Source of the DNA: Curtobacterium sp. MCSS17_007
GTDB taxonomy: Bacteria; Actinomycetota; Actinomycetes; Actinomycetales; Microbacteriaceae
Reading direction: 5' to 3'
NCBI RefSeq assembly: GCF_003234175.2
Contig: NZ_CP126257.1
Span: 868,001 to 932,000 of the forward strand
Length of the DNA: 64,000 bases
Made by a program: the position numbers and the translations under genes. The notes beneath the pieces were generated by a model. The model was not told the origin of the DNA. It did no database searches and saw only the letters and a program-made list of their open reading frames with translations. This document shows, piece after piece, positions 1 through 64,000 of the stretch (its first letter is position 1; each line of letters begins with the position of its first letter).

Positions 1-692
1 ACCCACGCCAGGTCCCTCGCCGGATCGCCGAGGCGCAGCTCGCCCCAGTCGAGGATCCCGGTCACCGCGTCGCCGTCGGCCAGGACGACACCGGTACCGA
101 GTCCTCCGTGCACGACGGTCGGCGTGAACTGCCAGAGCTGCTGGTCGCGTGCAGCGCCCTCCCACCGCTCGACCAGGGCGGCGGGGACGAGCTTCGTCGC
201 CACGGCCCGGTCCATCACCGAGACGGCGGAGCGCAGGACCTCGAACGGGGTGAGCGACGGCAGACCGGCGTCCGTCACGAAGCTCGTCGGGAGCTGGTGC
301 ACGGCGGCGAGGGCACGGCCGACCGAGGTCGCGAGCTCGGGCCGTTCGCCCAGGTCGCGCAGCGACGGGTGCGTGCCGGGCAGGTAGGTGGTGACGATGG
401 CCCGCGTCGAACCGATCGGGGCCTGCCCGCGGTACTCGGCGACGGCGAACGGCAGACGCGTCCGGATGCCCGCGCTGAGGGCGCGGATCGCGACCAGGTC
501 GGCGGACTGCCGGGCCTCGGCCCGCTGGTTGCGCGGCCGACGGATCGCGCTGAGTGCGCCGTCGGCGTCGCGGAGGACCGCCGACTCGTAGTCGCCGGAC
601 GCCGCCGACCCGAGCGTGCGCGTGCCCGTGACGACCAGGCCGGGAACGGCCGTCGTCGCCAACGCGGCTAGAGTGAACTGGGAACCCGCCAT
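1..692 (-). CDS. Phosphotransferase (APH/macrolide-kinase-like fold), 3' end cut by window edge
   Basis: The frame is open from an ATG at 692 down to base 1, giving 230 residues of an aminoglycoside/macrolide phosphotransferase-like protein. The C-lobe signature is visible at about residues 193-230: HGGLGTGV, then GILDW and GDPARDLAW. The second (metal-binding) Asp of LDW is kept. In the Brenner loop, normally HGDxxxxN, the catalytic Asp is Gly and the Asn is Val, so phosphotransfer activity is doubtful. The start is supported by a TACCCT box whose end lies 7 nt before the ATG, which predicts a leaderless mRNA. The gene is divergent from nudC. I infer a kinase-fold protein, possibly a pseudokinase; its substrate is unknown. 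Confidence 0.75.
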   Translation of the reverse strand, partial: MAGSQFTLAALATTAVPGLVVTGTRTLGSAASGDYESAVLRDADGALSAIRRPRNQRAEARQSADLVAIRALSAGIRTRLPFAVAEYRGQAPIGSTRAIVTTYLPGTHPSLRDLGERPELATSVGRALAAVHQLPTSFVTDAGLPSLTPFEVLRSAVSVMDRAVATKLVPAALVERWEGAARDQQLWQFTPTVVHGGLGTGVVLADGDAVTGILDWGELRLGDPARDLAW

Positions 693-698
693 GCCCTC

Positions 699-704
699 AG
701 GGTA
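699..704 (-). promoter_or_regulatory. -10 box for the phosphotransferase gene
   Basis: TACCCT on the minus strand ends 7 nt before the ATG at 692, so transcription would begin at or next to the start codon. No convincing -35 is seen. Confidence 0.45.
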
Positions 705-756
705 GGTCCGCGTCCGGTGCTCCAGCGCACGCCACGCTGACCTGTGCAAGCCCGGG

Positions 757-762
757 GACGGT
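757..762. other. Intergenic tract upstream of nudC with no assigned site
   Basis: These bases belong to the 120-bp gap (693-812) between the divergent phosphotransferase and nudC genes. Beyond the phosphotransferase -10 box and the nudC ribosome binding site, I see no clear element in it. Confidence 0.3.
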
Positions 763-812
763 CCACGCAGGTCCCGCCGAAGAGCCCGTCACCACCTGAG
801 GAGCGCCCTGCC

Positions 813-1748
813 GTGACCGTCGAGTTCGCCGCCCGGCTCCCGCTGTCCCGCAACGAACTCGACCGCGACGCGGAGTTCCGGACGACGCCCGACCTCGACC
901 GCGTGCTGCGTGCCGACCCGTCGACGCGGTGGCTGCCGGTCCGCGGTGCCGAGCTGCTCCGGGAGGCCGACGGCGCGCTCCGCTTCGTCGGTGCCGAGGC
1001 CGTGCCGGAGGGCACCGTCACGCTGTACCTCGGCCGCGCGGTCGTCGACGCCCCCGACGCCCCCGCTGGGACCCGCTTCGTGGCCGCCCTGCTCGACGGC
1101 GCGGCCGCCGCGGCGATCGAACCCGACGACGACGCGTGGGCGAGCCTGCGCATGTTCGGCACCGAGCTGTCCGCCCGTGACCAGGGGCTCGCGGTCGAGG
1201 CCGTGGCGATGGCGAACTGGCACGCGGTGCACGGGTTCTCCCCGCGGACCGGGTCCCCGTCCGAGGTCGTCAGCGGCGGCTGGGTCCGCCGCGACCCCGA
1301 GGGGCACGAGCTCTTCCCCCGGACCGACGCGGCGATCATCGTCGGCGTGACCGACGCCGACGACCGCATCCTGCTCGGTTCGAACGCGGCCTGGGACGCC
1401 GACCGCTACTCGCTGCTCGCCGGCTTCGTCGAGCCGGGGGAGTCGCTCGAGGACGCCGTGCGCCGCGAGGTCTGGGAGGAGTCCGGCGTCCGTGTCGAGG
1501 AGCCCGAGTACCTCGGGTCGCAGCCGTGGCCGTTCCCGGCGTCGCTCATGCTCGGCTTCCGTGCCCGCGCAGTGGACGGCGACCCGTCGACCGCACGACC
1601 GGACGGCGTCGAGATCCTGGACGTCCGGTGGTTCTCGCGTGACGAGGTCCGCGAGCGCGCCGAGGACACCCTGCTGCTGCCCGGCCGCACGTCGATCGCC
1701 CGCGCCATCATCGAGGAGTGGTACGGCGGGCCGCTGGACGTCCCGTGA
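813..1748 (+). CDS. nudC: NAD(+)/NADH diphosphatase, NudC-type Nudix hydrolase
   Basis: A 311-residue Nudix hydrolase expected to cleave NAD(H) into NMN(H) and AMP and to act on NAD-capped RNA. The Nudix box lies near residues 203-225 (GFVEPGESLEDAVRREVWEE). It is followed near 236 by SQPWPFPAS, the motif that separates NudC from other Nudix families. The usual four-cysteine zinc ribbon before the Nudix box is not seen, as in many actinobacterial members. I chose the GTG at 813 because a GAGGAG Shine-Dalgarno lies at about 798-803; the open frame itself reaches further upstream. The stop overlaps the helicase start in GTGA, so the two genes are probably translationally coupled. Confidence 0.9.
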   Translation: MTVEFAARLPLSRNELDRDAEFRTTPDLDRVLRADPSTRWLPVRGAELLREADGALRFVGAEAVPEGTVTLYLGRAVVDAPDAPAGTRFVAALLDGAAAAAIEPDDDAWASLRMFGTELSARDQGLAVEAVAMANWHAVHGFSPRTGSPSEVVSGGWVRRDPEGHELFPRTDAAIIVGVTDADDRILLGSNAAWDADRYSLLAGFVEPGESLEDAVRREVWEESGVRVEEPEYLGSQPWPFPASLMLGFRARAVDGDPSTARPDGVEILDVRWFSRDEVRERAEDTLLLPGRTSIARAIIEEWYGGPLDVP

Positions 1749-3499
1749 CCGATCCCCGTGCAGCGACCGGCGCCCCGCCGGTGCGCCCGCCGTCGCCGGA
1801 GGAACTGCTCGCAGCGCTCGACGCCGAGCAGCAGACCGTCGCACGCACCCTCCTCGGCCCGGTCGCGGTGCTCGCCGGCGCCGGCACCGGCAAGACCCGC
1901 GCGATCACCCACCGCATCGCCTACGGCGTGGCGACGGGCACCTACTCGCCGAACCACGTCCTGGCGCTGACCTTCACCACACGGGCGGCGGGAGAGCTGC
2001 GGAGTCGACTCCGCGCGCTCGGTGCCGGGACGGTCCAGGCGCGCACCTTCCACGCGGCCGCGATGGCGCAGCTGAGCTACTTCTGGCCGGACACCGTCGG
2101 CGGGCACGCCCCGCGCATCGTCGAGTCGAAGGGCCGTGTCATCGCGCACGCCGCCGAAGCGGTCGGGATCCACGTCGACACCCCGGTGCTCCGTGACCTC
2201 GCCGCCGAGGTCGAGTGGCGCAAGGTGCAGATGCTGACCTACGACGAGTACGAGGCCGCCGCGGCCGACCGGGTGATGCCGCGGGACACCCCGCCGCGGC
2301 GCGTCGTCGACCTCATGAAGGCGTACGAGCAGCTCAAGGACGACCGCCGTCAGCTCGACTTCGAGGACGTCCTGCTCGCGACGCTCGGCATGGTCGAGTC
2401 CGAGCCGCGGGTGGCCTCGTACGTCCGGCAGCAGTACCGGTTCTTCGTCGTCGACGAGTACCAGGACGTCTCGCCCGTGCAGCACGACCTGCTCCGCGCG
2501 TGGCTCGGCGGCCGTGACGACGTGTGCGTGGTCGGTGACGCCAGCCAGACGATCTACTCGTTCGCGGGTGCGTCCAGCCGGTACCTGCTCGGCTTCGGAT
2601 CGGAGTTCCCGCGGGGGTCGGTCCTGCGTCTCGAACGGAACTACCGGTCGACGCCCGAGGTCGTGCACGCCGCGAACACCCTGATGCGCGGGCAGCCCGG
2701 CGCGCTCGACCTGGTGGCGCAGTCGACCGAGTCGGGTCCACAGCCCGAGGTGCTGGCGTGCGTGCACGACGGCGACGAGGCACAGACCGTCGCCCGGCGC
2801 ATCGGAGAGCTCGTCGCCCGCGGCGCGTCCTTCGGCCAGTGCGCCGTGCTGTACCGCGTCGGAGCACAGTCGGCCGCGCTCGAGTCCGCCCTCGGCCGCG
2901 CCGGGATCCCGTACCGGGTCCAGGGCGGCACGCGGTTCTTCGACCGTCCCGAGGTGAAGCTCGCCGTGCACCACATGCGCGGGGAAGCGGTGCGGCAGAC
3001 CGACGACGAACTCACCCGACGTGTCGGGCTCGTGCTGCAGTTGAGCGGGTGGACCCCCACCCCGCCGGAGGGCACGGGCGCCGTGCGCGACCAGTGGGAG
3101 GCGCTGCAGGCCGTGATGGGTCTGGCCGAGGCGGCGCCCCCCGGCACGACCATGCAGCAGTTCACCCAGGACCTCGTCGACCGCGCGGCCACCCACCACG
3201 AGCCGGAGCTCGACGCGGTCACCCTCGCCACACTGCACTCGTCGAAGGGGCTGGAGTGGCCGCACGTCGTGGTCGTCGGCGCGGCCGAGGGGCTGCTGCC
3301 GATCTCGCACGCCACGACCGACGCCGAGGTCGACGAGGAGCGACGCCTGTTCTACGTGGGCCTGACCCGTGCCCGCCGGTCGGTGACGGTCACGTGGTCG
3401 CGACAGGGTTCCACGCGAGGGGGTGCCCGGGCCCCGAGCCGGTTCCTGGCAGCGCTCGACACGCACAGCGCGGGTGCGGGGACACCGGCAGCAGGCTGA
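1745..3499 (+). CDS. UvrD/PcrA-family ATP-dependent DNA helicase
   Basis: A superfamily 1A helicase of 584 residues. Walker A GAGTGKT is near residue 44, motif II DEYQD near 236, motif III GDASQTIYSFAGA near 258, motif IV LERNYRST near 297, motif V TLHSSKGLEWPHVVVV near 495, and motif VI FYVGLTRARR near 534. It is clearly shorter than the roughly 700-residue UvrD2 proteins of mycobacteria and ends soon after motif VI, so no C-terminal HRDC domain is present. The GTG start at 1745 overlaps the nudC stop. Its last 110 bases overlap, in convergent orientation, the 3' end of the next gene. The likely role is DNA repair or displacement of bound proteins from DNA. Confidence 0.92.
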   Translation: MTDPRAATGAPPVRPPSPEELLAALDAEQQTVARTLLGPVAVLAGAGTGKTRAITHRIAYGVATGTYSPNHVLALTFTTRAAGELRSRLRALGAGTVQARTFHAAAMAQLSYFWPDTVGGHAPRIVESKGRVIAHAAEAVGIHVDTPVLRDLAAEVEWRKVQMLTYDEYEAAAADRVMPRDTPPRRVVDLMKAYEQLKDDRRQLDFEDVLLATLGMVESEPRVASYVRQQYRFFVVDEYQDVSPVQHDLLRAWLGGRDDVCVVGDASQTIYSFAGASSRYLLGFGSEFPRGSVLRLERNYRSTPEVVHAANTLMRGQPGALDLVAQSTESGPQPEVLACVHDGDEAQTVARRIGELVARGASFGQCAVLYRVGAQSAALESALGRAGIPYRVQGGTRFFDRPEVKLAVHHMRGEAVRQTDDELTRRVGLVLQLSGWTPTPPEGTGAVRDQWEALQAVMGLAEAAPPGTTMQQFTQDLVDRAATHHEPELDAVTLATLHSSKGLEWPHVVVVGAAEGLLPISHATTDAEVDEERRLFYVGLTRARRSVTVTWSRQGSTRGGARAPSRFLAALDTHSAGAGTPAAG

Positions 3500-4247
3500 C
3501 CGCGAGGTCGTCACGGTCGAAGACCACCTGCTCGGACCCGGGCTGCTGGGTGGTGCGCGGCAGGCGTTGTACGACCATCCGGGTGGTCGCGGACGCGACC
3601 GCGGCCAGCCGCCAGGGTGACAGCGGTGCCGCGGGACGGCCCCACACCTGCGCGGCGAGGGTCGGCCACGCCGGGTCCTCGTCGACCCGGGCGTACTCGA
3701 CGCACTGCAGGCACGGTCCGGCACCGGGCACGACGACCGGCCCGAGGCGGACCCGCCCGTCCCCGACGACGAGCGCCAGGTGCGGGGTACCCCGGCGTGC
3801 CCACGCCGACCGGAGCGCAGGGTCGACGACGTGGTCCGCCACGACCACCGCGATCGCCGGCGGCGGGTCCGGCAGCACGACCGGGCCGCCGCGGGGCGCG
3901 GTGCTCCGGGCCACCGTGACCCCCTCGCCGGACAGCATGCCCGCGACGGCGTCGGCGAGGGGACCGGCGCCGTGGACCTCGGCCCGGGCGAGGGGTTCCG
4001 GCAGGACGTCGACGACGGCGGGTGAGGCGTCGCCGAGGACGCGCGCGGCGACCTCGGGTCGGCACCCGGTCGTGGCGGCGAGGGCGGTCAACGCGTCGCG
4101 GCTGGTCTCGCGGCGCAGGGCACAGAGGAAGCGCTCCTCGGCCACGCTCGGTACCGGGACGACGGCGCGCGGCGGATCGACGCCGAGTTGCACGGTCGCG
4201 GGGTCGCGCCAGACGAACTCGAGCGTGGGGTCGATGCGGATGCCCAT
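3390..4247 (-). CDS. Orphan cyclodehydratase-like (TOMM leader-binding-like) protein
   Basis: A 285-residue protein resembling the conserved actinobacterial family annotated as bacteriocin-biosynthesis cyclodehydratase domain or TOMM leader-binding protein. The N-terminal ~65 residues could form a winged-helix leader-binding module. The middle is a degenerate Rossmann-like segment (HGAGPLADAVAGML). A GPCLQCVEYARVDEDPAWP motif lies near residue 176, and a CAC pair near 261-263 could bind zinc with the earlier CLQC. No precursor peptide, YcaO or dehydrogenase gene lies nearby, so production of a peptide natural product is not supported here. The 3' 110 bases overlap the helicase gene tail-to-tail. 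The ATG at 4247 is the first start in the frame. Confidence 0.75.
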   Translation of the reverse strand: MGIRIDPTLEFVWRDPATVQLGVDPPRAVVPVPSVAEERFLCALRRETSRDALTALAATTGCRPEVAARVLGDASPAVVDVLPEPLARAEVHGAGPLADAVAGMLSGEGVTVARSTAPRGGPVVLPDPPPAIAVVVADHVVDPALRSAWARRGTPHLALVVGDGRVRLGPVVVPGAGPCLQCVEYARVDEDPAWPTLAAQVWGRPAAPLSPWRLAAVASATTRMVVQRLPRTTQQPGSEQVVFDRDDLAVSLLPVSPHPRCACRALPGTGSGPGHPLAWNPVATT

Positions 4248-4264
4248 CGTCCCACCGTGACGGA

Positions 4265-4291
4265 ACGGCCGGCCCCGTGCGGACCGGCCGT
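4265..4291 (-). terminator. Short hairpin between the DUF2342 and cyclodehydratase-like genes
   Basis: An 8-bp perfect stem (ACGGCCGG with CCGGCCGT) and 11-nt loop lie downstream of the DUF2342 gene and just upstream of the next minus-strand start. There is no T tract, so terminator function is only suggested. Confidence 0.35.
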
Positions 4292-4297
4292 CACCAT

Positions 4298-4345
4298 CTG
4301 TGGAGAACTACCTCGTGGGGGTGCTGTGGAGAACTACCTCGTGGG
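4298..4345. repeat. 22-bp direct repeat spanning the DUF2342 stop codon
   Basis: The 22-mer starting CTGTGGAGAACTACC occurs at 4298-4319 and again at 4324-4345, a 26-bp period. The second copy contains the stop codon of the DUF2342 gene, so the duplication left a spare copy downstream. Confidence 0.8.
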
Positions 4346-5749
4346 CGTGTCGCCGTCGGTGGGACCGGACCCGGGACCGTCGGGACCGTCCTCCTCGATG
4401 CCGCCGCTCTCGTCCTCGCGGGGACGGTCGCCCGTCGTGTCGTTGAGCAGGTCCTCGAGGGCCTTGTCGAACGCGTCGTCCTCCGCCGAGCGGCCGGGGT
4501 TGCGCAGCCGGAGCACGAACGCGTCCGGGTCGTCGACGTCCTCCGAGGTCGGGACGGCGTCGAAGTGCGACCAGAGGGCGTCACGCTGCTCGGCCCCGAG
4601 CTCCTCGGTGACCCGCTGCCACAGGGCGGCGGCCTCGCGCAGGCGGCGGGGACGCAGCTCGAGTCCCACGAGCGTCGCGAACGCGGACTCGGCGGGACCT
4701 CCCGTGGCACGGCGACGGCGGACCATCTCCGCGATCGCCCCGGACCTCGGCAGGCGCACGGTGGCCGCTGCGGTCACGGTGTCGACCCATCCCTCGACGA
4801 GCGCGAGCACGGTCTCGAGTCGGGCGAGCGCGGCCTCCTGCTCCGGCGTACGGGGCGGGATGAGCGCACCCGACGCGAGTGCGTCGCGCAACTGCTCCTG
4901 GTTCGTCGGGTCGATCTCGGACGCGAGCTCCTCGACCCGGTCGAACGGGATGTGGATGCCCCGGGCGTAGTCGGTGATCGACGAGATGATGTGCAGCCGC
5001 AGCCAGCGCGCCGACCGGAAGAGCCGCGCGTGCGCCAGTTCGCGGACGGCCAGGTAGATGCGGACCTCGTCCTCCGGCACGTCGAGGCCGTCGGCGAACT
5101 CCGCGACGTTCTGCGGCAGCAGGGCCGCCACCTGCTCGTCGAGCAGCGGGACGCCCACGTCGCCGCCGGACACGACCTCCTTCGAGAGCTGCCCGACGAC
5201 CTGGCCGAGCTGGATCGCGAAGAGGGCGCCGCCCACCCCGCGCATCGCCTTCGAGACGTCGCCGAGCATCGCCTTGAGCTGCTCGGGTGCCCGCTGCTCG
5301 ATCGCTTCGGTCAGGGCGTTCGAGATGCTCAGCGCCACCGGTTCGGCGATCTGCGCCCACACCGGCGTCGTGGCCTTCGCCCACTGCTCACGCGTGTACA
5401 GGCTGGGCGTGGCGGTCAGCTCGGGGACGCTGGTCGCCTCGTCGAGCCAGAGCGCCGCGACCTGGAACGCCTGGTCGCTCGCCTGCGAGGTCGCCGGGTC
5501 CACCGGGTGCCCGCCGTCGCGGGCGATCGCGGTGGCGCGCTCGGACGCGACCGAGAAGTCGATGCCGTCGCCACCCGACTGCGCCGCCCGCTGCAGCTGG
5601 CCCATGAGGTTCGCCACGAAGGCCGGGTCGTTCGGCAGACCGGCCGCGCTCGCGAGCTGCGACGGGTCGATCTGCCCCTCTCCGGAGAGCAGCTTGCGCA
5701 GCATCTCCTGGAAGTCGTCGTCCGGCCCCGGCTGCGGTTGATCAGGCAT
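4334..5749 (-). CDS. DUF2342-family zinc-dependent metalloprotease-like protein
   Basis: A 471-residue member of the actinobacterial DUF2342 family, classed with zincins and often annotated as F420 biosynthesis-associated or hydrolase. A helical core runs from about residue 90 to 390, with the family motif VRELAHARLF near 233-242 in place of a textbook HExxH. The last ~60 residues are acidic and disordered (DRPREDESGG, DGPDGPGSG). It stands head-to-head with a PDZ-Lon protease gene, an arrangement often seen in this order before UPF0182. A TAGCGT box ends 8 nt before the ATG, which suggests a leaderless transcript. Protease activity is inferred from fold assignment only. Confidence 0.85.
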   Translation of the reverse strand: MPDQPQPGPDDDFQEMLRKLLSGEGQIDPSQLASAAGLPNDPAFVANLMGQLQRAAQSGGDGIDFSVASERATAIARDGGHPVDPATSQASDQAFQVAALWLDEATSVPELTATPSLYTREQWAKATTPVWAQIAEPVALSISNALTEAIEQRAPEQLKAMLGDVSKAMRGVGGALFAIQLGQVVGQLSKEVVSGGDVGVPLLDEQVAALLPQNVAEFADGLDVPEDEVRIYLAVRELAHARLFRSARWLRLHIISSITDYARGIHIPFDRVEELASEIDPTNQEQLRDALASGALIPPRTPEQEAALARLETVLALVEGWVDTVTAAATVRLPRSGAIAEMVRRRRATGGPAESAFATLVGLELRPRRLREAAALWQRVTEELGAEQRDALWSHFDAVPTSEDVDDPDAFVLRLRNPGRSAEDDAFDKALEDLLNDTTGDRPREDESGGIEEDGPDGPGSGPTDGDTPTR

Positions 5750-5756
5750 GACGACT

Positions 5757-5762
5757 ACGCTA
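5757..5762 (-). promoter_or_regulatory. -10 box for the DUF2342 gene
   Basis: TAGCGT on the minus strand ends 8 nt before the ATG at 5749, giving a leaderless or nearly leaderless mRNA. Confidence 0.4.
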
Positions 5763-5873
5763 ATCGCTGCTCACGGGGCCGCGCCTGGGATGCTCCCGTG
5801 GGGAGGCCCGGACCGCTGCGCCGAGGGCGAACAGCCCGTGAGCGCGGGCGCACCGCCCCGTGGAAGGACGCCC

Positions 5874-6983
5874 GTGACCCTCTTCGCTCCCGAGCCCCGT
5901 CGCCGTTCCCGCTCGCGCACCGTCGGCTGGGCGTTCGTCATCGGTGCGGTGGTGCTCGGACTCCTGGCGAGCTTCCTGCCGAGCCCGTACCTGATCGAGG
6001 TGCCCGGGCCGGTCTACAACACGATCGGCACGCAGCGGCAGGGGCAGGGCGGGGACGCGAAGGACGTCGAGCTCATCCAGATCGACGGGGCGGAGACGTA
6101 CCCGACGGCCGGTGCCCTCGACATGCTCACCGTCGGGATCCAGGGCGACGCCACGAACCGGCCGTCCTGGACGAGCGTCGTCCGAGCGCTCTTCTCGCGG
6201 TCCGAGGCCGTGATCCCCGTCAGCGCGATCTACCCGGAGGGCACGACCACCGAGCAGGTCAACGAGCGGGACGAGGCCGACATGCGGTCCTCGCAGCAGT
6301 CCGCCGTCGCCGCGGCGCTCATCCACCAGGGCTACGACCTGCCGACCGAGCTCCGGGTGGGCAGCGTGCAGGACGGCTCCGCGGCGGACGGGAAGATCCG
6401 CGAGGGCGACGTGATCACCGCGTTCGACGGGAAGCAGCTCACCGAGAACGTCGACGCCGGCTCCCTGCGCCAGGCGGTCGCGGAGCACGGTACCTCGTCG
6501 CCGGCGACGGTCACGCTCCTGCGGGACGGCGAGCGCGAGCAGGTCGAGGTCACCCCGCGCGAGGAGCAGGGCACCCCGCTCCTCGGGGTCGGTGTCACCG
6601 AGCGGTACGACTTCCCCTTCGAGGTGACGATCGCCCTGCAGGACGTCGGCGGGCCGTCCGCCGGCATGATGTTCGCGCTCGGGATCATCGACGAGCTGAC
6701 GCCGGGGGAGCTCAACGGCGGCAAGCACGTCGCCGGCACCGGGACCATCACCGCCGACGGTGAGGTCGGGCCGATCGGCGGCATCCGCCAGAAGCTCTAC
6801 GGTGCGAAGGACGCGGGCGCCACCGTGTTCCTCGCCCCCGCGGGGAACTGCGACGAGGTCGTGGGCCACGTGCCGGACGGGCTCGACGTCTACGAGGTGG
6901 CCACGCTCGACCAGGCCGTCACCGACCTCGAGACGATCGCCTCGGGGAAGAGCACGAGCGGACTCGCGCGTTGCGGCTCCTGA
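5874..6983 (+). CDS. Membrane-anchored PDZ-Lon (S16) protease, YlbL family
   Basis: A 369-residue protein with an N-terminal membrane anchor (about residues 15-35, signal-anchor type), a PDZ domain (about 155-235) and a C-terminal Lon-type serine protease domain. The catalytic Ser is in GGPSAGM near residue 262 and the Lys in IRQKLYGA near 307, the spacing expected of the S16 Ser-Lys dyad. The protease domain should face outside the membrane. The GTG at 5874 is preferred over earlier in-frame starts because GGAAGGA lies 6-12 nt upstream. It is followed by the UPF0182 gene, as in many Actinobacteria. Probable role: envelope protein quality control. Confidence 0.9.
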   Translation: MTLFAPEPRRRSRSRTVGWAFVIGAVVLGLLASFLPSPYLIEVPGPVYNTIGTQRQGQGGDAKDVELIQIDGAETYPTAGALDMLTVGIQGDATNRPSWTSVVRALFSRSEAVIPVSAIYPEGTTTEQVNERDEADMRSSQQSAVAAALIHQGYDLPTELRVGSVQDGSAADGKIREGDVITAFDGKQLTENVDAGSLRQAVAEHGTSSPATVTLLRDGEREQVEVTPREEQGTPLLGVGVTERYDFPFEVTIALQDVGGPSAGMMFALGIIDELTPGELNGGKHVAGTGTITADGEVGPIGGIRQKLYGAKDAGATVFLAPAGNCDEVVGHVPDGLDVYEVATLDQAVTDLETIASGKSTSGLARCGS

Positions 6984-7024
6984 GCCGGCCGACCCGGTAC
7001 CGCGACCTGCCCGCACGGCGCGGG

Positions 7025-7040
7025 GCGTGCCTCCCGGCCG
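7025..7040 (+). repeat. Single arm of repeat family B
   Basis: GCGTGCCTCCCGGCCG, one arm of the palindrome found complete elsewhere in the window, lies in the 198-bp gap before the UPF0182 gene without its inverse partner. Confidence 0.6.
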
Positions 7041-7115
7041 CCCGGCCGCGCTCGAGGGAGAGGTGCGGCGCAGCTTCCTGAGTCCCCGTACAGTTTCGCT
7101 GTCGGTCCGGACCAA

Positions 7116-7121
7116 TAGGAT
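7116..7121 (+). promoter_or_regulatory. Probable -10 box of the UPF0182 gene
   Basis: TAGGAT about 60 nt before the GTG start, in the least GC-rich part of the gap. It predicts a 5' leader of roughly 54 nt. A -35 element is not clear. Confidence 0.4.
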
Positions 7122-7181
7122 CGGTGCACTGACGGCCCGCCGTGCCGGGCCCGCCGGTCCGACACGTCTGGAGCACATCAA

Positions 7182-10100
7182 GTGACGACAACCTCGTCCA
7201 CCTCGGGCCCTGCTGGGCGGCGTTCGCCGCGGGTCCCGATCGTGGTCACGATCATCGTGCTGGCCGCACTGGTGATCGGCTTCTTCATCTTCGCCAGCCT
7301 GTACACCGACTACGCGTGGTTCGCGCAGCTCGGGTTCCAGCAGGTCCTCACCACGCGCTGGATCGCGGGCACGCTCATGTTCGTGGCCGGGTTCCTCGGC
7401 ATGGCCGTGCCGGTCTACGTGAGCATCGCGCTCGCGTTCCGGTTCCGCCCGGTCTACGCGAAGCTCAACTCGCAGCTCGACCGCTACCAGCAGGTCATCG
7501 AGCCGCTGCGCCGCGCCGTGATGATCGGGATCCCGGTCGTACTCGGCCTGTTCGCGGGCCTGGCGACCGCCGGCCGGTGGAGCATGGTGCTCGAGTACTT
7601 CAACCGGACGCCGTTCGGCAAGAAGGACCCGCAGTTCGGTCTCGACATCGGCTTCTACGTCTTCGAGTTGCCGTTCTGGCGCTCGGTCGTCGCCTACGCG
7701 TCGGCCGTGGTGCTCATCGCGGGCATCGCCGCGCTGGCCGCGACCTACCTCTACGGCGCGCTGCGCTTCGGCGGGCGCGAGGTCCGCATCTCGAAGGCCG
7801 CACGCATCCAGCTCGCCGTCACGGCGGCGGTCTACGTGGCGCTCCAGGCGGTGAGCCTCTGGCTCGACCAGTACGCCGCGCTGACGAAGGACAACCCGCT
7901 CATCACCGGTGCCCAATACACCGACGTCAACGCCGTCATCCCCGGTCGCGAGATCATGGCGGGCATCGCGGCGATCGTCGCGATCCTGTTCATCGTCACC
8001 GCCGTGATCGGCCGCTGGCGCATCTCGATCGTCGGCACCGGGCTGCTGCTCGTCGCCGCGATCGTCATCGGCGGCATCTACCCGTGGATCGTGCAGCGCA
8101 TCCAGGTCAAGCCGTCGGAGCGGACCTACGAGTCGGCGTTCATCGAGCGCAACATCAAGGCCACCCGCGACGCCTACGGCGTGAGCGGGGTCCAGGAACA
8201 GAACTACGATGCCACGACCGAGGCGAGCTCCGGCGCCCTCGCACAGGACGCGCAGACCACGGCGAACATCCGTCTGATCGACCCGAAGATCGTCTCCGAC
8301 ACCTTCAGCCAGCTGCAGCAGTACCGGCAGTACTACAAGTTCCCGAGCGAGCTCGACGTCGACCGCTACGACATCGACGGCCAGACCGAGGACACCGTGC
8401 TCGCGGTCCGCGACATCGACCTCGAGGGCCTCAGCGCGCAGGCGAACACGCAGTACAACCGGACGTTCGTCTACACGCACGGCTTCGGCGTCACGGCCGC
8501 GTACGGCAACCAGCGCGCGAGCGACGGCAAGCCGGTGTTCCTGGAGTCGGGCATCCCGTCGAACGGCAAGCTCGGCAACTACCAGGAGCGCGTCTACTTC
8601 GGTGAGACCTCGCCGCCGTACTCGATCGTGGGCGGCCCCGAGGGTTCGAAGAACATCGAGCTCGACTACCCGGCCGGTTCCGACGACAGCAACGGCGGCA
8701 ACGCCACCACGACGTACCAGGGCGACGGCGGGCCGAGCCTCGGCGGGTTCTTCAACCGCCTCGTCTACGCGGCGAAGTTCCAGTCCGAGCAGATCCTCCT
8801 GTCGGACGCGGTGAACAGCAAGTCGCAGATCCTGTACGACCGCGACCCGATCCAGCGCGTGCAGAAGGTCGCGCCCTACCTCAAGCTCGACAGCGACGCC
8901 TACCCGGCGATCGTCGACCACCGCATCCAGTGGGTCGTCGACGGGTACACGACGAGCGACGCGTACCCGTACTCGCAGAGCCAGAGCCTGTCCGACACCG
9001 TCGCCGGCACCGAGTCGTCGACGTTCCGGACCGACCAGGTGAACTACATCCGCAACTCGGTCAAGGCCACCGTCGACGCGTACACCGGCAAGGTGACGCT
9101 CTACGCGTGGGACACCGAGGACCCGGTGCTCAAGACCTGGCAGAAGATCTTCCCCACGTCGACCCAGCCCGTCTCCGAGATGAGCGCGGAGCTGCTCGAC
9201 CACGTGCGCTACCCGACCGACCTGTTCAAGGTGCAGCGCTCGATCCTCGGCACCTACCACGTGACCAACGCGAACTCGTTCTACTCGGGCGACGACGCGT
9301 GGAACACGCCGCAGGAGACGACGACCGGCACGAACGACTCGGACACGTCGAACGACACCGCGTCACAGACCACCACGAACGCGCTCGGCACCAGGACCAC
9401 GGCCTCCCAGGGCAACCTGCAGGACCCGTACTACCTGACCATGAAGGTGCCGGGGCAGGACACGGCGTACTCGCTGTACACGACCTACATCCCGCAGCAG
9501 TCGGCCGGCGCCAACAACCGCAACGTGCTGACCGGGTACCTGGCCGTGGACTCGGACGCGGGTGGTGCCGGCAAGGGCGAGAAGGCGTCGAACTACGGCA
9601 AGCTCACGCTGCTGACCATGCCGAAGACCGACAACATCCCGGGTCCCGCACAGGTGCAGAGCCTGTTCAACGGTGACACCACCGTGTCGCAGGAGCTGAA
9701 CATCCTGAAGCGCGGCAACTCGACCGTGAAGCAGGGCAACCTGCTCACGCTGCCGGTCGGCGGCGGCTTCCTCTACGTGCAGCCCGTGTACGTGCAGTCG
9801 ACCTCGAGCGGTTCGTACCCGCTGCTGCAGAAGGTGCTCGTGGCCTTCGGCGACAAGATCGCGTTCGAGGACACCCTCGACCAGGCGCTCAACGAGCTCT
9901 TCGACGGCGACTCCGGCGCTGCGGCCGGTGACCAGGGTGCTGCCGACGGCTCGGGTTCGACCGGTGCGACGGATCCGGGCTCGTCCGAGTCGGACTCCGG
10001 CTCGTCCGACCCGGGGTCGGGCTCGTCCGACTCGTCGGGTGGGTCGAGTGACTCCGGCTCGACGTCCGGCGACGCGGGCGGTTCGTCGGGTGGCTCCGGC

Positions 10101-10256
10101 AACGAGGCGCTCGACCGGGCGTTGGCCGACGCGCGGAGTGCGCTCCAGGACCGCCAGAAGGCCTACGCCGACAACGACCTGGTCGCTGCGGCAGAGGCGG
10201 ACAAGCGCCTGCAGGACGCGATCGAAGCCGCCACTGAAGCCGAGAACGGCAACTGA
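7182..10256 (+). CDS. UPF0182-family large integral membrane protein
   Basis: A 1024-residue protein typical of UPF0182, which is widespread in Actinobacteria and of unknown function. About seven hydrophobic segments lie within the first ~310 residues. A large, probably extracytoplasmic domain follows, rich in Tyr, Ser and Thr (for example residues 330-880). Residues ~900-975 are a Ser/Asp/Gly low-complexity linker, and the last ~50 residues form a charged helix (ALDRALADARSALQ, then DRQKAYADNDL). Translation starts with GTG at 7182. Transcription probably ends at the hairpin at 10261-10295. Neighbouring genes encode a PDZ-Lon protease and a zincin, which hints at a shared envelope role, but this is inference. 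Confidence 0.93.
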   Translation: MTTTSSTSGPAGRRSPRVPIVVTIIVLAALVIGFFIFASLYTDYAWFAQLGFQQVLTTRWIAGTLMFVAGFLGMAVPVYVSIALAFRFRPVYAKLNSQLDRYQQVIEPLRRAVMIGIPVVLGLFAGLATAGRWSMVLEYFNRTPFGKKDPQFGLDIGFYVFELPFWRSVVAYASAVVLIAGIAALAATYLYGALRFGGREVRISKAARIQLAVTAAVYVALQAVSLWLDQYAALTKDNPLITGAQYTDVNAVIPGREIMAGIAAIVAILFIVTAVIGRWRISIVGTGLLLVAAIVIGGIYPWIVQRIQVKPSERTYESAFIERNIKATRDAYGVSGVQEQNYDATTEASSGALAQDAQTTANIRLIDPKIVSDTFSQLQQYRQYYKFPSELDVDRYDIDGQTEDTVLAVRDIDLEGLSAQANTQYNRTFVYTHGFGVTAAYGNQRASDGKPVFLESGIPSNGKLGNYQERVYFGETSPPYSIVGGPEGSKNIELDYPAGSDDSNGGNATTTYQGDGGPSLGGFFNRLVYAAKFQSEQILLSDAVNSKSQILYDRDPIQRVQKVAPYLKLDSDAYPAIVDHRIQWVVDGYTTSDAYPYSQSQSLSDTVAGTESSTFRTDQVNYIRNSVKATVDAYTGKVTLYAWDTEDPVLKTWQKIFPTSTQPVSEMSAELLDHVRYPTDLFKVQRSILGTYHVTNANSFYSGDDAWNTPQETTTGTNDSDTSNDTASQTTTNALGTRTTASQGNLQDPYYLTMKVPGQDTAYSLYTTYIPQQSAGANNRNVLTGYLAVDSDAGGAGKGEKASNYGKLTLLTMPKTDNIPGPAQVQSLFNGDTTVSQELNILKRGNSTVKQGNLLTLPVGGGFLYVQPVYVQSTSSGSYPLLQKVLVAFGDKIAFEDTLDQALNELFDGDSGAAAGDQGAADGSGSTGATDPGSSESDSGSSDPGSGSSDSSGGSSDSGSTSGDAGGSSGGSGNEALDRALADARSALQDRQKAYADNDLVAAAEADKRLQDAIEAATEAENGN

Positions 10257-10260
10257 CACG

Positions 10261-10295
10261 CCGTGGCGGGGCACTCGATTTGTGCCCCGCCACGG
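10261..10295 (+). terminator. Hairpin terminator after UPF0182
   Basis: A 14-bp perfect stem (CCGTGGCGGGGCAC paired with its inverse) closes a 7-nt loop directly after the stop codon. There is no T tract, as is usual for terminators in this window. Confidence 0.75.
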
Positions 10296-10308
10296 GGGTG
10301 TGTAGGCT
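10280..10308 (+). promoter_or_regulatory. Promoter of initiator tRNA
   Basis: A -35-like TTGTGC (10280-10285) and -10 TAGGCT (10303-10308) are separated by exactly 17 bp and sit 12 nt before the mature tRNA end. The -35 lies inside the right arm and loop of the preceding terminator, so the two elements overlap. Confidence 0.6.
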
Positions 10309-10319
10309 ATTGGATGTGC

Positions 10320-10396
10320 CGCGGGGTGGAGCAGTTCGGTAGCTCGCTGGGCTCATAACCCAGAGGTCGTAGGTTCAAATCCTGCCCCCGCAACCA
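10320..10396 (+). tRNA. tRNA-fMet (CAT anticodon), initiator
   Basis: A 77-nt tRNA with the CCA end encoded. Initiator hallmarks are visible: an unpaired C1-A72 at the top of the acceptor stem, and three G-C pairs at the base of the anticodon stem (CTGGG CTCATAA CCCAG). It stands alone between the UPF0182 gene and a nitrilase-family gene, with its own promoter and a strong terminator 12 nt downstream. Confidence 0.97.
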
Positions 10397-10407
10397 AGCG
10401 TCACAAG

Positions 10408-10437
10408 AAGGCCCCGGTCCACTCGGACCGGGGCCTT
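10408..10437 (+). terminator. Rho-independent-type hairpin after tRNA-fMet
   Basis: A 13-bp perfect stem AAGGCCCCGGTCC with 4-nt loop ACTC, twelve bases after the CCA end. Confidence 0.85.
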
Positions 10438-10463
10438 CCTCGTGTGTGCAGTCGGTGCGCGAC

Positions 10464-10469
10464 TACGCT
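10464..10469 (+). promoter_or_regulatory. -10 box of the nitrilase-family gene
   Basis: TACGCT ends 7 nt before the ATG at 10476, predicting a leaderless mRNA. This supports that start over the in-frame ATG-like codon 30 nt upstream. Confidence 0.5.
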
Positions 10470-10475
10470 CGCCCC

Positions 10476-11291
10476 ATGGCCACCCTGACCGTCGCCGCCG
10501 CGCAGTTCGCCCCCGTCGACGACCCCGTCGCCAACCTCGAGACCGTCCGGGCCGCCGCTCGGGACGCGGCCCTCCGCGGAGCCGACCTGCTCGTGACGCC
10601 CGAGTACACCTCGTACTTCTCCGCCGACATCGACGACCGGTTCGTCGCGGCTGCGGAACCCCTCGACGGTCCGTTCGTCAGCGGACTGCGCCAGATCGCG
10701 CGCGAGAACGGCGTCGCGCTCGTCGTGGGCGTCGCCGAGACCGCGGAGTCGGCCGGTCGGTTCCGGAACACCCTCGTCGCCGTCCTGGCGGACGGTTCGC
10801 TCGCGGCCACCTACCGCAAGGTGCACCTCTACGACGCGTTCGGGTCGAAGGAGTCGGACCGCATCGAGTCCGGTGCCGTCGACCAGCTCCCGGTGTTCGG
10901 ACTCGGCGGCGTCCGGGTCGGGCTCGAGACCTGTTACGACCTGCGCTTCCCGGAGGTCACGCGCCGCCTGGCGGCACCGGAGACCGGCGCTGCCGACGTC
11001 GTCGTGCTGCCGGCCGAGTGGGTCCGCGGTCCGGGGAAGGAACACCACTGGCGGACCCTCCTGACCGCCCGCGCCATCGAGAACACCGTCTGGGTGGTCG
11101 GGGTCGGGCAGACGGGGCCGGTTGGCATCGGCGGATCGGTGGTCGTGGATCCCAGCGGCGTGGCGGTCGCCGCTGCCGGTGCTGCCCCGGGCACCCTCCT
11201 CGCGACCGTCGACACGGCGACGACGGACGCGGTGCGGGCCGTCAACCCCTCGCTGTCACTCCGACGCTTCGACGTGCACCCCCGCGTCTGA
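10476..11291 (+). CDS. Carbon-nitrogen hydrolase (nitrilase superfamily amidase)
   Basis: A 271-residue amidohydrolase of the nitrilase/omega-amidase type. The Glu-Lys-Cys triad is visible: Glu in TPEYTS near residue 43, Lys in YRKVHLYD near 115 and Cys in ETCYDLRFPE near 152. A second conserved Glu-containing helix, VRGPGKEHHWRTLLTARAIE, lies near residue 185. Length is normal for stand-alone members. The substrate cannot be read from sequence; deaminated glutathione or omega-amides are usual for close relatives. The -10 box fixes the start at ATG 10476. A 1-kb repeat array follows the stop, and no terminator hairpin is obvious. Confidence 0.9.
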   Translation: MATLTVAAAQFAPVDDPVANLETVRAAARDAALRGADLLVTPEYTSYFSADIDDRFVAAAEPLDGPFVSGLRQIARENGVALVVGVAETAESAGRFRNTLVAVLADGSLAATYRKVHLYDAFGSKESDRIESGAVDQLPVFGLGGVRVGLETCYDLRFPEVTRRLAAPETGAADVVVLPAEWVRGPGKEHHWRTLLTARAIENTVWVVGVGQTGPVGIGGSVVVDPSGVAVAAAGAAPGTLLATVDTATTDAVRAVNPSLSLRRFDVHPRV

Positions 11292-12309
11292 CACCCCCTG
11301 ACGGTCGACCCGGCTCGAGCCGTCCGCGCCCGCGCCCGCGCCTGCCCGTCCGGCCACCCACGACGAGCGGGCGGAAGCGTCCGGCCCCGTCGCCTGTTCG
11401 TCCGCCCACGGTGGCGAGCGGGCGAAGAGGTCAGCACGTGCGCGCGACGAACGTCGGTTCCGCCCGTTGGCGCGCCGCACGCCGCCCGAGGCGCACGAGG
11501 CGGACGAGGCGCACGAGGCGCACGAGGCGCACGAGGCGCACGAGGCACCACCGCTCGCGTCATTGCTCACGTCACCGCGGCTCAGCCGCACGACCCGAAC
11601 GGGCGGAATCGAGCCGAAGGTCGCGCGCCGTGCGCACATTCCGCCCGCTGGCGTTGCCCCTGGGACGGACGGCCGCCACCGAACGGGCGGAACCTTCCGG
11701 GAGGGCGCGCGACACGTGCCGATTCCGCCCGTCCGTGCCCGGCTCCAGATGAACGGCTCCGTTCGAACGGGCGGGACGCCAGGTCTCGTGCACGCCCCGG
11801 CTGCTGCGCCCGTTCGTCGTCAGCGGCCGGTCGCACGAGTCGAGCGGGCGGAACGTGTGGGAGTGCGCCGCCGCCGACCACCGCATCCGCCCGCTCGGGG
11901 ACCGCGGATCGGGTACGAGGTCCAACCACTCGAGCCTCGAGCCTCGAGCACCCTGGGTACTGAGCGGGCGGAATCTCCGGTCGACGTACTCGCACGGCGC
12001 AGCAAACGCCCGCTCGTCGGCGGGCGCGAGGGCGCGGGGCGGCCGCGGGACGATCGCGGTCCGGGCCAGCTCGTGGCAGCCGCGCGAGACGACGAGGGGG
12101 ACGACGAGCGGGCGGAAGGTGCACGCAGCGCGCGGGAGCACAGCAGGAAGCGTCCGCTCGCGACGACGGCACCGGCGTCATCCGGGGCCGAGCTGGACAC
12201 GACGTGCGTCGGCGGAACACGACGGGTGCCGGGAACGCCCGGCACCGGGACATGGTGGGGCGGGGCGGACGGGGCCCGCGGGGCGGGGGAGGGCGTGCCT
12301 CCCGTCGGT
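11292..12309. repeat. Gene-free 1-kb array of repeat family A (alternating inverted 12-mers)
   Basis: No credible gene is seen. The stretch holds GAGCGGGCGGAA-like sites alternating with the inverse (TTCCGCCCGCTC). Forward sites begin at 11365, 11416, 11597, 11681, 11765, 11842, 11962 and 12106. Inverse or weaker inverse sites begin near 11396, 11458, 11638, 11722, 11806, 11885, 12005 and 12149. From 11416 on, each forward site is followed by an inverse site 41-43 bp on, so each pair could form a hairpin with a ~30-nt variable interior. Several inverse-to-forward steps are also 43 bp. Long open frames cross the region only because the sequence is GC-rich. A single arm of repeat family B lies at its right end (12292-12308). 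Confidence 0.85.
11491..11544 (+). repeat. 9-bp tandem repeat, six units
   Basis: GCGCACGAG is repeated six times without gaps; the second unit has one C-to-G change. It lies inside the family A array, between the sites at 11458 and 11597. Confidence 0.9.
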
Positions 12310-13512
12310 TCAGCGGGAGGGCGTGAGCGCGGCGAGGCGGCTCGCCGCTTCGGTGAGCACGTCCCGGCGCTTGCAGAACGCGAACCGCACGAGCGACCGG
12401 TACCCCACTGCGTGGTCGGGTCGGACGAAGGCGGAGACCGGGACACCGACGACGCCGGCCAGCTCCGGGAGCGCGAGGCAGAACTCGCGGGCGTCCCGGT
12501 GACCGAGCGGCGCCGTGTCCGCGATGACGAAGTAGCCGCCGTCCGGCCGCAGGACGTCGAACCCGGCCGAGCGGAGCCCGGCCGCGAGCAGGTCGTGCTT
12601 GGCGGAGAGCTCCTGGGCGATGCCGTGGAAGACCTCGTCCGGCAGTCTGAGGCCGGCCGCGATCGCCGGCTGGAACGGCGCGCCGTTGACGAAGGTGAGG
12701 TACTGCTTCACCGAGACGATCGCCTCGACCAGTGGTGCTGGGGCGGTGAGCCAGCCGATCTTCCACCCCGTGGTGCTGAAGGTCTTGCCCGCGCTCGAGA
12801 TGGTCACCGTCCGGTCCGCGGCTCCCGGCAGCGTCGCGATCGGCACGTGCGGTACGTCGAAGGTCAGGTGCTCGTAGACCTCGTCCGTGACGATCAGGGC
12901 GTCGTGCCGCTCGGCGAGTTCGACGACGGTGGCGAGGACCTCGTGGGGGAGCACCCGTCCGGTCGGGTTGTGCGGCGTGTTGAGGAGCACGACTCGGGTG
13001 CGGTCGGAGAACGCAGCGCGGAGAGTGTCCTCGTCGGGCAGGAAGTCCGGGGCGGTGAGCGGCACGGTGACGTGGGTGCCGCCGGCGAGGCGGATCAGCG
13101 CGCCGTACGCGTCGTAGAACGGCTCGAGGGTGACGACCTCGTCTCCCGGCTCGACGAAGGCGAGGAGCGTCGCTGCCAGGGCCTCGGTCGCACCGGCGGT
13201 GACGAGGACCTCACGATCAGGGTCCACCGTCAGGCCGTACCAGCGCTGTTGGTGCTCGGCGACCGCGGCGCGGAGCTCCGGGGCGCCGCGGCCGGGCGGG
13301 TACTGGTTCACACCGCGTCGGACGGCGTCGACGGCTGCCTCGAGCACCGCGGCGGGGCCGTCCTCGTCAGGGAACCCCTGGCCGAGGTTGATCGCCCCGG
13401 TCGCAGCCGCGAGCGCGCTCATCTCGGCGAAGACCGTGGGTGCCGGGACGCCGTCGGGGCCGAGCAGCATCGCTCCCTCGGCGGCTCTGAGCCATGGTCC
13501 GGTGCGGTGCAT
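12310..13512 (-). CDS. PLP-dependent class I/II aminotransferase
   Basis: A 400-residue fold-type I aminotransferase of the kynurenine/methionine aminotransferase (YbdL-like) type. NTPHNPTG is near residue 177. The PLP lysine is in SSAGKTFSTTGWKIG near 242, preceded by DEVYEHLTF, which carries the cofactor-ring Asp. INLGQGFPDEDGP near residue 40 is typical of this subgroup. The ATG at 13512 is chosen because AGGAGG lies 5-10 nt upstream; longer readings enter an intergenic tract. The amino donor is not determinable. It diverges from the htrA-like gene, with a shared 213-bp promoter region. Confidence 0.92.
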   Translation of the reverse strand: MHRTGPWLRAAEGAMLLGPDGVPAPTVFAEMSALAAATGAINLGQGFPDEDGPAAVLEAAVDAVRRGVNQYPPGRGAPELRAAVAEHQQRWYGLTVDPDREVLVTAGATEALAATLLAFVEPGDEVVTLEPFYDAYGALIRLAGGTHVTVPLTAPDFLPDEDTLRAAFSDRTRVVLLNTPHNPTGRVLPHEVLATVVELAERHDALIVTDEVYEHLTFDVPHVPIATLPGAADRTVTISSAGKTFSTTGWKIGWLTAPAPLVEAIVSVKQYLTFVNGAPFQPAIAAGLRLPDEVFHGIAQELSAKHDLLAAGLRSAGFDVLRPDGGYFVIADTAPLGHRDAREFCLALPELAGVVGVPVSAFVRPDHAVGYRSLVRFAFCKRRDVLTEAASRLAALTPSR

Positions 13513-13634
13513 GGGTCCTCCGGTGCGTCGACGGCCACGAGGACCCCAACCTAGTGGGCGACGCACTCGTGGCGTGCGATCCGTCCGCGTGGGCAGGACG
13601 AGTGAGCCCGGGAGACCCCTCCACAGCCCACGCA

Positions 13635-13640
13635 TAAGAT
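13635..13640 (+). promoter_or_regulatory. Probable -10 box of the HtrA-like gene
   Basis: TAAGAT lies 86-91 nt before the ATG at 13726, which predicts an ~80-nt leader ending in a strong GAAAGGAG ribosome site at about 13708-13715. The -35 match is weak (GAGACC, 17 bp upstream). Confidence 0.4.
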
Positions 13641-13725
13641 CGCCATAGGCCGCTTGCAGCCCCAGCAGGAGCACCGCTCAGGTGGGTCCGGAAGACTGCA
13701 CGAGCTTGAAAGGAGCACGTCCAGC

Positions 13726-15684
13726 ATGACCGACACCACGCCACACGGCCAGGGCGACGAGAACCGCCCCCAGGACACCGACCACCGGGCCGCAGCCGAG
13801 GACGCCTCGCGCGGCACCTCCGGCGAGGGCGCGTCGACCCCGGACGTCTCCGGACAGCCGACCGACCGTCACACGGACCACGACCACACCGACGTGATCG
13901 ACCACTCCGGGGCGGGGCAGACCGACGTCATCTCCTCCGCCGACCCCACCGCCCGGTACACGGCGCCGTACCCCACGCTGGACTCCGAGGGCGGCGCTGC
14001 GACCGAGCAGGCCAGCCCGTACGGCTCCGACAACGCCTACGGCGGTCAGGGCCGGTACGGCCGAGACCAGGACGAGTACCGCCAGGGTCAGTACGGCCAG
14101 CCCCAGTACGGCCAGGGGCAGGAGCAGAGCCAGTACGGCCAGGGGCAGAGCCAGTACGGCCAGGGGCAGAGCCAGTACGGCCAGGGGCAGGAGCAGAGCC
14201 AGTACGGCCAGAGCCAGTACGGCCAGGGCCAGACCCAGTACGGCCAGACCCAGTACGGCCAGCCCCGCTACGGCGAGTACGCCCAGGGCACGTCGCAGTA
14301 CGGCTCCCAGTACGGCACCCACCAGAGCGCCTCCTACCCCGGCTCCGCGCAGGCGCCGACCTCCGCCACCGCCTTCGGCGACGTCGACGGGGCGAACCAG
14401 CGCAACGGCCACTACTTCGGCGGCGCCGCTGCGGGTGCTGCCGCAGGCGGCACGACCGCGAGTGCGCGGACCAAGGGTGAGAACGGCCGCGGCAAGCTCG
14501 TGCTCCCGATCGTCGCGGGCCTGGTCCTCGCCGGCCTCGTCGGCGGCGGTGCCGGTTGGGCGGCGGGCGCGTCGCAGGCCGGCGGCGGCACCGTGATCGG
14601 TTCGAGCTCGTCGCAGAACGGCGGCAACCTCACGGTGAACGACTACAACAACGCCACCGTCGTCACCGCGGTCGCGGCGCAGGCGACGCCGTCCGTCGTG
14701 ACGATCAACGTGTCGTCCGGCTCGGAGGGTGGCACCGGCTCCGGCGTCGTCTTCACGAAGGACGGCTACATCGTCACCAACACCCACGTGGTGACCCTCG
14801 ACGGCGACAGCTCGAACGGCACCATCACCGTCACGACGTCGGACGGCAAGATCTACCCCGCGAAGCTCGTCGGCACCGACCCGACGGTCGACCTCGCGGT
14901 GATCAAGATCGACGCGACCGACATGAAGCCGATCTCCTTCGCGAACTCGTCCGACCTCAACGTCGGTGACACCGCGGTCGCGATCGGCGCGCCGCTCGGC
15001 CTGTCGAACACGGTGACCGACGGCATCGTCTCGACGCTGAACCGCAGCATCCAGGTCACGTCGAGCGCCCCGAGCCAGGGCGGCGACTCGAACGAGGGCG
15101 GCAACGGCAACGGCGGCCCCTTCGACTTCTGGGGCAACGGTGACAACGGCAGCAGCTCGTCCGCCAAGACGACGGTCTCGCTCCCGGTCATCCAGACCGA
15201 CGCATCGATCAACCCCGGCAACTCGGGTGGTGCGCTGCTCGACTCGAAGGGCAAGCTGATCGGGATCAACGTCGCGATCGCGAGCGCGGGCAGCTCGCAG
15301 TCGTCCGACGCGCAGTCCGGCAGCATCGGCGTCGGCTTCTCGATCCCGTCGAACCTGGTCCAGCGGGTCGCGAACGAGATCCGTGAGAACGGCTCGGCAA
15401 CGCACGGTCTCCTCGGGGCGACCGTCGGTGACGCCTCGGAGGACGCCAAGGCCACGCAGATGGGCGCGCTCATCAAGTCGGTGTCGTCCGGCGGCGCCGC
15501 TGCCGGGGCAGGGCTGCAGAAGGGCGACGTCGTCACGAAGATCGGTTCGGCGACGGTCTCCGACGCGACGGACCTGACCGCGCAGGTGCGCTTCTTCGCC
15601 GGCGGTGCGAAGACGACGATCACCTACATCCGCGACGGTCAGACGCGCGAGACCGACGTCACGCTCGGAACGTACAAGAGCTGA
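13726..15684 (+). CDS. Membrane-anchored HtrA/DegP-type serine protease with QYGQ-rich N-terminus
   Basis: A 652-residue S1C protease. The first ~240 residues are a disordered cytoplasmic tail, including a QYGQGQ/QYGQSQ repeat block at about 115-195. One membrane segment (about 255-280) follows. The protease domain has His in TNTHVV near 354, Asp in DPTVDLAVI near 388 and Ser in NPGNSGGALL near 500. A PDZ domain fills about 555-650. The active site should lie outside the cytoplasmic membrane, as expected for envelope protein quality control. The ATG at 13726 is set by GAAAGGAG. The DNA of the repeat block is built from CAGTACGGCCAG units, prone to slippage. Transcription likely ends at the 22-bp hairpin after the stop. 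Confidence 0.95.
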   Translation: MTDTTPHGQGDENRPQDTDHRAAAEDASRGTSGEGASTPDVSGQPTDRHTDHDHTDVIDHSGAGQTDVISSADPTARYTAPYPTLDSEGGAATEQASPYGSDNAYGGQGRYGRDQDEYRQGQYGQPQYGQGQEQSQYGQGQSQYGQGQSQYGQGQEQSQYGQSQYGQGQTQYGQTQYGQPRYGEYAQGTSQYGSQYGTHQSASYPGSAQAPTSATAFGDVDGANQRNGHYFGGAAAGAAAGGTTASARTKGENGRGKLVLPIVAGLVLAGLVGGGAGWAAGASQAGGGTVIGSSSSQNGGNLTVNDYNNATVVTAVAAQATPSVVTINVSSGSEGGTGSGVVFTKDGYIVTNTHVVTLDGDSSNGTITVTTSDGKIYPAKLVGTDPTVDLAVIKIDATDMKPISFANSSDLNVGDTAVAIGAPLGLSNTVTDGIVSTLNRSIQVTSSAPSQGGDSNEGGNGNGGPFDFWGNGDNGSSSSAKTTVSLPVIQTDASINPGNSGGALLDSKGKLIGINVAIASAGSSQSSDAQSGSIGVGFSIPSNLVQRVANEIRENGSATHGLLGATVGDASEDAKATQMGALIKSVSSGGAAAGAGLQKGDVVTKIGSATVSDATDLTAQVRFFAGGAKTTITYIRDGQTRETDVTLGTYKS

Positions 15685-15693
15685 CGGGACGTC

Positions 15694-15743
15694 TGACGGA
15701 CGGGAGGCGCGGTGCTGGTCGGCACCGCGCCTCCCGTCCGTCA
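15694..15743 (+). terminator. Complete repeat family B palindrome after the HtrA-like gene
   Basis: A 22-bp perfect stem beginning TGACGGACGGGAGG with a 6-nt loop starts 10 nt after the stop codon. Its position fits a transcription terminator, and the sequence is one of at least five related palindromes in the window. Confidence 0.8.
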
Positions 15744-15892
15744 TGTGGTGACGGTCCGCCGACGGGCGCGGTCGGACCGCGCCGGACCTGACGCAGGTGA
15801 GGGCTCCGGCCGCTTGATAGGCTCATGGCTGCTCTCCGGGGCGGTGCCGTCCGAGGTGCGCCCCGCGCACCGACCACGACCCCGAGGACCGC

Positions 15893-16936
15893 ATGCAGAC
15901 AGACGGACAGCCCCTGCCGGGGGTCTCGTACGTGATGCCGGTCCTCAACGAGGTCGGCGAGGTCCGCGCGGCGGTGTCGAGCCTGCTCGAGCAGGACTAC
16001 GACGGGCCGTTCGAGGTCATCCTCGCCCTCGGGCCGTCCATCGACGGCACGAACGAACTCGTTGCCGAGATGAGCGCCGCCGACCCCCGGGTCCGAGCGA
16101 TCGACAACCCGGTGGGGTCGACGCCGGCAGGACTCAACGTCGCCATCCGCGCGTCCGTGCACCCGGTCGTGATCCGGGTCGATGCGCACTCGGTGCTGCC
16201 CTCGGACTACACGCGGATCGCCGTGCGGGTCCTGCTCGAGTCGGGCGCGGACAACGTCGGCGGCATCATGCACGCCGAGGGCCGGACGCCGTTCGAGCGC
16301 GCCGTGGCGCTGGCGTACGGCAGCCGGGTGGGGCTCGGCGGCACGCCGCACCACGTCGGTGGCAAGGCCGGACCGGCGGAGACCGCGTACCTCGGGGTGT
16401 TCCGGCGTGAGCGCCTGTTCGAGGTCGGCCTGTTCGACGAGGGCATCAAGCGCGGCCAGGACTGGGAGCTCAACCGACGCCTGCGGCAGACCGGCGGGAC
16501 GGTGTGGTTCACGCCCGAGCTCGTCGTGACGTACCGGCCGCGGCCGAGCCTCCGCCGACTCGTGCGGCAGTTCGTCGCGACCGGCCTCTGGCGCGGCGAG
16601 CTCGCCCGACGGTTCCCCGCGAACAACGGTCTGCGGTACTTCGTGCCGCCGGCGATGGTCGCTGCGATGGCACTCGGGGTCGTCGCCGGACTGGTCGGGG
16701 TCGTCGGCGCCGCCATCGGGTCTCCCGTCGCCTGGGCGATGACCGGTTTCGTCGTCCCCGCCGTCTACCTCGTCTTCGTCGTGCTCGGCGCCGTCCTCGT
16801 GGCGCGGCGCTCCTGCCTGCCGACGATGCTCTGGCTGATCGTGGTGCTCCCGTGCATCCACGTGGGCTGGGGCATCGGCTTCATCATCGGGTTCCTCACC
16901 CGGACCTCCGAGCTGACCACGCACACGGGACGGTGA
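15893..16936 (+). CDS. Membrane-associated GT2 glycosyltransferase (ExoA-like)
   Basis: A 347-residue family 2 glycosyltransferase. The GT-A domain fills about residues 8-235: VMPVLNEVGEV at the nucleotide site, a DAH variant of DxD in VIRVDAHSVLP near 97, and GQDWELNRRLRQ, a likely acceptor/catalytic helix, near 190. Three to four membrane segments follow (about 245-335), so the active site sits on the inner face of the membrane. It resembles succinoglycan-type ExoA enzymes. It opens a locus for a surface polymer, followed 9 nt later by a CDP-alcohol transferase gene. A TAGGCT box at 15818-15823 may be its promoter. Sugar donor and acceptor cannot be read. Confidence 0.88.
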   Translation: MQTDGQPLPGVSYVMPVLNEVGEVRAAVSSLLEQDYDGPFEVILALGPSIDGTNELVAEMSAADPRVRAIDNPVGSTPAGLNVAIRASVHPVVIRVDAHSVLPSDYTRIAVRVLLESGADNVGGIMHAEGRTPFERAVALAYGSRVGLGGTPHHVGGKAGPAETAYLGVFRRERLFEVGLFDEGIKRGQDWELNRRLRQTGGTVWFTPELVVTYRPRPSLRRLVRQFVATGLWRGELARRFPANNGLRYFVPPAMVAAMALGVVAGLVGVVGAAIGSPVAWAMTGFVVPAVYLVFVVLGAVLVARRSCLPTMLWLIVVLPCIHVGWGIGFIIGFLTRTSELTTHTGR

Positions 16937-16945
16937 CCTGACCCC

Positions 16946-17764
16946 TTGACCGACGACACCACCGGCCGCGGCAGCGCCCGACCGACCTCGATCGCCGAGC
17001 TCCGCGCGGTCGCCCAACCCGACGAGGTCCGCGCGCGGGCGAACGCCGAGCACTGGACGGCCTCGCTGTACCTGCGCGACGTCTCTCCGTACCTGACGTG
17101 GCTGCTGCTGAAGACGCGGGTCTCGGCGAACCAGGTGACCGGGCTGATGATCCTGGTCGGGTGGAGCGTCGCCGCGGCACTGCTCGTCCCGGGCATCTGG
17201 GGAGCGTTGCTCGCCCTCGTGCTCGGGCAGCTCCAGATGCTCGTGGACTGCTGCGACGGGGAGGTCGCGCGGTGGCGCGGCACCCGCTCGCCCGCCGGGG
17301 TCTTCCTCGACAAGGTCGGGCACTACACGACCGAGGGCCTGATCCCGGTCGCACTCGGCATCCGGGCAGCGACCTGGCCGATCCACGGCGCAGACTGGAT
17401 GTGGACCACGATCGGCTGCGCGCTCGGACTGGTCATCGTGCTCAACAAGGCGTTGAACGACATGGTGCACGTCGCGCGTGCGAACTCGGGGCTCGACAAG
17501 CTCGTCGACCGGCGCGATGCCGGCACCGTCCCGTCCGGCCGGCGGCTGGCATCGTTGCGCCGGGCCGCGCGGTTCCTGCCGTTCCACCGGCTGTACCACT
17601 CGGTCGAGCTGACGATCCTGGCCGTCGCGTTCGCGCTCGTCGCGCTGGTGATCGGCCACCCGCTCGCCGACCGGGTGCTCGTCGGGGCGTTGCTGCCGCT
17701 CGCGGTCCTGGCGACCGCCGGTCACTTCGTCGCCATCATCTCGTCGAAGCGGGTCCGCGCGTGA
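16946..17764 (+). CDS. CDP-alcohol phosphatidyltransferase family protein with altered motif
   Basis: A 272-residue integral membrane enzyme. The CDP-alcohol transferase motif is near residues 101-126 (DCCDGEVARWRG, then GVFLDKVGH). The first three motif Asp residues and the Gly are present, but the fourth Asp, the proposed catalytic base, is His. Six or so hydrophobic segments are visible. It probably joins a CDP-linked alcohol or polyol to a lipid or glycan carrier, in line with its place between two glycosyltransferases. The TTG start at 16946 is inferred from spacing to the preceding stop and lacks a strong ribosome site. The stop overlaps the next GTG start in GTGA. Confidence 0.82.
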   Translation: MTDDTTGRGSARPTSIAELRAVAQPDEVRARANAEHWTASLYLRDVSPYLTWLLLKTRVSANQVTGLMILVGWSVAAALLVPGIWGALLALVLGQLQMLVDCCDGEVARWRGTRSPAGVFLDKVGHYTTEGLIPVALGIRAATWPIHGADWMWTTIGCALGLVIVLNKALNDMVHVARANSGLDKLVDRRDAGTVPSGRRLASLRRAARFLPFHRLYHSVELTILAVAFALVALVIGHPLADRVLVGALLPLAVLATAGHFVAIISSKRVRA

Positions 17765-18669
17765 GCGCCGGCACGGCTCGACGGAACGCCGTGCCGCACC
17801 GCGACCGGCCCCGCATCGGCGTGGTCAGCCTGTCGCAGGGCACCCGTCCCGAAGACCTGCGCCGCGGCCTCGAGAGCGTGCTCGCGCAGCAGGACGTCGA
17901 GCTCGACGTCGTCTGCGTCGGCAACGGGTGGTCGCCGACCGGGTTGCCCGACGGTGTTCGTGCCCTGGCCCTGCCCGAGAACGTCGGGATCCCCGCCGGG
18001 CGCAACGCTGGAGCGGAGGTCGTCGAGGGCGAGTACGTCTTCTTCCTCGACGACGACGCCTCGATCCCGTCGCCCACCTTCCTGCGGGACGCCGTCGCGC
18101 TGTTCGAGCGCGACCCGTCGCTCGGGCTGGTGCAGCCCCGCGTGGTCGACCCCACCGGCGCTGCGAACCCCCGCCGCTGGGTGCCACGGATCCGCAAGGG
18201 CTCGCCGACGGACTCGTCGTCCGTGTTCTCGGTCTGGGAGGGCGCCGTCGTCCTGCCGACGGACGTGTACCGGGCCGTCGGCGGCTGGGGCGCACCGTAC
18301 TTCTACGCGCACGAGGGCATCGAGCTCGCGTGGCGCGTCTGGGACGCCGGCCGTCGGGCCTGGTACGCCGGGGACCTGGTCGCGCACCATCCGGCGATCG
18401 ACCCGGCCCGGCACCGCGAGTACATCCGGCTGAACGCGCGGAACCGCGTGTTCCTGGCGCGTCGGAACCTGCCCGCGGTGCTCCGCCCGGTCTACGTCGG
18501 GTCGTGGGCCGCCATCCAGGTCGCACGCTGGTGGCGGCACCCGCTGCGCCTGCGGACCTGGTTCGTCGGCATCCGCGAGGGGTGGACGGCCGACTGCGGT
18601 CCGGCCGCTCCCATGGGGTGGTTGACCATCGGTCGCATGACCCTGGCCGGGCGGCCACCGGTCGTCTGA
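17761..18669 (+). CDS. GT2 glycosyltransferase
   Basis: A 302-residue soluble or peripheral family 2 glycosyltransferase. The nucleotide-binding strand is IGVVSLSQGTRPEDL near residue 20. The metal-binding DDD lies in FFLDDDASIPSPTF near 95, and a YAHEGIELAWRVWDAG segment near 182 carries the probable catalytic acid region. No membrane segment is seen. The GTG at 17761 overlaps the preceding stop by four bases, so it is translated together with the CDP-alcohol transferase. Likely role: addition of one sugar during assembly of the surface polymer encoded by this locus. Confidence 0.88.
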   Translation: MSAGTARRNAVPHRDRPRIGVVSLSQGTRPEDLRRGLESVLAQQDVELDVVCVGNGWSPTGLPDGVRALALPENVGIPAGRNAGAEVVEGEYVFFLDDDASIPSPTFLRDAVALFERDPSLGLVQPRVVDPTGAANPRRWVPRIRKGSPTDSSSVFSVWEGAVVLPTDVYRAVGGWGAPYFYAHEGIELAWRVWDAGRRAWYAGDLVAHHPAIDPARHREYIRLNARNRVFLARRNLPAVLRPVYVGSWAAIQVARWWRHPLRLRTWFVGIREGWTADCGPAAPMGWLTIGRMTLAGRPPVV

Positions 18670-18768
18670 CCGCGCCGCCCGCACCCCGGTGGCCGTGCCG
18701 CCGCACGCGCCGCAGACCCGGTCCGCTGCCCGGACCGCCAGCACCGAGCCCGTAGCCTGAGGACCACC

Positions 18769-20001
18769 ATGCCGATCACCAAGGACGCCCGGACCGCGAT
18801 CCGTCTCGCCCGTCGTCTCCTGCGCGCGCGTCGGAGCCGCGGTGAGCTCGCCCGCCGACTGCCCGGTGTGCCGCCGCTGCCACCGCGGTCGATCGAGATC
18901 GCCGTCTACTTCGCGGACGGCCCGGTGAACATGTACCAGGTGCGGCAGTGGTACGCGCCCCTGGCCGAGCTCGCCGCCGCGCACCCGGTCGCGATCGTCT
19001 CGCGCAGTCCCGGGGCCATGCTGGCCCTGCTCGACGAGTCGCCGGTGCCGGTCGTCTACGCACGCCAGGTCGTCGACCTCGAGCGGTTCGTGAAGGAGCA
19101 GGCACCGAAGATCGTCCTGTACGTCAACCAGAACGCCCGGAACTTCCAGATGATGCGGTACGGGCGCATGTGGCACGTCTTCGTCAACCACGGCGAGAGC
19201 GACAAGATGTACATGACGACGAACCAGTTCAAGGCGTACGACCGCGCCCTGATCGCCGGCGACGCCGCTCGTGACCGGCTCGCCGCAGCCCTGTGGGACT
19301 ACGACGTCGACCGACGCACGATCGCGATCGGGCGCCCGCAGGCCGACCACTTCGCGGGAGCCGTGCCGTACCCGGAGGACGACCGCACGGTCGTGCTCTA
19401 CGCGCCGACCTGGGAGGGCGACCGTGCTGCGGCGGCCTACGGCTCGATCGCGTCGCACGGCGTCACGCTCGCGGAACGGCTGCTCGCGTCGCCCCGGCAC
19501 CGGCTGGTCTACCGCCCGCACCCGCGCAGCGGAGTGCTGGACGCCGGCTACCGGGCAGCGCACGAGCGCATCGTCGCGGCGATCGCCTCCACCAACGCCG
19601 CCGATCCGTCCGCCCACCACGTGTACGACGACGGGCGAGAGCTCGGCTGGCAGCTCGCGGACGCGGACGTCGCGATCACCGACATCAGTGCGATGATCTA
19701 CGACCGGCTGGCGGTCGGGAAGCCGCTCATCGTGACCCGTCCGGTCTCGCCGGACGCGGACGTCGACGAGCGCGGCTACCTGGGCGACGCGAACTGGCTG
19801 CTCGCCGGAGACGCAGCCGACGTGGTGGCACGGGTCGACGCCGCCGCGCACGACGCCGACGAGCTCGCGAAGCTGCGGCACTGGGTGGAGCGGTACTTCG
19901 GCGACACCACCCCCGGCGTCGCGACCGCCCGGCTGCACGCCGCGATCGACCAGCTCGTCGCCCGCTGGCACGAGGTGGCCGCGGAGCGCGGCGAGGCCTG
20001 A
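18769..20001 (+). CDS. CDP-glycerol glycerophosphotransferase (TagF-like) family protein
   Basis: A 410-residue GT-B-fold protein of the TagF/TarF class, which uses CDP-linked polyols to build teichoic-acid-like phosphate polymers. Family features include NHGESDKMYMTTNQFKAYD near residue 140, the donor-site segment VVLYAPTWEGD near 208, YRPHPRSG near 245 and the late ADVAITDISAMIYDRL near 300. An N-terminal basic helix (residues 8-30) could hold it to the membrane. A TAGCCT box at 18753-18758 and GAGGA at about 18759-18763 precede the ATG. With the CDP-alcohol transferase and TagGH-like exporter nearby, it points to a phosphopolyol cell-surface glycopolymer. Confidence 0.87.
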   Translation: MPITKDARTAIRLARRLLRARRSRGELARRLPGVPPLPPRSIEIAVYFADGPVNMYQVRQWYAPLAELAAAHPVAIVSRSPGAMLALLDESPVPVVYARQVVDLERFVKEQAPKIVLYVNQNARNFQMMRYGRMWHVFVNHGESDKMYMTTNQFKAYDRALIAGDAARDRLAAALWDYDVDRRTIAIGRPQADHFAGAVPYPEDDRTVVLYAPTWEGDRAAAAYGSIASHGVTLAERLLASPRHRLVYRPHPRSGVLDAGYRAAHERIVAAIASTNAADPSAHHVYDDGRELGWQLADADVAITDISAMIYDRLAVGKPLIVTRPVSPDADVDERGYLGDANWLLAGDAADVVARVDAAAHDADELAKLRHWVERYFGDTTPGVATARLHAAIDQLVARWHEVAAERGEA

Positions 20002-20015
20002 GCGCGCGGGCGTCC

Positions 20016-20327
20016 TCACGACGCCAGTCCGACCAGCCTGTCGCCGACGAGCGACATGCGCCAGAGGTACTCGGAGCGGTCCGGCCGCCGCCAGCGGACC
20101 ACGACGATGCCGGTCTGCTCGGGGTCCGCGCCGAAGACCGCGAGGGACAGCGATCGGCCCGGGTCGAGCTGGTTCACCGCGAGCGGTGGGCAGTAGCCGC
20201 TGCCCAGGTGCGTGAGCGAGATCGCGTGGAGCGGTTCGGTGCCGGTGTTCACCAGGTCGTAGCGACGTGGTGCCCGGGAACGGTCGACGGTGAACGGGAC
20301 TGCGTAGGCCGTGGGTGGGTGGTGCAT
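20016..20327 (-). CDS. Small conserved-looking protein of unknown function
   Basis: A 103-residue soluble protein I do not recognise. It appears rich in beta strands (RRYDLVNTGTEPLHAISLTH, then LSLAVFGADP and IVVVRWRRPDRSEYLWRMSL), suggesting a small beta-sandwich. No signal peptide or cysteine cluster is seen. The ATG at 20327 is preferred because TACCGT at 20335-20340 on the minus strand ends 8 nt before it; an in-frame start further upstream would extend into an intergenic tract. It lies between the TagF-like gene and the exporter ATPase, on the exporter's strand, so a link to the surface polymer is possible but untested. Confidence 0.65.
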   Translation of the reverse strand: MHHPPTAYAVPFTVDRSRAPRRYDLVNTGTEPLHAISLTHLGSGYCPPLAVNQLDPGRSLSLAVFGADPEQTGIVVVRWRRPDRSEYLWRMSLVGDRLVGLAS

Positions 20328-20435
20328 GCGGGCCACGGTAGGGGGAGGGGCCGACGTCGGGAGCCCCGGAGACACCGGGGTGCACCTGTCCTGTGGAGGA
20401 GGCCGGAGTTGGACCCGGGTGTGGAGGAGGGGTGG

Positions 20436-21206
20436 TCAGTCCCCGTGGTCCGCCGCGTACCGCTCGAGTGCCGCCTCGATCGTGTCGTCCAGCTGGAGCC
20501 GCCCCTTGTCGAGGTAGAGCCCACGGTCGCAGAAGCGCCGCAGGTCCTTGTCGCTGTGCGACACGAAGAACAGCGTCCGTCCTCCGGCGAGCAGCTCCTC
20601 GATGCGCTTGTAGCACTTCTCGCGGAAGCCCTTGTCGCCGACCGCCAGGACCTCGTCGACGAGGATGACGGGTTCGTCGAGGCGCGAGATCACCGCGAAC
20701 GCGATCCGCACCTTCATGCCGCTCGACAGGTGCTTGTAGGGGGTGTCGACGAAGTCGCCGATCTCCGCGAACTCGATGATCTCGTCGAAGGCGTCCCGGA
20801 TCTCCGCCCGCGACATCCCGTGCAGGCCGGCGGTCAGGTACACGTTGTCCCGCACCGACAGGTCGCCGACGAACCCGCCGGTGATCTCGATGAGCGGAGC
20901 GACGCCGGCGTTCACCTGCACGCGGCCCTCGTCCGGCAGCATGACCTGCGCGACGAGCTTGAGGAGGGTCGACTTGCCCTGCCCGTTCCGACCGACGACG
21001 CCGATCGCCTCGCCGGGTCGGACGTCGAACGACACGTTCCGCAGCGCCCAGAACTCGTCCGCGCGCTTCCGGCGGTTGCTGCCCGCGAACAGGTCCTTGA
21101 AGCTGCGGCTGGCGCGACGGTTGCGCTTGAACCGGATGCCTGCGTCACGGACGGAGATGACGGGGGCGACGGTGGTCGGGCGTGCGGCCCGGTCGGTGGC
21201 GGTCAT
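20436..21206 (-). CDS. Polysaccharide/teichoic acid exporter ATP-binding protein (TagH/Wzt type)
   Basis: A 256-residue ABC ATPase of the polymer-export class. Walker A GRNGQGKST is near residues 72-80, signature LSSGMKVRIAFA near 160, Walker B VILVDEVLAVGD near 180-190 and the switch His in VSHSD near 217. The start VRDAGIRFKR is typical of the class. The DEVLAVGD ending of Walker B is characteristic of O-antigen and teichoic acid exporters. There is no long C-terminal substrate-binding domain, so it is of the minimal type. ATG 21206 overlaps the permease stop by one base (TGATG), with AAGGAG upstream, so both subunits are co-translated. Confidence 0.93.
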   Translation of the reverse strand: MTATDRAARPTTVAPVISVRDAGIRFKRNRRASRSFKDLFAGSNRRKRADEFWALRNVSFDVRPGEAIGVVGRNGQGKSTLLKLVAQVMLPDEGRVQVNAGVAPLIEITGGFVGDLSVRDNVYLTAGLHGMSRAEIRDAFDEIIEFAEIGDFVDTPYKHLSSGMKVRIAFAVISRLDEPVILVDEVLAVGDKGFREKCYKRIEELLAGGRTLFFVSHSDKDLRRFCDRGLYLDKGRLQLDDTIEAALERYAADHGD

Positions 21207-22030
21207 CACAGCTCCTTCAGGACGCGGTGCTCGCTGCGCCGGAACACGACGAGACCCACGACCAGCACGACGGCGGTCACGACGACGGAGACGCCGACCT
21301 CGAACCAGTCCAGCTGACCGGGGAAGAAGGCAGAGCGGTAGATGCCGAAGATGCCGCTGAGCGGGTTGAGCGCGGCGACGTCGTGCAGTCGGTCCGGGAG
21401 CGCCTGCGTGCCGTAGATGATCGGCGATGCGTAGAACAGGAAGCGGAGCACGAGCTTCACGGCGCGCTCGAGGTCACGGAAGAACACGACCAGCGGGGCG
21501 ACGATCAGCCCGAGGCCGTAGACCAGCGCGCATTGCAGCAGGATGGCCAGCGGGTACAGCGCGAGTTCCCAGTGCACGCGTGCACCCGTGGCGATCGCGA
21601 AGACCGCCAGCACCGGCAGGCTCAGCAGGAACTCGATGCCCTTCGACGCGTTCACCCGTGCCACCCAGATGCTGCGCGGGATCGTCGTCGACCGGATGAG
21701 CTTGGTCTCCTTGATGAAGGCCCGGGTGGAGTCCGACACCGCCCCGGTGAACCACATCCAGGGCAGCAACGCCGAGAGCAGGAACACGATGTACGGTTCC
21801 TCACCCACCGAGCCGCGATGGAAGACCTGGGTGAAGACGAACCAGTAGATGGCCGACATCACCAGCGGATCGAGGATCGACCAGAGGTACCCCAGCGCAG
21901 ATGTGGAGTACCGGACGCGCAGGTCGCGCACGGTCAGCAGCCAGAGCGCCTGACGGTAGCGCCGACCGGCGCTCCTCGACACCGCTGGTGCGGTCGTCGC
22001 GGGCGCGGTCGGCGCACTCGCTGTGGTCAC
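21206..22030 (-). CDS. Polysaccharide/teichoic acid exporter permease (TagG/Wzm type)
   Basis: A 274-residue ABC-2-type permease with about six membrane segments and the early amphipathic segment TVRDLRVRYSTSALGYLWSILDP typical of TagG/Wzm exporters. It should form the channel that moves the lipid-linked polymer across the membrane with the ATPase encoded next. The GTG start at 22030 is preceded by a GGGAGGGAAA-type ribosome site; the open frame runs much further upstream but crosses the nucleotidyltransferase gene. It is expressed after that gene, with a 44-bp gap between them. Confidence 0.92.
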   Translation of the reverse strand: MTTASAPTAPATTAPAVSRSAGRRYRQALWLLTVRDLRVRYSTSALGYLWSILDPLVMSAIYWFVFTQVFHRGSVGEEPYIVFLLSALLPWMWFTGAVSDSTRAFIKETKLIRSTTIPRSIWVARVNASKGIEFLLSLPVLAVFAIATGARVHWELALYPLAILLQCALVYGLGLIVAPLVVFFRDLERAVKLVLRFLFYASPIIYGTQALPDRLHDVAALNPLSGIFGIYRSAFFPGQLDWFEVGVSVVVTAVVLVVGLVVFRRSEHRVLKEL

Positions 22031-22074
22031 GGTTTCCCTCCCGGCGGAACCGCCGAGGGGTTCCTGACGGGGGT

Positions 22075-22770
22075 TCAGGCGAACAGGTCGTTCGCGCGCT
22101 CGAGGTCCTCGGCGAAGTCGATCTCGACCGCGTACAGGTCGGAGATGTCGATCGGCGACCAGCGTAGCCCGTCCTCGGCGATCGCAGCCTCGATGCCGCC
22201 CTCGAAGTACTCCTGGTCGTCGACGCGTCCGAGCTGGCGGATGAGCGCCTGCTTGTCGGTCGACGAGACGTAGTTGATGCCGACCGCTTCGCCGAGGCCG
22301 CCCACCACGCGCTTCGACAGCTCCTTGATGCAACCGTCGGCATCCACCGTGTACTTGACCTCCTCGTCGGAGACCTTCTCGGTGTTGACGCTGACGAACG
22401 AGCGGTCCTGGTCCATCATGTCCGCGGCGCGGACGAGCGCGCGCGGGTCGAAGACGACGTCGCCGTTCATCCAGAGCACACCGCTCTTGCCGGTGGCCTT
22501 GAGGGCACGGAGCAGGCTCTTGGAGGTGTTCGTGGAGTCGTAGGACTCGTTGTAGACGAAGTTCGCCTCGGGGAAGGCCTCGACGATGTACTCCGACTTG
22601 TAGCCGACGACGATCGTCACGCGGGCGCTCGAGCCGAACGCGGCGCGGATGTTGTCGAACTGCTGCTGCATGATGGTGCGGCCGTCGCTGAGTTCGGTGA
22701 GCGGCTTCGGCAGGCTGCGGCCGAGCCGGCTGCCCATCCCCGCTGCGAGGATGACGATCTGCGTGGTCAT
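22075..22770 (-). CDS. Sugar/choline-phosphate nucleotidyltransferase (LicC-like)
   Basis: A 231-residue nucleotidyltransferase with the glycine-rich loop LAAGMGSRLG (residues 8-17), Lys in PKPL near 22, and the metal-binding Asp in NGDVVF near 104. The sequence YNESYDSTNTSKSLL near 73-87 resembles the LicC phosphocholine cytidylyltransferase group rather than hexose-phosphate enzymes. The expected product is a CDP-activated alcohol, which fits the CDP-alcohol transferase and TagF-like polymerase upstream. The ATG at 22770 has AGAAGGG 9-15 nt before it. It is the first gene of a minus-strand operon with the exporter genes. Confidence 0.85.
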   Translation of the reverse strand: MTTQIVILAAGMGSRLGRSLPKPLTELSDGRTIMQQQFDNIRAAFGSSARVTIVVGYKSEYIVEAFPEANFVYNESYDSTNTSKSLLRALKATGKSGVLWMNGDVVFDPRALVRAADMMDQDRSFVSVNTEKVSDEEVKYTVDADGCIKELSKRVVGGLGEAVGINYVSSTDKQALIRQLGRVDDQEYFEGGIEAAIAEDGLRWSPIDISDLYAVEIDFAEDLERANDLFA

Positions 22771-23072
22771 GCTGGTCCCTTCTGGTGTCCGCCCGCGCGC
22801 CGCGTGGGGCACGGGCGGGCCTGGTCGAGTCTGCTCGCGGTGCGTCCGAATTCGCCGTGAGACCGCGCATCCTGCACTGTCACAGTGGGGGACGAACGGC
22901 CACGGGACGCCCGTCCGTGCAGGTTTCCAAGTGGTGAACACTCCGTCGTGCCCTGGTGAATGATACGGAACGAGTGCGCTGTGGGGTACGGGTGTGCGTG
23001 CTTCGTACTCAATTCGTGATCCTGCCGGAGGCGCGTCCCTGACCACCTCGACCGCGTTGGTACGGTGGGGCG
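22771..23072. promoter_or_regulatory. 302-bp divergent promoter region
   Basis: A gene-free gap between the LicC-like gene (minus) and the ABC ATPase gene (plus), less GC-rich than its surroundings. It contains the small palindrome CACTG-TCA-CAGTG at 22875-22887 and the -10 box of the ATPase gene at 23061-23066. I see no RNA gene or family A/B repeat in it. Confidence 0.5.
23061..23066 (+). promoter_or_regulatory. -10 box of the ABC ATPase gene
   Basis: TACGGT ends 7 nt before the GTG at 23073, predicting a leaderless mRNA. A CTGACC hexamer 16 bp upstream (23039-23044) could serve as -35. Confidence 0.5.
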
Positions 23073-24323
23073 GTGGCTGCAGCTGATGACGACGACGTGT
23101 ACGCGACGTCCGACGCCGCCTGGCTGACCGAGGCGGAGGACCCGTCCGGGGACGCGGCCGAGGACGACCAGGGGGACGGGGATGCGCGGGACGCCTCCGA
23201 TGACGACGACATGACCGACGACGCGACAGCGACGGCGATCGACGAGACCACGGCGGTCGACGAGACCACGGCGGTCGTCGGGACCACGGGGGACGCGGTT
23301 GCGTCCGGCACGGCTCGGACGCCGCGCAAGGGGAAGGGCAAGGGTCGTGCCTCCCGACCGGGCGGCCCGGGCGATCCGGCCGAGACCAGCAGCACGGCCG
23401 GCCAGAGGGCCTCGAACGACCAGCGTGCTGCGGACGACCCGAGCGCCCCGACCGACGCGGACCGCGCGACGACCACGGCGAAGACCACCCCGAAGAAGAA
23501 GCGCGCTCCGAAGCGCCAGCCCACCGCGACCGCGACGGCAGCGCAGCCCGCCCAGCCGCAGCAACCGGTCGTGCTCCGGGCCAGCGGGCTCGTGAAGCGC
23601 TACGGCCAGACCCTCGCCGCGGACGAGGTCGACCTCGAGATCCGCCAGGGCTCCATCTTCGGCGTCGTCGGCCCCAACGGCGCCGGCAAGACGACGACCC
23701 TCTCGATGATCACCGGGCTGCTCCGCCCCGACGCGGGCACGGTCACGGTGCTCGGCCACGACGTCTGGTCCGACCCCGCCGCCGCCAAGCGTGCGCTCGG
23801 TGTGCTGCCCGACCGGCTCCGGCTGTTCGACCGTCTCACCGGTGGCCAGCTGCTGCACTACTCGGCGACCCTCCGCGGTCTCGACGGGGCGACCGCACGC
23901 AAGCGGAGTGCCGACCTCGCTGAGGCCTTCGGACTCGGCGAGGCGCTCGGCCGCCAGGTCGCCGACTACTCGGTGGGCATGGCCAAGAAGATCGCGCTCG
24001 CCGCCACGCTCATCCACTCGCCCCGCGTGCTCGTGCTCGACGAGCCCTTCGAGTCGGTCGACCCGGTGAGCGCGGCGACGATCACCGAGATCCTCCGCCG
24101 GTACACACGCGGCGGCGGCACGGTGGTGCTCTCGAGCCACTCCATGGAACTCGTGCAGCGCACCTGTGACTCGGTCGCGATCATCGTCGGTGGCCGGGTC
24201 CTCGCCTCCGGCACGATGGCGCAGGTCCGCGGGCGCCGGAGCCTCGAGGACAAGTTCGTCGAACTCGCGGGCGGCCGCGTCGTGGCAGAGAGCATGGAAT
24301 GGTTGCACAGCTTCTCCGACTGA
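23073..24323 (+). CDS. ABC transporter ATPase with long acidic, disordered N-terminus
   Basis: A 416-residue protein. Residues 1 to about 165 are disordered, first Asp/Glu/Thr-rich with DETTAVDETTAV repeats, then Lys-rich (TPKKKRAPKRQP). A standard ABC ATPase follows: Walker A GPNGAGKT near 200, signature YSVGMAKKIAL near 299, Walker B VLVLDEPFE near 319 and switch SSHSME near 350. The signature Gly-Gly is reduced to V-G. The disordered part carries an in-frame repeat family B arm that encodes GRASRPG (residues ~91-97). The permease start lies within its last 25 bases, so the two subunits are coupled. Substrate unknown. Confidence 0.88.
   Translation: MAAADDDDVYATSDAAWLTEAEDPSGDAAEDDQGDGDARDASDDDDMTDDATATAIDETTAVDETTAVVGTTGDAVASGTARTPRKGKGKGRASRPGGPGDPAETSSTAGQRASNDQRAADDPSAPTDADRATTTAKTTPKKKRAPKRQPTATATAAQPAQPQQPVVLRASGLVKRYGQTLAADEVDLEIRQGSIFGVVGPNGAGKTTTLSMITGLLRPDAGTVTVLGHDVWSDPAAAKRALGVLPDRLRLFDRLTGGQLLHYSATLRGLDGATARKRSADLAEAFGLGEALGRQVADYSVGMAKKIALAATLIHSPRVLVLDEPFESVDPVSAATITEILRRYTRGGGTVVLSSHSMELVQRTCDSVAIIVGGRVLASGTMAQVRGRRSLEDKFVELAGGRVVAESMEWLHSFSD
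23344..23365 (+). repeat. Repeat family B arm inside the ABC ATPase gene
   Basis: GTCGTGCCTCCCGACCGGG is in frame and encodes R-A-S-R-P-G within the disordered tail. The second arm is missing. Confidence 0.65.
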
Positions 24324-25870
24324 GGGTCGACCTGCTCGCGGGCGAGGTCCGCGGGGGAGCCCGGCGGTCGGTGCTCGTCGTGCTCGGGAGCGTGCTCGGT
24401 CTGGTCGCCGCCGTGTTCGTCGCGGGCGAGCTCCTCGCCCTGCGCTCCGCCCCGGCCGAGGTCGCGCGGTCGATCGCGGTGCCGGTCGGCACCTTCGTCA
24501 CCCTGGCGTTCACCCTGGTCCCGCTCGTCGCCGGTCGGAACGACCAGTTCGACCCGCGCCGCTTCGCCGTCTTCGGCATCGACCGCCGCCAGCTGGCGAT
24601 CGGCCTCGGTGTCGCCGGACTCGTCGGTGTCCCGGTGCTGGCGGTCGCGGTCGTCGCGGTCGGACAGGTCGGCGTGTGGTCACGCACCGGCGGCGCCGCC
24701 GTCCTCGCCCTCGTCGCGGCCCTGCTCGGCACGGCGACCTGCGCCCTGTTCGTGCGCGTCGCCTCGGCGGTCGGCGCGACGTTCGTCGGACCGCAGCGAT
24801 CGCGGGACGCCGGTTGGCTGGCCGCCCTGGTGATCGTCGTGCTCGGGCTGCCCGTCGCGTCGCTCCTGCTCCGCTCGGACTGGCTCGACCCCGCCAGCAC
24901 GGAACTGCAGCGCGTCGCCGACGTGGCCGGGTGGACCCCGTGGGGTGCGGCGTGGGCCGTGCCGGCGGACGTCGCGAGTGGTCGCATCGCCGAGGGGCTG
25001 CTGAAGCTCGTCGTCGCGCTCGTCGTGGTCGCCCTCCTCGCGTGGTCGTGGTGGGCGCTCGTCGGCCGAGCCCTCGAATCGGTCGACGGCCGTGCCTCCA
25101 CCCGTCGCTACCGCGGGCTCGGCTGGTTCGACCGGCTCGGGTCCAACCCCGTCGGCGCGGTCGCCGCGCGTGCCCTGACCTACTGGGGGCGCGACCCGCG
25201 CTACCGGATGTCGTACCTGGTCATCCTGTTCGTGCCGATCGTCGTGCTGCCGCTCGGCGTCGCCGGCGTCCCGTGGCACTGGACCGCGCTCGTCCCGCTG
25301 CCCCTCATGGCGCTCATCGCCGGGTTCCTGCCGCACAACGACGTCTCCTACGACAACACCGCCGTCTGGCTCCACGTCGCATCCGGTGCGCCGGGGTGGA
25401 GCGACCGGCTCGGGAGGTTGGTGCCGGTGCTCGTCGTCGGGCTGCCGCTCGTCGTCGCCGGTGCCGCCGTGTCCGCTGACCTGTTCGGTGACTGGACGGC
25501 GTTCCCGGTGCTCACCGGGCTCGCGGTCGGTGCGCTCCTCGCCGGCCTCGGCCTGTCGAGCGTCGTGTCGGTCCTGTTGGCGTACCCGACGGTGCGGCCC
25601 GGCGACCACCCCTTCCAGCAGCCGCAGGCGGCCGGGACCACCGCCGCGGTGGCACAGACCACCATGATCGTCGGCATCCTCGTGTCGCTGGTGCCGGCGG
25701 CCTGGCTCGCCGTGCTCACCGCGGTCGAGGGCCCGGACCCGTGGGCGACGGCGACCCTGGTCGTGGGCGTCGCGGTCGGCCTGGTCGTGCTCGTCGCCGG
25801 GATCCTCGTCGGCGGTCGACTGTTCGACCGGCACGGCCCCGACCTGCTCGCCGCAGCGCAGCGGAACTGA
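24299..25870 (+). CDS. ABC transporter permease, large multi-spanning membrane protein
   Basis: A 523-residue membrane protein with about 12 hydrophobic segments, for example LVAAVFVAGELLAL near 37-50, AVLALVAALLGTATCALF near 138 and VVGVAVGLVVLVAGILVG near 490. Two halves are separated by a cytoplasmic loop near residues 260-300 (RRYRGLGWFDRLGSNPVG). The ATG at 24299 lies 25 bases inside the ATPase gene, which supports one transporter complex. It resembles ABC-2-type exporters but carries no motif that names the substrate. A family B hairpin starts 36 nt after the stop. Confidence 0.85.
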   Translation: MVAQLLRLRVDLLAGEVRGGARRSVLVVLGSVLGLVAAVFVAGELLALRSAPAEVARSIAVPVGTFVTLAFTLVPLVAGRNDQFDPRRFAVFGIDRRQLAIGLGVAGLVGVPVLAVAVVAVGQVGVWSRTGGAAVLALVAALLGTATCALFVRVASAVGATFVGPQRSRDAGWLAALVIVVLGLPVASLLLRSDWLDPASTELQRVADVAGWTPWGAAWAVPADVASGRIAEGLLKLVVALVVVALLAWSWWALVGRALESVDGRASTRRYRGLGWFDRLGSNPVGAVAARALTYWGRDPRYRMSYLVILFVPIVVLPLGVAGVPWHWTALVPLPLMALIAGFLPHNDVSYDNTAVWLHVASGAPGWSDRLGRLVPVLVVGLPLVVAGAAVSADLFGDWTAFPVLTGLAVGALLAGLGLSSVVSVLLAYPTVRPGDHPFQQPQAAGTTAAVAQTTMIVGILVSLVPAAWLAVLTAVEGPDPWATATLVVGVAVGLVVLVAGILVGGRLFDRHGPDLLAAAQRN

Positions 25871-25906
25871 ACCCGGTACGTCCGCGCCGCCCGGAAGGCG
25901 ACCACC

Positions 25907-25955
25907 GGACGGGCGGGAGGCGCGGTGCGGGCACACACCGTGCCTCCCGTCCGTC
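25907..25955 (+). terminator. Repeat family B palindrome (imperfect) after the ABC permease gene
   Basis: The arms GGACGGGCGGGAGGCGCGGTG and CACCGTGCCTCCCGTCCGTC can pair over about 20 bp with two G-U-type pairs. It begins 36 nt after the stop codon. A -10 box for the next gene follows 22 nt later. Confidence 0.65.
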
Positions 25956-25976
25956 GCGGCGACAGCCGCACCGTCG

Positions 25977-25982
25977 TACGCT
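25977..25982 (+). promoter_or_regulatory. -10 box of the DUF3039 gene
   Basis: TACGCT ends 7 nt before the ATG at 25989, predicting a leaderless transcript. Confidence 0.5.
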
Positions 25983-25988
25983 GGGGGC

Positions 25989-26249
25989 ATGAGCATGACG
26001 GAACCCGGCGGCGGCCTCGACGTGATGGACCGCGAGCTCGAGAAGCTCCTCGAGGAAGAGGCGATCGAGCCCGGTGATCACGAGCGCTTCTCGCACTACG
26101 TGAAGAAGGACAAGATCCTGCAGTCCGCGTTGTCGGGCAAGCCCGTGAAGGCCCTGTGCGGCAAGAAGTGGGTGCCCGGCCGCGACCCGGAGAAGTTCCC
26201 GGTCTGCCCGGACTGCAAGGCCATCTACGAGAAGATGAAGGCCGAGTAG
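25989..26249 (+). CDS. DUF3039 small zinc-binding-type protein
   Basis: An 86-residue actinobacterial protein of the DUF3039 family, function unknown. An acidic N-terminal helix (residues 13-27) is followed by HERFSHYVKKDKI and then by Cys57 in ALCGKKWVPG and Cys73/Cys76 in PVCPDCKAIY. His31, His36 and the three Cys residues could form a small zinc site. It is convergent with pncB, with only 9 bp between the stops, and no terminator hairpin is seen. Confidence 0.88.
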   Translation: MSMTEPGGGLDVMDRELEKLLEEEAIEPGDHERFSHYVKKDKILQSALSGKPVKALCGKKWVPGRDPEKFPVCPDCKAIYEKMKAE

Positions 26250-26258
26250 CCCGGCTTC

Positions 26259-27548
26259 TCAGATCACCAGGGTGGGGATCGCCGGGTCGCCGCGGCCGAT
26301 GCGTGACGCGTCGACCGGCAGCTCGGCCTTGGCCCGCTTGTGGTGGGCCCGGGCCGCCTCGACCCCCGCGACGCCGAGGAACGCCGGGTCGACCTCGCCG
26401 TGCTCGACCACGGGGACGAGCAGCGGACGCTCGTCCGGCCCGACGCGTCCGGAGGTCAGGACGACCTCGGCCGTCGCGACGCCGTTCCGGAGCCGACGAC
26501 CGGCTTCCTTCCGCCCGCCCGTCGAGGCCTTGTCGACCGACTTCTTCGCCACAGGCACCCACTCGTCGCCCGCGGGCGTCTGGTGCGCGACCAGCTTGAA
26601 CACCATGCCGGCGGCGGGGTGCCCGGACCCGGAGACCACGCTCGTGCCGACACCGTAGGAGTCGACCGGGGCGGCGCGGAGCGCGGCGATCGTGTACTCG
26701 TCGAGGTCGTTCGTGACCGTGATCTTCGTCGCCGGCGCACCGAGCCGGTCGAGCTGGGCGCGCACGGCCGCGACGACGCTCGGCAGGTCGCCGCTGTCGA
26801 TGCGGACCGCGCCGAGGCGACCGTTCGTCAGGCGTACGGCGGTCTCGACGGCGGCCTCGATGTCGTAGGTGTCGACGAGCAGGGTCGTGCCGTCGCCGAG
26901 GGCGTCGAGCTGGGAGCGGAACGCCGCCTCCTCGGAGTCGTGCAGGAGCGTGAAGGCGTGTGCGGCGGTGCCCATCGTCGGGATGCCCCACGTGCGACCT
27001 GCCTCGAGGTTGCTCGTCGCGCCGAACCCGGCGATGTACGCGGCGCGCGCGGCCGCGACGGCGTTCCACTCGCCCGTGCGACGGGAGCCCATCTCGGCGA
27101 GCGGGCGGCCGTCGGCGGCGGAGACCATCCGGGCGGCGGCGCCGGCGACGGCGGAGTCGGCGTTGAGGATGCTCAACGCCAGGGTCTCGAGGACGACCGA
27201 CTCGGCGAAGGTGCCCTCGACCTGCAGGACGGGGGAGTTCGGGAAGAAGACCTCGCCCTCGCGGTAGGCGCGGACGTCACCGGTGAACCGGTAGTCGGCG
27301 AGCCAGCGGGCGGTGCCCTCGTCGATGACGTTGCGCTCGCGGAGGAACGCGATCTCCTCGTCGCCGAAGCGGAACTCGGTGAGGGCCGTGAGGAAGCGGC
27401 CGAGGCCGGCGGCGACCCCGTACCGGCGGCCGTCGGGCAGGCGGCGGGCGAACACCTCGAACACGCAGCGTCGATCGGCGGTGCCGTCCTTGAGGGCGGC
27501 GTCCACCATGGTGAGTTCGTACTGGTCCGTGAGGAGCGCGCTGGTCAC
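26259..27548 (-). CDS. pncB: Nicotinate phosphoribosyltransferase
   Basis: A 429-residue enzyme that converts nicotinate and PRPP to nicotinate mononucleotide, the first step of the Preiss-Handler NAD salvage route. Recognisable parts are LLTDQYELTMVDAAL at the start, FPNSPVLQVEG near 110, EMGSRRTGEWNAVAAARAAYIAGF near 150, VDTYDIEAAVETA near 215 and the phosphate-binding region YGVGTSVVSGSGHPA near 300. The GTG at 27548 is chosen because a minus-strand TAGTGT at 27556-27561 ends 8 nt before it, and the upstream reading enters repeat DNA. NudC near 1 kb is another NAD-linked gene but is far away. Confidence 0.93.
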   Translation of the reverse strand: MTSALLTDQYELTMVDAALKDGTADRRCVFEVFARRLPDGRRYGVAAGLGRFLTALTEFRFGDEEIAFLRERNVIDEGTARWLADYRFTGDVRAYREGEVFFPNSPVLQVEGTFAESVVLETLALSILNADSAVAGAAARMVSAADGRPLAEMGSRRTGEWNAVAAARAAYIAGFGATSNLEAGRTWGIPTMGTAAHAFTLLHDSEEAAFRSQLDALGDGTTLLVDTYDIEAAVETAVRLTNGRLGAVRIDSGDLPSVVAAVRAQLDRLGAPATKITVTNDLDEYTIAALRAAPVDSYGVGTSVVSGSGHPAAGMVFKLVAHQTPAGDEWVPVAKKSVDKASTGGRKEAGRRLRNGVATAEVVLTSGRVGPDERPLLVPVVEHGEVDPAFLGVAGVEAARAHHKRAKAELPVDASRIGRGDPAIPTLVI

Positions 27549-27555
27549 CTCCCCG

Positions 27556-27561
27556 ACACTA
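27556..27561 (-). promoter_or_regulatory. -10 box of pncB
   Basis: TAGTGT on the minus strand ends 8 nt before the GTG start at 27548. The same strand shows GGGGAG directly against the GTG, too close for a normal ribosome site, so leaderless initiation is more likely. Confidence 0.4.
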
Positions 27562-28159
27562 GCGACGCAGCGGTGGGGAGGCGCGGGGCGCGCGGTGTGC
27601 GCGGGGTCGTCGGGTGCGCACGAGGAGTGCTCGGGGCGCCCGTGGGCGGCCGGGTGTCGCGGCGCGGGTCGCGCCTCCTGGGCGGAGCGGCCGGCCGGCG
27701 GGGCCGGGCGGGGCTGGGCTGGGGCTGGGGCTGGGGCTGGGGTGGGGGTGGCCTGGCCGGCCCGGTCGGCCCGGAGCGGCGGGCGGGCGGAAGCGGCGCG
27801 CTCGACGCCCAGTGCGGAGCGGGAACCGCCCGCTCGAGGGGTCGGCGTGCTTGCCGGCCAGGGTGGCGCGGCGAACGGGCAGGAGCGGCCGCCGTGACGC
27901 TCCGTGCCCAGCGGGAAGTGCCCGCTCGTGAGGTGGGAGGTCGCTGCGGGCAGGGCCGGCGCGGCGAGCGGGCGGAAGCGGCGCGTTCGACGCCCAGTGC
28001 CGAGCGGGAACCGCCCGCTCGCGGGGTTGGACGTGCCTCCACGCCGGGTCGGCGCGGGTCCTGACCGGACCGAGCTGGAGGGCGGGAACGGCTCTCGGGC
28101 ACATCGCACCGTTGCGTGCGGGACCGCGGTCCTCGGAGGTGGGGCGTGCGGATCCGCCC

Positions 28160-28177
28160 GGTCGGGAGGCGCGGTGC
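28160..28177 (+). repeat. Intergenic repeat family B arm
   Basis: GGTCGGGAGGCGCGGTGC, a single left arm lying between family A units in the pncB-murI gap. Confidence 0.55.
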
Positions 28178-28352
28178 GCGGACGTCGGTCGGCGCACGTG
28201 TCCGGGTGGTGCCGCGCGCGAACGGGCGGAACCGACGGGTGGGACACGTGCGTGCTGCGTATTCCGCCCGCTCGCGCGGTGAGCGTGGGGTGCCCGCCGC
28301 CCGGGTCGCGCCCGGGTCGCGCACGCAGTGGGGGAACGGGGGAGCGGCTCGG

Positions 28353-28358
28353 TACGCT
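28353..28358 (+). promoter_or_regulatory. -10 box of the murI-rph-rdgB operon
   Basis: TACGCT ends 7 nt before the murI GTG at 28365, so the operon mRNA is predicted to be leaderless. Confidence 0.5.
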
Positions 28359-28364
28359 GGTCGG

Positions 28365-29210
28365 GTGACGGATGCACCGATCGGAGTCTTCGACAGCGGG
28401 GTCGGCGGACTCACGGTCGCGCGGGCGATCATCGACCAGCTGCCGCGCGAGAGCATCCGGTACGTCGGGGACACCGTGCACTCGCCCTACGGCCCGAAGC
28501 CCATCGCCGACGTCCGGCGGTACGCGCTCGAGGTCATGGACGACCTGGTCGACCAGGGCGTGAAGGCGCTGGTGATCGCGTGCAACACCGCGTCCTCCGC
28601 CGTGCTCCGCGACGCCCGCGAACGCTACGAACAGGCGTACGGGATTCCCGTCGTCGAGGTGATCCAGCCGGCCGCCCGCGCGGCCGTGAAGCAGACGCGC
28701 ACCGGTCGCATCGGGGTGATCGGGACGGTCGGCACCATCGCCTCCCGGGCGTACGAGGACGCGTTCGCGGTCGCCGCCGACGTCACCCTGACGCTCGCCG
28801 CGTGCCCGCGGTTCGTCGAGTTCGTCGAGGCCGGCGACACCTCGTCGCCCGCCCTCCGCGAGGTCGCCGCGCAGTACCTCGCCCCGATCCGCGACGCCGA
28901 CGTCGACACGCTCGTGCTCGGCTGCACCCACTACCCGCTCATGTCCGCCGCGATCCAGTACGTGATGGGCCCGGACGTGACGCTCGTGTCGAGCGCCGAG
29001 GAGACCGCGAACGACGTGTACCGCCGGCTCGTCGAGCACGGGCTGGAGCGGACGACGCCGGAGCCGCCGAGCTACGCGTTCGAGGCGACCGGCGACGACA
29101 AGAACGGCTTCATCCGGCTCGCCCGGCGCTTCCTCGGTCCCGAGGTCTCGAGCGTCGGGCACCTCCAGACCGGGGCGATCACCCTGCCCCGAACCGAAAG
29201 GACCCCATGA
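28365..29210 (+). CDS. murI: Glutamate racemase
   Basis: A 281-residue cofactor-independent racemase that makes D-glutamate for peptidoglycan. The two catalytic cysteines are Cys71 in IACNTASS and Cys185 in LGCTHYPL, and Asp10-Ser11 sits in [10 protein letters not shown]. Length is normal. The GTG at 28365 is set by the -10 box 7 nt upstream; the open frame continues further into repeat DNA. The stop overlaps the rph start in ATGA, the first step of a tightly coupled murI-rph-rdgB operon. Confidence 0.95.
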
Positions 29211-29938
29211 GCACCCGCATCGACGGCCGCAGCGCCACCGACCACCGTCCGGTCAGCATCGAGCGGGGGTGGAGCACGCAGGCCGAGGGCAGCGCGCTCA
29301 TCTCGTTCGGCAGCACGAAGGTGCTGTGCACGGCCTCCTTCACGAACGGTGTCCCGCGGTGGATGGCCGGCAAGGGAACGGGGTGGGTCACCGCCGAGTA
29401 CTCGATGCTGCCCCGCTCGACGAACGAGCGGATGCAGCGCGAGTCGATCAAGGGCAAGGTCGGCGGGCGCACGCACGAGATCTCGCGGCTCATCGGACGG
29501 TCGCTCCGGGCGGTCGTCGACATGAAGGGCCTCGGGGAGAACACGCTCGTCATCGACTGCGACGTGCTGCAGGCGGACGGCGGCACCCGCACGGCATCGA
29601 TCACCGGCGCATACGTCGCCATGGCCGACGCGATCGAGTGGGGTCGCGACAAGGGCTTCATCGCGAAGAAGGCAACGCCGCTGACCGACAGCGTGCAGGC
29701 GATCTCGGTCGGGATCGTCGGCGGTGAGCCGATGCTCGACCTGGCCTACACCGAGGACTCCGCGGCGGACACCGACATGAACATCGTGACCACCGGCTCC
29801 GGGAAGTTCATCGAGGTGCAGGGCACCGCGGAGCACGCGCCGTTCGACCGCGACGAGCTGAACACGCTGCTCGACCTCGGCCTCGCGGGCAACCAGTCGC
29901 TCGCGGCGATCCAGCGCGACGTGCTGGGCCTCGCGTGA
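29207..29938 (+). CDS. rph: Ribonuclease PH
   Basis: A 243-residue phosphorolytic 3'-5' exoribonuclease that trims tRNA 3' ends. It shows RPVSIERGW near 16, the tRNA-contact region [11 protein letters not shown] near 65, [17 protein letters not shown] near 85-101, the phosphate site and [19 protein letters not shown] near 120. ATG 29207 has GAAAGGA 7-13 nt upstream and overlaps the murI stop by four bases. Its stop in turn overlaps the rdgB GTG. Confidence 0.96.
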
Positions 29939-30528
29939 CCGGCGGCACCGTCGTCCTGGCGACGCACAACCAGGGGAAGGTCGTCGAGCTGCGGGGCATC
30001 CTCGGCGAAGCCTTGGGCGAGGGCGTCGAGCTCGTCGGCTACGACGGTCCGGAGCCCGTCGAGGACGGCGACACCTACGCGGCCAACGCCCTCATCAAGG
30101 CGCGCGCGGCGGTCGCCCACACGGGGCTGCCGGCGCTCGCCGACGACTCCGGCATCGCGGTCGACGCACTCGGGGGAGCCCCCGGCATCCACTCGGCCCG
30201 GTACGCCGGGACGCGCGTGGACGCGGACAACATCGCGCTGCTGCTGCAGAACCTCGAGGGCGTGGTCGAACGGACCGCCGCCTTCGTCTGCGCCGCGGCG
30301 TTCGTCACCCCGGACGGCACCGAGCACCTGTTCGAGGCGGTCTGGAACGGCGAGGTCCTGACGGAACCGGTCGGGGACGGCGGGCACGGGTACGACCCGG
30401 TGTTCCAGCCGGACGACGCCGACCGCTCCGCAGCACAGCTGTCCCGCGACGAGAAGAACGCCCTGTCGCACCGGTCGAAGGCGTTCCGCGGGATCGCCCC
30501 GATCGTGCGGGAGTACTTCGCGGTCTGA
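29935..30528 (+). CDS. rdgB: RdgB/HAM1 family non-canonical purine NTP pyrophosphatase
   Basis: A 197-residue enzyme that hydrolyses dITP/XTP-type nucleotides to monophosphates and keeps them out of [14 protein letters not shown] (residues ~9-19) forms the triphosphate site, with [15 protein letters not shown] near 69 and the late SHRSKAFR near 182. GTG 29935 overlaps the rph stop in GTGA. It is the last gene of the operon, closed by a 27-bp hairpin six nucleotides downstream. Confidence 0.95.
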
Positions 30529-30533
30529 CGAGG

Positions 30534-30593
30534 GCACGAGAGGAAGCACCCCGCGCCACGGAACCTCGTGGCGCGGGGTGCTTCCTCTCGTGC
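30534..30593 (+). terminator. Strong 27-bp hairpin terminator after rdgB
   Basis: A perfect 27-bp stem starting GCACGAGAGGAAGC closes a 6-nt loop GAACCT. It does not belong to repeat family B. Short GCGACGCGGCGG repeats fill the next 60 bases before the convergent DedA gene. Confidence 0.9.
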
Positions 30594-30671
30594 GGCGGCG
30601 CCTGCGACGCGGCGGCGACCCTGCGACGCGACGCGGCGGTCCTGCGGCGAGGCGGCGATCCGCCCCGGTGC

Positions 30672-31400
30672 CTACTGCCCTGCGGGCCAGGCAGGACCGT
30701 CGGTCGCTGCACGCTGGGCCGCTGCCTGCTCGGCCTCGGCCGCGTGCTTCGCCTTGCGCGCCGTGCGCCAGTAGTGCAGGCCCGCGGGGACGACCGTGAC
30801 GAGCACCGCGAGGATGAGGATCACGTCGATGTAGTTCCGCACGATGTAGGCGATCGGCGGGATGTAGCCGAGGAAGTACCCGAGGAAGGTCACGCCGACG
30901 CCCCAGACGACCGCGCCGACGGCGTTGTACAGCGAGTACTTCTTGTAGTTCATGCGCCCGACCCCGGCCGCGATCGGCAGGAAGGTGCGGACCACGGGGA
31001 CGAACCGCGCGAGGATGACCGCGAGCGGGCCGAAGCGGTGGAAGAACGCGTTCGTCCGGTCGACGTTCTCCTTGGAGAACAGGCCGCTCTCCTTGCGCTC
31101 GAAGATCGGGGGTCCGGCCTTCTTGCCGATGTAGTACCCGAGCTCACCACCGAGGAACGCTGCGGCGCCGATCATCAGCGCTGCCACCCAGATCGGGATG
31201 CCACCGATCTGGCCGCCGCGGTCGAAGGCGAAGAGACCCGTGATGACGAGCAGGCTGTCGCCGGGGAAGATGAACCCGATGAGCAGGCCCGTCTCGGCGA
31301 AGACGATGGCGCAGACCACGAGCACGGCGATGGCCCCGAAGTGGTCGAGGATGTACTGCGGGTCGAGCCACGGGATCAGGGCGAGTGCGACGGAGTGCAT
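30672..31400 (-). CDS. DedA-family membrane protein
   Basis: A 242-residue DedA/SNARE-associated (PF09335) protein with four to six membrane segments and the family motifs FAETGLLIGFIFPGDSLL near 34, GAAAFLGGELGYYIGKKAG near 80 and ARFVPVVRTFLPIAAGVGRM near 131. The last is the conserved region with the essential Arg. DedA proteins are linked to lipid carrier recycling and membrane potential. The C-terminal 25 residues are Ala/Gln-rich. The ATG at 31400 has a modest GGAAGAA ribosome site. Convergent with rdgB. Confidence 0.9.
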   Translation of the reverse strand: MHSVALALIPWLDPQYILDHFGAIAVLVVCAIVFAETGLLIGFIFPGDSLLVITGLFAFDRGGQIGGIPIWVAALMIGAAAFLGGELGYYIGKKAGPPIFERKESGLFSKENVDRTNAFFHRFGPLAVILARFVPVVRTFLPIAAGVGRMNYKKYSLYNAVGAVVWGVGVTFLGYFLGYIPPIAYIVRNYIDVILILAVLVTVVPAGLHYWRTARKAKHAAEAEQAAAQRAATDGPAWPAGQ

Positions 31401-31519
31401 GGTTCTTCCGGTCGTGTCGGGGCGGGGGCACGGGGAGGCTCCCGCGTGACGAGGGTACCGCCCGGCGGTGACGGGACCATCCCTCGACGGTATGACTTCA
31501 CCCAGCGGACCGAGGACCG

Positions 31520-31600
31520 TGCGGAAGGAGGGACTCGAACCCTCACGCCTGGGGCACAGGAACCTAAATCCTGCGTGTCTACCGATTCCACCACTCCCGC
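31520..31600 (-). tRNA. tRNA-Leu (TAG anticodon)
   Basis: An 81-nt class II tRNA on the minus strand with acceptor arms GCGGGAG and CTTCCGC (one G-U pair), an anticodon loop TTTAGGT giving TAG, and a long variable arm. The discriminator base is A. CCA is not encoded, unlike the tRNA-fMet gene in this window. Confidence 0.95.
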
Positions 31601-31626
31601 GAGCAGCGGCAGTCTACCGAGCGCGC

Positions 31627-31665
31627 GGGACGGGGCGGGCGTGGGACGCGCCTCCCGTCCGTCCC
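31627..31665 (-). terminator. Degenerate family B hairpin after the MFS gene
   Basis: A good right arm (GCGCCTCCCGTCCGTCCC) directly follows the MFS stop, but the left arm is shortened to GGGACGGGGCGGGC, so only an imperfect hairpin can form. It lies between the MFS gene and tRNA-Leu, both on the minus strand. Confidence 0.5.
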
Positions 31666-31666
31666 C

Positions 31667-32983
31667 TCAGCGGAGGCGACGCGGCAGGTACCGCGGCACG
31701 TACCGCAGCAGGATCCCCGCGCCCACCAGGCCGAGCACGCCCATCACGCCGCTCGCGAGCGCGAGCGACGCGACCGCGGTGACCCCGGATATCACCAGCG
31801 GCGCCGCCGCGGAGCCGAAGTCACCCGTGAACCGCCATGCGCCGAGGAAGGGCGCCGGGTTGCCCCGCGGCGCGAGGTCCGCACCGAGCGTCATGAGGAT
31901 CCCGCTGCCGACGCCGTTCGCGAGCGACATGCCGATGGCGATGCCGACGAACCAGCCGACCTTCGCGTCGAGGTGGCCGCTCCAGGCGAGCAGGAAGTAG
32001 CTGACGGCGAGACCGAGCATGCAGGGCAGCGCACTCGCGAGGCGTCCCCACCGGTCCATGATCTGCCCGCTCGTGTAGAAGAGCGCGAAGTCGACGGCGC
32101 CGGCGATGCCGATGACGAGCGCTGCCGAGGCGTCGTCGAGACCGACGCTGACCGCCCAGAGCGGCAGGATGACCTGTCGTCCGGCACGGAGCGCTCCGAT
32201 CAGCGCCGCCCCGCTGCCGAGGCGCGCGAGGACGGCACGGTTCTCGCGGATGGTGCGGAACAGGCCGTGCGCCTCGCGCTCGACGAACTGCGCACCGGTG
32301 TCGGTGGATGGTTCGTCCGGGTGCGGGGCGGGTGCCGCGCGCCGTGCCGCGTCGGTCGCGTCCGGCCTGGAGGCGCGGCTCGGCAACCGCAGACCCCGTG
32401 CGCCCGTCGCGGGGTCGCGCAGCACGAGGAGCACGACCGCCGCCGCGAGGCAGCAGACGACGTGGATCCAGAAGGCGCTCTGCGTCGTGCCCGTCAGGTG
32501 GACGACGCCGGCCGAGACGAACGGACCGACGAAGTACCCGAAGCGGAACACCCCGCCGAGGCTCGAGAGCGCCCGGGCGCGGATGTGCAGGGGGATGGCG
32601 GTCGTCATGTAGGCGTGCCGGGCGAGCGCGAACACCGCCGTCGAGACGCCCACCAGGAACACCCCGACCGCGAGCACCCAGGGGTCCGGTGCGACGACGC
32701 AGACGAGGAGCCCGACGACGGAGACCAGCGCGGCGCCCGTCATCGCGTTCCGCTCGCCGATCCGGCCGACGACCACGCCCGAGGGCACGTCCCCGATGAG
32801 CTCGCCCACCAGGATGAGCGCGGCGACGAACCCGGCGAAGGCCAGGCTCGCGCCGAGGGAGTCGGCCGCGATCGGGATGATCGGGATGATCGCGCCCTCG
32901 CCGATCGCGAACAGTGCTGCGGGGAGGAACCCGGACAGCAGGACACCGCGGCGGTCGAAGGCGTCGTTCGTGGTGCTCGTCAT
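31667..32983 (-). CDS. Major facilitator superfamily transporter
   Basis: A 438-residue MFS protein with about 12 membrane segments in two halves, joined by a ~50-residue cytoplasmic loop near 195-245. The loop-2/3 signature is [17 protein letters not shown] near 63-79, the counterpart of the G-x-x-x-D/G-R motif. The central loop carries [10 protein letters not shown], encoded by an in-frame family B arm (32360-32379). The ATG at 32983 is preceded by TACCGT on the same strand about 10 nt upstream. Divergent from mnmA. Likely a drug or metabolite exporter; substrate not determinable. Confidence 0.9.
32360..32379 (-). repeat. Repeat family B arm inside the MFS gene
   Basis: On the coding strand this is GCCGCGCCTCCAGGCCGGAC, in frame as R-A-S-R-P-D, in the loop between the two transporter halves. 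The usual CCC is CCA. Confidence 0.5.
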
Positions 32984-33024
32984 CGTCGAGCCACGGTACG
33001 CCTGGCGTCGTCGTGGGAAGCGCT

Positions 33025-33030
33025 TACCCT
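33025..33030 (+). promoter_or_regulatory. -10 box of mnmA
   Basis: TACCCT ends 7 nt before the ATG at 33037, consistent with leaderless initiation and with rejecting longer in-frame readings. Confidence 0.5.
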
Positions 33031-33036
33031 GGTTGC

Positions 33037-34143
33037 ATGCGTGTACTTGCGGCGATGAGCGGTGGGGTCGACTCGGCGGTGGCCGCGGCCCGGGCGGTCG
33101 ACGCCGGCCACGACGTCGTCGGGGTGCACCTCGCGCTGAGCCGGATGCCGGGCACACTCCGCACCGGCAGCCGCGGGTGCTGCACCATCGAGGACTCGAT
33201 GGACGCCCAGCGCGCGGCGTCGGCGCTCGGGATCCCGTACTACGTGTGGGACTTCTCGGCGCGGTTCAAGGAAGACGTCGTCGACGACTTCGTCGCGGAG
33301 TACCAGGCCGGCCGGACGCCGAACCCCTGCATGCGCTGCAACGAGCGGATCAAGTTCGCCGCGCTGCTCGAGAAGGCGCTCGCCCTCGGGTTCGACGCCG
33401 TCTGCACGGGGCACTACGCCTCGATCGTCACGGGGGCCGACGGTGCCCGTGAGCTGCACCGCTCGGCCGCGTGGGCGAAGGACCAGTCGTACGTGCTCGG
33501 CGTGCTGACGGCCGAGCAGCTCGACCACGCGATGTTCCCGCTCGGGGCGACCCCGTCGAAGGACGAGGTCCGGGCCGAGGCCGCCGCGCGCGGGCTGACG
33601 GTGGCACAGAAGCCGGACTCCTACGACATCTGCTTCATCCCCGACGGCGACACCCGCGGGTGGCTGGCCGACCGGGTCGGTACGGAGCCGGGTTCCGTGG
33701 TGGAGCGCGACGGCACGGTCGTCGGCGAGCACGAGGGCGCGACGGGCTACACGGTCGGGCAGCGCCGCGGCCTGCACCTGGGGCGCCCGGCGCCGGACGG
33801 CAAGCCGCGGTTCGTCCTCGAGATCCGGCCGAAGGACAACACGGTCGTCGTCGGGCCGAAGGAGGCCCTCGACGTCCGCGCGATGGCGGGTGCCCGCTAC
33901 ACCTGGGCCGGGACCGCCCCGGCGGACCCGACCGTCCTGTTCGCGTGCGACGTGCAGATCCGCGCGCACGCCGACCCGGTGCCGGCGACCGCGCGGGTGA
34001 CGGACGGGGAGCTCGTGATCGACGTCGACCAGCCGCTCTCGGGCGTCGCGCCGGGTCAGACCGCCGTCGTCTACGTGGGCACCCGTGTGCTCGGGCAGTG
34101 CACGATCGACCGGACCGTGAGCGCCGTCCCCGCCACCGTCTGA
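33037..34143 (+). CDS. mnmA: tRNA-specific 2-thiouridylase
   Basis: A 368-residue enzyme that adds sulfur to U34 of tRNA Lys, Glu and Gln. The PP-loop SGGVDS is at residues 8-13. [16 protein letters not shown] near 92 holds the first catalytic Cys (about 98), and the second is in [10 protein letters not shown] near 199. GHYASIV near 125, AKDQSYVLG near 148 and [10 protein letters not shown] near 236 are also conserved. Length matches the family. Followed by ligA after 43 bp. Confidence 0.96.
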
Positions 34144-34183
34144 CCCCGCTGCGTCCGGGGTCGGCGGTGCACGGTAGAACTGA

Positions 34184-36574
<2,391 letters not shown>

Positions 36575-36746
36575 CGCGGCACACCGGGGCGCGATCGGAC
36601 GAACACGACGCGCCTGCCGGTGTACCCAGTCCGGGGGGCATGTTGCAGCGCGCACCCCCGTCGGGTCCCGATCTCCTTACACTCGAAAGGGCATCACTCG
36701 TCGCCTGGAGGGGGACGACGAGACGGCCTTCCCGGGGGAGACCTGA

Positions 36747-38159
36747 TTGCTGCTCATCGCTGCGGCCCTGCTCACCGCCTCGATGCACTCGATGAGAGTG
36801 ATCGAGGCCCCAGCCGCGCCCACGGTCGCCGTGCGCGTGGACGTCGCCGAGGTCCCTCCGGACCCGGTCCTCGGGCCGGAGCCGCGAGCAGCGGGGCCGG
36901 CCTCGGTGGACCTCGAGGCGCTCGCGCACGCACGCGGTCGGGAGTTCCTGACCGACCTCGTCGCCGTCGACCCGGCCGACCTCGCTCGCGCCGACCGTGA
37001 CGGGCGGGTCATCGCCACCGCGCAGGACCGGCCGCCGACCGCCGTCGACGTCGCAGCGTGGTGGGGAGCGCTCCCCGCCGCCACCCACGACCGGCTCGTC
37101 GCGGGCGCTCCCGCCGTCGTCGGCAACCTCGACGGCGTGCCGTACGACGTCCGGGACCGCGCGAACCGACTCACCCTCGCCCGCGAGGCGCCCGGCGCAG
37201 TCGGGTCGAGCGGCGGGATCGACATCGATGCCGATGCCGATGCCGATGCCGTGACGGACTCCGCCCGCACGGCGATGCTCGAACAGGTCCGGGCGGCCCT
37301 GCACCGTGAGCCGGGTGAGGCGGAACGTGCCCTCGTCGTGCTCGACACCCGAGGGACCGGACGCGCGGCCATCGCCGTCGGCGACCTCGGCACCGCCCGC
37401 GACGTGACGGTGGTCGTCCCCGGGATGTTCTTCACCGTCACCGGGCAGATGCACGACTTCACGGACACCGCCGGGCACCTCTACGACGAGCAGTCGACGG
37501 TCGCCGCGCTGGCCGCGAGTCGCACCGACCGGAGCGCCGCGAGCAGTGCCGTCGTGGCGTGGATGGGCTACCGGACGCCCGACATGTCGAACATCCTCTC
37601 CCTCGGTCTCGCGCAGACCGGCGCCGAGCGGCTCGAGCGGGTGGTGGACGGACTCGACGCCGTCCGCGGCGACGACCGGCCCCGCCTCAACGTCGTCGCC
37701 CACTCGTACGGATCGACCACGGCGCTCATGGCGCTCTCCTCCGGGCACATGCAGGCGGACTCGCTCACGGTGCTCGGGTCACCCGGCAGCGACGTGCGGA
37801 CCGCGCAGGAGCTCGCCGTGCACGCGGGCCAGGTCTACGTGGGTGACGCGCACAGCGATCCGATCGCCGGTTCCGGGTACTTCGGCACCGACCCGGGCTC
37901 GCCCGGGTTCGGCTCGACGCTCCTCGACCTGTCCGCCGACAGCGTCGCCCGCGACGACGGGCCCTTCCGCCGTCCGGAGGGACACAACGACTACCTCAAG
38001 CCCGGCACGGCGTCGCTCCACGACGTCGCGCTCATCGCCGTCGGTCGTGGGGACCTGGTGCGACACCAGGCGCGGCGTGGCCAGGACGGCGGCGACGCGC
38101 CGCGGACGGCTCCGGACATGTACCTCCTGCGTCCGCAGGACCTCCAGCCCCGCGACTGA
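36747..38159 (+). CDS. Alpha/beta hydrolase (DUF1023 family)
   Basis: A 470-residue protein with a short hydrophobic start (LLIAAALLTASM), possibly a weak signal or anchor. The DUF1023-like hydrolase core begins near 215. The nucleophile Ser is in VVAHSYGSTTAL near 321, with LGSPGSD near 342 and a probable His in PEGHNDYL near 412. A GATGCC microsatellite at 37228-37251 adds an Asp-Ala run (residues ~161-168). The TTG start at 36747 follows GGGGGAGA by 6 nt and is the least certain point. Substrate unknown. It lies 116 bp before the penicillin-binding protein gene. Confidence 0.8.
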   Translation: MLLIAAALLTASMHSMRVIEAPAAPTVAVRVDVAEVPPDPVLGPEPRAAGPASVDLEALAHARGREFLTDLVAVDPADLARADRDGRVIATAQDRPPTAVDVAAWWGALPAATHDRLVAGAPAVVGNLDGVPYDVRDRANRLTLAREAPGAVGSSGGIDIDADADADAVTDSARTAMLEQVRAALHREPGEAERALVVLDTRGTGRAAIAVGDLGTARDVTVVVPGMFFTVTGQMHDFTDTAGHLYDEQSTVAALAASRTDRSAASSAVVAWMGYRTPDMSNILSLGLAQTGAERLERVVDGLDAVRGDDRPRLNVVAHSYGSTTALMALSSGHMQADSLTVLGSPGSDVRTAQELAVHAGQVYVGDAHSDPIAGSGYFGTDPGSPGFGSTLLDLSADSVARDDGPFRRPEGHNDYLKPGTASLHDVALIAVGRGDLVRHQARRGQDGGDAPRTAPDMYLLRPQDLQPRD

Positions 38160-38263
38160 CCGTGCGCGGCCCAGGCCCGAGCGGCCCGGGCAGCTGTGGG
38201 CGTTCCTGAGGACGGCCGCAGGCGGCGGCGGCCCCACGGCAGACCAGCCCCAGTCCGTCGCCG

Positions 38264-38269
38264 TAGCGT
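38264..38269 (+). promoter_or_regulatory. -10 box of the penicillin-binding protein gene
   Basis: TAGCGT ends 7 nt before the ATG at 38276, predicting a leaderless mRNA. Confidence 0.5.
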
Positions 38270-38275
38270 GCCGCC

Positions 38276-40690
38276 ATGCGTGCGAAGCGGTGGACCGGGG
38301 CCCTGTTGACCTTCGTCGCGATGTCCGGCCTCGCGGGCCTGCTGGTGGCGGTGGCCGTGACGCCCGCGGTCGCGGTGGCCGGCGAGGGCACCTCGGGGGC
38401 GGTCTCGTTCTTCGAGGACCTGCCGAGCTACCTCGAGATCCAGACGCCGCAGCAGGTGTCGTCGGTGTACGCGACGAAGGGCGGGCAGCAGGTCAAGATC
38501 GCGTCCTTCTACGCCGAGAACCGGACCGACGTCGCGTCCGACCAGATGGCGGAGTCCCTGAAGCGCGCAGCGATCGACACCGAGGACCCGCGGTTCGAGG
38601 CCGAGGGCGGCATCGACGTGCTCGGCACCCTGCGCGGCGTCGCGGCGACGGTCGTGGGCGGGGACGTGCAGGGCGGGTCGAGCATCACCCAGCAGTACGT
38701 GAAGAACGTCCTCGTGCAGCAGTGCGAGGAGCTGACCGGCAAGGACGCCGCGGACACACAGCGGAAGATCGCGGCCTGCTACGAGGACGCCGCCGGGGTG
38801 ACCCCGCAGCGCAAGCTCCAGGAGATGCGGTACGCGATCGCCGTCGACAAGAAGTACACGAAGGACCAGGTCCTCACGGGGTACCTCGACCTCGTCGGTC
38901 TCGGCGGCCGGGTCTACGGCGCCGAGGCCGGCGCCGAGCACTACTTCGGCGTGCACGCGAAGGACCTGTCGCTCGTGCAGTCGGCGACCCTCGTCGCGAT
39001 CCTCAACAACCCCGCGAACCTGCGCATCGACGAGCCGGACGACGAGGACAACGGTGCGGCGAACGGCTACGCCGCGACGAAGACCCGGCGGGACTACGTC
39101 CTGCAGCGCATGTACGTGCACCACGACATCTCGAAGGCGCAGCTCGACCAGGCGGAGGCCACCCCGATCACGCCACAGGTCACCGACACCGCGAACGGGT
39201 GCTCGGCGGCGGCGAGTGCCGACGACGCGGGGTACTTCTGCGACTACGTCCGTGACCAGGTGCTGCAGGACCCGGCGTTCGGCACGACCGCCGCGGAGCG
39301 CATCCAGACGCTCGACACGAAGGGACTCGAGATCCACACCTCGCTCGACCTCGACCTGCAGGCCCAGGCACAGGCGGCGCTGTCGACCTACGTCCCCGCG
39401 ACCATGGACGGCGTCGACCTCGGCGGCACGAACGTCACGGTCGAGCCGGGCACGGGCCGGGTGTTGTCGATGGTGCAGAACACCACCTACACGCAGGGCG
39501 ACGCCGCCGGTGCCGGGGCGACCGCGATCGACTACAACGCGGACTCGGCGTACGGGAACTCCGGCGGGTTCCAGACCGGTTCGACCTACAAGGTGTTCAC
39601 GCTCGCCGAGTGGCTCGCGTCCGGGCACACGTTGTCCCAGTCGGTGCCGACCGGCGAGCACACCTTCGCGCAGTCGGAGTTCACGAACTCGTGCGAGCGG
39701 CTCGGCGGTCCCGACTGGCAGGTCGCCAACGCCGAAGCGGTGCCCGCGAGCATGAGCGTGCAGGCGGCGACCTCCGAGTCGATCAACACCGCGTTCGGGG
39801 CGATGGCGAAGCAGCTCGACCTCTGCAAGATCAAGGAGCTCGCGCAGTCCATGGGCATCCACCAGGCGAACGGGAGCGCCCCGGCGTCGAACCCGGCCTC
39901 GGTGCTCGGCACGAACCAGCTCTCGCCGATCGACCTCGCGGAGGCGTACGCGGGCTTCGCGAACGGCGGCGTCGTCTGCACCCCGACCGTGATCGACTCG
40001 GTGCGGGAGGCCGACGGGACGACGATCCGGCCGACGCCTTCGAGCTGCACGCGCGGGGTCTCCGCCGACGTCGCCGGCACGGTCGACTTCGCGTTGCAGG
40101 GGGTCCTGACCGGCGACGGCACGGCTGCGTCGGCGAACCCGGGCGACAGCACCCCGAAGTTCGCGAAGACCGGCACGACCGACGGTGACGTGCAGAACTG
40201 GCTCGTCGCGTCGAGCACGAAGTACACGAACGCCACGTGGATCGGGAACGTCACGGGGAACGTCGGCCTGGCGCACGTCTCCTTCCCGCAGGGCACGACC
40301 GGGTACAGCGCGAAGTTCGGCGTCGGCCGCTCGATGATGTCCTGGCTCGACCAGCGGTACGGCGGTGACGCCCTGCCGGAGCCGGACCCCGCGATGATCG
40401 GCGCGACGCCGCGCGCACAGCAGCAGTCGTCCGGTGACGGCGCGGCCGGTGGACCGTCGGCGGGGGAGGAGCCCGGCCCGGCGCCCGTGACGAACGGTGC
40501 GAGCACGGACGGCGCGGCCACGGACGGCGCTGCGACCGGCAGCACGACGGCCGGCACCGGAGCGGACGGGTCGACGGGGACCGGGACGGGGGCCGCCCCG
40601 GCCGGACCGGGCGTCGTCGGCGGCGGCAACGGGACGGGGCGGGGGACCACGCCGGGCGGGGCGACGGGGCAGGCACCGGGCCACGGGTAG
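38276..40690 (+). CDS. Class A penicillin-binding protein (transglycosylase/transpeptidase)
   Basis: An 804-residue bifunctional peptidoglycan synthase. One N-terminal membrane anchor (9-35) precedes a GT51 domain (about 60-240) with TEDPRF near 104, GGSSITQQYVKN near 137 and GYLDLVGLGGRVYG near 200. The transpeptidase domain has STYK near 436, SIN near 501 and KTGT near 631. In the first GT51 motif, EDxxFxxHxG, the His is Glu (EDPRFEAEGG). The last ~110 residues are an Ala/Gly/Thr-rich tail without PASTA domains. It should polymerise and cross-link glycan outside the membrane. Closed by a family B hairpin. Confidence 0.94.
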   Translation: MRAKRWTGALLTFVAMSGLAGLLVAVAVTPAVAVAGEGTSGAVSFFEDLPSYLEIQTPQQVSSVYATKGGQQVKIASFYAENRTDVASDQMAESLKRAAIDTEDPRFEAEGGIDVLGTLRGVAATVVGGDVQGGSSITQQYVKNVLVQQCEELTGKDAADTQRKIAACYEDAAGVTPQRKLQEMRYAIAVDKKYTKDQVLTGYLDLVGLGGRVYGAEAGAEHYFGVHAKDLSLVQSATLVAILNNPANLRIDEPDDEDNGAANGYAATKTRRDYVLQRMYVHHDISKAQLDQAEATPITPQVTDTANGCSAAASADDAGYFCDYVRDQVLQDPAFGTTAAERIQTLDTKGLEIHTSLDLDLQAQAQAALSTYVPATMDGVDLGGTNVTVEPGTGRVLSMVQNTTYTQGDAAGAGATAIDYNADSAYGNSGGFQTGSTYKVFTLAEWLASGHTLSQSVPTGEHTFAQSEFTNSCERLGGPDWQVANAEAVPASMSVQAATSESINTAFGAMAKQLDLCKIKELAQSMGIHQANGSAPASNPASVLGTNQLSPIDLAEAYAGFANGGVVCTPTVIDSVREADGTTIRPTPSSCTRGVSADVAGTVDFALQGVLTGDGTAASANPGDSTPKFAKTGTTDGDVQNWLVASSTKYTNATWIGNVTGNVGLAHVSFPQGTTGYSAKFGVGRSMMSWLDQRYGGDALPEPDPAMIGATPRAQQQSSGDGAAGGPSAGEEPGPAPVTNGASTDGAATDGAATGSTTAGTGADGSTGTGTGAAPAGPGVVGGGNGTGRGTTPGGATGQAPGHG

Positions 40691-40704
40691 GGACGGGACC
40701 GCCT

Positions 40705-40745
40705 GGAGGCGCGGTGCCGGCCCGACGGACCGGCACCGCGCCTCC
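40705..40745 (+). terminator. Short family B palindrome after the penicillin-binding protein gene
   Basis: A 16-bp perfect stem, GGAGGCGCGGTGCCGG with its inverse, around a 9-nt loop, 14 nt after the stop. The outer GGACGG part of the family stem is poorly kept. Confidence 0.75.
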
Positions 40746-40799
40746 GGACCGTCCTTCCACAGGCCCGCTCCGCGTGGCGACGCGGCCGGACGCGGCCAA

Positions 40800-40805
40800 T
40801 AGACT
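40800..40805 (+). promoter_or_regulatory. -10 box of the gatCAB operon
   Basis: TAGACT lies 34 nt before the gatC ATG, giving a leader of about 28 nt that contains a CGGAG ribosome site. No clear -35 is seen. Confidence 0.45.
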
Positions 40806-40839
40806 GGTGCGCATTCCACGAACCGATCGACGGAGCACC

Positions 40840-41139
40840 ATGCCTGACATCACGAGCGAGCAGGTCGCCCACCTGGCGAACCTCGCGCGTATCGCACTCA
40901 CGCCCGACGAGATCGAGAAGCTGACCGGGGAGCTGTCGCACATCGTCGAGAGCGTCGCCAAGGTCGCCGAGGTCGCGACCGACGACGTCCCGGCGACGAG
41001 CCACCCGGTGCCGCTCGGCAACGTCACCCGACCCGACGTGGTGGGGCAGACGCTGACCCAGGAGCAGGCGCTGTCCGGCGCTCCGGACTCCGACGGCGAA
41101 CGGTTCCGCGTGACGGCCATCCTGGGAGAAGAGCAGTGA
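40840..41139 (+). CDS. gatC: Glutamyl-tRNA(Gln)/aspartyl-tRNA(Asn) amidotransferase subunit C
   Basis: A 99-residue GatC subunit that stabilises GatA and wraps the A-B interface. The typical start [22 protein letters not shown] is followed by [33 protein letters not shown] and the closing [11 protein letters not shown]. Together with GatA and GatB it converts Glu-tRNA(Gln) (and possibly Asp-tRNA(Asn)) to the amide form; whether the Asn route is used here cannot be told. Its stop overlaps the gatA GTG. Confidence 0.95.
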
Positions 41140-42683
41140 CCGACGACCTCACCCGCCTCAGCGCGGCCGCCCTCGCCGACGCCCTCGTCGCGCGCGACGT
41201 CTCGAGCGTCGAGGCCACCCAGGCCCACCTCGACCGGATCGCAGCGGTCGACGGGGACGTGCACGCGTTCCTGCACGTGAACGAGAACGCCCTCGCGGCC
41301 GCGAAGTCGATCGACGCGCGGCGTGCCGCCGGCGACGACCTCGGCGCACTCGCGGGCGTGCCGATCGCGATCAAGGACGTCCTGTGCACGCAGGACATGC
41401 CGACCACCTCGGGCTCGAAGATCCTCGAGGGCTGGCGTCCGCCCTACGACGCCACCCCGGTGGCGAAGCTCCGGGCCGCCGGCCTCGTGCCGCTCGGCAA
41501 GACCAACATGGACGAGTTCGCGATGGGCTCGACGACCGAGTTCTCGGCGTACGGTCCGACGCGCAACCCGTGGGACCTCGACCGGATCCCGGGCGGCTCC
41601 GGCGGTGGGTCGGCAGCGGCCGTCGCCGCACACGAGGCGCCGTTCGCCCTCGGCTCCGACACCGGTGGTTCGATCCGCCAGCCGGGCGCGGTCACGGGCA
41701 CCGTCGGCGTGAAGCCGACCTACGGCGGCGTCAGCCGGTACGGCGCGATCGCACTCGCGTCGTCGCTCGACCAGATCGGTCCGGTGTCGCGCACCGTCCT
41801 CGACGCGGCGCTCCTGCACGACGTCATCGGCGGGCACGACCCCAAGGACTCGACCTCCATCCCCGACGCCTGGCCCTCGATGGCCGCCGCCGCGCGTGAG
41901 GGCCTGCAGGCCGACACGCTCCGCGGGCTCAAGGTCGGCATCGTCAAGGAGCTGGCGGGAGGCGAGGGCTTCCAGGCCGGCGTCACGCAGCGCTTCCGCG
42001 AGACGGTCGCGATCCTCGAACAGGCGGGCGCCGAGGTCGTCGAGATCGACGCTCCGTCGTTCGCGTACGCCATCAGCGCGTACTACCTGATCCTCCCGGC
42101 CGAGGCATCGTCGAACCTCGCGAAGTTCGACTCGGTGCGCTTCGGGCTCCGTGTCACGCCCGAGAACGGTGCCACCGTCGAGGACGTCATGGCTGCCACG
42201 CGCGAGGTCGGCTTCGGCCCCGAGGTGAAGCGCCGCATCATCCTCGGCACCTACGCGCTGAGCGCCGGGTACTACGACGCGTACTACGGGTCCGCGCAGA
42301 AGGTCCGCACCCTGGTGCAGCGTGACTTCGCGGCGGCGTTCGACCAGGTCGACCTGCTCATCAGCCCGTCGGCGCCGACGACGGCCTTCCCGCTCGGGGA
42401 GCGCCTCGACGACCCGCTGTCGATGTACCTCAACGATCTCACGACGATCCCGGCGAACCTCGCCGGCGTCCCCGGCATGAGCATCCCGAACGGCCTCGCG
42501 CCCGAGGACTCGCTGCCGACCGGCGTGCAGCTCATGGCCCCGCAGCGCGAGGACGCCCGGCTCTACCGCTACGGCGCCGCCCTCGAGCGCCTGCTCGAGC
42601 AGCAGTGGGGTCGCCCCCTCATCGACAGCATCCCGGACCTCGACCAGTCTCAGCAGTCCGCTGCGCAGGAAGGTGTGATCTGA
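41136..42683 (+). CDS. gatA: Glutamyl-tRNA(Gln) amidotransferase subunit A
   Basis: A 515-residue amidase-signature enzyme that releases ammonia from glutamine. The Ser-cisSer-Lys triad is visible: Lys79 in PIAIKDVL, cis-Ser154 in [10 protein letters not shown] and the nucleophile Ser178 in DTGGSIRQP. Length is normal. The GTG at 41136 overlaps the gatC stop (GTGA), and the stop overlaps the gatB ATG (TGATG), so all three subunits are made from coupled reading frames. Confidence 0.96.
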
Positions 42684-44188
42684 TGGCGCAGAAGGACGCG
42701 CTGATGGACTTCGACGAGGCGCTCGAGCGCTTCGAGCCGGTGCTCGGCTTCGAGGTCCACGTCGAGCTCGCGACGAAGACCAAGATGTTCTCGGACGCCC
42801 CGAACTTCTTCGGTGGCGAGCCGAACACGAACGTGACCCCGGTCGACCTCGGGCTGCCCGGGTCGCTGCCGGTCGTGAACGAGCAGGCCGTGCGCTACTC
42901 GATCCAGCTCGGGCTCGCGCTCGGCTGCTCGATCGCCGAGTCGTCACGGTTCGCCCGGAAGAACTACTACTACCCGGACAACCCGAAGAACTACCAGATC
43001 TCGCAGTACGACGAGCCGATCGCGTTCGAGGGTGAGGTCGAGGTCGAGCTCGCCGACGGCACGATCTTCAACGTCCCCATCGAGCGTGCCCACATGGAGG
43101 AGGACGCCGGCAAGCTGACGCACGTCGGCGGTGCCACCGGCCGCATCCAGGGCGCCGAGTACTCGCTCGTCGACTACAACCGCGCTGGCGTCCCGCTCGT
43201 CGAGATCGTCACGAAGCCGATCTTCGGCGCGAAGGACCGTGCTCCCGAGCTCGGCGCCGCGTACGTGCAGGTCATCCGTGACCTCGTCCGCGCGCTCGGC
43301 GTCTCCGAGGCCCGGATGGAACGCGGCAACCTGCGCTGCGACGCGAACATCTCGCTGCGGCCGTGGGGCCAGGAGGAGCTCGGCACCCGGACCGAGACGA
43401 AGAACGTCAACTCGTTCCGTGCCGTCGAGCGCGCGATCCGCTACGAGATCCAGCGCCAGGCCGCGATCCTCGCCGCGGGCGGCACGATCACGCAGGAGAC
43501 CCGCCACTGGCACGAGGACACCGGTCGCACCTCGGCCGGCCGTCCGAAGTCCGACGCCGACGACTACCGCTACTTCCCGGAGCCCGACCTGCTGCCGGTC
43601 GTGCCGGACCCCGCCGTGGTCGAGGAACTCCGGGCGTCCCTGCCCGAGGCGCCCGTCGCGCGTCGTCGTCGGCTCAAGGGCGAGTGGGGTTTCAGCGACC
43701 TCGAGTTCCAGGACGTCGTCAACGGCGGGCTGCTCGACGAGGTCGAGGCCACGGTCGCAGCCGGTGCGTCGCCGCAAGCCGCGCGCAAGTGGTGGACGGG
43801 CGAGATCAGCCGCGTCGCGAACGCGCAGGAGACCGCCGCGGGTGACCTCGTGTCGCCGCGGCACGTCGCCGAGACGATCGCGCTCGTCGAGTCCGGCGAC
43901 CTGACCGACCGTCTGGCGCGCCAGGTGCTCGAAGGGGTCATCGCAGGCGAGGGATCGCCGGCGCAGGTCGTCGAGGCCCGCGGGCTCAAGGTCGTCTCGG
44001 ACGACTCCGCCCTCACCGCCGCGGTCGACCAGGCGCTCGCTGCCCAGCCCGACGTCCTCGCCAAGATCCGGGACGGCAAGGTCCAGGCCGCCGGCGCGAT
44101 CATCGGCGCGGTCATGAAGGCCATGAAGGGCCAGGCCGACGCGGCCCGCGTCCGTGAGCTGGTGCTGGAGCGCGCGCAGCAGTCGTAG
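42683..44188 (+). CDS. gatB: Glutamyl-tRNA(Gln) amidotransferase subunit B
   Basis: A 501-residue GatB subunit, which binds the mischarged tRNA and phosphorylates the Glu side chain. Typical segments are [20 protein letters not shown] near 22, [21 protein letters not shown] near 90, [12 protein letters not shown] near 136, [16 protein letters not shown] near 211 and [12 protein letters not shown] near 295. A C-terminal helical YqeY-like tail domain (about 350-500) contacts the tRNA. ATG 42683 shares its first base with the gatA stop. The operon ends at a 23-bp family B hairpin. Confidence 0.96.
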
Positions 44189-44199
44189 CGCGACCGACA

Positions 44200-44248
44200 G
44201 ACGGACGGGAGGCACGTGGCGGGGTCCGCCACGTGCCTCCCGTCCGTC
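44200..44248 (+). terminator. Family B palindrome after gatCAB
   Basis: A 23-bp perfect stem and 3-nt loop 12 nt after the gatB stop. The outer part GACGGACGGGAGG is family-typical, but the inner part reads CACGTGGCGG. The change is matched on both arms, so base-pairing is preserved while sequence varies. Confidence 0.85.
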
Positions 44249-44303
44249 GTCGGGCCGTCCGCGATCCTGGGGACGCGTCAGCGAACCGGTGACAGGATGA
44301 GGA

Positions 44304-45389
44304 GTGACCGCAACGATCCGTGCCATCGGGACCGCCGTACCCGAGACGACCCTCGACCAGCGCGCGGTGCGTGACCTGTTCGCCGGGCAGCCGGACCTCG
44401 GTCGGCTCGGCGCACGCATCGTCCCGGCTGCGTTCGACGTGTCCGCCGTCGAGCACCGGCACACCGTGATCGAGGAGCTCGACGCGTCGCGGCCGGGTGG
44501 CCTCTTCCGGCAGGACTCCGGCGCGCTCGTGTCGCCCTCCACCGGCACCCGCAACGACCGCTACCGGGACCTCGCCCCGGCGCTCTTCGTCGCCGCCGCT
44601 CGGGACGCGGTCGAGCGAGCGGGGGTGTCGCCGGACCGCGTCACCCACCTGGTGACCGTCTCCTGCACGGGCTTCACGCAGCCCGGACCGGACATCGACG
44701 TCGTCGAGCAGCTCGGGCTGCCTGCCGGCGTCTTCCGTCACCACATCGGATTCATGGGGTGCTGCGCGGCGTTCCCCGCGCTCCGGATCGCGGCCGCGTT
44801 CGCCGAGGCCGACCCGGACGCGGTCGTGCTCGTCGTCTGCGCCGAGCTCTGCACGCTGCACGTCCGGGCCTCCGACGACCCGGACCAGATCGTCGCGAAC
44901 AGCGTGTTCGGCGACGGGGCCGCGGCGGCGGTCGTGACCGCGGGCGGTGCCGGTCTCCGCATCGAACGGTTCGCCACCGCGACGGTGCCCGAGGGGGCCT
45001 CGGAGATGGCGTGGAACATCGGTGACGAGGGCTTCGAGATGGTCCTCTCGACCGCGGTGCCGAAGCTCGTCGGCGTGCACGTGCCCGCGGCGGTCACCCC
45101 GCTGCTCGGCGAGGGGGAGACCTTCGCCGACGTGCCGGTCTGGGCGGTGCACCCGGGCGGGCGTGCGATCCTCGACCGCGCCCAGGACGCGCTGGCGCTG
45201 CCGGACGGTGCGGTGGAGTCGAGCCGTGCCGTCCTCCGTGACCACGGCAACATGTCGAGCGCGACGGTGCTGTTCGTGCTCCGGGACGCGGTCGAGCAGG
45301 GTCTGTCCACCGGTACGCCGGTCGTCGCCGTGGCGTTCGGGCCCGGCCTGACGGTGGAGAGCGCGAGGCTGACGGCGGTCGGGGCGTGA
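44304..45389 (+). CDS. Type III polyketide synthase (chalcone/stilbene synthase family)
   Basis: A 361-residue homodimer-type ketosynthase that extends an acyl-CoA starter with malonyl-CoA without an acyl carrier protein. The Cys-His-Asn triad is present: Cys153 in FMGCCAAFPALR (followed by a second Cys), His283 in AVHPGGRAIL and Asn316 in DHGNMSSATVL. Bacterial relatives make alkyl-resorcinols, pyrones or tetrahydroxynaphthalene; the product here is unknown. Its stop overlaps the methyltransferase GTG, so the pair is co-translated. The third gene common in such actinobacterial clusters, a FAD-dependent oxidoreductase, is absent. The GTG start at 44304 sits close behind GATGAGG. Confidence 0.93.
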   Translation: MTATIRAIGTAVPETTLDQRAVRDLFAGQPDLGRLGARIVPAAFDVSAVEHRHTVIEELDASRPGGLFRQDSGALVSPSTGTRNDRYRDLAPALFVAAARDAVERAGVSPDRVTHLVTVSCTGFTQPGPDIDVVEQLGLPAGVFRHHIGFMGCCAAFPALRIAAAFAEADPDAVVLVVCAELCTLHVRASDDPDQIVANSVFGDGAAAAVVTAGGAGLRIERFATATVPEGASEMAWNIGDEGFEMVLSTAVPKLVGVHVPAAVTPLLGEGETFADVPVWAVHPGGRAILDRAQDALALPDGAVESSRAVLRDHGNMSSATVLFVLRDAVEQGLSTGTPVVAVAFGPGLTVESARLTAVGA

Positions 45390-46099
45390 GCGGGCGGGAG
45401 CCCCGCCCGGGCGCGGTCGACCTGAGCGTGCGCGACACCGAGCTGCAGGAGCTCATGGACGACCCCGCGTGCGACCCGCGCGCGCTGGACCGGACGTTCC
45501 GTCGGTTCGCGGTGGTGAACGCGCTCGTGAGCGGGTGGCGCGCCGTCTGGCGGACGCACGTCGTCCCGGCCCTGCCGCCGAGCGGACGGGCGCGGGTGCT
45601 CGACCTCGGGTGCGGCGGGGGCGACCTGGCGAGGTCGCTCGTGCGGTGGGCCGGGTCCGACGGCTTCTCGATCGAGGTGGTCGGCGTCGACCCGGACGAC
45701 CGGGCGATCACGGCGGCGACGCGGACGGCGAGCCGCGGGGTGTCCTTCCGACGGGCATCGAGCGCGGACCTCGTCGCCGCGGGCGAGCGGTTCGACGTCG
45801 TCGTGTCGAACCACGTCCTGCACCACCTCGACGACGCCGCCCGGTCGTCGTTCCTGGCGGACTCGGAGCAGCTCGCGACCGGGAGGAGCCTGCACTCGGA
45901 CATCCGGCGGTCGCGGCAGGCCTACCGGGCGTACGCGTTGGCGTCACCACTCGTGTCGGCGGGCACGTTCGTGCGGGTGGACGGCCTCCGATCGATCCGC
46001 CGGTCGTTCACCGTGCCGGAACTGCAGACCGTGCTGCCCGCGGGCTGGCGGGCCGAGCGGGCTTCCCCGCACCGGGTGCTCGCGGTGCGCGACGCCTGA
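45386..46099 (+). CDS. Class I SAM-dependent methyltransferase next to the polyketide synthase
   Basis: A 237-residue Rossmann methyltransferase. SAM-binding VLDLGCGGGD is near residues 72-81, the acidic strand VVGVDPDD near 97, and VVSNHVLHHLDD near 141. It resembles the methyltransferases that accompany type III polyketide synthases and modify a phenolic ring or acid, though the acceptor is not visible from sequence. The four-base GTGA overlap with the synthase gene gives strong support for a shared product. The DNA after the stop contains short GCGCCGGCTG duplications (about 46250-46270). Confidence 0.87.
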   Translation: MSGREPRPGAVDLSVRDTELQELMDDPACDPRALDRTFRRFAVVNALVSGWRAVWRTHVVPALPPSGRARVLDLGCGGGDLARSLVRWAGSDGFSIEVVGVDPDDRAITAATRTASRGVSFRRASSADLVAAGERFDVVVSNHVLHHLDDAARSSFLADSEQLATGRSLHSDIRRSRQAYRAYALASPLVSAGTFVRVDGLRSIRRSFTVPELQTVLPAGWRAERASPHRVLAVRDA

Positions 46100-46272
46100 C
46101 GTGCGCATCGCCGCGATGCCTGCCGTGCGCGGCGCCTGCCGCCGGCTGTCGGCCGTCGGCCCGGGCGCTTCCGCCCCGGGACTCGGCCCCGCGGACCGGT
46201 TCGTGCGTGTACCGCTGCGAACGTGTCCGCGGGGCCGAGCCTCGCGCTGGCGCCGGCTGGCGCCGGCTGGCT

Positions 46273-47325
46273 TCACGGGCGGAGCAGCACCTTGATCGCC
46301 CGACGCTCGTCCATCGCCGCGTACGCCTCGGCCGCCTCGTCCAGGGGCAGCTCGAGGTCGAACACCTTGCCGGGGTCGATGGTGCGCGAGAGCACGTCGG
46401 GGAGCAGCTCCTCGATGTAGGCGCGCGCCGGAGCCATCCCGCCGCCGACCGTGATGTTCTTCGCGAAGAGGAACGGCATCGGCAGTTCGGGGTCGCCCGC
46501 GGGCACGCCCACGTAGCCGACGTTCCCGCCGGGACGCACGACGCGGAGTGCCTGGTCCATGCTCTCCGCGGTGCCGACGGCCTCGAGCGCGCAGTCGGCG
46601 AGGTCTCCGCCGAGCAGGTCGCGCACCGCGGCCACGCCCTCGTCGCCCCGGGTCTCGACGACGTCCGTCGCGCCGAACTCGCGGGCGAGGGCCTGCCGGT
46701 CCGCGTGCCGGCTCATCGCGATGATCCGCTCGGCGCCCAGACGCGCGGCGGCGAGCACGGCGGACAGGCCGACCGCGCCGTCACCGACGACCACGACGGT
46801 CCGGCCCGGGCCCACACCCGCCGAGACGGCGGCGTGGTGGCCGGTGGAGAAGACGTCGGACAGTGTGAGGAGCGACGGCACGAGGTCGTCGTCGACCGGG
46901 CCCGGCACCTTCACGAGCGTCGCCGCGGCATCGGGGACGCGGACGTACTCGGCCTGCGCGCCGCCCATCGGGTGCCCGTAGGCGTCCGGCGTCACGCCGA
47001 ACGTGGAGCCGTGCTCGCAGCCGCTCGTCATGCCGTGGGCGCACGCCTGGCACGTGCCGTCGTTGGTGGTGAACGGCGCGATCACGAAGTCGCCGACGGA
47101 CAGGTCCGAGACCTCCGCGCCGACGGAGTCGACGACGCCGACGAACTCGTGCCCGATGGCGCGCGGCTCCTTCGTGTCGCGGACGCCGCGGTACGGCCAG
47201 AGGTCCGATCCGCAGACGCAGGCGGCGGTGACCCTGACGACGGCGTCGGTCGGGTCGATGACGGTGGGGAGGTCACGCTCCTCGACACGGATGTCGCGAG
47301 GGGCGTGGATGACGGTTGCGCGCAC
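46273..47325 (-). CDS. Zinc-dependent medium-chain alcohol dehydrogenase
   Basis: A 350-residue MDR dehydrogenase. Catalytic zinc ligands are in ACVCGSDLWPY near 36 and GHEFVGVVD near 58. The structural-zinc loop CQACAHGMTSGC near 92-103 shows three cysteines, one fewer than the classic four. The cofactor fold is VVVVGDGAVGLSAV near 176, followed by ADCALEAVG. It belongs to the group with GVTPDAYGHPMGGAQAEYVRVP, often annotated as IMP-dehydrogenase-like or glutathione-independent alcohol dehydrogenases. The GTG at 47325 has GGAAGG upstream. Convergent with the polyketide pair, so no functional link is implied. Confidence 0.9.
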   Translation of the reverse strand: MRATVIHAPRDIRVEERDLPTVIDPTDAVVRVTAACVCGSDLWPYRGVRDTKEPRAIGHEFVGVVDSVGAEVSDLSVGDFVIAPFTTNDGTCQACAHGMTSGCEHGSTFGVTPDAYGHPMGGAQAEYVRVPDAAATLVKVPGPVDDDLVPSLLTLSDVFSTGHHAAVSAGVGPGRTVVVVGDGAVGLSAVLAAARLGAERIIAMSRHADRQALAREFGATDVVETRGDEGVAAVRDLLGGDLADCALEAVGTAESMDQALRVVRPGGNVGYVGVPAGDPELPMPFLFAKNITVGGGMAPARAYIEELLPDVLSRTIDPGKVFDLELPLDEAAEAYAAMDERRAIKVLLRP

Positions 47326-47408
47326 GGTGTGGCCTTCCGATCGGTGGTGGTCGCGGCGCGTGCGGTGACGCGCCAGGGATCCGGCGCCGTTGCGGGACCC
47401 GTCGGCAC

Positions 47409-47414
47409 TACGCT
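47409..47414 (+). promoter_or_regulatory. -10 box of the DUF3097 gene
   Basis: TACGCT ends 7 nt before the GTG at 47421, predicting a leaderless mRNA and fixing the start. Confidence 0.5.
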
Positions 47415-47420
47415 TCCCGG

Positions 47421-48353
47421 GTGGACGACGACCGGTACGGCAGTGACGTGCTCTCGGGCGACTGGCGCTCGAAGGGCGTCAAGAAGGTGCGGCAGGTGCC
47501 GCTCGAACGCGACATGGTCCTCGAGGACCCCGATTCCGGCTGGGCTGGCGCCGTCGTGGGCCTCGAGGCCGGCAACGTCACCCTGGAGGACTGGAAGGGT
47601 CGCACCCGCGCCTTCCCCTTCACCGGGCAGTTCCTGCTCGAGGGTGAGCTCGTGACCCTCGGTCGCCCGCAGGCCCCGGTGGGTCGCTCCGCCGCGGCCG
47701 CGCCGCCGGCTCGTGCCGTGGGGAGGGCCGGGAGGCCCGGAGTCGTGCCCGCCGTGCGGCACGCCTCCGACGGCGGTCGCCTCCGTACCGCGTCCGGCTC
47801 GTTCGCGGTCGAGCAACAGCGTGCCCGCGTGGCGCTGCCGTCGCGGATCATGGTCGAGGGCAAGCACGACGCCGAGCTCGTCGAGAAGGTGTGGGGCGCC
47901 GACCTCCGCGTCGAGGGCGTCGTCGTCGAGTACCTGGAGGGCGTCGACAACCTCGCCGACGTCCTCGACGAGTTCCGTCCGACCCGTGACCGTCGCGTCG
48001 GCGTGCTCGTCGACCACCTCGTGCCGGGCTCGAAGGAGTCCCGCTTCGCCGAGGCCGTGATGCGCGGCAAGTGGGGTGCACACGTGCTCGTCGTCGGGCA
48101 CCCGTTCGTCGACGTCTGGCAGTCGGTGAAGCCCGCGCGGCTCGGACTCGAGCAGTGGCCGACGATCCCGCGCTCGATCGAGTGGAAGAAGGGCATCCTG
48201 CAGCACCTCGGGTGGCCCGCTGAGGACCAGGCCGACGTCGCACGCGCGTGGCAGCGGATCCTCGGGCAGGTCCGGACGTTCGCCGACCTCGAGCCGCAGC
48301 TGCTCGGCCGCGTCGAGGAGCTGATCGACTTCGTGACCGAGCCGAAGGCCTGA
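47421..48353 (+). CDS. DUF3097 family protein
   Basis: A 310-residue actinobacterial protein of unknown function. The N-terminal part (1-75) opens DRYGSDVLSGDWRSKGVKKV. A Pro/Ala/Arg-rich linker follows (about 78-135, containing GRAGRPG, encoded by a sequence resembling a family B arm). The C-terminal domain contains PSRIMVEGKHDAELVEKVWG and RRVGVLVDHLVPGSKES, which recall a Toprim-like nucleotide fold with E and DxD-type acidic residues. That comparison is my inference. The next 358 bases hold repeats only. Confidence 0.9.
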   Translation: MDDDRYGSDVLSGDWRSKGVKKVRQVPLERDMVLEDPDSGWAGAVVGLEAGNVTLEDWKGRTRAFPFTGQFLLEGELVTLGRPQAPVGRSAAAAPPARAVGRAGRPGVVPAVRHASDGGRLRTASGSFAVEQQRARVALPSRIMVEGKHDAELVEKVWGADLRVEGVVVEYLEGVDNLADVLDEFRPTRDRRVGVLVDHLVPGSKESRFAEAVMRGKWGAHVLVVGHPFVDVWQSVKPARLGLEQWPTIPRSIEWKKGILQHLGWPAEDQADVARAWQRILGQVRTFADLEPQLLGRVEELIDFVTEPKA

Positions 48354-48711
48354 CCGCGCCGACCACCTGACGCGCGCGACCCTGGCGATCGGGGTGCCCC
48401 GCGCCTCCCGGCCGCCGCCGCGCGAGCGGGCGTTCCCTGCGGTGTGGCGGGTGTGGGGTGGTGCGTTCCCGCCCGCTCGCGACGGGTGCGGTGGTGGTGT
48501 GGGCCCCGGGTGTGGCGAGCGGGCGGTTCCTGCGGCGGTGGACGGGCGGGGTGGTGCGTTTCCGCCCGCTCGCGACGGGTGCGGTGGTGGTGTGGGCCCC
48601 GGGTGTGGCGAGCGGGCGGTTCCAGCGGCGGTGGACGGGCGGGGTGGTGCGTTTCCGCCCGCTCGCGCGCGGGTCCGGGGCGATCGGCGTGTCGACGCCT
48701 ACTGTTGAGGG
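48354..48711. repeat. Tandem 93-bp repeat made of family A units
   Basis: A gene-free gap. Three family A pairs start at 48424, 48517 and 48610 (exact 93-bp period), each with an inverse partner 42 bp on (about 48466, 48559, 48652). Units two and three have nearly identical interiors (GCGGCGGTGGACGGGCGG), and the connecting DNA GGTGCGGTGGTGGTGTGGG is also repeated. A family B arm is at 48401-48414. The -10 box of the next gene lies at 48700-48705. Confidence 0.88.
48700..48705 (+). promoter_or_regulatory. -10 box of the 48.7-kb gene
   Basis: TACTGT ends 7 nt before the ATG at 48712; leaderless mRNA predicted. Confidence 0.5.
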
Positions 48712-49365
48712 ATGGACGGCATCGACGGTCGCGTGCGAGGTGCGGTCGAGGTGTGGCTGCGCTGGCTCCCGCGCTGGCAGATCGGCACGGCCCGTCCGCG
48801 CACCCGGATCTGCCGCAGGTGCACCGGCTCGCCGATCGCGACCGCGGCCGGGTTCGGACCCGACGTCCCGCACGCCGTGCAGCACGCGCTGATCGGACGG
48901 ATCTCGACGATCGTCGAGGACGCCGTCGACGAGTACACCGCCAGGAACCTGCCGCTGCTGCAGCGCGAGCTCGAACGAGCGGCGGCCCGGAAGCGGCACG
49001 CCGGGTACCAGCCGACCGAGGGACTGTCGCCGGAGTTCCAGGGACTCGACGTGGACCCCGAGCCGTCGCCCGGCGAGCCGTTCCTGTTCACGCTCGACGA
49101 GTTGACGGGCACGGGAGCGGGGGAGCAGGCGCCGCGGGAGCCGCTCTCGGACGAGGCGAAGGCGGCTCTCCGGCACGAGATCGCCCTCTCGGACGAGTGC
49201 GCGCGAGCGACGGGGACGGCCGTGTGCCTGGCACTCGTCGAACACCGACCGCGCATCGCCGAGGCCGTCGAGCGCCTGGTCGAGCCCCAGATCGCTGCGC
49301 TCGTGTCCGACATGTTCCGCGGGTTCGACGGCTCTGCGGAAGCAGGGCGCGAGGGCCTCTTCTGA
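48712..49365 (+). CDS. Conserved-type protein of unknown function with a CxxC pair
   Basis: A 217-residue soluble protein that I cannot place in a characterised family. It opens with DGRVRGAVEVWLRWLPRW, then RICRRCTGSP (Cys34, Cys37, a possible zinc knuckle), a helical segment with DAVDEYTARNLPLLQRELERA near 70-90, an acidic low-complexity middle (120-145) and a helical C-terminal domain. It has no signal peptide or membrane segment. Similar actinobacterial proteins are sometimes labelled as transporter substrate-binding proteins, but nothing in this sequence supports that. It is followed 50 bp later by the DUF3054 gene. Confidence 0.75.
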   Translation: MDGIDGRVRGAVEVWLRWLPRWQIGTARPRTRICRRCTGSPIATAAGFGPDVPHAVQHALIGRISTIVEDAVDEYTARNLPLLQRELERAAARKRHAGYQPTEGLSPEFQGLDVDPEPSPGEPFLFTLDELTGTGAGEQAPREPLSDEAKAALRHEIALSDECARATGTAVCLALVEHRPRIAEAVERLVEPQIAALVSDMFRGFDGSAEAGREGLF

Positions 49366-49415
49366 CCGACCGCCCACTGTCCTCCACTCCGCCGGGGTCG
49401 GGCCAGAATGGTGTG

Positions 49416-49820
49416 GTGACTCGCACCTGGGGCTGGCTCGCAGCCGTCGTCGACATCGTCCTCATCGTCGCCTTCGCGCTCATCGGGCGGTCGTCCCACG
49501 CCGAGGCGGCGTCGCTGCCCGGGCTCTGGACGACCGCGTACCCGTTCCTGGCCGGATGGGCCGTCGGCTACCTCGTGGTCCGGGGATGGGTCCGGCCGCT
49601 GCGGACCTGGCCGACCGGCGTGGTCGTCTGGGTCGCCACCGTCGCGATCGGCATGCTGCTCCGCGTCCTGACCGGGCAGGGGGACGTCGCGGGTGACCCG
49701 CTGCCGCTGTCGTTCGTCATCGTGGCGACCGTCGTGCTCGCGGTGTTCCTGCTCGGGTGGCGCCTCGTCGTCGCGGTCGTCGTGTCGCGGGGAGGACGAC
49801 GCGGTCGCGGACGGGCCTGA
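49416..49820 (+). CDS. DUF3054 family small membrane protein
   Basis: A 134-residue protein with four membrane segments (about 7-27, 38-58, 67-87 and 98-120) and the family start WGWLAAVVDIVLIVAFALIGRSSHAE. Function unknown. The GTG at 49416 lies 7 nt after CAGAAT, a possible leaderless promoter; a second GTG directly upstream is an alternative. The Arg-rich tail (RGGRRGRGRA) should be cytoplasmic. Confidence 0.85.
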   Translation: MTRTWGWLAAVVDIVLIVAFALIGRSSHAEAASLPGLWTTAYPFLAGWAVGYLVVRGWVRPLRTWPTGVVVWVATVAIGMLLRVLTGQGDVAGDPLPLSFVIVATVVLAVFLLGWRLVVAVVVSRGGRRGRGRA

Positions 49821-49961
49821 CCCAGCTCGGCCCCGTCGCGGGCACGACGCGGCCTCCTCGCGGGACGGCGCGATCGCGGCCCGGCTCGAACCGCCGCGGC
49901 CGACCGGATCCGTTCACCCGCAGGTCACCGGTTCGCCACCCCGCCGGGCCACCATGCGGGG

Positions 49962-51536
49962 ATGACGACGCTCGACCACGCCACCGTCGGACCGGACCGT
50001 GACGAGCACACCGCACGGGCGTTCCCGCGACTCGTCGCCCGCCGTGGTGCACCGCGGGTGCGGCGTGAGGACACCCTGCCCGCGATCGCCGTCGCAGAAG
50101 CCCTCGGAGCCGACGTCGTCGAGGTCGACGTCCGCCGGACCGCCGACGGGGTCGCCGTGCTCCTGCACGACGAGACCCTCGGACGGCTGTGGGGCGACCC
50201 CCGCCGCGTCGCGGACGTGTCGTGGTGCGACGTCGCCCGCATGGGCAACGGCCTCGACCGGATCCCGCGCCTCGACGCCGTGCTCGAGCGGCTCCACGGC
50301 TGCCGGGCCGCGCTGCTGGTCCACGTCGACGACCCCGCCGACGCCCTCGTCGCCACCCGCACCGTCGCCTCGTCCACCTGGGACACGACCGTCGCCTGGA
50401 CGGGGACAGCGGCCTCGCTCGCGGCCGTCCGCGCGGCCCTGCCGGACGCCGACACCTGGGCGGTCTGGGAGACCCTCACCGCCCCGACCGCCGCGGACAC
50501 CGCCGAGGTGCGCCCGTCGACCCTCGTGCTCGACGACGTCTTCCTCACACCGGAGACCGTCGCGGCAGCCCACGCTCTCGGGCTCGCGGTCGCGGTCCGG
50601 ACGGTCGACGCCCCCGAGCCGGTCCGGTGGGCAGCCCGGCTCGGCGCCGACCTGATCGCCACGGACGACGTCGCATCTGCGCGGGCGGTGCTCGCCGACG
50701 GGGAGCGGGACGGCTGGGCGCAGCAGGACCGAGAGCCGACCGAGGAGGAACTCGCCACCCGGGCACAGGCCCTGGCGCACCGGATCGCGCACGAGGTGAT
50801 CGCCTTCACCCGTGAGCACCCCGTCGGACAGGTCGCGTCCAAGCGGGCCCCGGGGGACCTGGTCACCGACGTCGACCGGGCCGTCGAGCGACTCGTCCGC
50901 GCCCGTGTCCGGGCCGCCTTCCCGACGCACGGCTTCACCGGCGAGGAGTACGGCGAGGCTCCCGGGGACCGGCACCGGTGGTACCTCGACCCGGTCGACG
51001 GCACCACCAACCTGGTGAACGGCCTCCCCTGGACCTCGATGTCGCTCTGCCTCACGCGCGGCGGTCGCCCGCTCGTCGGCGTCGTCGCGGACCCGTGGCG
51101 CGGCGAGGTGCTCGAGGCCCGTCACGGGCGCGGCGCGGTGCTGCGCGACACCCCGCTGCGGCTCGACGACACCCCGCGCCCGCTCGCCGGAGCGGTCGTC
51201 GGCGCCGAGTTCGGCGGACAGGGTGCCTGGGTCGGGCTCGGGAGGCTCGTGGAGGCGCTCGCAGACCGAGCCTGCGCCGTGCGCGTGATGGGTTCGAGCA
51301 CGCTCACGGTCGCGCAGGTGGCCGCCGGACGCGGCGTGGGCGGGTGCGTGCCGTCCTTCGACCCGGTCGACCACGGCGCCGCGGTGCTGCTCGTGCACGA
51401 GGCTGGCGGTGTCGTCCTGACGCGGACCGGTCCGGTCGACGGCTTCCCGCCCGAGGGCGAGCCCTTCCTCGTCGCGCACCCCGGTGCCGCGGACGAGCTG
51501 TTCGAGGTGTGGTCGACGGCGCTCGGCCGCCCCTGA
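49962..51536 (+). CDS. Fusion of a GDPD-like domain with an inositol-monophosphatase-family domain
   Basis: A 524-residue two-domain protein. Residues ~25-245 resemble glycerophosphodiester phosphodiesterases: RRGAPRVRREDTLPAI, metal-site VVEVDVRRTADG near 52-62 and LLHDETLG near 67-74. The first catalytic His of the usual HRGA is Arg (R27), and the N of ENT is D. Residues ~265-524 are an IMPase-family phosphatase: GEEYG near 327, DPVDGTTN near 343 and FDPVDHGAAVLLVHEAGG near 466, all metal ligands present. The phosphatase should be active; the GDPD half may be impaired. ATG 49962 follows CACCAT by 7 nt. The joint product suggests inositol or polyol phosphate turnover. Confidence 0.88.
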   Translation: MTTLDHATVGPDRDEHTARAFPRLVARRGAPRVRREDTLPAIAVAEALGADVVEVDVRRTADGVAVLLHDETLGRLWGDPRRVADVSWCDVARMGNGLDRIPRLDAVLERLHGCRAALLVHVDDPADALVATRTVASSTWDTTVAWTGTAASLAAVRAALPDADTWAVWETLTAPTAADTAEVRPSTLVLDDVFLTPETVAAAHALGLAVAVRTVDAPEPVRWAARLGADLIATDDVASARAVLADGERDGWAQQDREPTEEELATRAQALAHRIAHEVIAFTREHPVGQVASKRAPGDLVTDVDRAVERLVRARVRAAFPTHGFTGEEYGEAPGDRHRWYLDPVDGTTNLVNGLPWTSMSLCLTRGGRPLVGVVADPWRGEVLEARHGRGAVLRDTPLRLDDTPRPLAGAVVGAEFGGQGAWVGLGRLVEALADRACAVRVMGSSTLTVAQVAAGRGVGGCVPSFDPVDHGAAVLLVHEAGGVVLTRTGPVDGFPPEGEPFLVAHPGAADELFEVWSTALGRP

Positions 51537-51591
51537 CGCCGCTCACGGCCAGTTCTGTGCGGCCGTACAGTCAGCGGTCGTCGGTGCTCCC

Positions 51592-51597
51592 TAGGGT
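51592..51597 (+). promoter_or_regulatory. Probable -10 box of the Gly/Gln-rich protein gene
   Basis: TAGGGT lies 54 nt before the ATG at 51651, giving a ~48-nt leader that ends with AAGGAG. No clear -35. Confidence 0.4.
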
Positions 51598-51650
51598 GGC
51601 AGACGACGTGCCGACCCGACCGGGCCGGACCGCACCGAAGGAGCGACGAC

Positions 51651-52496
51651 ATGGGATTCCTCGACCGACTGCTCGGCCGTCCCGAGCGTGACCGTGGTCA
51701 GCAGGACCAGTGGGGCCGACCCCAGCAGCAGCCGCAGCAGCAGGGGTACCAGTACGGGCAGCAGTCCTACCAGGTGCCGCCCGCGTCGCAGGGCCAGCCG
51801 CAGTACGGCCAGCCGCAGTACGGCCAGCCGCAGTACGGCCAGCCGCAGTGGGGCGGTCCCGCCCAGCCGGACGGGCAGCAGGGATCGGTGTCCCCCGACG
51901 ACCAGCGCGCCGTCGAGCGCTACCGCTACCTGCTCCGCACGGCACCGCCCGAGCGCATCGAGGAGGTCCACGCCGAGGCCTTCGCGACCCTGACGCCCGA
52001 GCAGCGCCGGATGGTCTACGAGGAGTTCACCCGCAGTGCGCCCGACGGCGAGGCCCCGCGCGGCGACGACCCCCGCTCCCTCGCGCAGGCGGCGACCCGG
52101 TCCGAGATCCGTCAGCCCGGCTTCATGGAGCGCTCGCTCGGCGGGATGAACGGCGGGGCCGGCGCGATGGGGCAGCGCGGAGGTCCGTCGTTCGGCCGGA
52201 TGATCGGCGCATCGATCCTCGGCACGGTCGCCGGGTACGTCATCGGGTCCGCGATCATGAGCGCCTTCCTGCCGGACGCCGGTTCGTTCGACGGCGGTAC
52301 CGATGCTGCGGGTGACGGTGGTTCGGAGGACACTGGTGCCGACTCCGGTGACGGCGGGGCGTCCGACGCGGGCGCTCCCGACGGCGGCGGGTACGAGAAC
52401 GCGGGCTGGGACGACGGCGGCGGTGACTTCGGCGGCGGCGGCGGTGACTTCGGCGGCGGCGGCTTCGGCGACTTCGGCGGTGACTTCGACGTCTGA
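51651..52496 (+). CDS. Gln/Tyr- and Gly/Asp-rich protein with central hydrophobic segment
   Basis: A 281-residue protein of unknown function. An N-terminal MGFLDRLLGRPE helix is followed by QQQPQQQGYQYGQ and QPQYG repeats (about 46-66). A conserved helical part (about 82-130) has DDQRAVERYRYLLRTAPPERIEEVHAEAFATLTPEQRRMVYEEF. One glycine-zipper-like hydrophobic stretch (about 182-205, MIGASILGTVAGYVIGSAIM) and a Gly/Asp tail with GGDFGGGG repeats complete it. RBS AAGGAG precedes the ATG. The CAGTACGGCCAG DNA repeats match those in the HtrA-like gene. It lies 58 bp before the DrrA-like gene. Confidence 0.85.
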   Translation: MGFLDRLLGRPERDRGQQDQWGRPQQQPQQQGYQYGQQSYQVPPASQGQPQYGQPQYGQPQYGQPQWGGPAQPDGQQGSVSPDDQRAVERYRYLLRTAPPERIEEVHAEAFATLTPEQRRMVYEEFTRSAPDGEAPRGDDPRSLAQAATRSEIRQPGFMERSLGGMNGGAGAMGQRGGPSFGRMIGASILGTVAGYVIGSAIMSAFLPDAGSFDGGTDAAGDGGSEDTGADSGDGGASDAGAPDGGGYENAGWDDGGGDFGGGGGDFGGGGFGDFGGDFDV

Positions 52497-52554
52497 CTGA
52501 CGTCGTCGCTCCCGCCGACCCCCACCACACCGACGTGGCCGACGAGGGAGCGAC

Positions 52555-53631
52555 ATGGCCATCATCGAAGCCTCCGGGCTGACCAAGACGTACCGATCGC
52601 GATCGGGCCCGGTGCACGCACTGGCCGGGCTCGACCTCGCCGTGCCCGAGGGCACCGTCACGGCGCTGCTCGGACCGAACGGCGCCGGCAAGACCACCAC
52701 CGTGAAGGTCCTCACCACGCTCGTCACGCCGGACAGCGGCCGGGCGACCATCGACGGGATCGACGTCGTCGCGGACCCGCAGGCGACCCGGCGCTCCATC
52801 GGCGTCTCCGGCCAGTACGCGGCCGTGGACGAGAACCTCACGGGCGCCGAGAACCTCGAGATGATCGGCCGGCTGTACCACCTCGGGCGTCGTGTGGCCC
52901 GACAGCGCGCCCGGGAGCTCATCGAGGTGTTCGACCTCTCCGAGGCCGGCGACCGTCCGGTCAAGGGGTTCTCGGGCGGGATGCGGCGTCGCATCGACCT
53001 CGCCGGCGCGCTCGTGGCGAACCCGCGTGTGTTGTTCCTCGACGAGCCGACCACCGGGCTCGACCCCCGCAGCCGCCTGGCGCTGTGGGGCATCATCGAG
53101 GGACTCGTCGACGACGGCGCCACCGTGCTCCTCACCACCCAGTACCTGGAGGAGGCTGACCAGCTCGCCGACGACATCGCGGTGATCGACGACGGCCGCG
53201 TGATCGCCGAGGGCACCGCCGACGAGCTCAAGGCCCAGGTGGGCGGGCACCGGGTGGTGGTCACCCTGGTGGACGACGACGACCGGGAGGCCGTGGTCAC
53301 CGCCCTCCGCCGCCACGGCGTCGGGGACGTGGAGACGTCGACCGACGGACGCACCTCCGGCATCGCGGTCGATGCGGGTCCGCTCGCGCTGCAGCGGGTC
53401 CTCGCGGACCTCGGGGACGCGGGGATCCGGCTGCACGACGCCGGCATGCGCCGGCCGACGTTGGACGACGTCTTCCTGCGCCTCACGGGACACGCCGCCA
53501 CGGCTGCGGAGGAGGACGCGCCGGACGGTGGCGGCGCCGCGGGGGCGGGACGTGCCTCCCGGCCGGGTCGGCGCGAACCGGTGCGGACCGCGGGAGACGC
53601 GACCGACAGCACCCCGGAGCGTGTCCGGTGA
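52555..53631 (+). CDS. Daunorubicin-resistance-type (DrrA) ABC ATPase
   Basis: A 358-residue ABC ATPase. Walker A GPNGAGKTTT is near 43, signature FSGGMRRRIDLA near 142, Walker B VLFLDEPTTGLDPRSR near 160 and Gln/His switch TTQYLEEADQ near 196. The C-terminal regulatory region of DrrA proteins (about 225-320, ending RRPTLDDVFLRLTG) is present. An extra ~38-residue tail contains GRASRPGRRE, encoded by an in-frame family B arm at 53548-53571. ATG 52555 has GAGGGAG upstream. The stop overlaps the permease GTG. Predicted drug or lipid efflux. Confidence 0.93.
   Translation: MAIIEASGLTKTYRSRSGPVHALAGLDLAVPEGTVTALLGPNGAGKTTTVKVLTTLVTPDSGRATIDGIDVVADPQATRRSIGVSGQYAAVDENLTGAENLEMIGRLYHLGRRVARQRARELIEVFDLSEAGDRPVKGFSGGMRRRIDLAGALVANPRVLFLDEPTTGLDPRSRLALWGIIEGLVDDGATVLLTTQYLEEADQLADDIAVIDDGRVIAEGTADELKAQVGGHRVVVTLVDDDDREAVVTALRRHGVGDVETSTDGRTSGIAVDAGPLALQRVLADLGDAGIRLHDAGMRRPTLDDVFLRLTGHAATAAEEDAPDGGGAAGAGRASRPGRREPVRTAGDATDSTPERVR
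53548..53571 (+). repeat. Repeat family B arm in the DrrA-like gene
   Basis: GGACGTGCCTCCCGGCCGGG is in frame as G-R-A-S-R-P-G, in the C-terminal extension beyond the conserved DrrA end. Confidence 0.65.
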
Positions 53632-54473
53632 CCGCCGTCGGCGCGCCGCGGCAGCAACTGCCGGTGGTCGTGACCTCGCCCGTCGCGGTCTGGTTCGAGG
53701 ACGGGTGGACCGTCACGAAGCGGAACCTCACGAAGATCAAGCGCTCGCCCGACATGCTCGTCTTCGCCGTGCTGCAGCCGATCATGTTCGTGCTGCTCTT
53801 CAGCCAGGTCTACGGCGGCGCGATCCAGGTGCGGGGGACCGACTACACGCAGTTCCTCATGGCGGGGATCTTCGCGCAGACGGTCGTGTTCGGCGCGACG
53901 TTCTCGGGATCGGCGATGGCGCAGGACCTGAAGGAGGGCCTGATCGACCGGTTCCGCACGCTGCCGATGTCGGCGTCGGCGGTGCTCGTCGGGCGGACGA
54001 ACTCCGACCTGGTGCTCAACGCGATCTCGATGGTGATCATGATGCTGACCGGTCTGGCCGTCGGCTGGCGGGTCGGGTCGGCACCGCACGAGTTCCTGGC
54101 GGGTGTCGGCCTGCTCCTCCTCTTCAGCTACGCCTTCAGCTGGGTGATGGCGTTGCTCGGGATGAGCGTCCGGACGCCGGAGGTCATCAACAACGCGTCG
54201 TTCATGATCCTGTTCCCGCTGACCTTCATCTCGAACGCCTTCGTGCCGAGCGAGACGATGCCACTGGTCCTCCGAGTGTTCGCGGAGTGGAACCCGGTGT
54301 CGTCGCTCGTGCAGGCCGCCCGCGAGCTGTTCGGCAACGTCGGGACCGCGCCGGTGCCGGACGTCTGGACCATGCAGCACCCGGTCGTGACGGTGCTCGT
54401 GGGCATCGTGGTGATGCTCGTGGTGTTCGTCCCGTGGGCGGTGCGCAAGTACACACGCATCAGCGCGGGCTGA
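53628..54473 (+). CDS. ABC-2 type exporter permease (DrrB-like)
   Basis: A 281-residue permease with six membrane segments and the ABC-2 family signature region ALLGMSVRTPEVINNASFMILFPLTFISNAFVP near 176-208. The early cytoplasmic part is TVTKRNLTKIKRSPDMLVFAVLQP. The GTG at 53628 overlaps the ATPase stop in GTGA. Together they form a DrrAB-type exporter; no resistance or biosynthesis gene nearby indicates the substrate. A perfect 14-bp palindrome GTCGGGGCCCCGAC at 54496-54509 follows, just before the next promoter. Confidence 0.92.
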   Translation: MTAVGAPRQQLPVVVTSPVAVWFEDGWTVTKRNLTKIKRSPDMLVFAVLQPIMFVLLFSQVYGGAIQVRGTDYTQFLMAGIFAQTVVFGATFSGSAMAQDLKEGLIDRFRTLPMSASAVLVGRTNSDLVLNAISMVIMMLTGLAVGWRVGSAPHEFLAGVGLLLLFSYAFSWVMALLGMSVRTPEVINNASFMILFPLTFISNAFVPSETMPLVLRVFAEWNPVSSLVQAARELFGNVGTAPVPDVWTMQHPVVTVLVGIVVMLVVFVPWAVRKYTRISAG

Positions 54474-54525
54474 CCCGGTCGTCCACAGCCTCCGGGTCGG
54501 GGCCCCGACGGTCACCGGGACCGCT

Positions 54526-54531
54526 TACCAT
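54526..54531 (+). promoter_or_regulatory. Possible -10 box of the APC transporter gene
   Basis: TACCAT ends 9 nt before the GTG at 54540. A perfect palindrome, GTCGGGGCCCCGAC, lies 17 bp upstream (54496-54509) and would overlap the -35 region, a natural place for an operator. Confidence 0.4.
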
Positions 54532-54539
54532 CGTCTCTC

Positions 54540-56525
54540 GTGACCGCGACCGAAGCCGAGCGCGCCGCCCAGCGCGGTGCCACCGAGCGACCCACCGACC
54601 GCGCCGTGCGGCTGCGGCGGTGGATGCTGCACGGGGCCGACCAGGGTGCCTCGCACCAGGGACCCCACCAGGTCGAGGTCGAGAAGACCCACTCGTGGTG
54701 GCGGGTGATGTGCCTGACCGGTGTCGACTACTTCTCGACGCTCGGGTACCAGCCCGCCATCGCCGCGCTCGCCGCCGGCCTGCTCTCGCCGATCGCGACG
54801 ATCGTGCTCGTGCTCGTGACGCTCTTCGGTGCCCTGCCCGTGTACCGGCGGGTGGCTTCGGACAGCTTCAAGGGCGCCGGGTCGATCATGATGCTCGAGA
54901 AGCTGCTGCCCTGGTGGGCCGGCAAGCTGTTCGTGCTCGTGCTGCTCGGGTTCGCGGTGACGGACTTCATGATCACCATGACGCTGTCGGCGGCGGACGC
55001 CACGGCGCACATCGCCGAGAACCCGTTCACACCGCACTGGTTCACCGAGATCCCGGTGCCCATCACCCTGCTGCTGCTGCTCCTGCTCGGGATCGTGTTC
55101 CTCCGCGGCTTCAAGGAGGCGATCGGCATCGCGGTCGGGCTCGTGGCGGTGTTCCTGCTGCTGAACGCGGTCGTCGTCGTGGTCGCGCTGTGGCACGTCT
55201 TCGAGCGGCCGGTCGTCGCGAGCGACTGGTGGTCGAACCTCACGGCACAGCACAGCAACCCGCTCGTGATGATCGGCATCGCGCTCGTCGTCTTCCCGAA
55301 GCTCGCGCTCGGGCTGTCCGGCTTCGAGACCGGCGTCGCGGTGATGCCGCAGGTGCGCGGTGACGCCGGCGACGACCCGAACGGGCGACCCGAGGGTCGG
55401 ATCCGCGGCACGAAGCGTCTGCTGACGACCGCGGCGATCATCATGAGCACGTTCCTCATCACGTCCTCGATCGCGACGACGTTCCTCATCCCGCAGCACG
55501 AGTTCCAGCCCGGCGGCGGGGCGAACGGGCGCGCGCTGGCGTTCCTGGCACACGAGTACCTCGGCAACGTGTTCGGCTCGGTGTACGACGCGTCGACCGT
55601 CGCGATCCTGTGGTTCGCCGGTGCGAGCGCGATGGCGGGGCTGCTCAACCTCGTGCCGCGCTTCCTGCCGCGGTACGGCATGGCACCGCAGTGGGCGCGC
55701 GCGACCCGTCCGCTCGTGATCATCTTCACGCTCATCGCCTTCGCGATCACGATCATCTTCGAGGCGGACGTCGATGCCCAGGGCGGCGCGTACGCCACGG
55801 GCGTCCTCGTGCTCATCACGAGTGCGGCCGTCGCGGTCACGCTCTCGGCGCGGCGGAAGCAGCAGAAGAAGCGGACGATCGGCTTCGGCGTCATCGCCGT
55901 CGTGTTCGTCTACACGACGGTGGCGAACGTCATCGAACGCCCGGACGGCGTGCGGATCGCCGCGGTGTTCATCATCGCCATCGTCGTCGTGTCGCTCGTG
56001 TCCCGCGTCCGGCGGTCGTTCGAGCTCCGCGCGTCGTCGATCGAGTTGGACGCGATCGCCCGGCAGTTCATCGAGGCCGACGCGGACCAGTTCAGCTCGA
56101 TCTGCATCATCGCGAACGAGCCCGGCGCGGGCACCGCCGAGGCGTACCGGTCGAAGGGACGTGAGGAACGGCGCGACTCGGGCATCCCGGCACGCGTGCC
56201 GACGATGTTCCTCGAGGTGCTCCCGGCCGACTCGTCGGACTTCGAGGAGGACCTGGTCGTCGAGGGCCACGTCGTGCACGGGCACCGCGTGCTGCGCGTC
56301 CGGTCGGGCAACGTCCCGAACACGATCGCGTCGACGCTGCTCGCCGTGCGGGACATCGCGGGGGTGGTGCCGAGCATCTACTTCGAGTGGAACGAGGGCA
56401 GCCCGATCCAGAACGCCCTGCGCTTCGTCTTCACCGGCGTCGGTGACGTCGCCCCGGTCACGCGCGAGGTCCTGCGCGAGGCGGAGCCGGACGTCCACCG
56501 ACGGCCGACCGTCCACGTGTCGTGA
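54540..56525 (+). CDS. APC-superfamily transporter with C-terminal cytoplasmic domain
   Basis: A 661-residue transporter with about 12 membrane segments (residues ~65-485). The early [27 protein letters not shown] near 60-86 resembles the broken first helix of APC permeases. The last ~170 residues ([21 protein letters not shown] onward) form a soluble domain, as in some APC potassium or amino acid transporters; KimA-like potassium uptake is possible, but I cannot decide. GTG 54540 is the first start and is preceded by a -10-like box. The stop overlaps the next GTG, so the DMT transporter is co-translated. Confidence 0.88.
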
Positions 56526-57502
56526 CCGACGGGGCGGCGGTCGGGCGCGCCTCCCGTCCGGCGGGCGGGTACGCGGCGGTCCTCGTCGCCGCCGCGGTGT
56601 GGGGCACCACGGGCACCGCGACCCACTTCGCTCCGGGGGTGCCCGCGTTCGTCTTCGGGGCGGTGACCTTCGGCCTCGGCGGCATCCTCCTCGCCGCGAC
56701 GACGGGCCGCTCCGCCCTGCACGCGGTCGCCCGGCCGGGTACACGCAGCTGGGTGCTGCTCGGAGCCGTCTCGCTCGTCGTGTACGCGGTCGCCTTCTAC
56801 GCGGCCCTGGCCGGTGCGGGCGTCGCGCTCGGCACGACGGTGGCCATCGGTTCGTCGCCGCTCTTCGCCGGCTTGGTGGAGTGGGGCGCGGACGGGAGGC
56901 GCGTCACGGGCCGCTGGACCGTCGCCACCCTGGTGAGCGTGGTCGGCATGGTCGTCGTGACGCTCGCGCGGTCGGAGGCGCCGGGCGACGGGTCGCTGCT
57001 GCTCGGGCTGGGGAGCGCCCTCCTCGCCGGACTGACGTACGCGACCTACTCGTGGGCGGTCGCGCGGGGGATGCACGCGGCGTCCCCACCCGTGCCGGTG
57101 CCGGCGGCGCTGTCGGGAGCCGTGTCCGGCAGCGCGATCGGAGTCGGCGGGCGCGGGGTGGTCGGGGCGGTCTTCGGGCTCGCAGCCGTGCCGCTCGTCG
57201 TGCTCGCCGCCGTCGCCGGCCGCGACGCGCTCGCGGTCGGTGGCAACTGGCCCGTGTTCGCCTACCTGGCGCTCGTCCCGACGGTGCTCGGGCACTCCCT
57301 GTACGCGGTCGGGTTGCGGCGGGTGAGCGCCTCGGTCGCGACCCTGCTGTCCCTGTTCGAACCCGTCGTCGCCGCGGTGCTCGCCGTGCTGGTCGTCGGC
57401 GAGCACCTCGGCGCGCTGGGCTGGGTCGGCATCGCGCTCGTCGTGCTCGGACTCGCGCTGCTCTCGCTCCCGGGACGGGCGCGGGCCGCTCCTCCGCAGT
57501 GA
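56522..57502 (+). CDS. EamA/DMT-superfamily transporter (RhtA-like)
   Basis: A 326-residue permease with about ten membrane segments in two EamA repeats, opening [21 protein letters not shown] near 19 and closing with [27 protein letters not shown] near 262, the typical second-repeat signature. It probably exports amino acids or small metabolites. Two family B-type sequences lie inside the gene: an arm at 56543-56565 encoding GRASRP near residue 9, and GGACGGGAGGCGCGTC at 56890-56905 in a loop. GTG 56522 overlaps the preceding stop by four bases. Confidence 0.9.
56543..56565 (+). repeat. Repeat family B arm at the start of the DMT transporter gene
   Basis: GGGCGCGCCTCCCGTCCGGC is in frame as G-R-A-S-R-P-A, before the first membrane helix. 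Confidence 0.6.
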
Positions 57503-57579
57503 TCTTCCCCGCGCCCGGGGCACGTGGCCGCCGATCCGCAGTGATCCGGTCCGTCCCGCACCTCGGGGTGCGCGGGCCG

Positions 57580-59262
57580 CTACTTCGCGGTGATCTGGTC
57601 CCGCACCTTGCGACGGAGCACCTTGCCGATCATCGAGCGCGGCAGGTCCTCGACCACGACGATGCGGCGCGGCACCTTGTAGGCCGCGAGCTGCTCGCGT
57701 GACCACGCACGGAGTGCCTCGGCGTCGAACGCCTTCGGGTCCTTCGGGACGACCGCCGCGACGACCTGCTCGTTGCCGCCCTGGGTGATGCCGACGACGG
57801 CCACCTCGCGCACGCTCGGGTGCTTGAGCAGGGCGTCCTCGACCTCGGACGGCGAGACGTTGAAGCCGCCGGTGATGATGAGCTCCTTGAGCCGGTCGAC
57901 GATGCTGACGAAGCCGTCGGAGTCGATCGACACGACGTCACCGGTGCGGAACCAGCCGTCGGGGGTGAAGACCTCGTCGGTCGCCTCGGCCTTGCCCCAG
58001 TACCCGCGGAACACCTGCGGGCCCCTGACCTGGAGCTCGCCGGCCTCGCCGGTGCCGAGCACCTTCGACGGGTCGTCCGGGTCGACCACGCGGGCCTCGG
58101 TGGACGACAGCGGCAGGCCGATCGCGCCCAGGCGCCGTTCCGGTGAGACCGGGTTCGCCATGAGGACGGGGGAGCACTCGGACAGGCCGTAGCCCTCCAC
58201 CAGGTAGCCGCCGGTCCGGGCCTCCCACGGCTCGACGACGCTCTGCGACAGCGGCATCGCACCGGAGATCCCGATCTCGATGCCCTGCAGCGACACCTTC
58301 GCCGAGTCCGCCGCGTGCTGCAGCCGGGTGTAGATCGGCGGCACGGCCGGCAGGAACGTCGGCGGGTGCTTCTTCATCGCCTTGAGGACGAGTGCCGGGT
58401 CGAACGCCGGGAAGAGCACGAGCCGCGAGGCCATGCTCATCGCGAACGTCAGGCACAGCGTCAGGCCGTACGCGTGGAACATCGGCAGTACCGCGTAGAC
58501 GGTGTTGTCACCCTGTCGGATCGTCGGCACCCACGCCCGGGCCTGGGCGGCGTTGGCGAGCAGGTTCCGGTGGCTGAGCACGGCACCCTTCGGCACCCCG
58601 GTCGTGCCGGAGGTGTACTGGATGAGCGCGACGTCGGTGGTCGCCGGGCGCGGGTGGCGCTTCGACAGCTTCCGGGTGGAGACGAGGTCGTCCCACTTCG
58701 TCGTGCCGCGCACGCTCGTGGTCAGCTTGGCGCGCGACTCGCGGGCCTTCGCCACGGGCAGCGACAGGGCGAGACGTGTCGCACGGGGCATGGCGCGTGT
58801 CAGGTCGACGGAGACGATCGCGTCGAGGCGCAGATCCGCGGGGAAGTCCTGCAGCGTGGACACCGACTTGTCCCACGCGATCGCGACCTTCGCGCCGTGG
58901 TCCTCGAACTGGTGGCGGAGCTCGCGCGCCGTGTAGAGCGGGTTGTGCTCGACGACGATCGCCCCGAGGCGGAGGACGGCGTAGAACGCCACGACGTGCT
59001 GGGGGCAGTTCGGCAGCACGATCGCCACGCGGTCACCCGCCTGCACGCCGAGCTTCCTGAGGCCGTTCGCGGCTCGGAGGATCTGCTCCTGCAGGTCGGC
59101 GTACGACGTCGTCCTGCCGAAGAACTCGAGCGCCACCTTCCCCGGGAACCGATCCGCGGACTGCTCCACGATGTCGGACAGGGAGCCCGTGGGCTCGTCG
59201 ATGTCGTGCGGGACCCCCGGGGCGTACGAGGCAAGCCAGGGACGAGGCGTGTCGATGCTCAC
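57580..59262 (-). CDS. Long-chain fatty acid-CoA ligase (acyl-adenylate family)
   Basis: A 560-residue ANL enzyme that activates fatty acids via acyl-AMP to acyl-CoA. ATP-binding YTSGTTGVPKGA is near 214, followed by GYGLSECSP near 352, GWFRTGDV near 433 and the catalytic Lys in RSMIGKVLRRK near 550. Length fits FadD. The GTG at 59262 lies 7 nt from a minus-strand TAGGTT (59269-59274), so a leaderless mRNA is likely. It is convergent with the DMT transporter gene. The 77-bp gap contains the direct repeat CCGCAGTGATC at 57494 and 57536. Confidence 0.94.
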   Translation of the reverse strand: MSIDTPRPWLASYAPGVPHDIDEPTGSLSDIVEQSADRFPGKVALEFFGRTTSYADLQEQILRAANGLRKLGVQAGDRVAIVLPNCPQHVVAFYAVLRLGAIVVEHNPLYTARELRHQFEDHGAKVAIAWDKSVSTLQDFPADLRLDAIVSVDLTRAMPRATRLALSLPVAKARESRAKLTTSVRGTTKWDDLVSTRKLSKRHPRPATTDVALIQYTSGTTGVPKGAVLSHRNLLANAAQARAWVPTIRQGDNTVYAVLPMFHAYGLTLCLTFAMSMASRLVLFPAFDPALVLKAMKKHPPTFLPAVPPIYTRLQHAADSAKVSLQGIEIGISGAMPLSQSVVEPWEARTGGYLVEGYGLSECSPVLMANPVSPERRLGAIGLPLSSTEARVVDPDDPSKVLGTGEAGELQVRGPQVFRGYWGKAEATDEVFTPDGWFRTGDVVSIDSDGFVSIVDRLKELIITGGFNVSPSEVEDALLKHPSVREVAVVGITQGGNEQVVAAVVPKDPKAFDAEALRAWSREQLAAYKVPRRIVVVEDLPRSMIGKVLRRKVRDQITAK

Positions 59263-59268
59263 CCGGCC

Positions 59269-59274
59269 AACCTA
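59269..59274 (-). promoter_or_regulatory. -10 box of the acyl-CoA ligase gene
   Basis: TAGGTT on the minus strand ends 7 nt before the GTG at 59262. Confidence 0.5.
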
Positions 59275-59321
59275 CCGGCGGGGCAGTGCGCATTGTCAGG
59301 GGCGCGACGGACGATGGCCCC

Positions 59322-60251
59322 ATGCCATCCGTGTCCGACGCGTTCCGTTCCCGCCTCAACGACACCTTCACCAACGGCGCGACCGAACGTCCCGCCTGGA
59401 TCGACGAGCTCGAGCAGGGCTCGGACGCCGGGTTCTTCGGCCCCGGCTCCGCGACCTGGGCCGTGCACGGCGGCAACCACACCGTGCTCGCCGGGGTCCG
59501 TGCGCTGCTCGTGCAGGCCCTGCACCCCGGTGCCCTCGCCGGCGTTGCCGACCACTCCCGGTACCGCGAGGACCCCTTCGGGCGGCTCGCGGGCACGATC
59601 CGATGGATCTACACGGTGTCGCACGGCGACACGCAGCAGGCCACGCACGCCAGCCAGTGGGTGCGGAAGCTCCACGAGCGGGTGGTCGGCGAGTACGTCG
59701 ACGGCCACGGCATCACACGGCCCTACGCGGCGAACGACCCGGACCTGGCGCGGTGGGTGCACCTCGCGTTCACCGATGCGTTCCTCCGGAGCGCGCAGCT
59801 CTGGGGGCAGCCGATCCCCGGCGGTGCCGACGCCTACGTCCGCGAGTGGGCGGTCGCCGGGCGGCTCATGGGCGTCGAGGACGCGCCCGAGACGGACGCG
59901 GAGCTGCGGGACCAGATGAACGGGTACCTCGACCGCGGCGAGCTCAAGGCCGACGCCCGCACCCACGACGTCGTCCGGTTCATCAAGGACCCACCGGTCG
60001 CGCGGCTGCTGCGTCCGGGGTACCGGGCACTGTTCGACGGCGCGGTGTCCTCGCTCGACCCCCGGCACCGCTCGATGCTCCGACTGCGGACGCCCGGGGT
60101 CGGTCCGGTGCAGCTGCCGGTGCGGCAGGTCGCGGGCGTCGTCCTCGGCGGCATCGGCGCGGTGCTGGGCACGACGTCGGGCACCGAGCGAGCGGCGCTG
60201 GTCCGGATCGCGCGGCTCGAGCAGGAGTCGCGGCAGGACGCGCCTGCCTGA
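59322..60251 (+). CDS. Oxygenase MpaB family (DUF2236) protein
   Basis: A 309-residue helical protein of the DUF2236/MpaB family, which includes heme-dependent latex-clearing-protein relatives. Family features are LLVQALHPGALAGVADHSRYREDPFGRLAGTIRWI near 64-98, with the possible heme-ligand His in LHPGALAGVADHS, and FTDAFLRSAQLWGQPI near 150. It has no signal peptide. The ATG at 59322 is preferred to an upstream in-frame start that would overlap the acyl-CoA ligase promoter. Closed by a 30-bp family B hairpin. Enzymatic role unknown. Confidence 0.88.
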   Translation: MPSVSDAFRSRLNDTFTNGATERPAWIDELEQGSDAGFFGPGSATWAVHGGNHTVLAGVRALLVQALHPGALAGVADHSRYREDPFGRLAGTIRWIYTVSHGDTQQATHASQWVRKLHERVVGEYVDGHGITRPYAANDPDLARWVHLAFTDAFLRSAQLWGQPIPGGADAYVREWAVAGRLMGVEDAPETDAELRDQMNGYLDRGELKADARTHDVVRFIKDPPVARLLRPGYRALFDGAVSSLDPRHRSMLRLRTPGVGPVQLPVRQVAGVVLGGIGAVLGTTSGTERAALVRIARLEQESRQDAPA

Positions 60252-60284
60252 GCGGTGCGGGCTCCGTACCGCGTGACGTGACGT

Positions 60285-60348
60285 GACCACGGGACGGACG
60301 GGAGGCGCGGTGCCAGCCGGCACCGCGCCTCCCGTCCGTCCCGTGGTC
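60285..60348 (+). terminator. Longest family B palindrome, between convergent genes
   Basis: A perfect 30-bp stem with 4-nt loop AGCC lies 34 nt after the DUF2236 stop and 4 nt before the aldo/keto reductase stop on the other strand. It can serve as a bidirectional terminator. Confidence 0.88.
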
Positions 60349-60351
60349 GCG

Positions 60352-61539
60352 TCAGAAACCGGACGGCACGCGCGGAGTGTAGGCGGACTCGAGCCGCGAC
60401 ACCTCGTCGTCGGTGAGCTCGATCCCGGCGGCAGCGACCGCGTCGTCGATGTGGTGCTCCTTGGTCGCGCCGATGATCGGGGCGCTGACCGCGGGCTTCC
60501 CGGCGACCCACGCGAGGGCCACCTGCGCCATGCTCGCGCCCCTGGCCTCGGCGACCTGCTGCACGGCGTCGACGATCGCGCGGTTGGCCTGCTCGTCCTG
60601 CCGGTAGAGCGTCTTGCCGAATTCGTCGGTATCAGCACGGCTGCCCGATCCCTGGGCATCCCACGGGCGGGTGACCTTGCCGCGGGCGAGTGGGCTCCAC
60701 GGGATCACGCCGACACCCGTCGCCTGTGCGAACGGGTGCATCTCGCGCTCCTCCTCACGTTCGAGGAGGTTGTACTGGTCCTGCATGCTGACGAAGGTCG
60801 TCCAGCCGTGCAGCTCGGCGGTGTGCTGCATCTGTGCGAACTGCCACGTCCACATGCTGCTCGCGCCGATGTAGCGCGCCTTGCCGGCCTTGACGACGTC
60901 GTGGAGGGCCTCCATGGTCTCCTCGATTGGCGTGTGCGGATCGAAGCGGTGGATCTGGTACAAGTCGACGTAGTCGGTACCGAGGCGGGTCAGCGAGGCG
61001 TCGATCTCGTGCATGATCGCCGCACGGGAGAGTCCGGCGCCGTTGGGGCCGGGGCGCATGCGGTTGAAGACCTTGGTGAAGACCTGGACCGCCTCGCGCG
61101 GGGCGATCTCCTTGAGGAGCTGCCCGGTGATCTCCTCGCTCGAGCCGGCGGAGTACACGTTCGCGGTGTCGAAGGAGGTGATGCCGGCCTCGAAGGCCCG
61201 ACGGACGAAGGGGCGGGCCTCGTCGATGTCGACGCTCCAGGCGTGGGCGCCCTGGTCCGGCTTGCCGTAGGACATCATCCCGAGGACGACGCGGCTGATC
61301 TCGAGGCCGGACGCCCCGAGGCGGGTGGTGCTGACGGCCGCAGCGTTGCCGGTGGCGGCGTCTCCGGCTCCGGCGGTGTCTTCGCCCGCTCGGGCCGAGC
61401 GGGCGTTGTCTGCTGCGTCCGTGGTGGTTTCCGCGGCGGTTTCGCCCGCCGGGGTCGAGGGGGCGTTGTGTGCTGCGTCCGTGGTGGTTTCCGCGGCGGT
61501 TTCGCCCGCCGGGATCGAGCGGGCTGGTTCTGCGGTCAT
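60352..61539 (-). CDS. Aldo/keto reductase with repeat-derived N-terminal extension
   Basis: A 395-residue protein. The AKR barrel begins near residue 71 (STTRLGASGLEISRVVLG). The catalytic tetrad is recognisable: Asp in FDTANVY with Tyr five residues on near 122-127, Lys in VFTKVFN near 155, and His in LYQIHRFD near 195. The cofactor-binding end is SAPIIGATKEHHI. The first ~70 residues are unstructured and contain a 20-residue repeat (PAGETAAETTTDAA-type) encoded by 60-bp units related to repeat family A. No good start exists between the repeats and the barrel. ATG 61539 overlaps the preceding gene's stop in ATGA, which supports translation of the repeats. Confidence 0.9.
   Translation of the reverse strand: MTAEPARSIPAGETAAETTTDAAHNAPSTPAGETAAETTTDAADNARSARAGEDTAGAGDAATGNAAAVSTTRLGASGLEISRVVLGMMSYGKPDQGAHAWSVDIDEARPFVRRAFEAGITSFDTANVYSAGSSEEITGQLLKEIAPREAVQVFTKVFNRMRPGPNGAGLSRAAIMHEIDASLTRLGTDYVDLYQIHRFDPHTPIEETMEALHDVVKAGKARYIGASSMWTWQFAQMQHTAELHGWTTFVSMQDQYNLLEREEEREMHPFAQATGVGVIPWSPLARGKVTRPWDAQGSGSRADTDEFGKTLYRQDEQANRAIVDAVQQVAEARGASMAQVALAWVAGKPAVSAPIIGATKEHHIDDAVAAAGIELTDDEVSRLESAYTPRVPSGF
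61397..61530 (-). repeat. 60-bp tandem repeat related to family A inside the aldo/keto reductase gene
   Basis: Forward family A cores begin at 61397, 61457 and 61517 (exact 60-bp period), with inverse TTTCGCCCGC cores at 61440 and 61500, 43 bp from their partners. The two complete units are nearly identical and keep the reading frame (20 codons each). Confidence 0.85.
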
Positions 61540-62102
61540 GCGTTCACCCTGGCATCGCGTCCTGTGACGGCGAGCAGGCGGACCTGCAGCGGGGCGTCGT
61601 CGTCGACCTGCACGGGAGCGGCGTAGAGCCCGGTCGCCGCGAGGTCCTCGATCTGCGGCTCGAAGTACTCCCAGACGGCCTGCACGAGTTCGGCGGGGAG
61701 CGATTCGTCCGTGCCGGTTGCCCGGGCGAGGTCCCACGTGTGGATGGTGATGTCGCTCGTCTGCTCGGTGAGGTACTCCTCGGCTCGGACCACGTCGGTG
61801 CTCAGGTGCACGGGTGTGTCAGCGGGCGAGATGCGCCAGGCTTCCGTGGCTTCGGCGGCGAACTTCGCCCACTCGGCGGCGAGATCGTGCCCGATCGGCT
61901 CGAGGTCGGCCTCCGCCTGCGCGTAGTCGCATCCGGTGAGCAGCTTCGGGATCCACCGCTGCTCGTCGATGACGTGCGTGACCAGGTCACGGGTGGTCCA
62001 CTCGGAGTCCGGAGTGGGGGCGTCCCAGTCGGTCACGGCGGCGACGCGGCGGCCGAACTCGGCTGCGGCGAGGGACTGCAGCGCGATCCAGTCGGTGGCC
62101 AT
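61536..62102 (-). CDS. DinB-like/mycothiol-dependent maleylpyruvate isomerase-type protein (TIGR03086-like)
   Basis: A 188-residue helical-bundle protein of the mycothiol-dependent/DinB-like superfamily. The start is DWIALQSLAAAEFGRRVAAVTDWDAPTPDSEWTTRDLVTHVIDEQ, with the conserved W-T-x-x-D-L-V-x-H segment near 36-43; its His is one likely metal ligand. A second His lies in DITIHTWDLARATG near 135-148. A third ligand is not obvious. Substrate unknown. The ATG at 62102 has AGAGGAG upstream. Its stop overlaps the aldo/keto reductase ATG, so the two form a coupled operon. Confidence 0.85.
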   Translation of the reverse strand: MATDWIALQSLAAAEFGRRVAAVTDWDAPTPDSEWTTRDLVTHVIDEQRWIPKLLTGCDYAQAEADLEPIGHDLAAEWAKFAAEATEAWRISPADTPVHLSTDVVRAEEYLTEQTSDITIHTWDLARATGTDESLPAELVQAVWEYFEPQIEDLAATGLYAAPVQVDDDAPLQVRLLAVTGRDARVNA

Positions 62103-62511
62103 GGTGGTGCTCCTCTTCGTCAGGGCGGGTGCCGGGTGCAACGGGCCCCGCGAGCGGGCGATTCCCGCGCTCCGGGCAGACGACACGCTACGCCCGCTCG
62201 CGGTCGGGCAGCGAGGGCGGGTGTCGCGGCGGTTCCGGGACGGGACGGGACGGGGTGCCCCGCGGTCTCGCTCGCTGGCTGCGAGTGGGCGGAAACAGCG
62301 CCGGGAAGACCACGGACGCCGCTGATTCCGCCCGCTCGGCGTCGACAGGAGGAGGGAGGGGGCGCCGGGGGTGAGACGCCGAACGGCCCGGCTCCGTGGG
62401 GGAGGAGCCGGGCCGTTCGCCGGGTACTGCAGGTGCGCGTGTTCGGTGCCCCCGGTCACCGGCACCGCAGTGCTGCGGGGCGGGTGACCGTGGTTCGAGG
62501 GATGCGGAGGG
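62103..62511. repeat. Gene-free gap with two family A units
   Basis: Two pairs occur: forward at 62152 with inverse at 62189 (37 bp), and forward at 62283 (GAGTGGGCGGAA) with inverse at 62325 (42 bp). The second unit contains a GGACGCCGCTGATTCCG stretch recalling the repeat in the neighbouring reductase gene. The rest holds the yceI terminator. Confidence 0.75.
62381..62418 (-). terminator. Hairpin terminator of the yceI-family gene
   Basis: A 15-bp perfect stem GAACGGCCCGGCTCC with an 8-nt loop, about 95 nt beyond the stop of the minus-strand gene. Confidence 0.7.
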
Positions 62512-63072
62512 TCAGGCCGCCTGGAGGACGAACTGCACGTCGAGGTTGATCGTGACGTCGTTGCCCAGGGTGAAGCCACCGGCCTCGAGCGCAGCGTTCC
62601 AGTTCACGCCGAACTCGGTGCGGTCGATCTTCGTGGTCGCCTCGGCACCGAGCTTGACCTGGCCGTAGCCGTCGGTGGTGACGCCACCGAACTCGGTCTT
62701 CAGCGTGACGTCCTTGGTCACACCGCGCAGGGTGAGGGTGCCGTCGATGAGCATGTCGTCGCCGTCCTCGCGGATGCCGGTCGACTTGAAGACCATCTGC
62801 GGGTGCTCCTCGGTGAGGAAGAAGTCACCGGTGGCGAGGTGCTGGTCGCGCTGCGCCTGGTTGGTGTTGATGCTGGCGACGTCGATCGAGGCCTCGAGGG
62901 TCGAGTCGAGCGGGTTCTCGGCGGTGACGAGCGTCGCGTCGAAGCGCTCGAACGAGCCCTTGACCTTGCTGATCGCGAGGTGGCGGACCGAGAAGGTGAC
63001 CTCGGAGTGCGTCGGGTCGATCTTCCAGGTGCCGGTCTGGTAGCCGGGGATGGCGGAAGCGGTGAGCGTCAT
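62512..63072 (-). CDS. YceI-family lipid-binding protein
   Basis: A 186-residue YceI-like beta-barrel protein of the lipocalin-like fold that binds polyisoprenoid-type lipids. Conserved segments are GTWKIDPTHSEVTFSVRHL near 14-32, ASIDVASINTNQAQRDQHL near 61, FKSTGI near 93, LTLRGVTKDVTL near 112-123 and DRTEFGVNWN near 149. There is no signal peptide, so this member is probably cytoplasmic. ATG 63072 is preceded by AAGGAG. Two inverted repeats upstream (63113-63137 and 63171-63192) suggest repressor control. Confidence 0.94.
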   Translation of the reverse strand: MTLTASAIPGYQTGTWKIDPTHSEVTFSVRHLAISKVKGSFERFDATLVTAENPLDSTLEASIDVASINTNQAQRDQHLATGDFFLTEEHPQMVFKSTGIREDGDDMLIDGTLTLRGVTKDVTLKTEFGGVTTDGYGQVKLGAEATTKIDRTEFGVNWNAALEAGGFTLGNDVTINLDVQFVLQAA

Positions 63073-63112
63073 GGTGACTCCTTACGAGAGCATTGGTCTG
63101 CGGTTCCCGACC

Positions 63113-63137
63113 AGGCGCAAGAAAATTACATGCGCCT
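63113..63137 (-). promoter_or_regulatory. Inverted repeat upstream of the yceI-family gene
   Basis: AGGCGCA and TGCGCCT flank an AT-rich 11-nt spacer, 41-65 nt upstream of the start codon, where a promoter would be expected. Confidence 0.45.
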
Positions 63138-63170
63138 GCATCGATCCGATGGTAACCCATTCTGCACCCG

Positions 63171-63192
63171 TTTGGTTGAAGCGTCAACCAAA
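63171..63192. promoter_or_regulatory. Candidate MarR-type operator
   Basis: A perfect 9-bp inverted repeat, TTTGGTTGA-AGCG-TCAACCAAA, stands alone in an AT-richer patch about 100 nt upstream of the yceI-family gene. Its core TTGAAGCGTCAA resembles operators bound by MarR-type repressors. The assignment to a protein family is inference. Confidence 0.55.
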
Positions 63193-63194
63193 GT

Positions 63195-64000
63195 TCACGA
63201 GAACGTCGCAAGGTGATCTCGGGGGCGGGAGTCGTGCCTCCCGGCCGTGCCGGTCGCGAGCAGGCGTCGAACGCGCCGGACGAACTGATCGGCGAGCGGA
63301 CCGACGTCGTCTGCCGTCGCACGGACGAGCCACCAGTCGACGTCCTTGAGGTGCTCGCCGCGCGTGAGGTCCTTGCGGAACGTCCGTGCGTCCGTGCGGT
63401 GGAGGTCGCTCTCGTACTCGATCGCGACGCGGGCGGTCGGGTATGCCAGATCGACGCAAGCGACCCAGCGACCGTCGACCACGACGTCGTGGTTGAGCTC
63501 CGGTTGCGGGAGGCCCCGTCGCACCAGCGTCAGACGCAGTCGGGTCTCGCCGGGACTCCTCGAGCCGGCCCGGACCTCGGCGAGCGCGGCACGGGCCTTG
63601 CGGATGCCCCGAGCTCCGCGGTGTCTGCGAACGGCGGCTGCGAGCTCGGCGACCGTGCACCAGTTCAGCCACCCGACGAGGGCGTCACCGGCGACGACGA
63701 GCTCGTCCAACGTCAGGATCCTCGCGAGCATGACGAAGGTGTGCGCGGGGTCGACGACCCTCGCTGTGCCGGAGAACACCACGTGGGCGCGTCCAGCCTT
63801 GACACGGTGCCCGACCGTGCCGCGGACCCGGAGCGCCTGGTCCGTCCCGATCGTCGCGACGTGGATCCGGTGGTCGCGCTCGAGTCGCAGGGGCAGGGGG
63901 ATGCCGAGCAGGTGGGCGGCCGTGGTGTGGCTGAAGGCCTGGTCGGCGCGGAGGCGTGGGGCGAGGGCGCGGGCGCGTTCGGCGTGGTCGGTCGGCGGCG
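63195..64000 (-). CDS. DUF559/AbiEi-like protein, 5' end beyond the window
   Basis: The frame is open from the window edge to the stop at 63195 (268 codons), without a stop and with no start needed. The first visible residues, HAERARALAPRLRADQAFSH and TTAAHLLGIPLP, match the N-terminal part of AbiEi-antitoxin-like proteins common in Microbacteriaceae. The C-terminal part (HDVVVDGRWVACVDLAYP, then VAIEYESDLHR and DWWLVRA) resembles the DUF559/Vsr-like PD-(D/E)XK nuclease fold, with Asp and E-x-E positions kept. No toxin gene is adjacent. The last codons include a family B arm (63231-63247). Function uncertain: possible nuclease or antitoxin. Confidence 0.8.
   Translation of the reverse strand, partial: PPTDHAERARALAPRLRADQAFSHTTAAHLLGIPLPLRLERDHRIHVATIGTDQALRVRGTVGHRVKAGRAHVVFSGTARVVDPAHTFVMLARILTLDELVVAGDALVGWLNWCTVAELAAAVRRHRGARGIRKARAALAEVRAGSRSPGETRLRLTLVRRGLPQPELNHDVVVDGRWVACVDLAYPTARVAIEYESDLHRTDARTFRKDLTRGEHLKDVDWWLVRATADDVGPLADQFVRRVRRLLATGTAGRHDSRPRDHLATFS
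63231..63247 (+). repeat. Repeat family B arm inside the DUF559/AbiEi-like gene
   Basis: GTCGTGCCTCCCGGCCG lies antisense within the last 20 codons of the gene, where the protein reads GTAGRHDSRP. Confidence 0.55.

Follow-up and report, generated by a model that had tools for sequence, protein, structure and literature searches.

Two described systems resemble the repeats reported here. AbiEi binds two inverted repeats in its own promoter, arranged as 11-N27-11 and extended to 23-N3-23, and its binding to this operator is reported as non-cooperative (PMC3985639). REPs and REPINs have a RAYT as their partner gene, as described in two reports (PMC2817692, PMC3116915). Here, we analyzed a 64,000-nucleotide stretch (the window; bases 868,001-932,000) of a Curtobacterium genome of 3.31 Mb, which is a single contig with dnaA at about 1 kb. 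An intergenic gap in the window holds an array of inverted doublets. The doublets and a gene encoding a 314-aa protein are present and absent together across genomes; the protein therefore probably reads, and perhaps spreads, the repeats. A literature search, with most subscription journals outside it, revealed no description of these repeats.

Results

The array and its repeat unit

The array occupies a 1,018-bp gap (11292..12309) between two convergent genes, a carbon-nitrogen hydrolase gene (PF00795; 10446..11291, plus strand) on its left and a class I/II aminotransferase gene (PF00155; 12310..13470, minus strand) on its right, the latter being the anchor for cross-species comparisons. Forward 12-mers GRRCGGGCGGAA start at 11365, 11597, 11681, 11765 (one mismatch), 11842, 11962 and 12106, and inverse 12-mers at 11458, 11639, 11723 and 11885 (one mismatch each, except for 11723). 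The gap total of 11 near-perfect 12-mers compares with a mean of 0.09 and a maximum of 2 in 200 shuffles, which bears out the claim of an initial annotation that inverted 12-mers alternate in a gene-free region of about 1 kb. Over the whole window, 8 exact-core doublets were found, versus 0.01 in shuffles (maximum 1), and 26 sites with at most one mismatch, versus 4.15 (maximum 10; 100 shuffles in each case). We conclude that the array is real and that chance is excluded.

The repeat unit is a doublet of 54-56 bp with the core pattern GARCGGGC-N(38-40)-GCCCGYTC. Six doublets are located in the gap: 11416..11469 (54 bp; degenerate forward tail, one mismatch in the inverse arm), 11597..11650 (54 bp), 11681..11734 (54 bp; both arms match GRRCGGGCGGAA), 11842..11896 (55 bp; exact core pair), 11962..12015 (54 bp; exact cores, with a variant tail on the inverse arm) and 12106..12159 (54 bp; inverse arm with one core mismatch). 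The first and the last two are completed by weaker partner arms. The forward-to-inverse start distances are 42, 42, 42, 43, 42 and 42 bp, respectively. Two forward sites on the plus strand, GAGCGGGCGGAA at 11365..11376 and a 12-mer with one mismatch at 11765..11776, have no in-register partner, and the gap therefore contains six doublets and two lone sites instead of the "at least eight" alternations counted initially. The seven forward-to-inverse distances in that count agree with ours within 1 bp, but do not map to the sites one to one; the inverse-to-forward steps from 11639 to 11681 and from 11723 to 11765, initially given as 43 bp, are 42 bp. The doublets follow one another at steps of 181, 84, 161, 120 and 144 bp, which are not whole helical turns throughout. 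A tandem repeat of nine bases, CGCACGAGG-like and with five steps, also lies in the gap (11483-11546).

Further doublets are present in the window. Three (27873..27927, 27966..28020 and 28220..28273, the last a strict 12-mer pair) lie in the gap between a nicotinate phosphoribosyltransferase and an Asp/Glu racemase gene; three others (48424..48478, 48517..48571 and 48610..48664) follow each other in 93-bp steps between a DUF3097 gene and the gene at 48712, and one more (62283..62337) has one core mismatch in its forward arm. The genome contains 23 core doublets, 18 of them within 879.8-965.0 kb, one at 842 kb and four elsewhere; four of the five outside the cluster have, by eye, a common GTCACGCTCGG-like or GTCACGCTCAGG arm. 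Exact 12-mers number 35, with 27 in 879,365-965,007, while a reversed control pattern gave 4. An Rfam scan revealed two tRNAs in the window and two in stretch L034. A search of plasmid sequences gave no match, and the strict doublet pattern was absent from viral contigs.

Spacing, helical register and arm pairing

Since 10 of 67 sequences had been obtained with a pattern that itself bears the spacing, spacing was recounted without them. Identical contexts were collapsed in all spacing counts, one of which left out six search loci overlapping other stretches. In the 57 sequences not selected for spacing, the forward-to-inverse distance was 42-44 bp in all 118 pairs under 89 bp; of 188 core pairs under 120 bp, 156 had their bare cores 46-48 bp apart. 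When the loci selected by spacing were included, the corresponding numbers were 147/150 and 188/225. The genome-wide peak near 42 bp, on which the initial annotation had staked its reading, was thus found.

Distances between doublets form a ladder near 35, 46, 57 and 67 bp, with a period of 10.3. Among the 53 pairs whose interiors are dissimilar, the period was 10.35, and it was 10.55 when these were also limited to 80 bp; for each of the three pair sets, the observed quantization was reached in 0 of 2000 jittered controls. Streptomyces and two Arthrobacter loci were excluded from this test and from the arm-covariation test, and identical contexts were collapsed. We conclude that the ladder reflects register on the double helix. 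Phasing, as suggested initially, is a genus-wide statistical result; the longer steps of the gap array are not whole turns. With the same Streptomyces and Arthrobacter loci excluded, a second repeat family with 55-bp geometry was not seen in general.

The two arms of a doublet agree no better within a locus than when arms are swapped (0.491 versus 0.498, n=195), i.e., there is no within-locus covariation. Arms pooled over all loci do agree above shuffles (0.492 versus 0.442, 0/500), because the consensus sequence of the arms varies from locus to locus and from clade to clade. Joint deviation of the two arms is somewhat more frequent than expected at position 10 (16 doublets versus 10.7). Given the helical quantization and the lack of within-locus covariation, the doublets look like double-stranded protein sites.

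Distribution of the doublets

The core doublet is present in 56 of 66 Curtobacterium genomes, at 0 to 92 copies per genome (control pattern, 0-3). In a sample of the order, 28 of 218 genomes matched, with 1 or 2 copies each except for this genome, and controls were similar. The strict pair was found in 16 of 39 genomes of a sample of relatives and in 3 of 150 genomes sampled from the family (this genome included), all of them Curtobacterium; among named contigs, it occurred in 46 stretches, from Curtobacterium (43), Arthrobacter (2) and Streptomyces (1). Units of 55 bp whose arms are AGATAATGCCC occur in g6, which belongs to another family; this arm was found in 4 of 41 genomes of that genus sample.

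All 36 strict pairs of six near-complete genomes are at most 365 kb from the anchor, and in this genome, 21 of 23 core doublets lie in the anchor segment. G210 does not show such clustering (9 of its 92 doublets are in the matching 360 kb), nor does G195 (10 of 22 12-mers within 400 kb of the anchor). On the G210 count, confinement to one segment was dropped as a rule for the genus; among the genomes where clustering holds, it is common by descent. A search for the terminus with a dif-like pattern gave no match; codon-3 skew switches, noisily, near 1.5-1.6 Mb, which places the array cluster mid-arm. Window-relative positions 101208-109875 (about 969-978 kb), at the outer margin of the array segment, are sparsely coding; three genes called there have no match in the compared species, and the stretch gave no Rfam hit.

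Arrays are found in orthologous gaps of several species, beside ordinary genes in every orientation, and some copies sit within reading frames. Between G007 and G020, identity is 88% in the 12-mers, 52% in the remaining gap and 86% at codon third positions; over 21 species pairs, with unaligned columns scored as mismatches and cores picked by motif, the 12-mers exceeded the rest of the gap in 21 and codon third positions in 4. Compared gaps with at least two 12-mers measure 188-1,018 bp, and the corresponding gaps in zero-copy genomes 0-251 bp (G200) and 106-264 bp (G019, with the exception of one 719-bp gap that holds a different repeat). In a tree of 59 species (59 of the 66 genomes, rooted by midpoint only), the nine zero-copy genomes require three changes, forced by the starred branches. 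Recent arrays carry near-identical doublets (G017 at 1140 kb).

Other repeats were observed at some of these places. In G019, the gap matching that between window genes 59331 and 60352 (L131:16670-17253) harbors another 12-mer, GAGGTCGCACGA, arranged as inverted pairs; two of the distances are 43 bp, and direct steps measure 32 bp. Three sites are also present in L111 of G007. These copies are not independent, so the 43 bp in common may be a coincidence. The ends of the 59331/60352 gap in G007, G020 and G015 carry inverted repeats, GGACGGGAGGCGCGG...CCGCGCCTCCCGTCC, that resemble a bidirectional terminator and that the arrays adjoin. In or near the gap downstream of the aminotransferase gene, other species (L094, L097, L109) carry unrelated short repeats, about 15-19 bp long and in direct tandem. 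An ABC-transporter gene that varies in length contains doublets at L033:18141-19739 and in its relatives. It encodes 533 aa in this genome, 665 aa in G020 (seven 12-mers) and 843 aa in G200 (no 12-mers); by crude gene calls, the length does not simply follow the doublets.

A gene that tracks the doublets

The candidate binding-protein gene (314 aa; 63195..64139, minus strand, the window ending at 64000) adjoins an array, and its upstream gap (64140-64690) holds a further one. It is flanked here by genes for YceI and an aldo/keto reductase, with no AbiEii toxin gene beside it, and the other covered positives have the same two flanks. All 24 doublet-positive genomes whose locus is fully covered have the gene, each with 2-8 exact cores beside it. 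It is absent at its locus in 8 of 8 zero-copy genomes, which span all three loss lineages and have the two neighbors 163-200 bp apart. Seven of these 32 genomes had been used to notice the gene, and the independent test is therefore 19/19 versus 0/6; the genomes share ancestry and are non-independent, the effective sample being three losses. G016, G006, G214, G002, G069, G004 and G227 were left out of the count. The gene was seen in G016 and G006, where the locus is cut at an edge; in the uncounted G214 (2 doublets), YceI is present, with neither the reductase nor the 314-aa gene within 20 kb. The G007 copy was found by tblastn, having been missed by blastp on called genes. Lower-identity relatives occur elsewhere (28-32% matches in three genomes).

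In a predicted model, residues 2-190 have an AbiEi-like fold (the DNA-binding half, AbiEi-antitoxin-like) and residues 193-307 a fold like that of Vsr and the homing endonuclease I-Bth0305I, with a best Foldseek E-value of only 0.01 and a PF18741 score below cut-off. Putative active-site residues are conserved in an alignment of homologues. A PDB sequence search returned only artificial repeat proteins (E 0.025-0.17), and an NCBIfam search gave no match. At position 244, the nuclease motif EYE[S/G]D has serine in the closest homologues (the first 16 alignment rows) and glycine in more distant ones (the other 18). Outside Curtobacterium, homologues occur in Leifsonia, Luteipulveratus and Nakamurella. 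The phased binding array suggested initially is the best-supported reading and has a candidate binder, but the binder is AbiEi-like with a Vsr-like nuclease fold rather than a known nucleoid protein.

Discussion

We consider it probable that the arrays are AbiEi-type operators of the 314-aa protein that have been multiplied, in a REPIN/RAYT-like partnership with an unrelated enzyme. This reading builds on the observed geometry, phasing, lack of within-locus covariation and co-occurrence and shared loss of gene and doublets, and on a predicted fold: since the doublet has the layout of an AbiEi operator and the tracking protein appears to have the fold of AbiEi, the arrays are probably amplified operators. 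Each doublet would be an operator whose inverted half-sites, separated by about four helical turns, are each recognized as double-stranded DNA by the AbiEi-like N-terminal part of the protein. Operators would have multiplied in intergenic gaps, largely via tandem duplication, and neighboring ones would stay in helical register because, we propose, bound proteins pack on one DNA face. Given the predicted Vsr/homing-endonuclease fold of the C-terminal part, cutting or nicking near operators, followed by repair that copies them, seems to us the likeliest cause of multiplication. We infer doublet binding by this protein, nuclease activity and a role in driving the copying. Several observations weigh against this reading: pooled arms agree above shuffles and deviate jointly at position 10, the 12-mers exceed codon third positions in only 4 of 21 species pairs, the longer steps of the gap array are not whole turns, AbiEi is reported to bind non-cooperatively (PMC3985639), the Foldseek and PF18741 scores are weak, lower-identity related proteins exist elsewhere, and G214 has doublets but no copy of the gene in the 20 kb covered. 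The multiplication of operators may reflect either nuclease-aided copying or upkeep for cellular use. The fuller version, in which an AbiEi-Vsr-like protein of repressor and homing-nuclease descent copies its own operator into helically phased arrays and so plays the RAYT role on double-stranded DNA, is put forward tentatively, as possible but short of probable.

A domesticated protein that binds the doublets as a DNA-architecture or regulatory factor, with arrays that help the cell and a nuclease fold unused for copying, would account for the helical register, for arrays in orthologous gaps beside core genes of several species, and for the one-segment clustering of all 36 strict pairs in six near-complete genomes. 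The clustering fails in G210 and G195, however, putative active-site residues are conserved, and three lineages live without the system; we regard this explanation as rather unlikely. A chance association, in which gene and arrays are unrelated accessory features lost or kept together and the doublets have another reader or none, is improbable. The gene-by-gene comparison did cover only the anchor segment, but the 24/24 versus 0/8 distribution over three losses, the exact cores adjoining the gene in every covered positive, and the nearly identical layout of AbiEi operators (PMC3985639) all argue against it.

Two further explanations seem to us very improbable, each to a similar degree. The doublets could act as RNA hairpins, e.g., as terminators or mRNA stabilizers, as in the hairpin chain proposed initially, since the arms are able to pair (z from -1.8 to -4.0 for seven doublets of this genome and -9.4 for one 55-bp unit of g6). 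Such folding is expected of any inverted arms, however, and the hairpin chain is disfavored by the lack of within-locus arm covariation, by a search of 11250-12350 that found no terminator-like site, by host gaps of all orientations and by the helical quantization. Neutral, satellite-like expansion of a short repeat in tolerant gaps would fit the near-identical doublets of recent arrays and the other short tandem repeats in the corresponding gap of other species, but not the fixed core distance, the quantization of dissimilar doublets or the fact that doublets follow one gene.

The amplified-operator reading ties a repeat family of unexplained purpose to one gene and to a concrete recognition mechanism. 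If confirmed, it would mean that a repressor-nuclease fusion, besides HUH transposases, is able to build chromosomal repeat arrays; lineages that lost the whole system provide natural controls.

Several known systems share features with these arrays. CRISPR arrays consist of short conserved repeats. The doublets also have short conserved repeats and differing interiors of about 30 bp, but their repeats alternate in orientation and the strict doublet is not found in viral contigs. A MatP/matS-like domain set would resemble the six near-complete genomes, with sites in one domain, but not G210 or G195. With REPINs and BIMEs, the arrays share mostly extragenic inverted doublets, variable interiors, regular alternating clusters and a partner gene that follows the repeats, as RAYT is described to do (PMC2817692, PMC3116915). 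The REP-like element suggested initially is thus upheld as regards its architecture and the existence of a partner gene, but the partner is AbiEi-Vsr-like and not a RAYT, and the arms of this genome are not stem-loops: by eye, those in the window lack the form of stem-loops with a GTAG or CGTC tag, and compensatory changes between arms, unlike in REPINs, are not seen within loci. The arms of g6 contain GGGCAGATAATGCCC. The suggested search for a RAYT-type transposase (Y1 transposase, PF01797) found none in the 66 Curtobacterium genomes, while 5 of 14 control genomes were positive, and RAYT mobilization was rejected. REP/BIME families exceed 100 repeats per genome; there are 23 doublets here and 0-92 over the 66 genomes, and with this range G210 (92 doublets) would pass that copy number. 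AbiEi, in turn, offers an inverted-repeat operator of 11-N27-11 (PMC3985639) for comparison with the 12-N(30-32)-12 doublet, and a winged-helix fold that residues 2-190 are predicted to share. The 314-aa protein differs by its added C-terminal Vsr-like domain, by a gene that adjoins YceI and aldo/keto reductase rather than an AbiEii toxin, and by dozens of putative operators in arrays versus one. Finally, the predicted fold of residues 193-307 resembles I-Bth0305I and Vsr, but here this nuclease-like part is joined to an AbiEi-like half in one protein and associated with repeat arrays.
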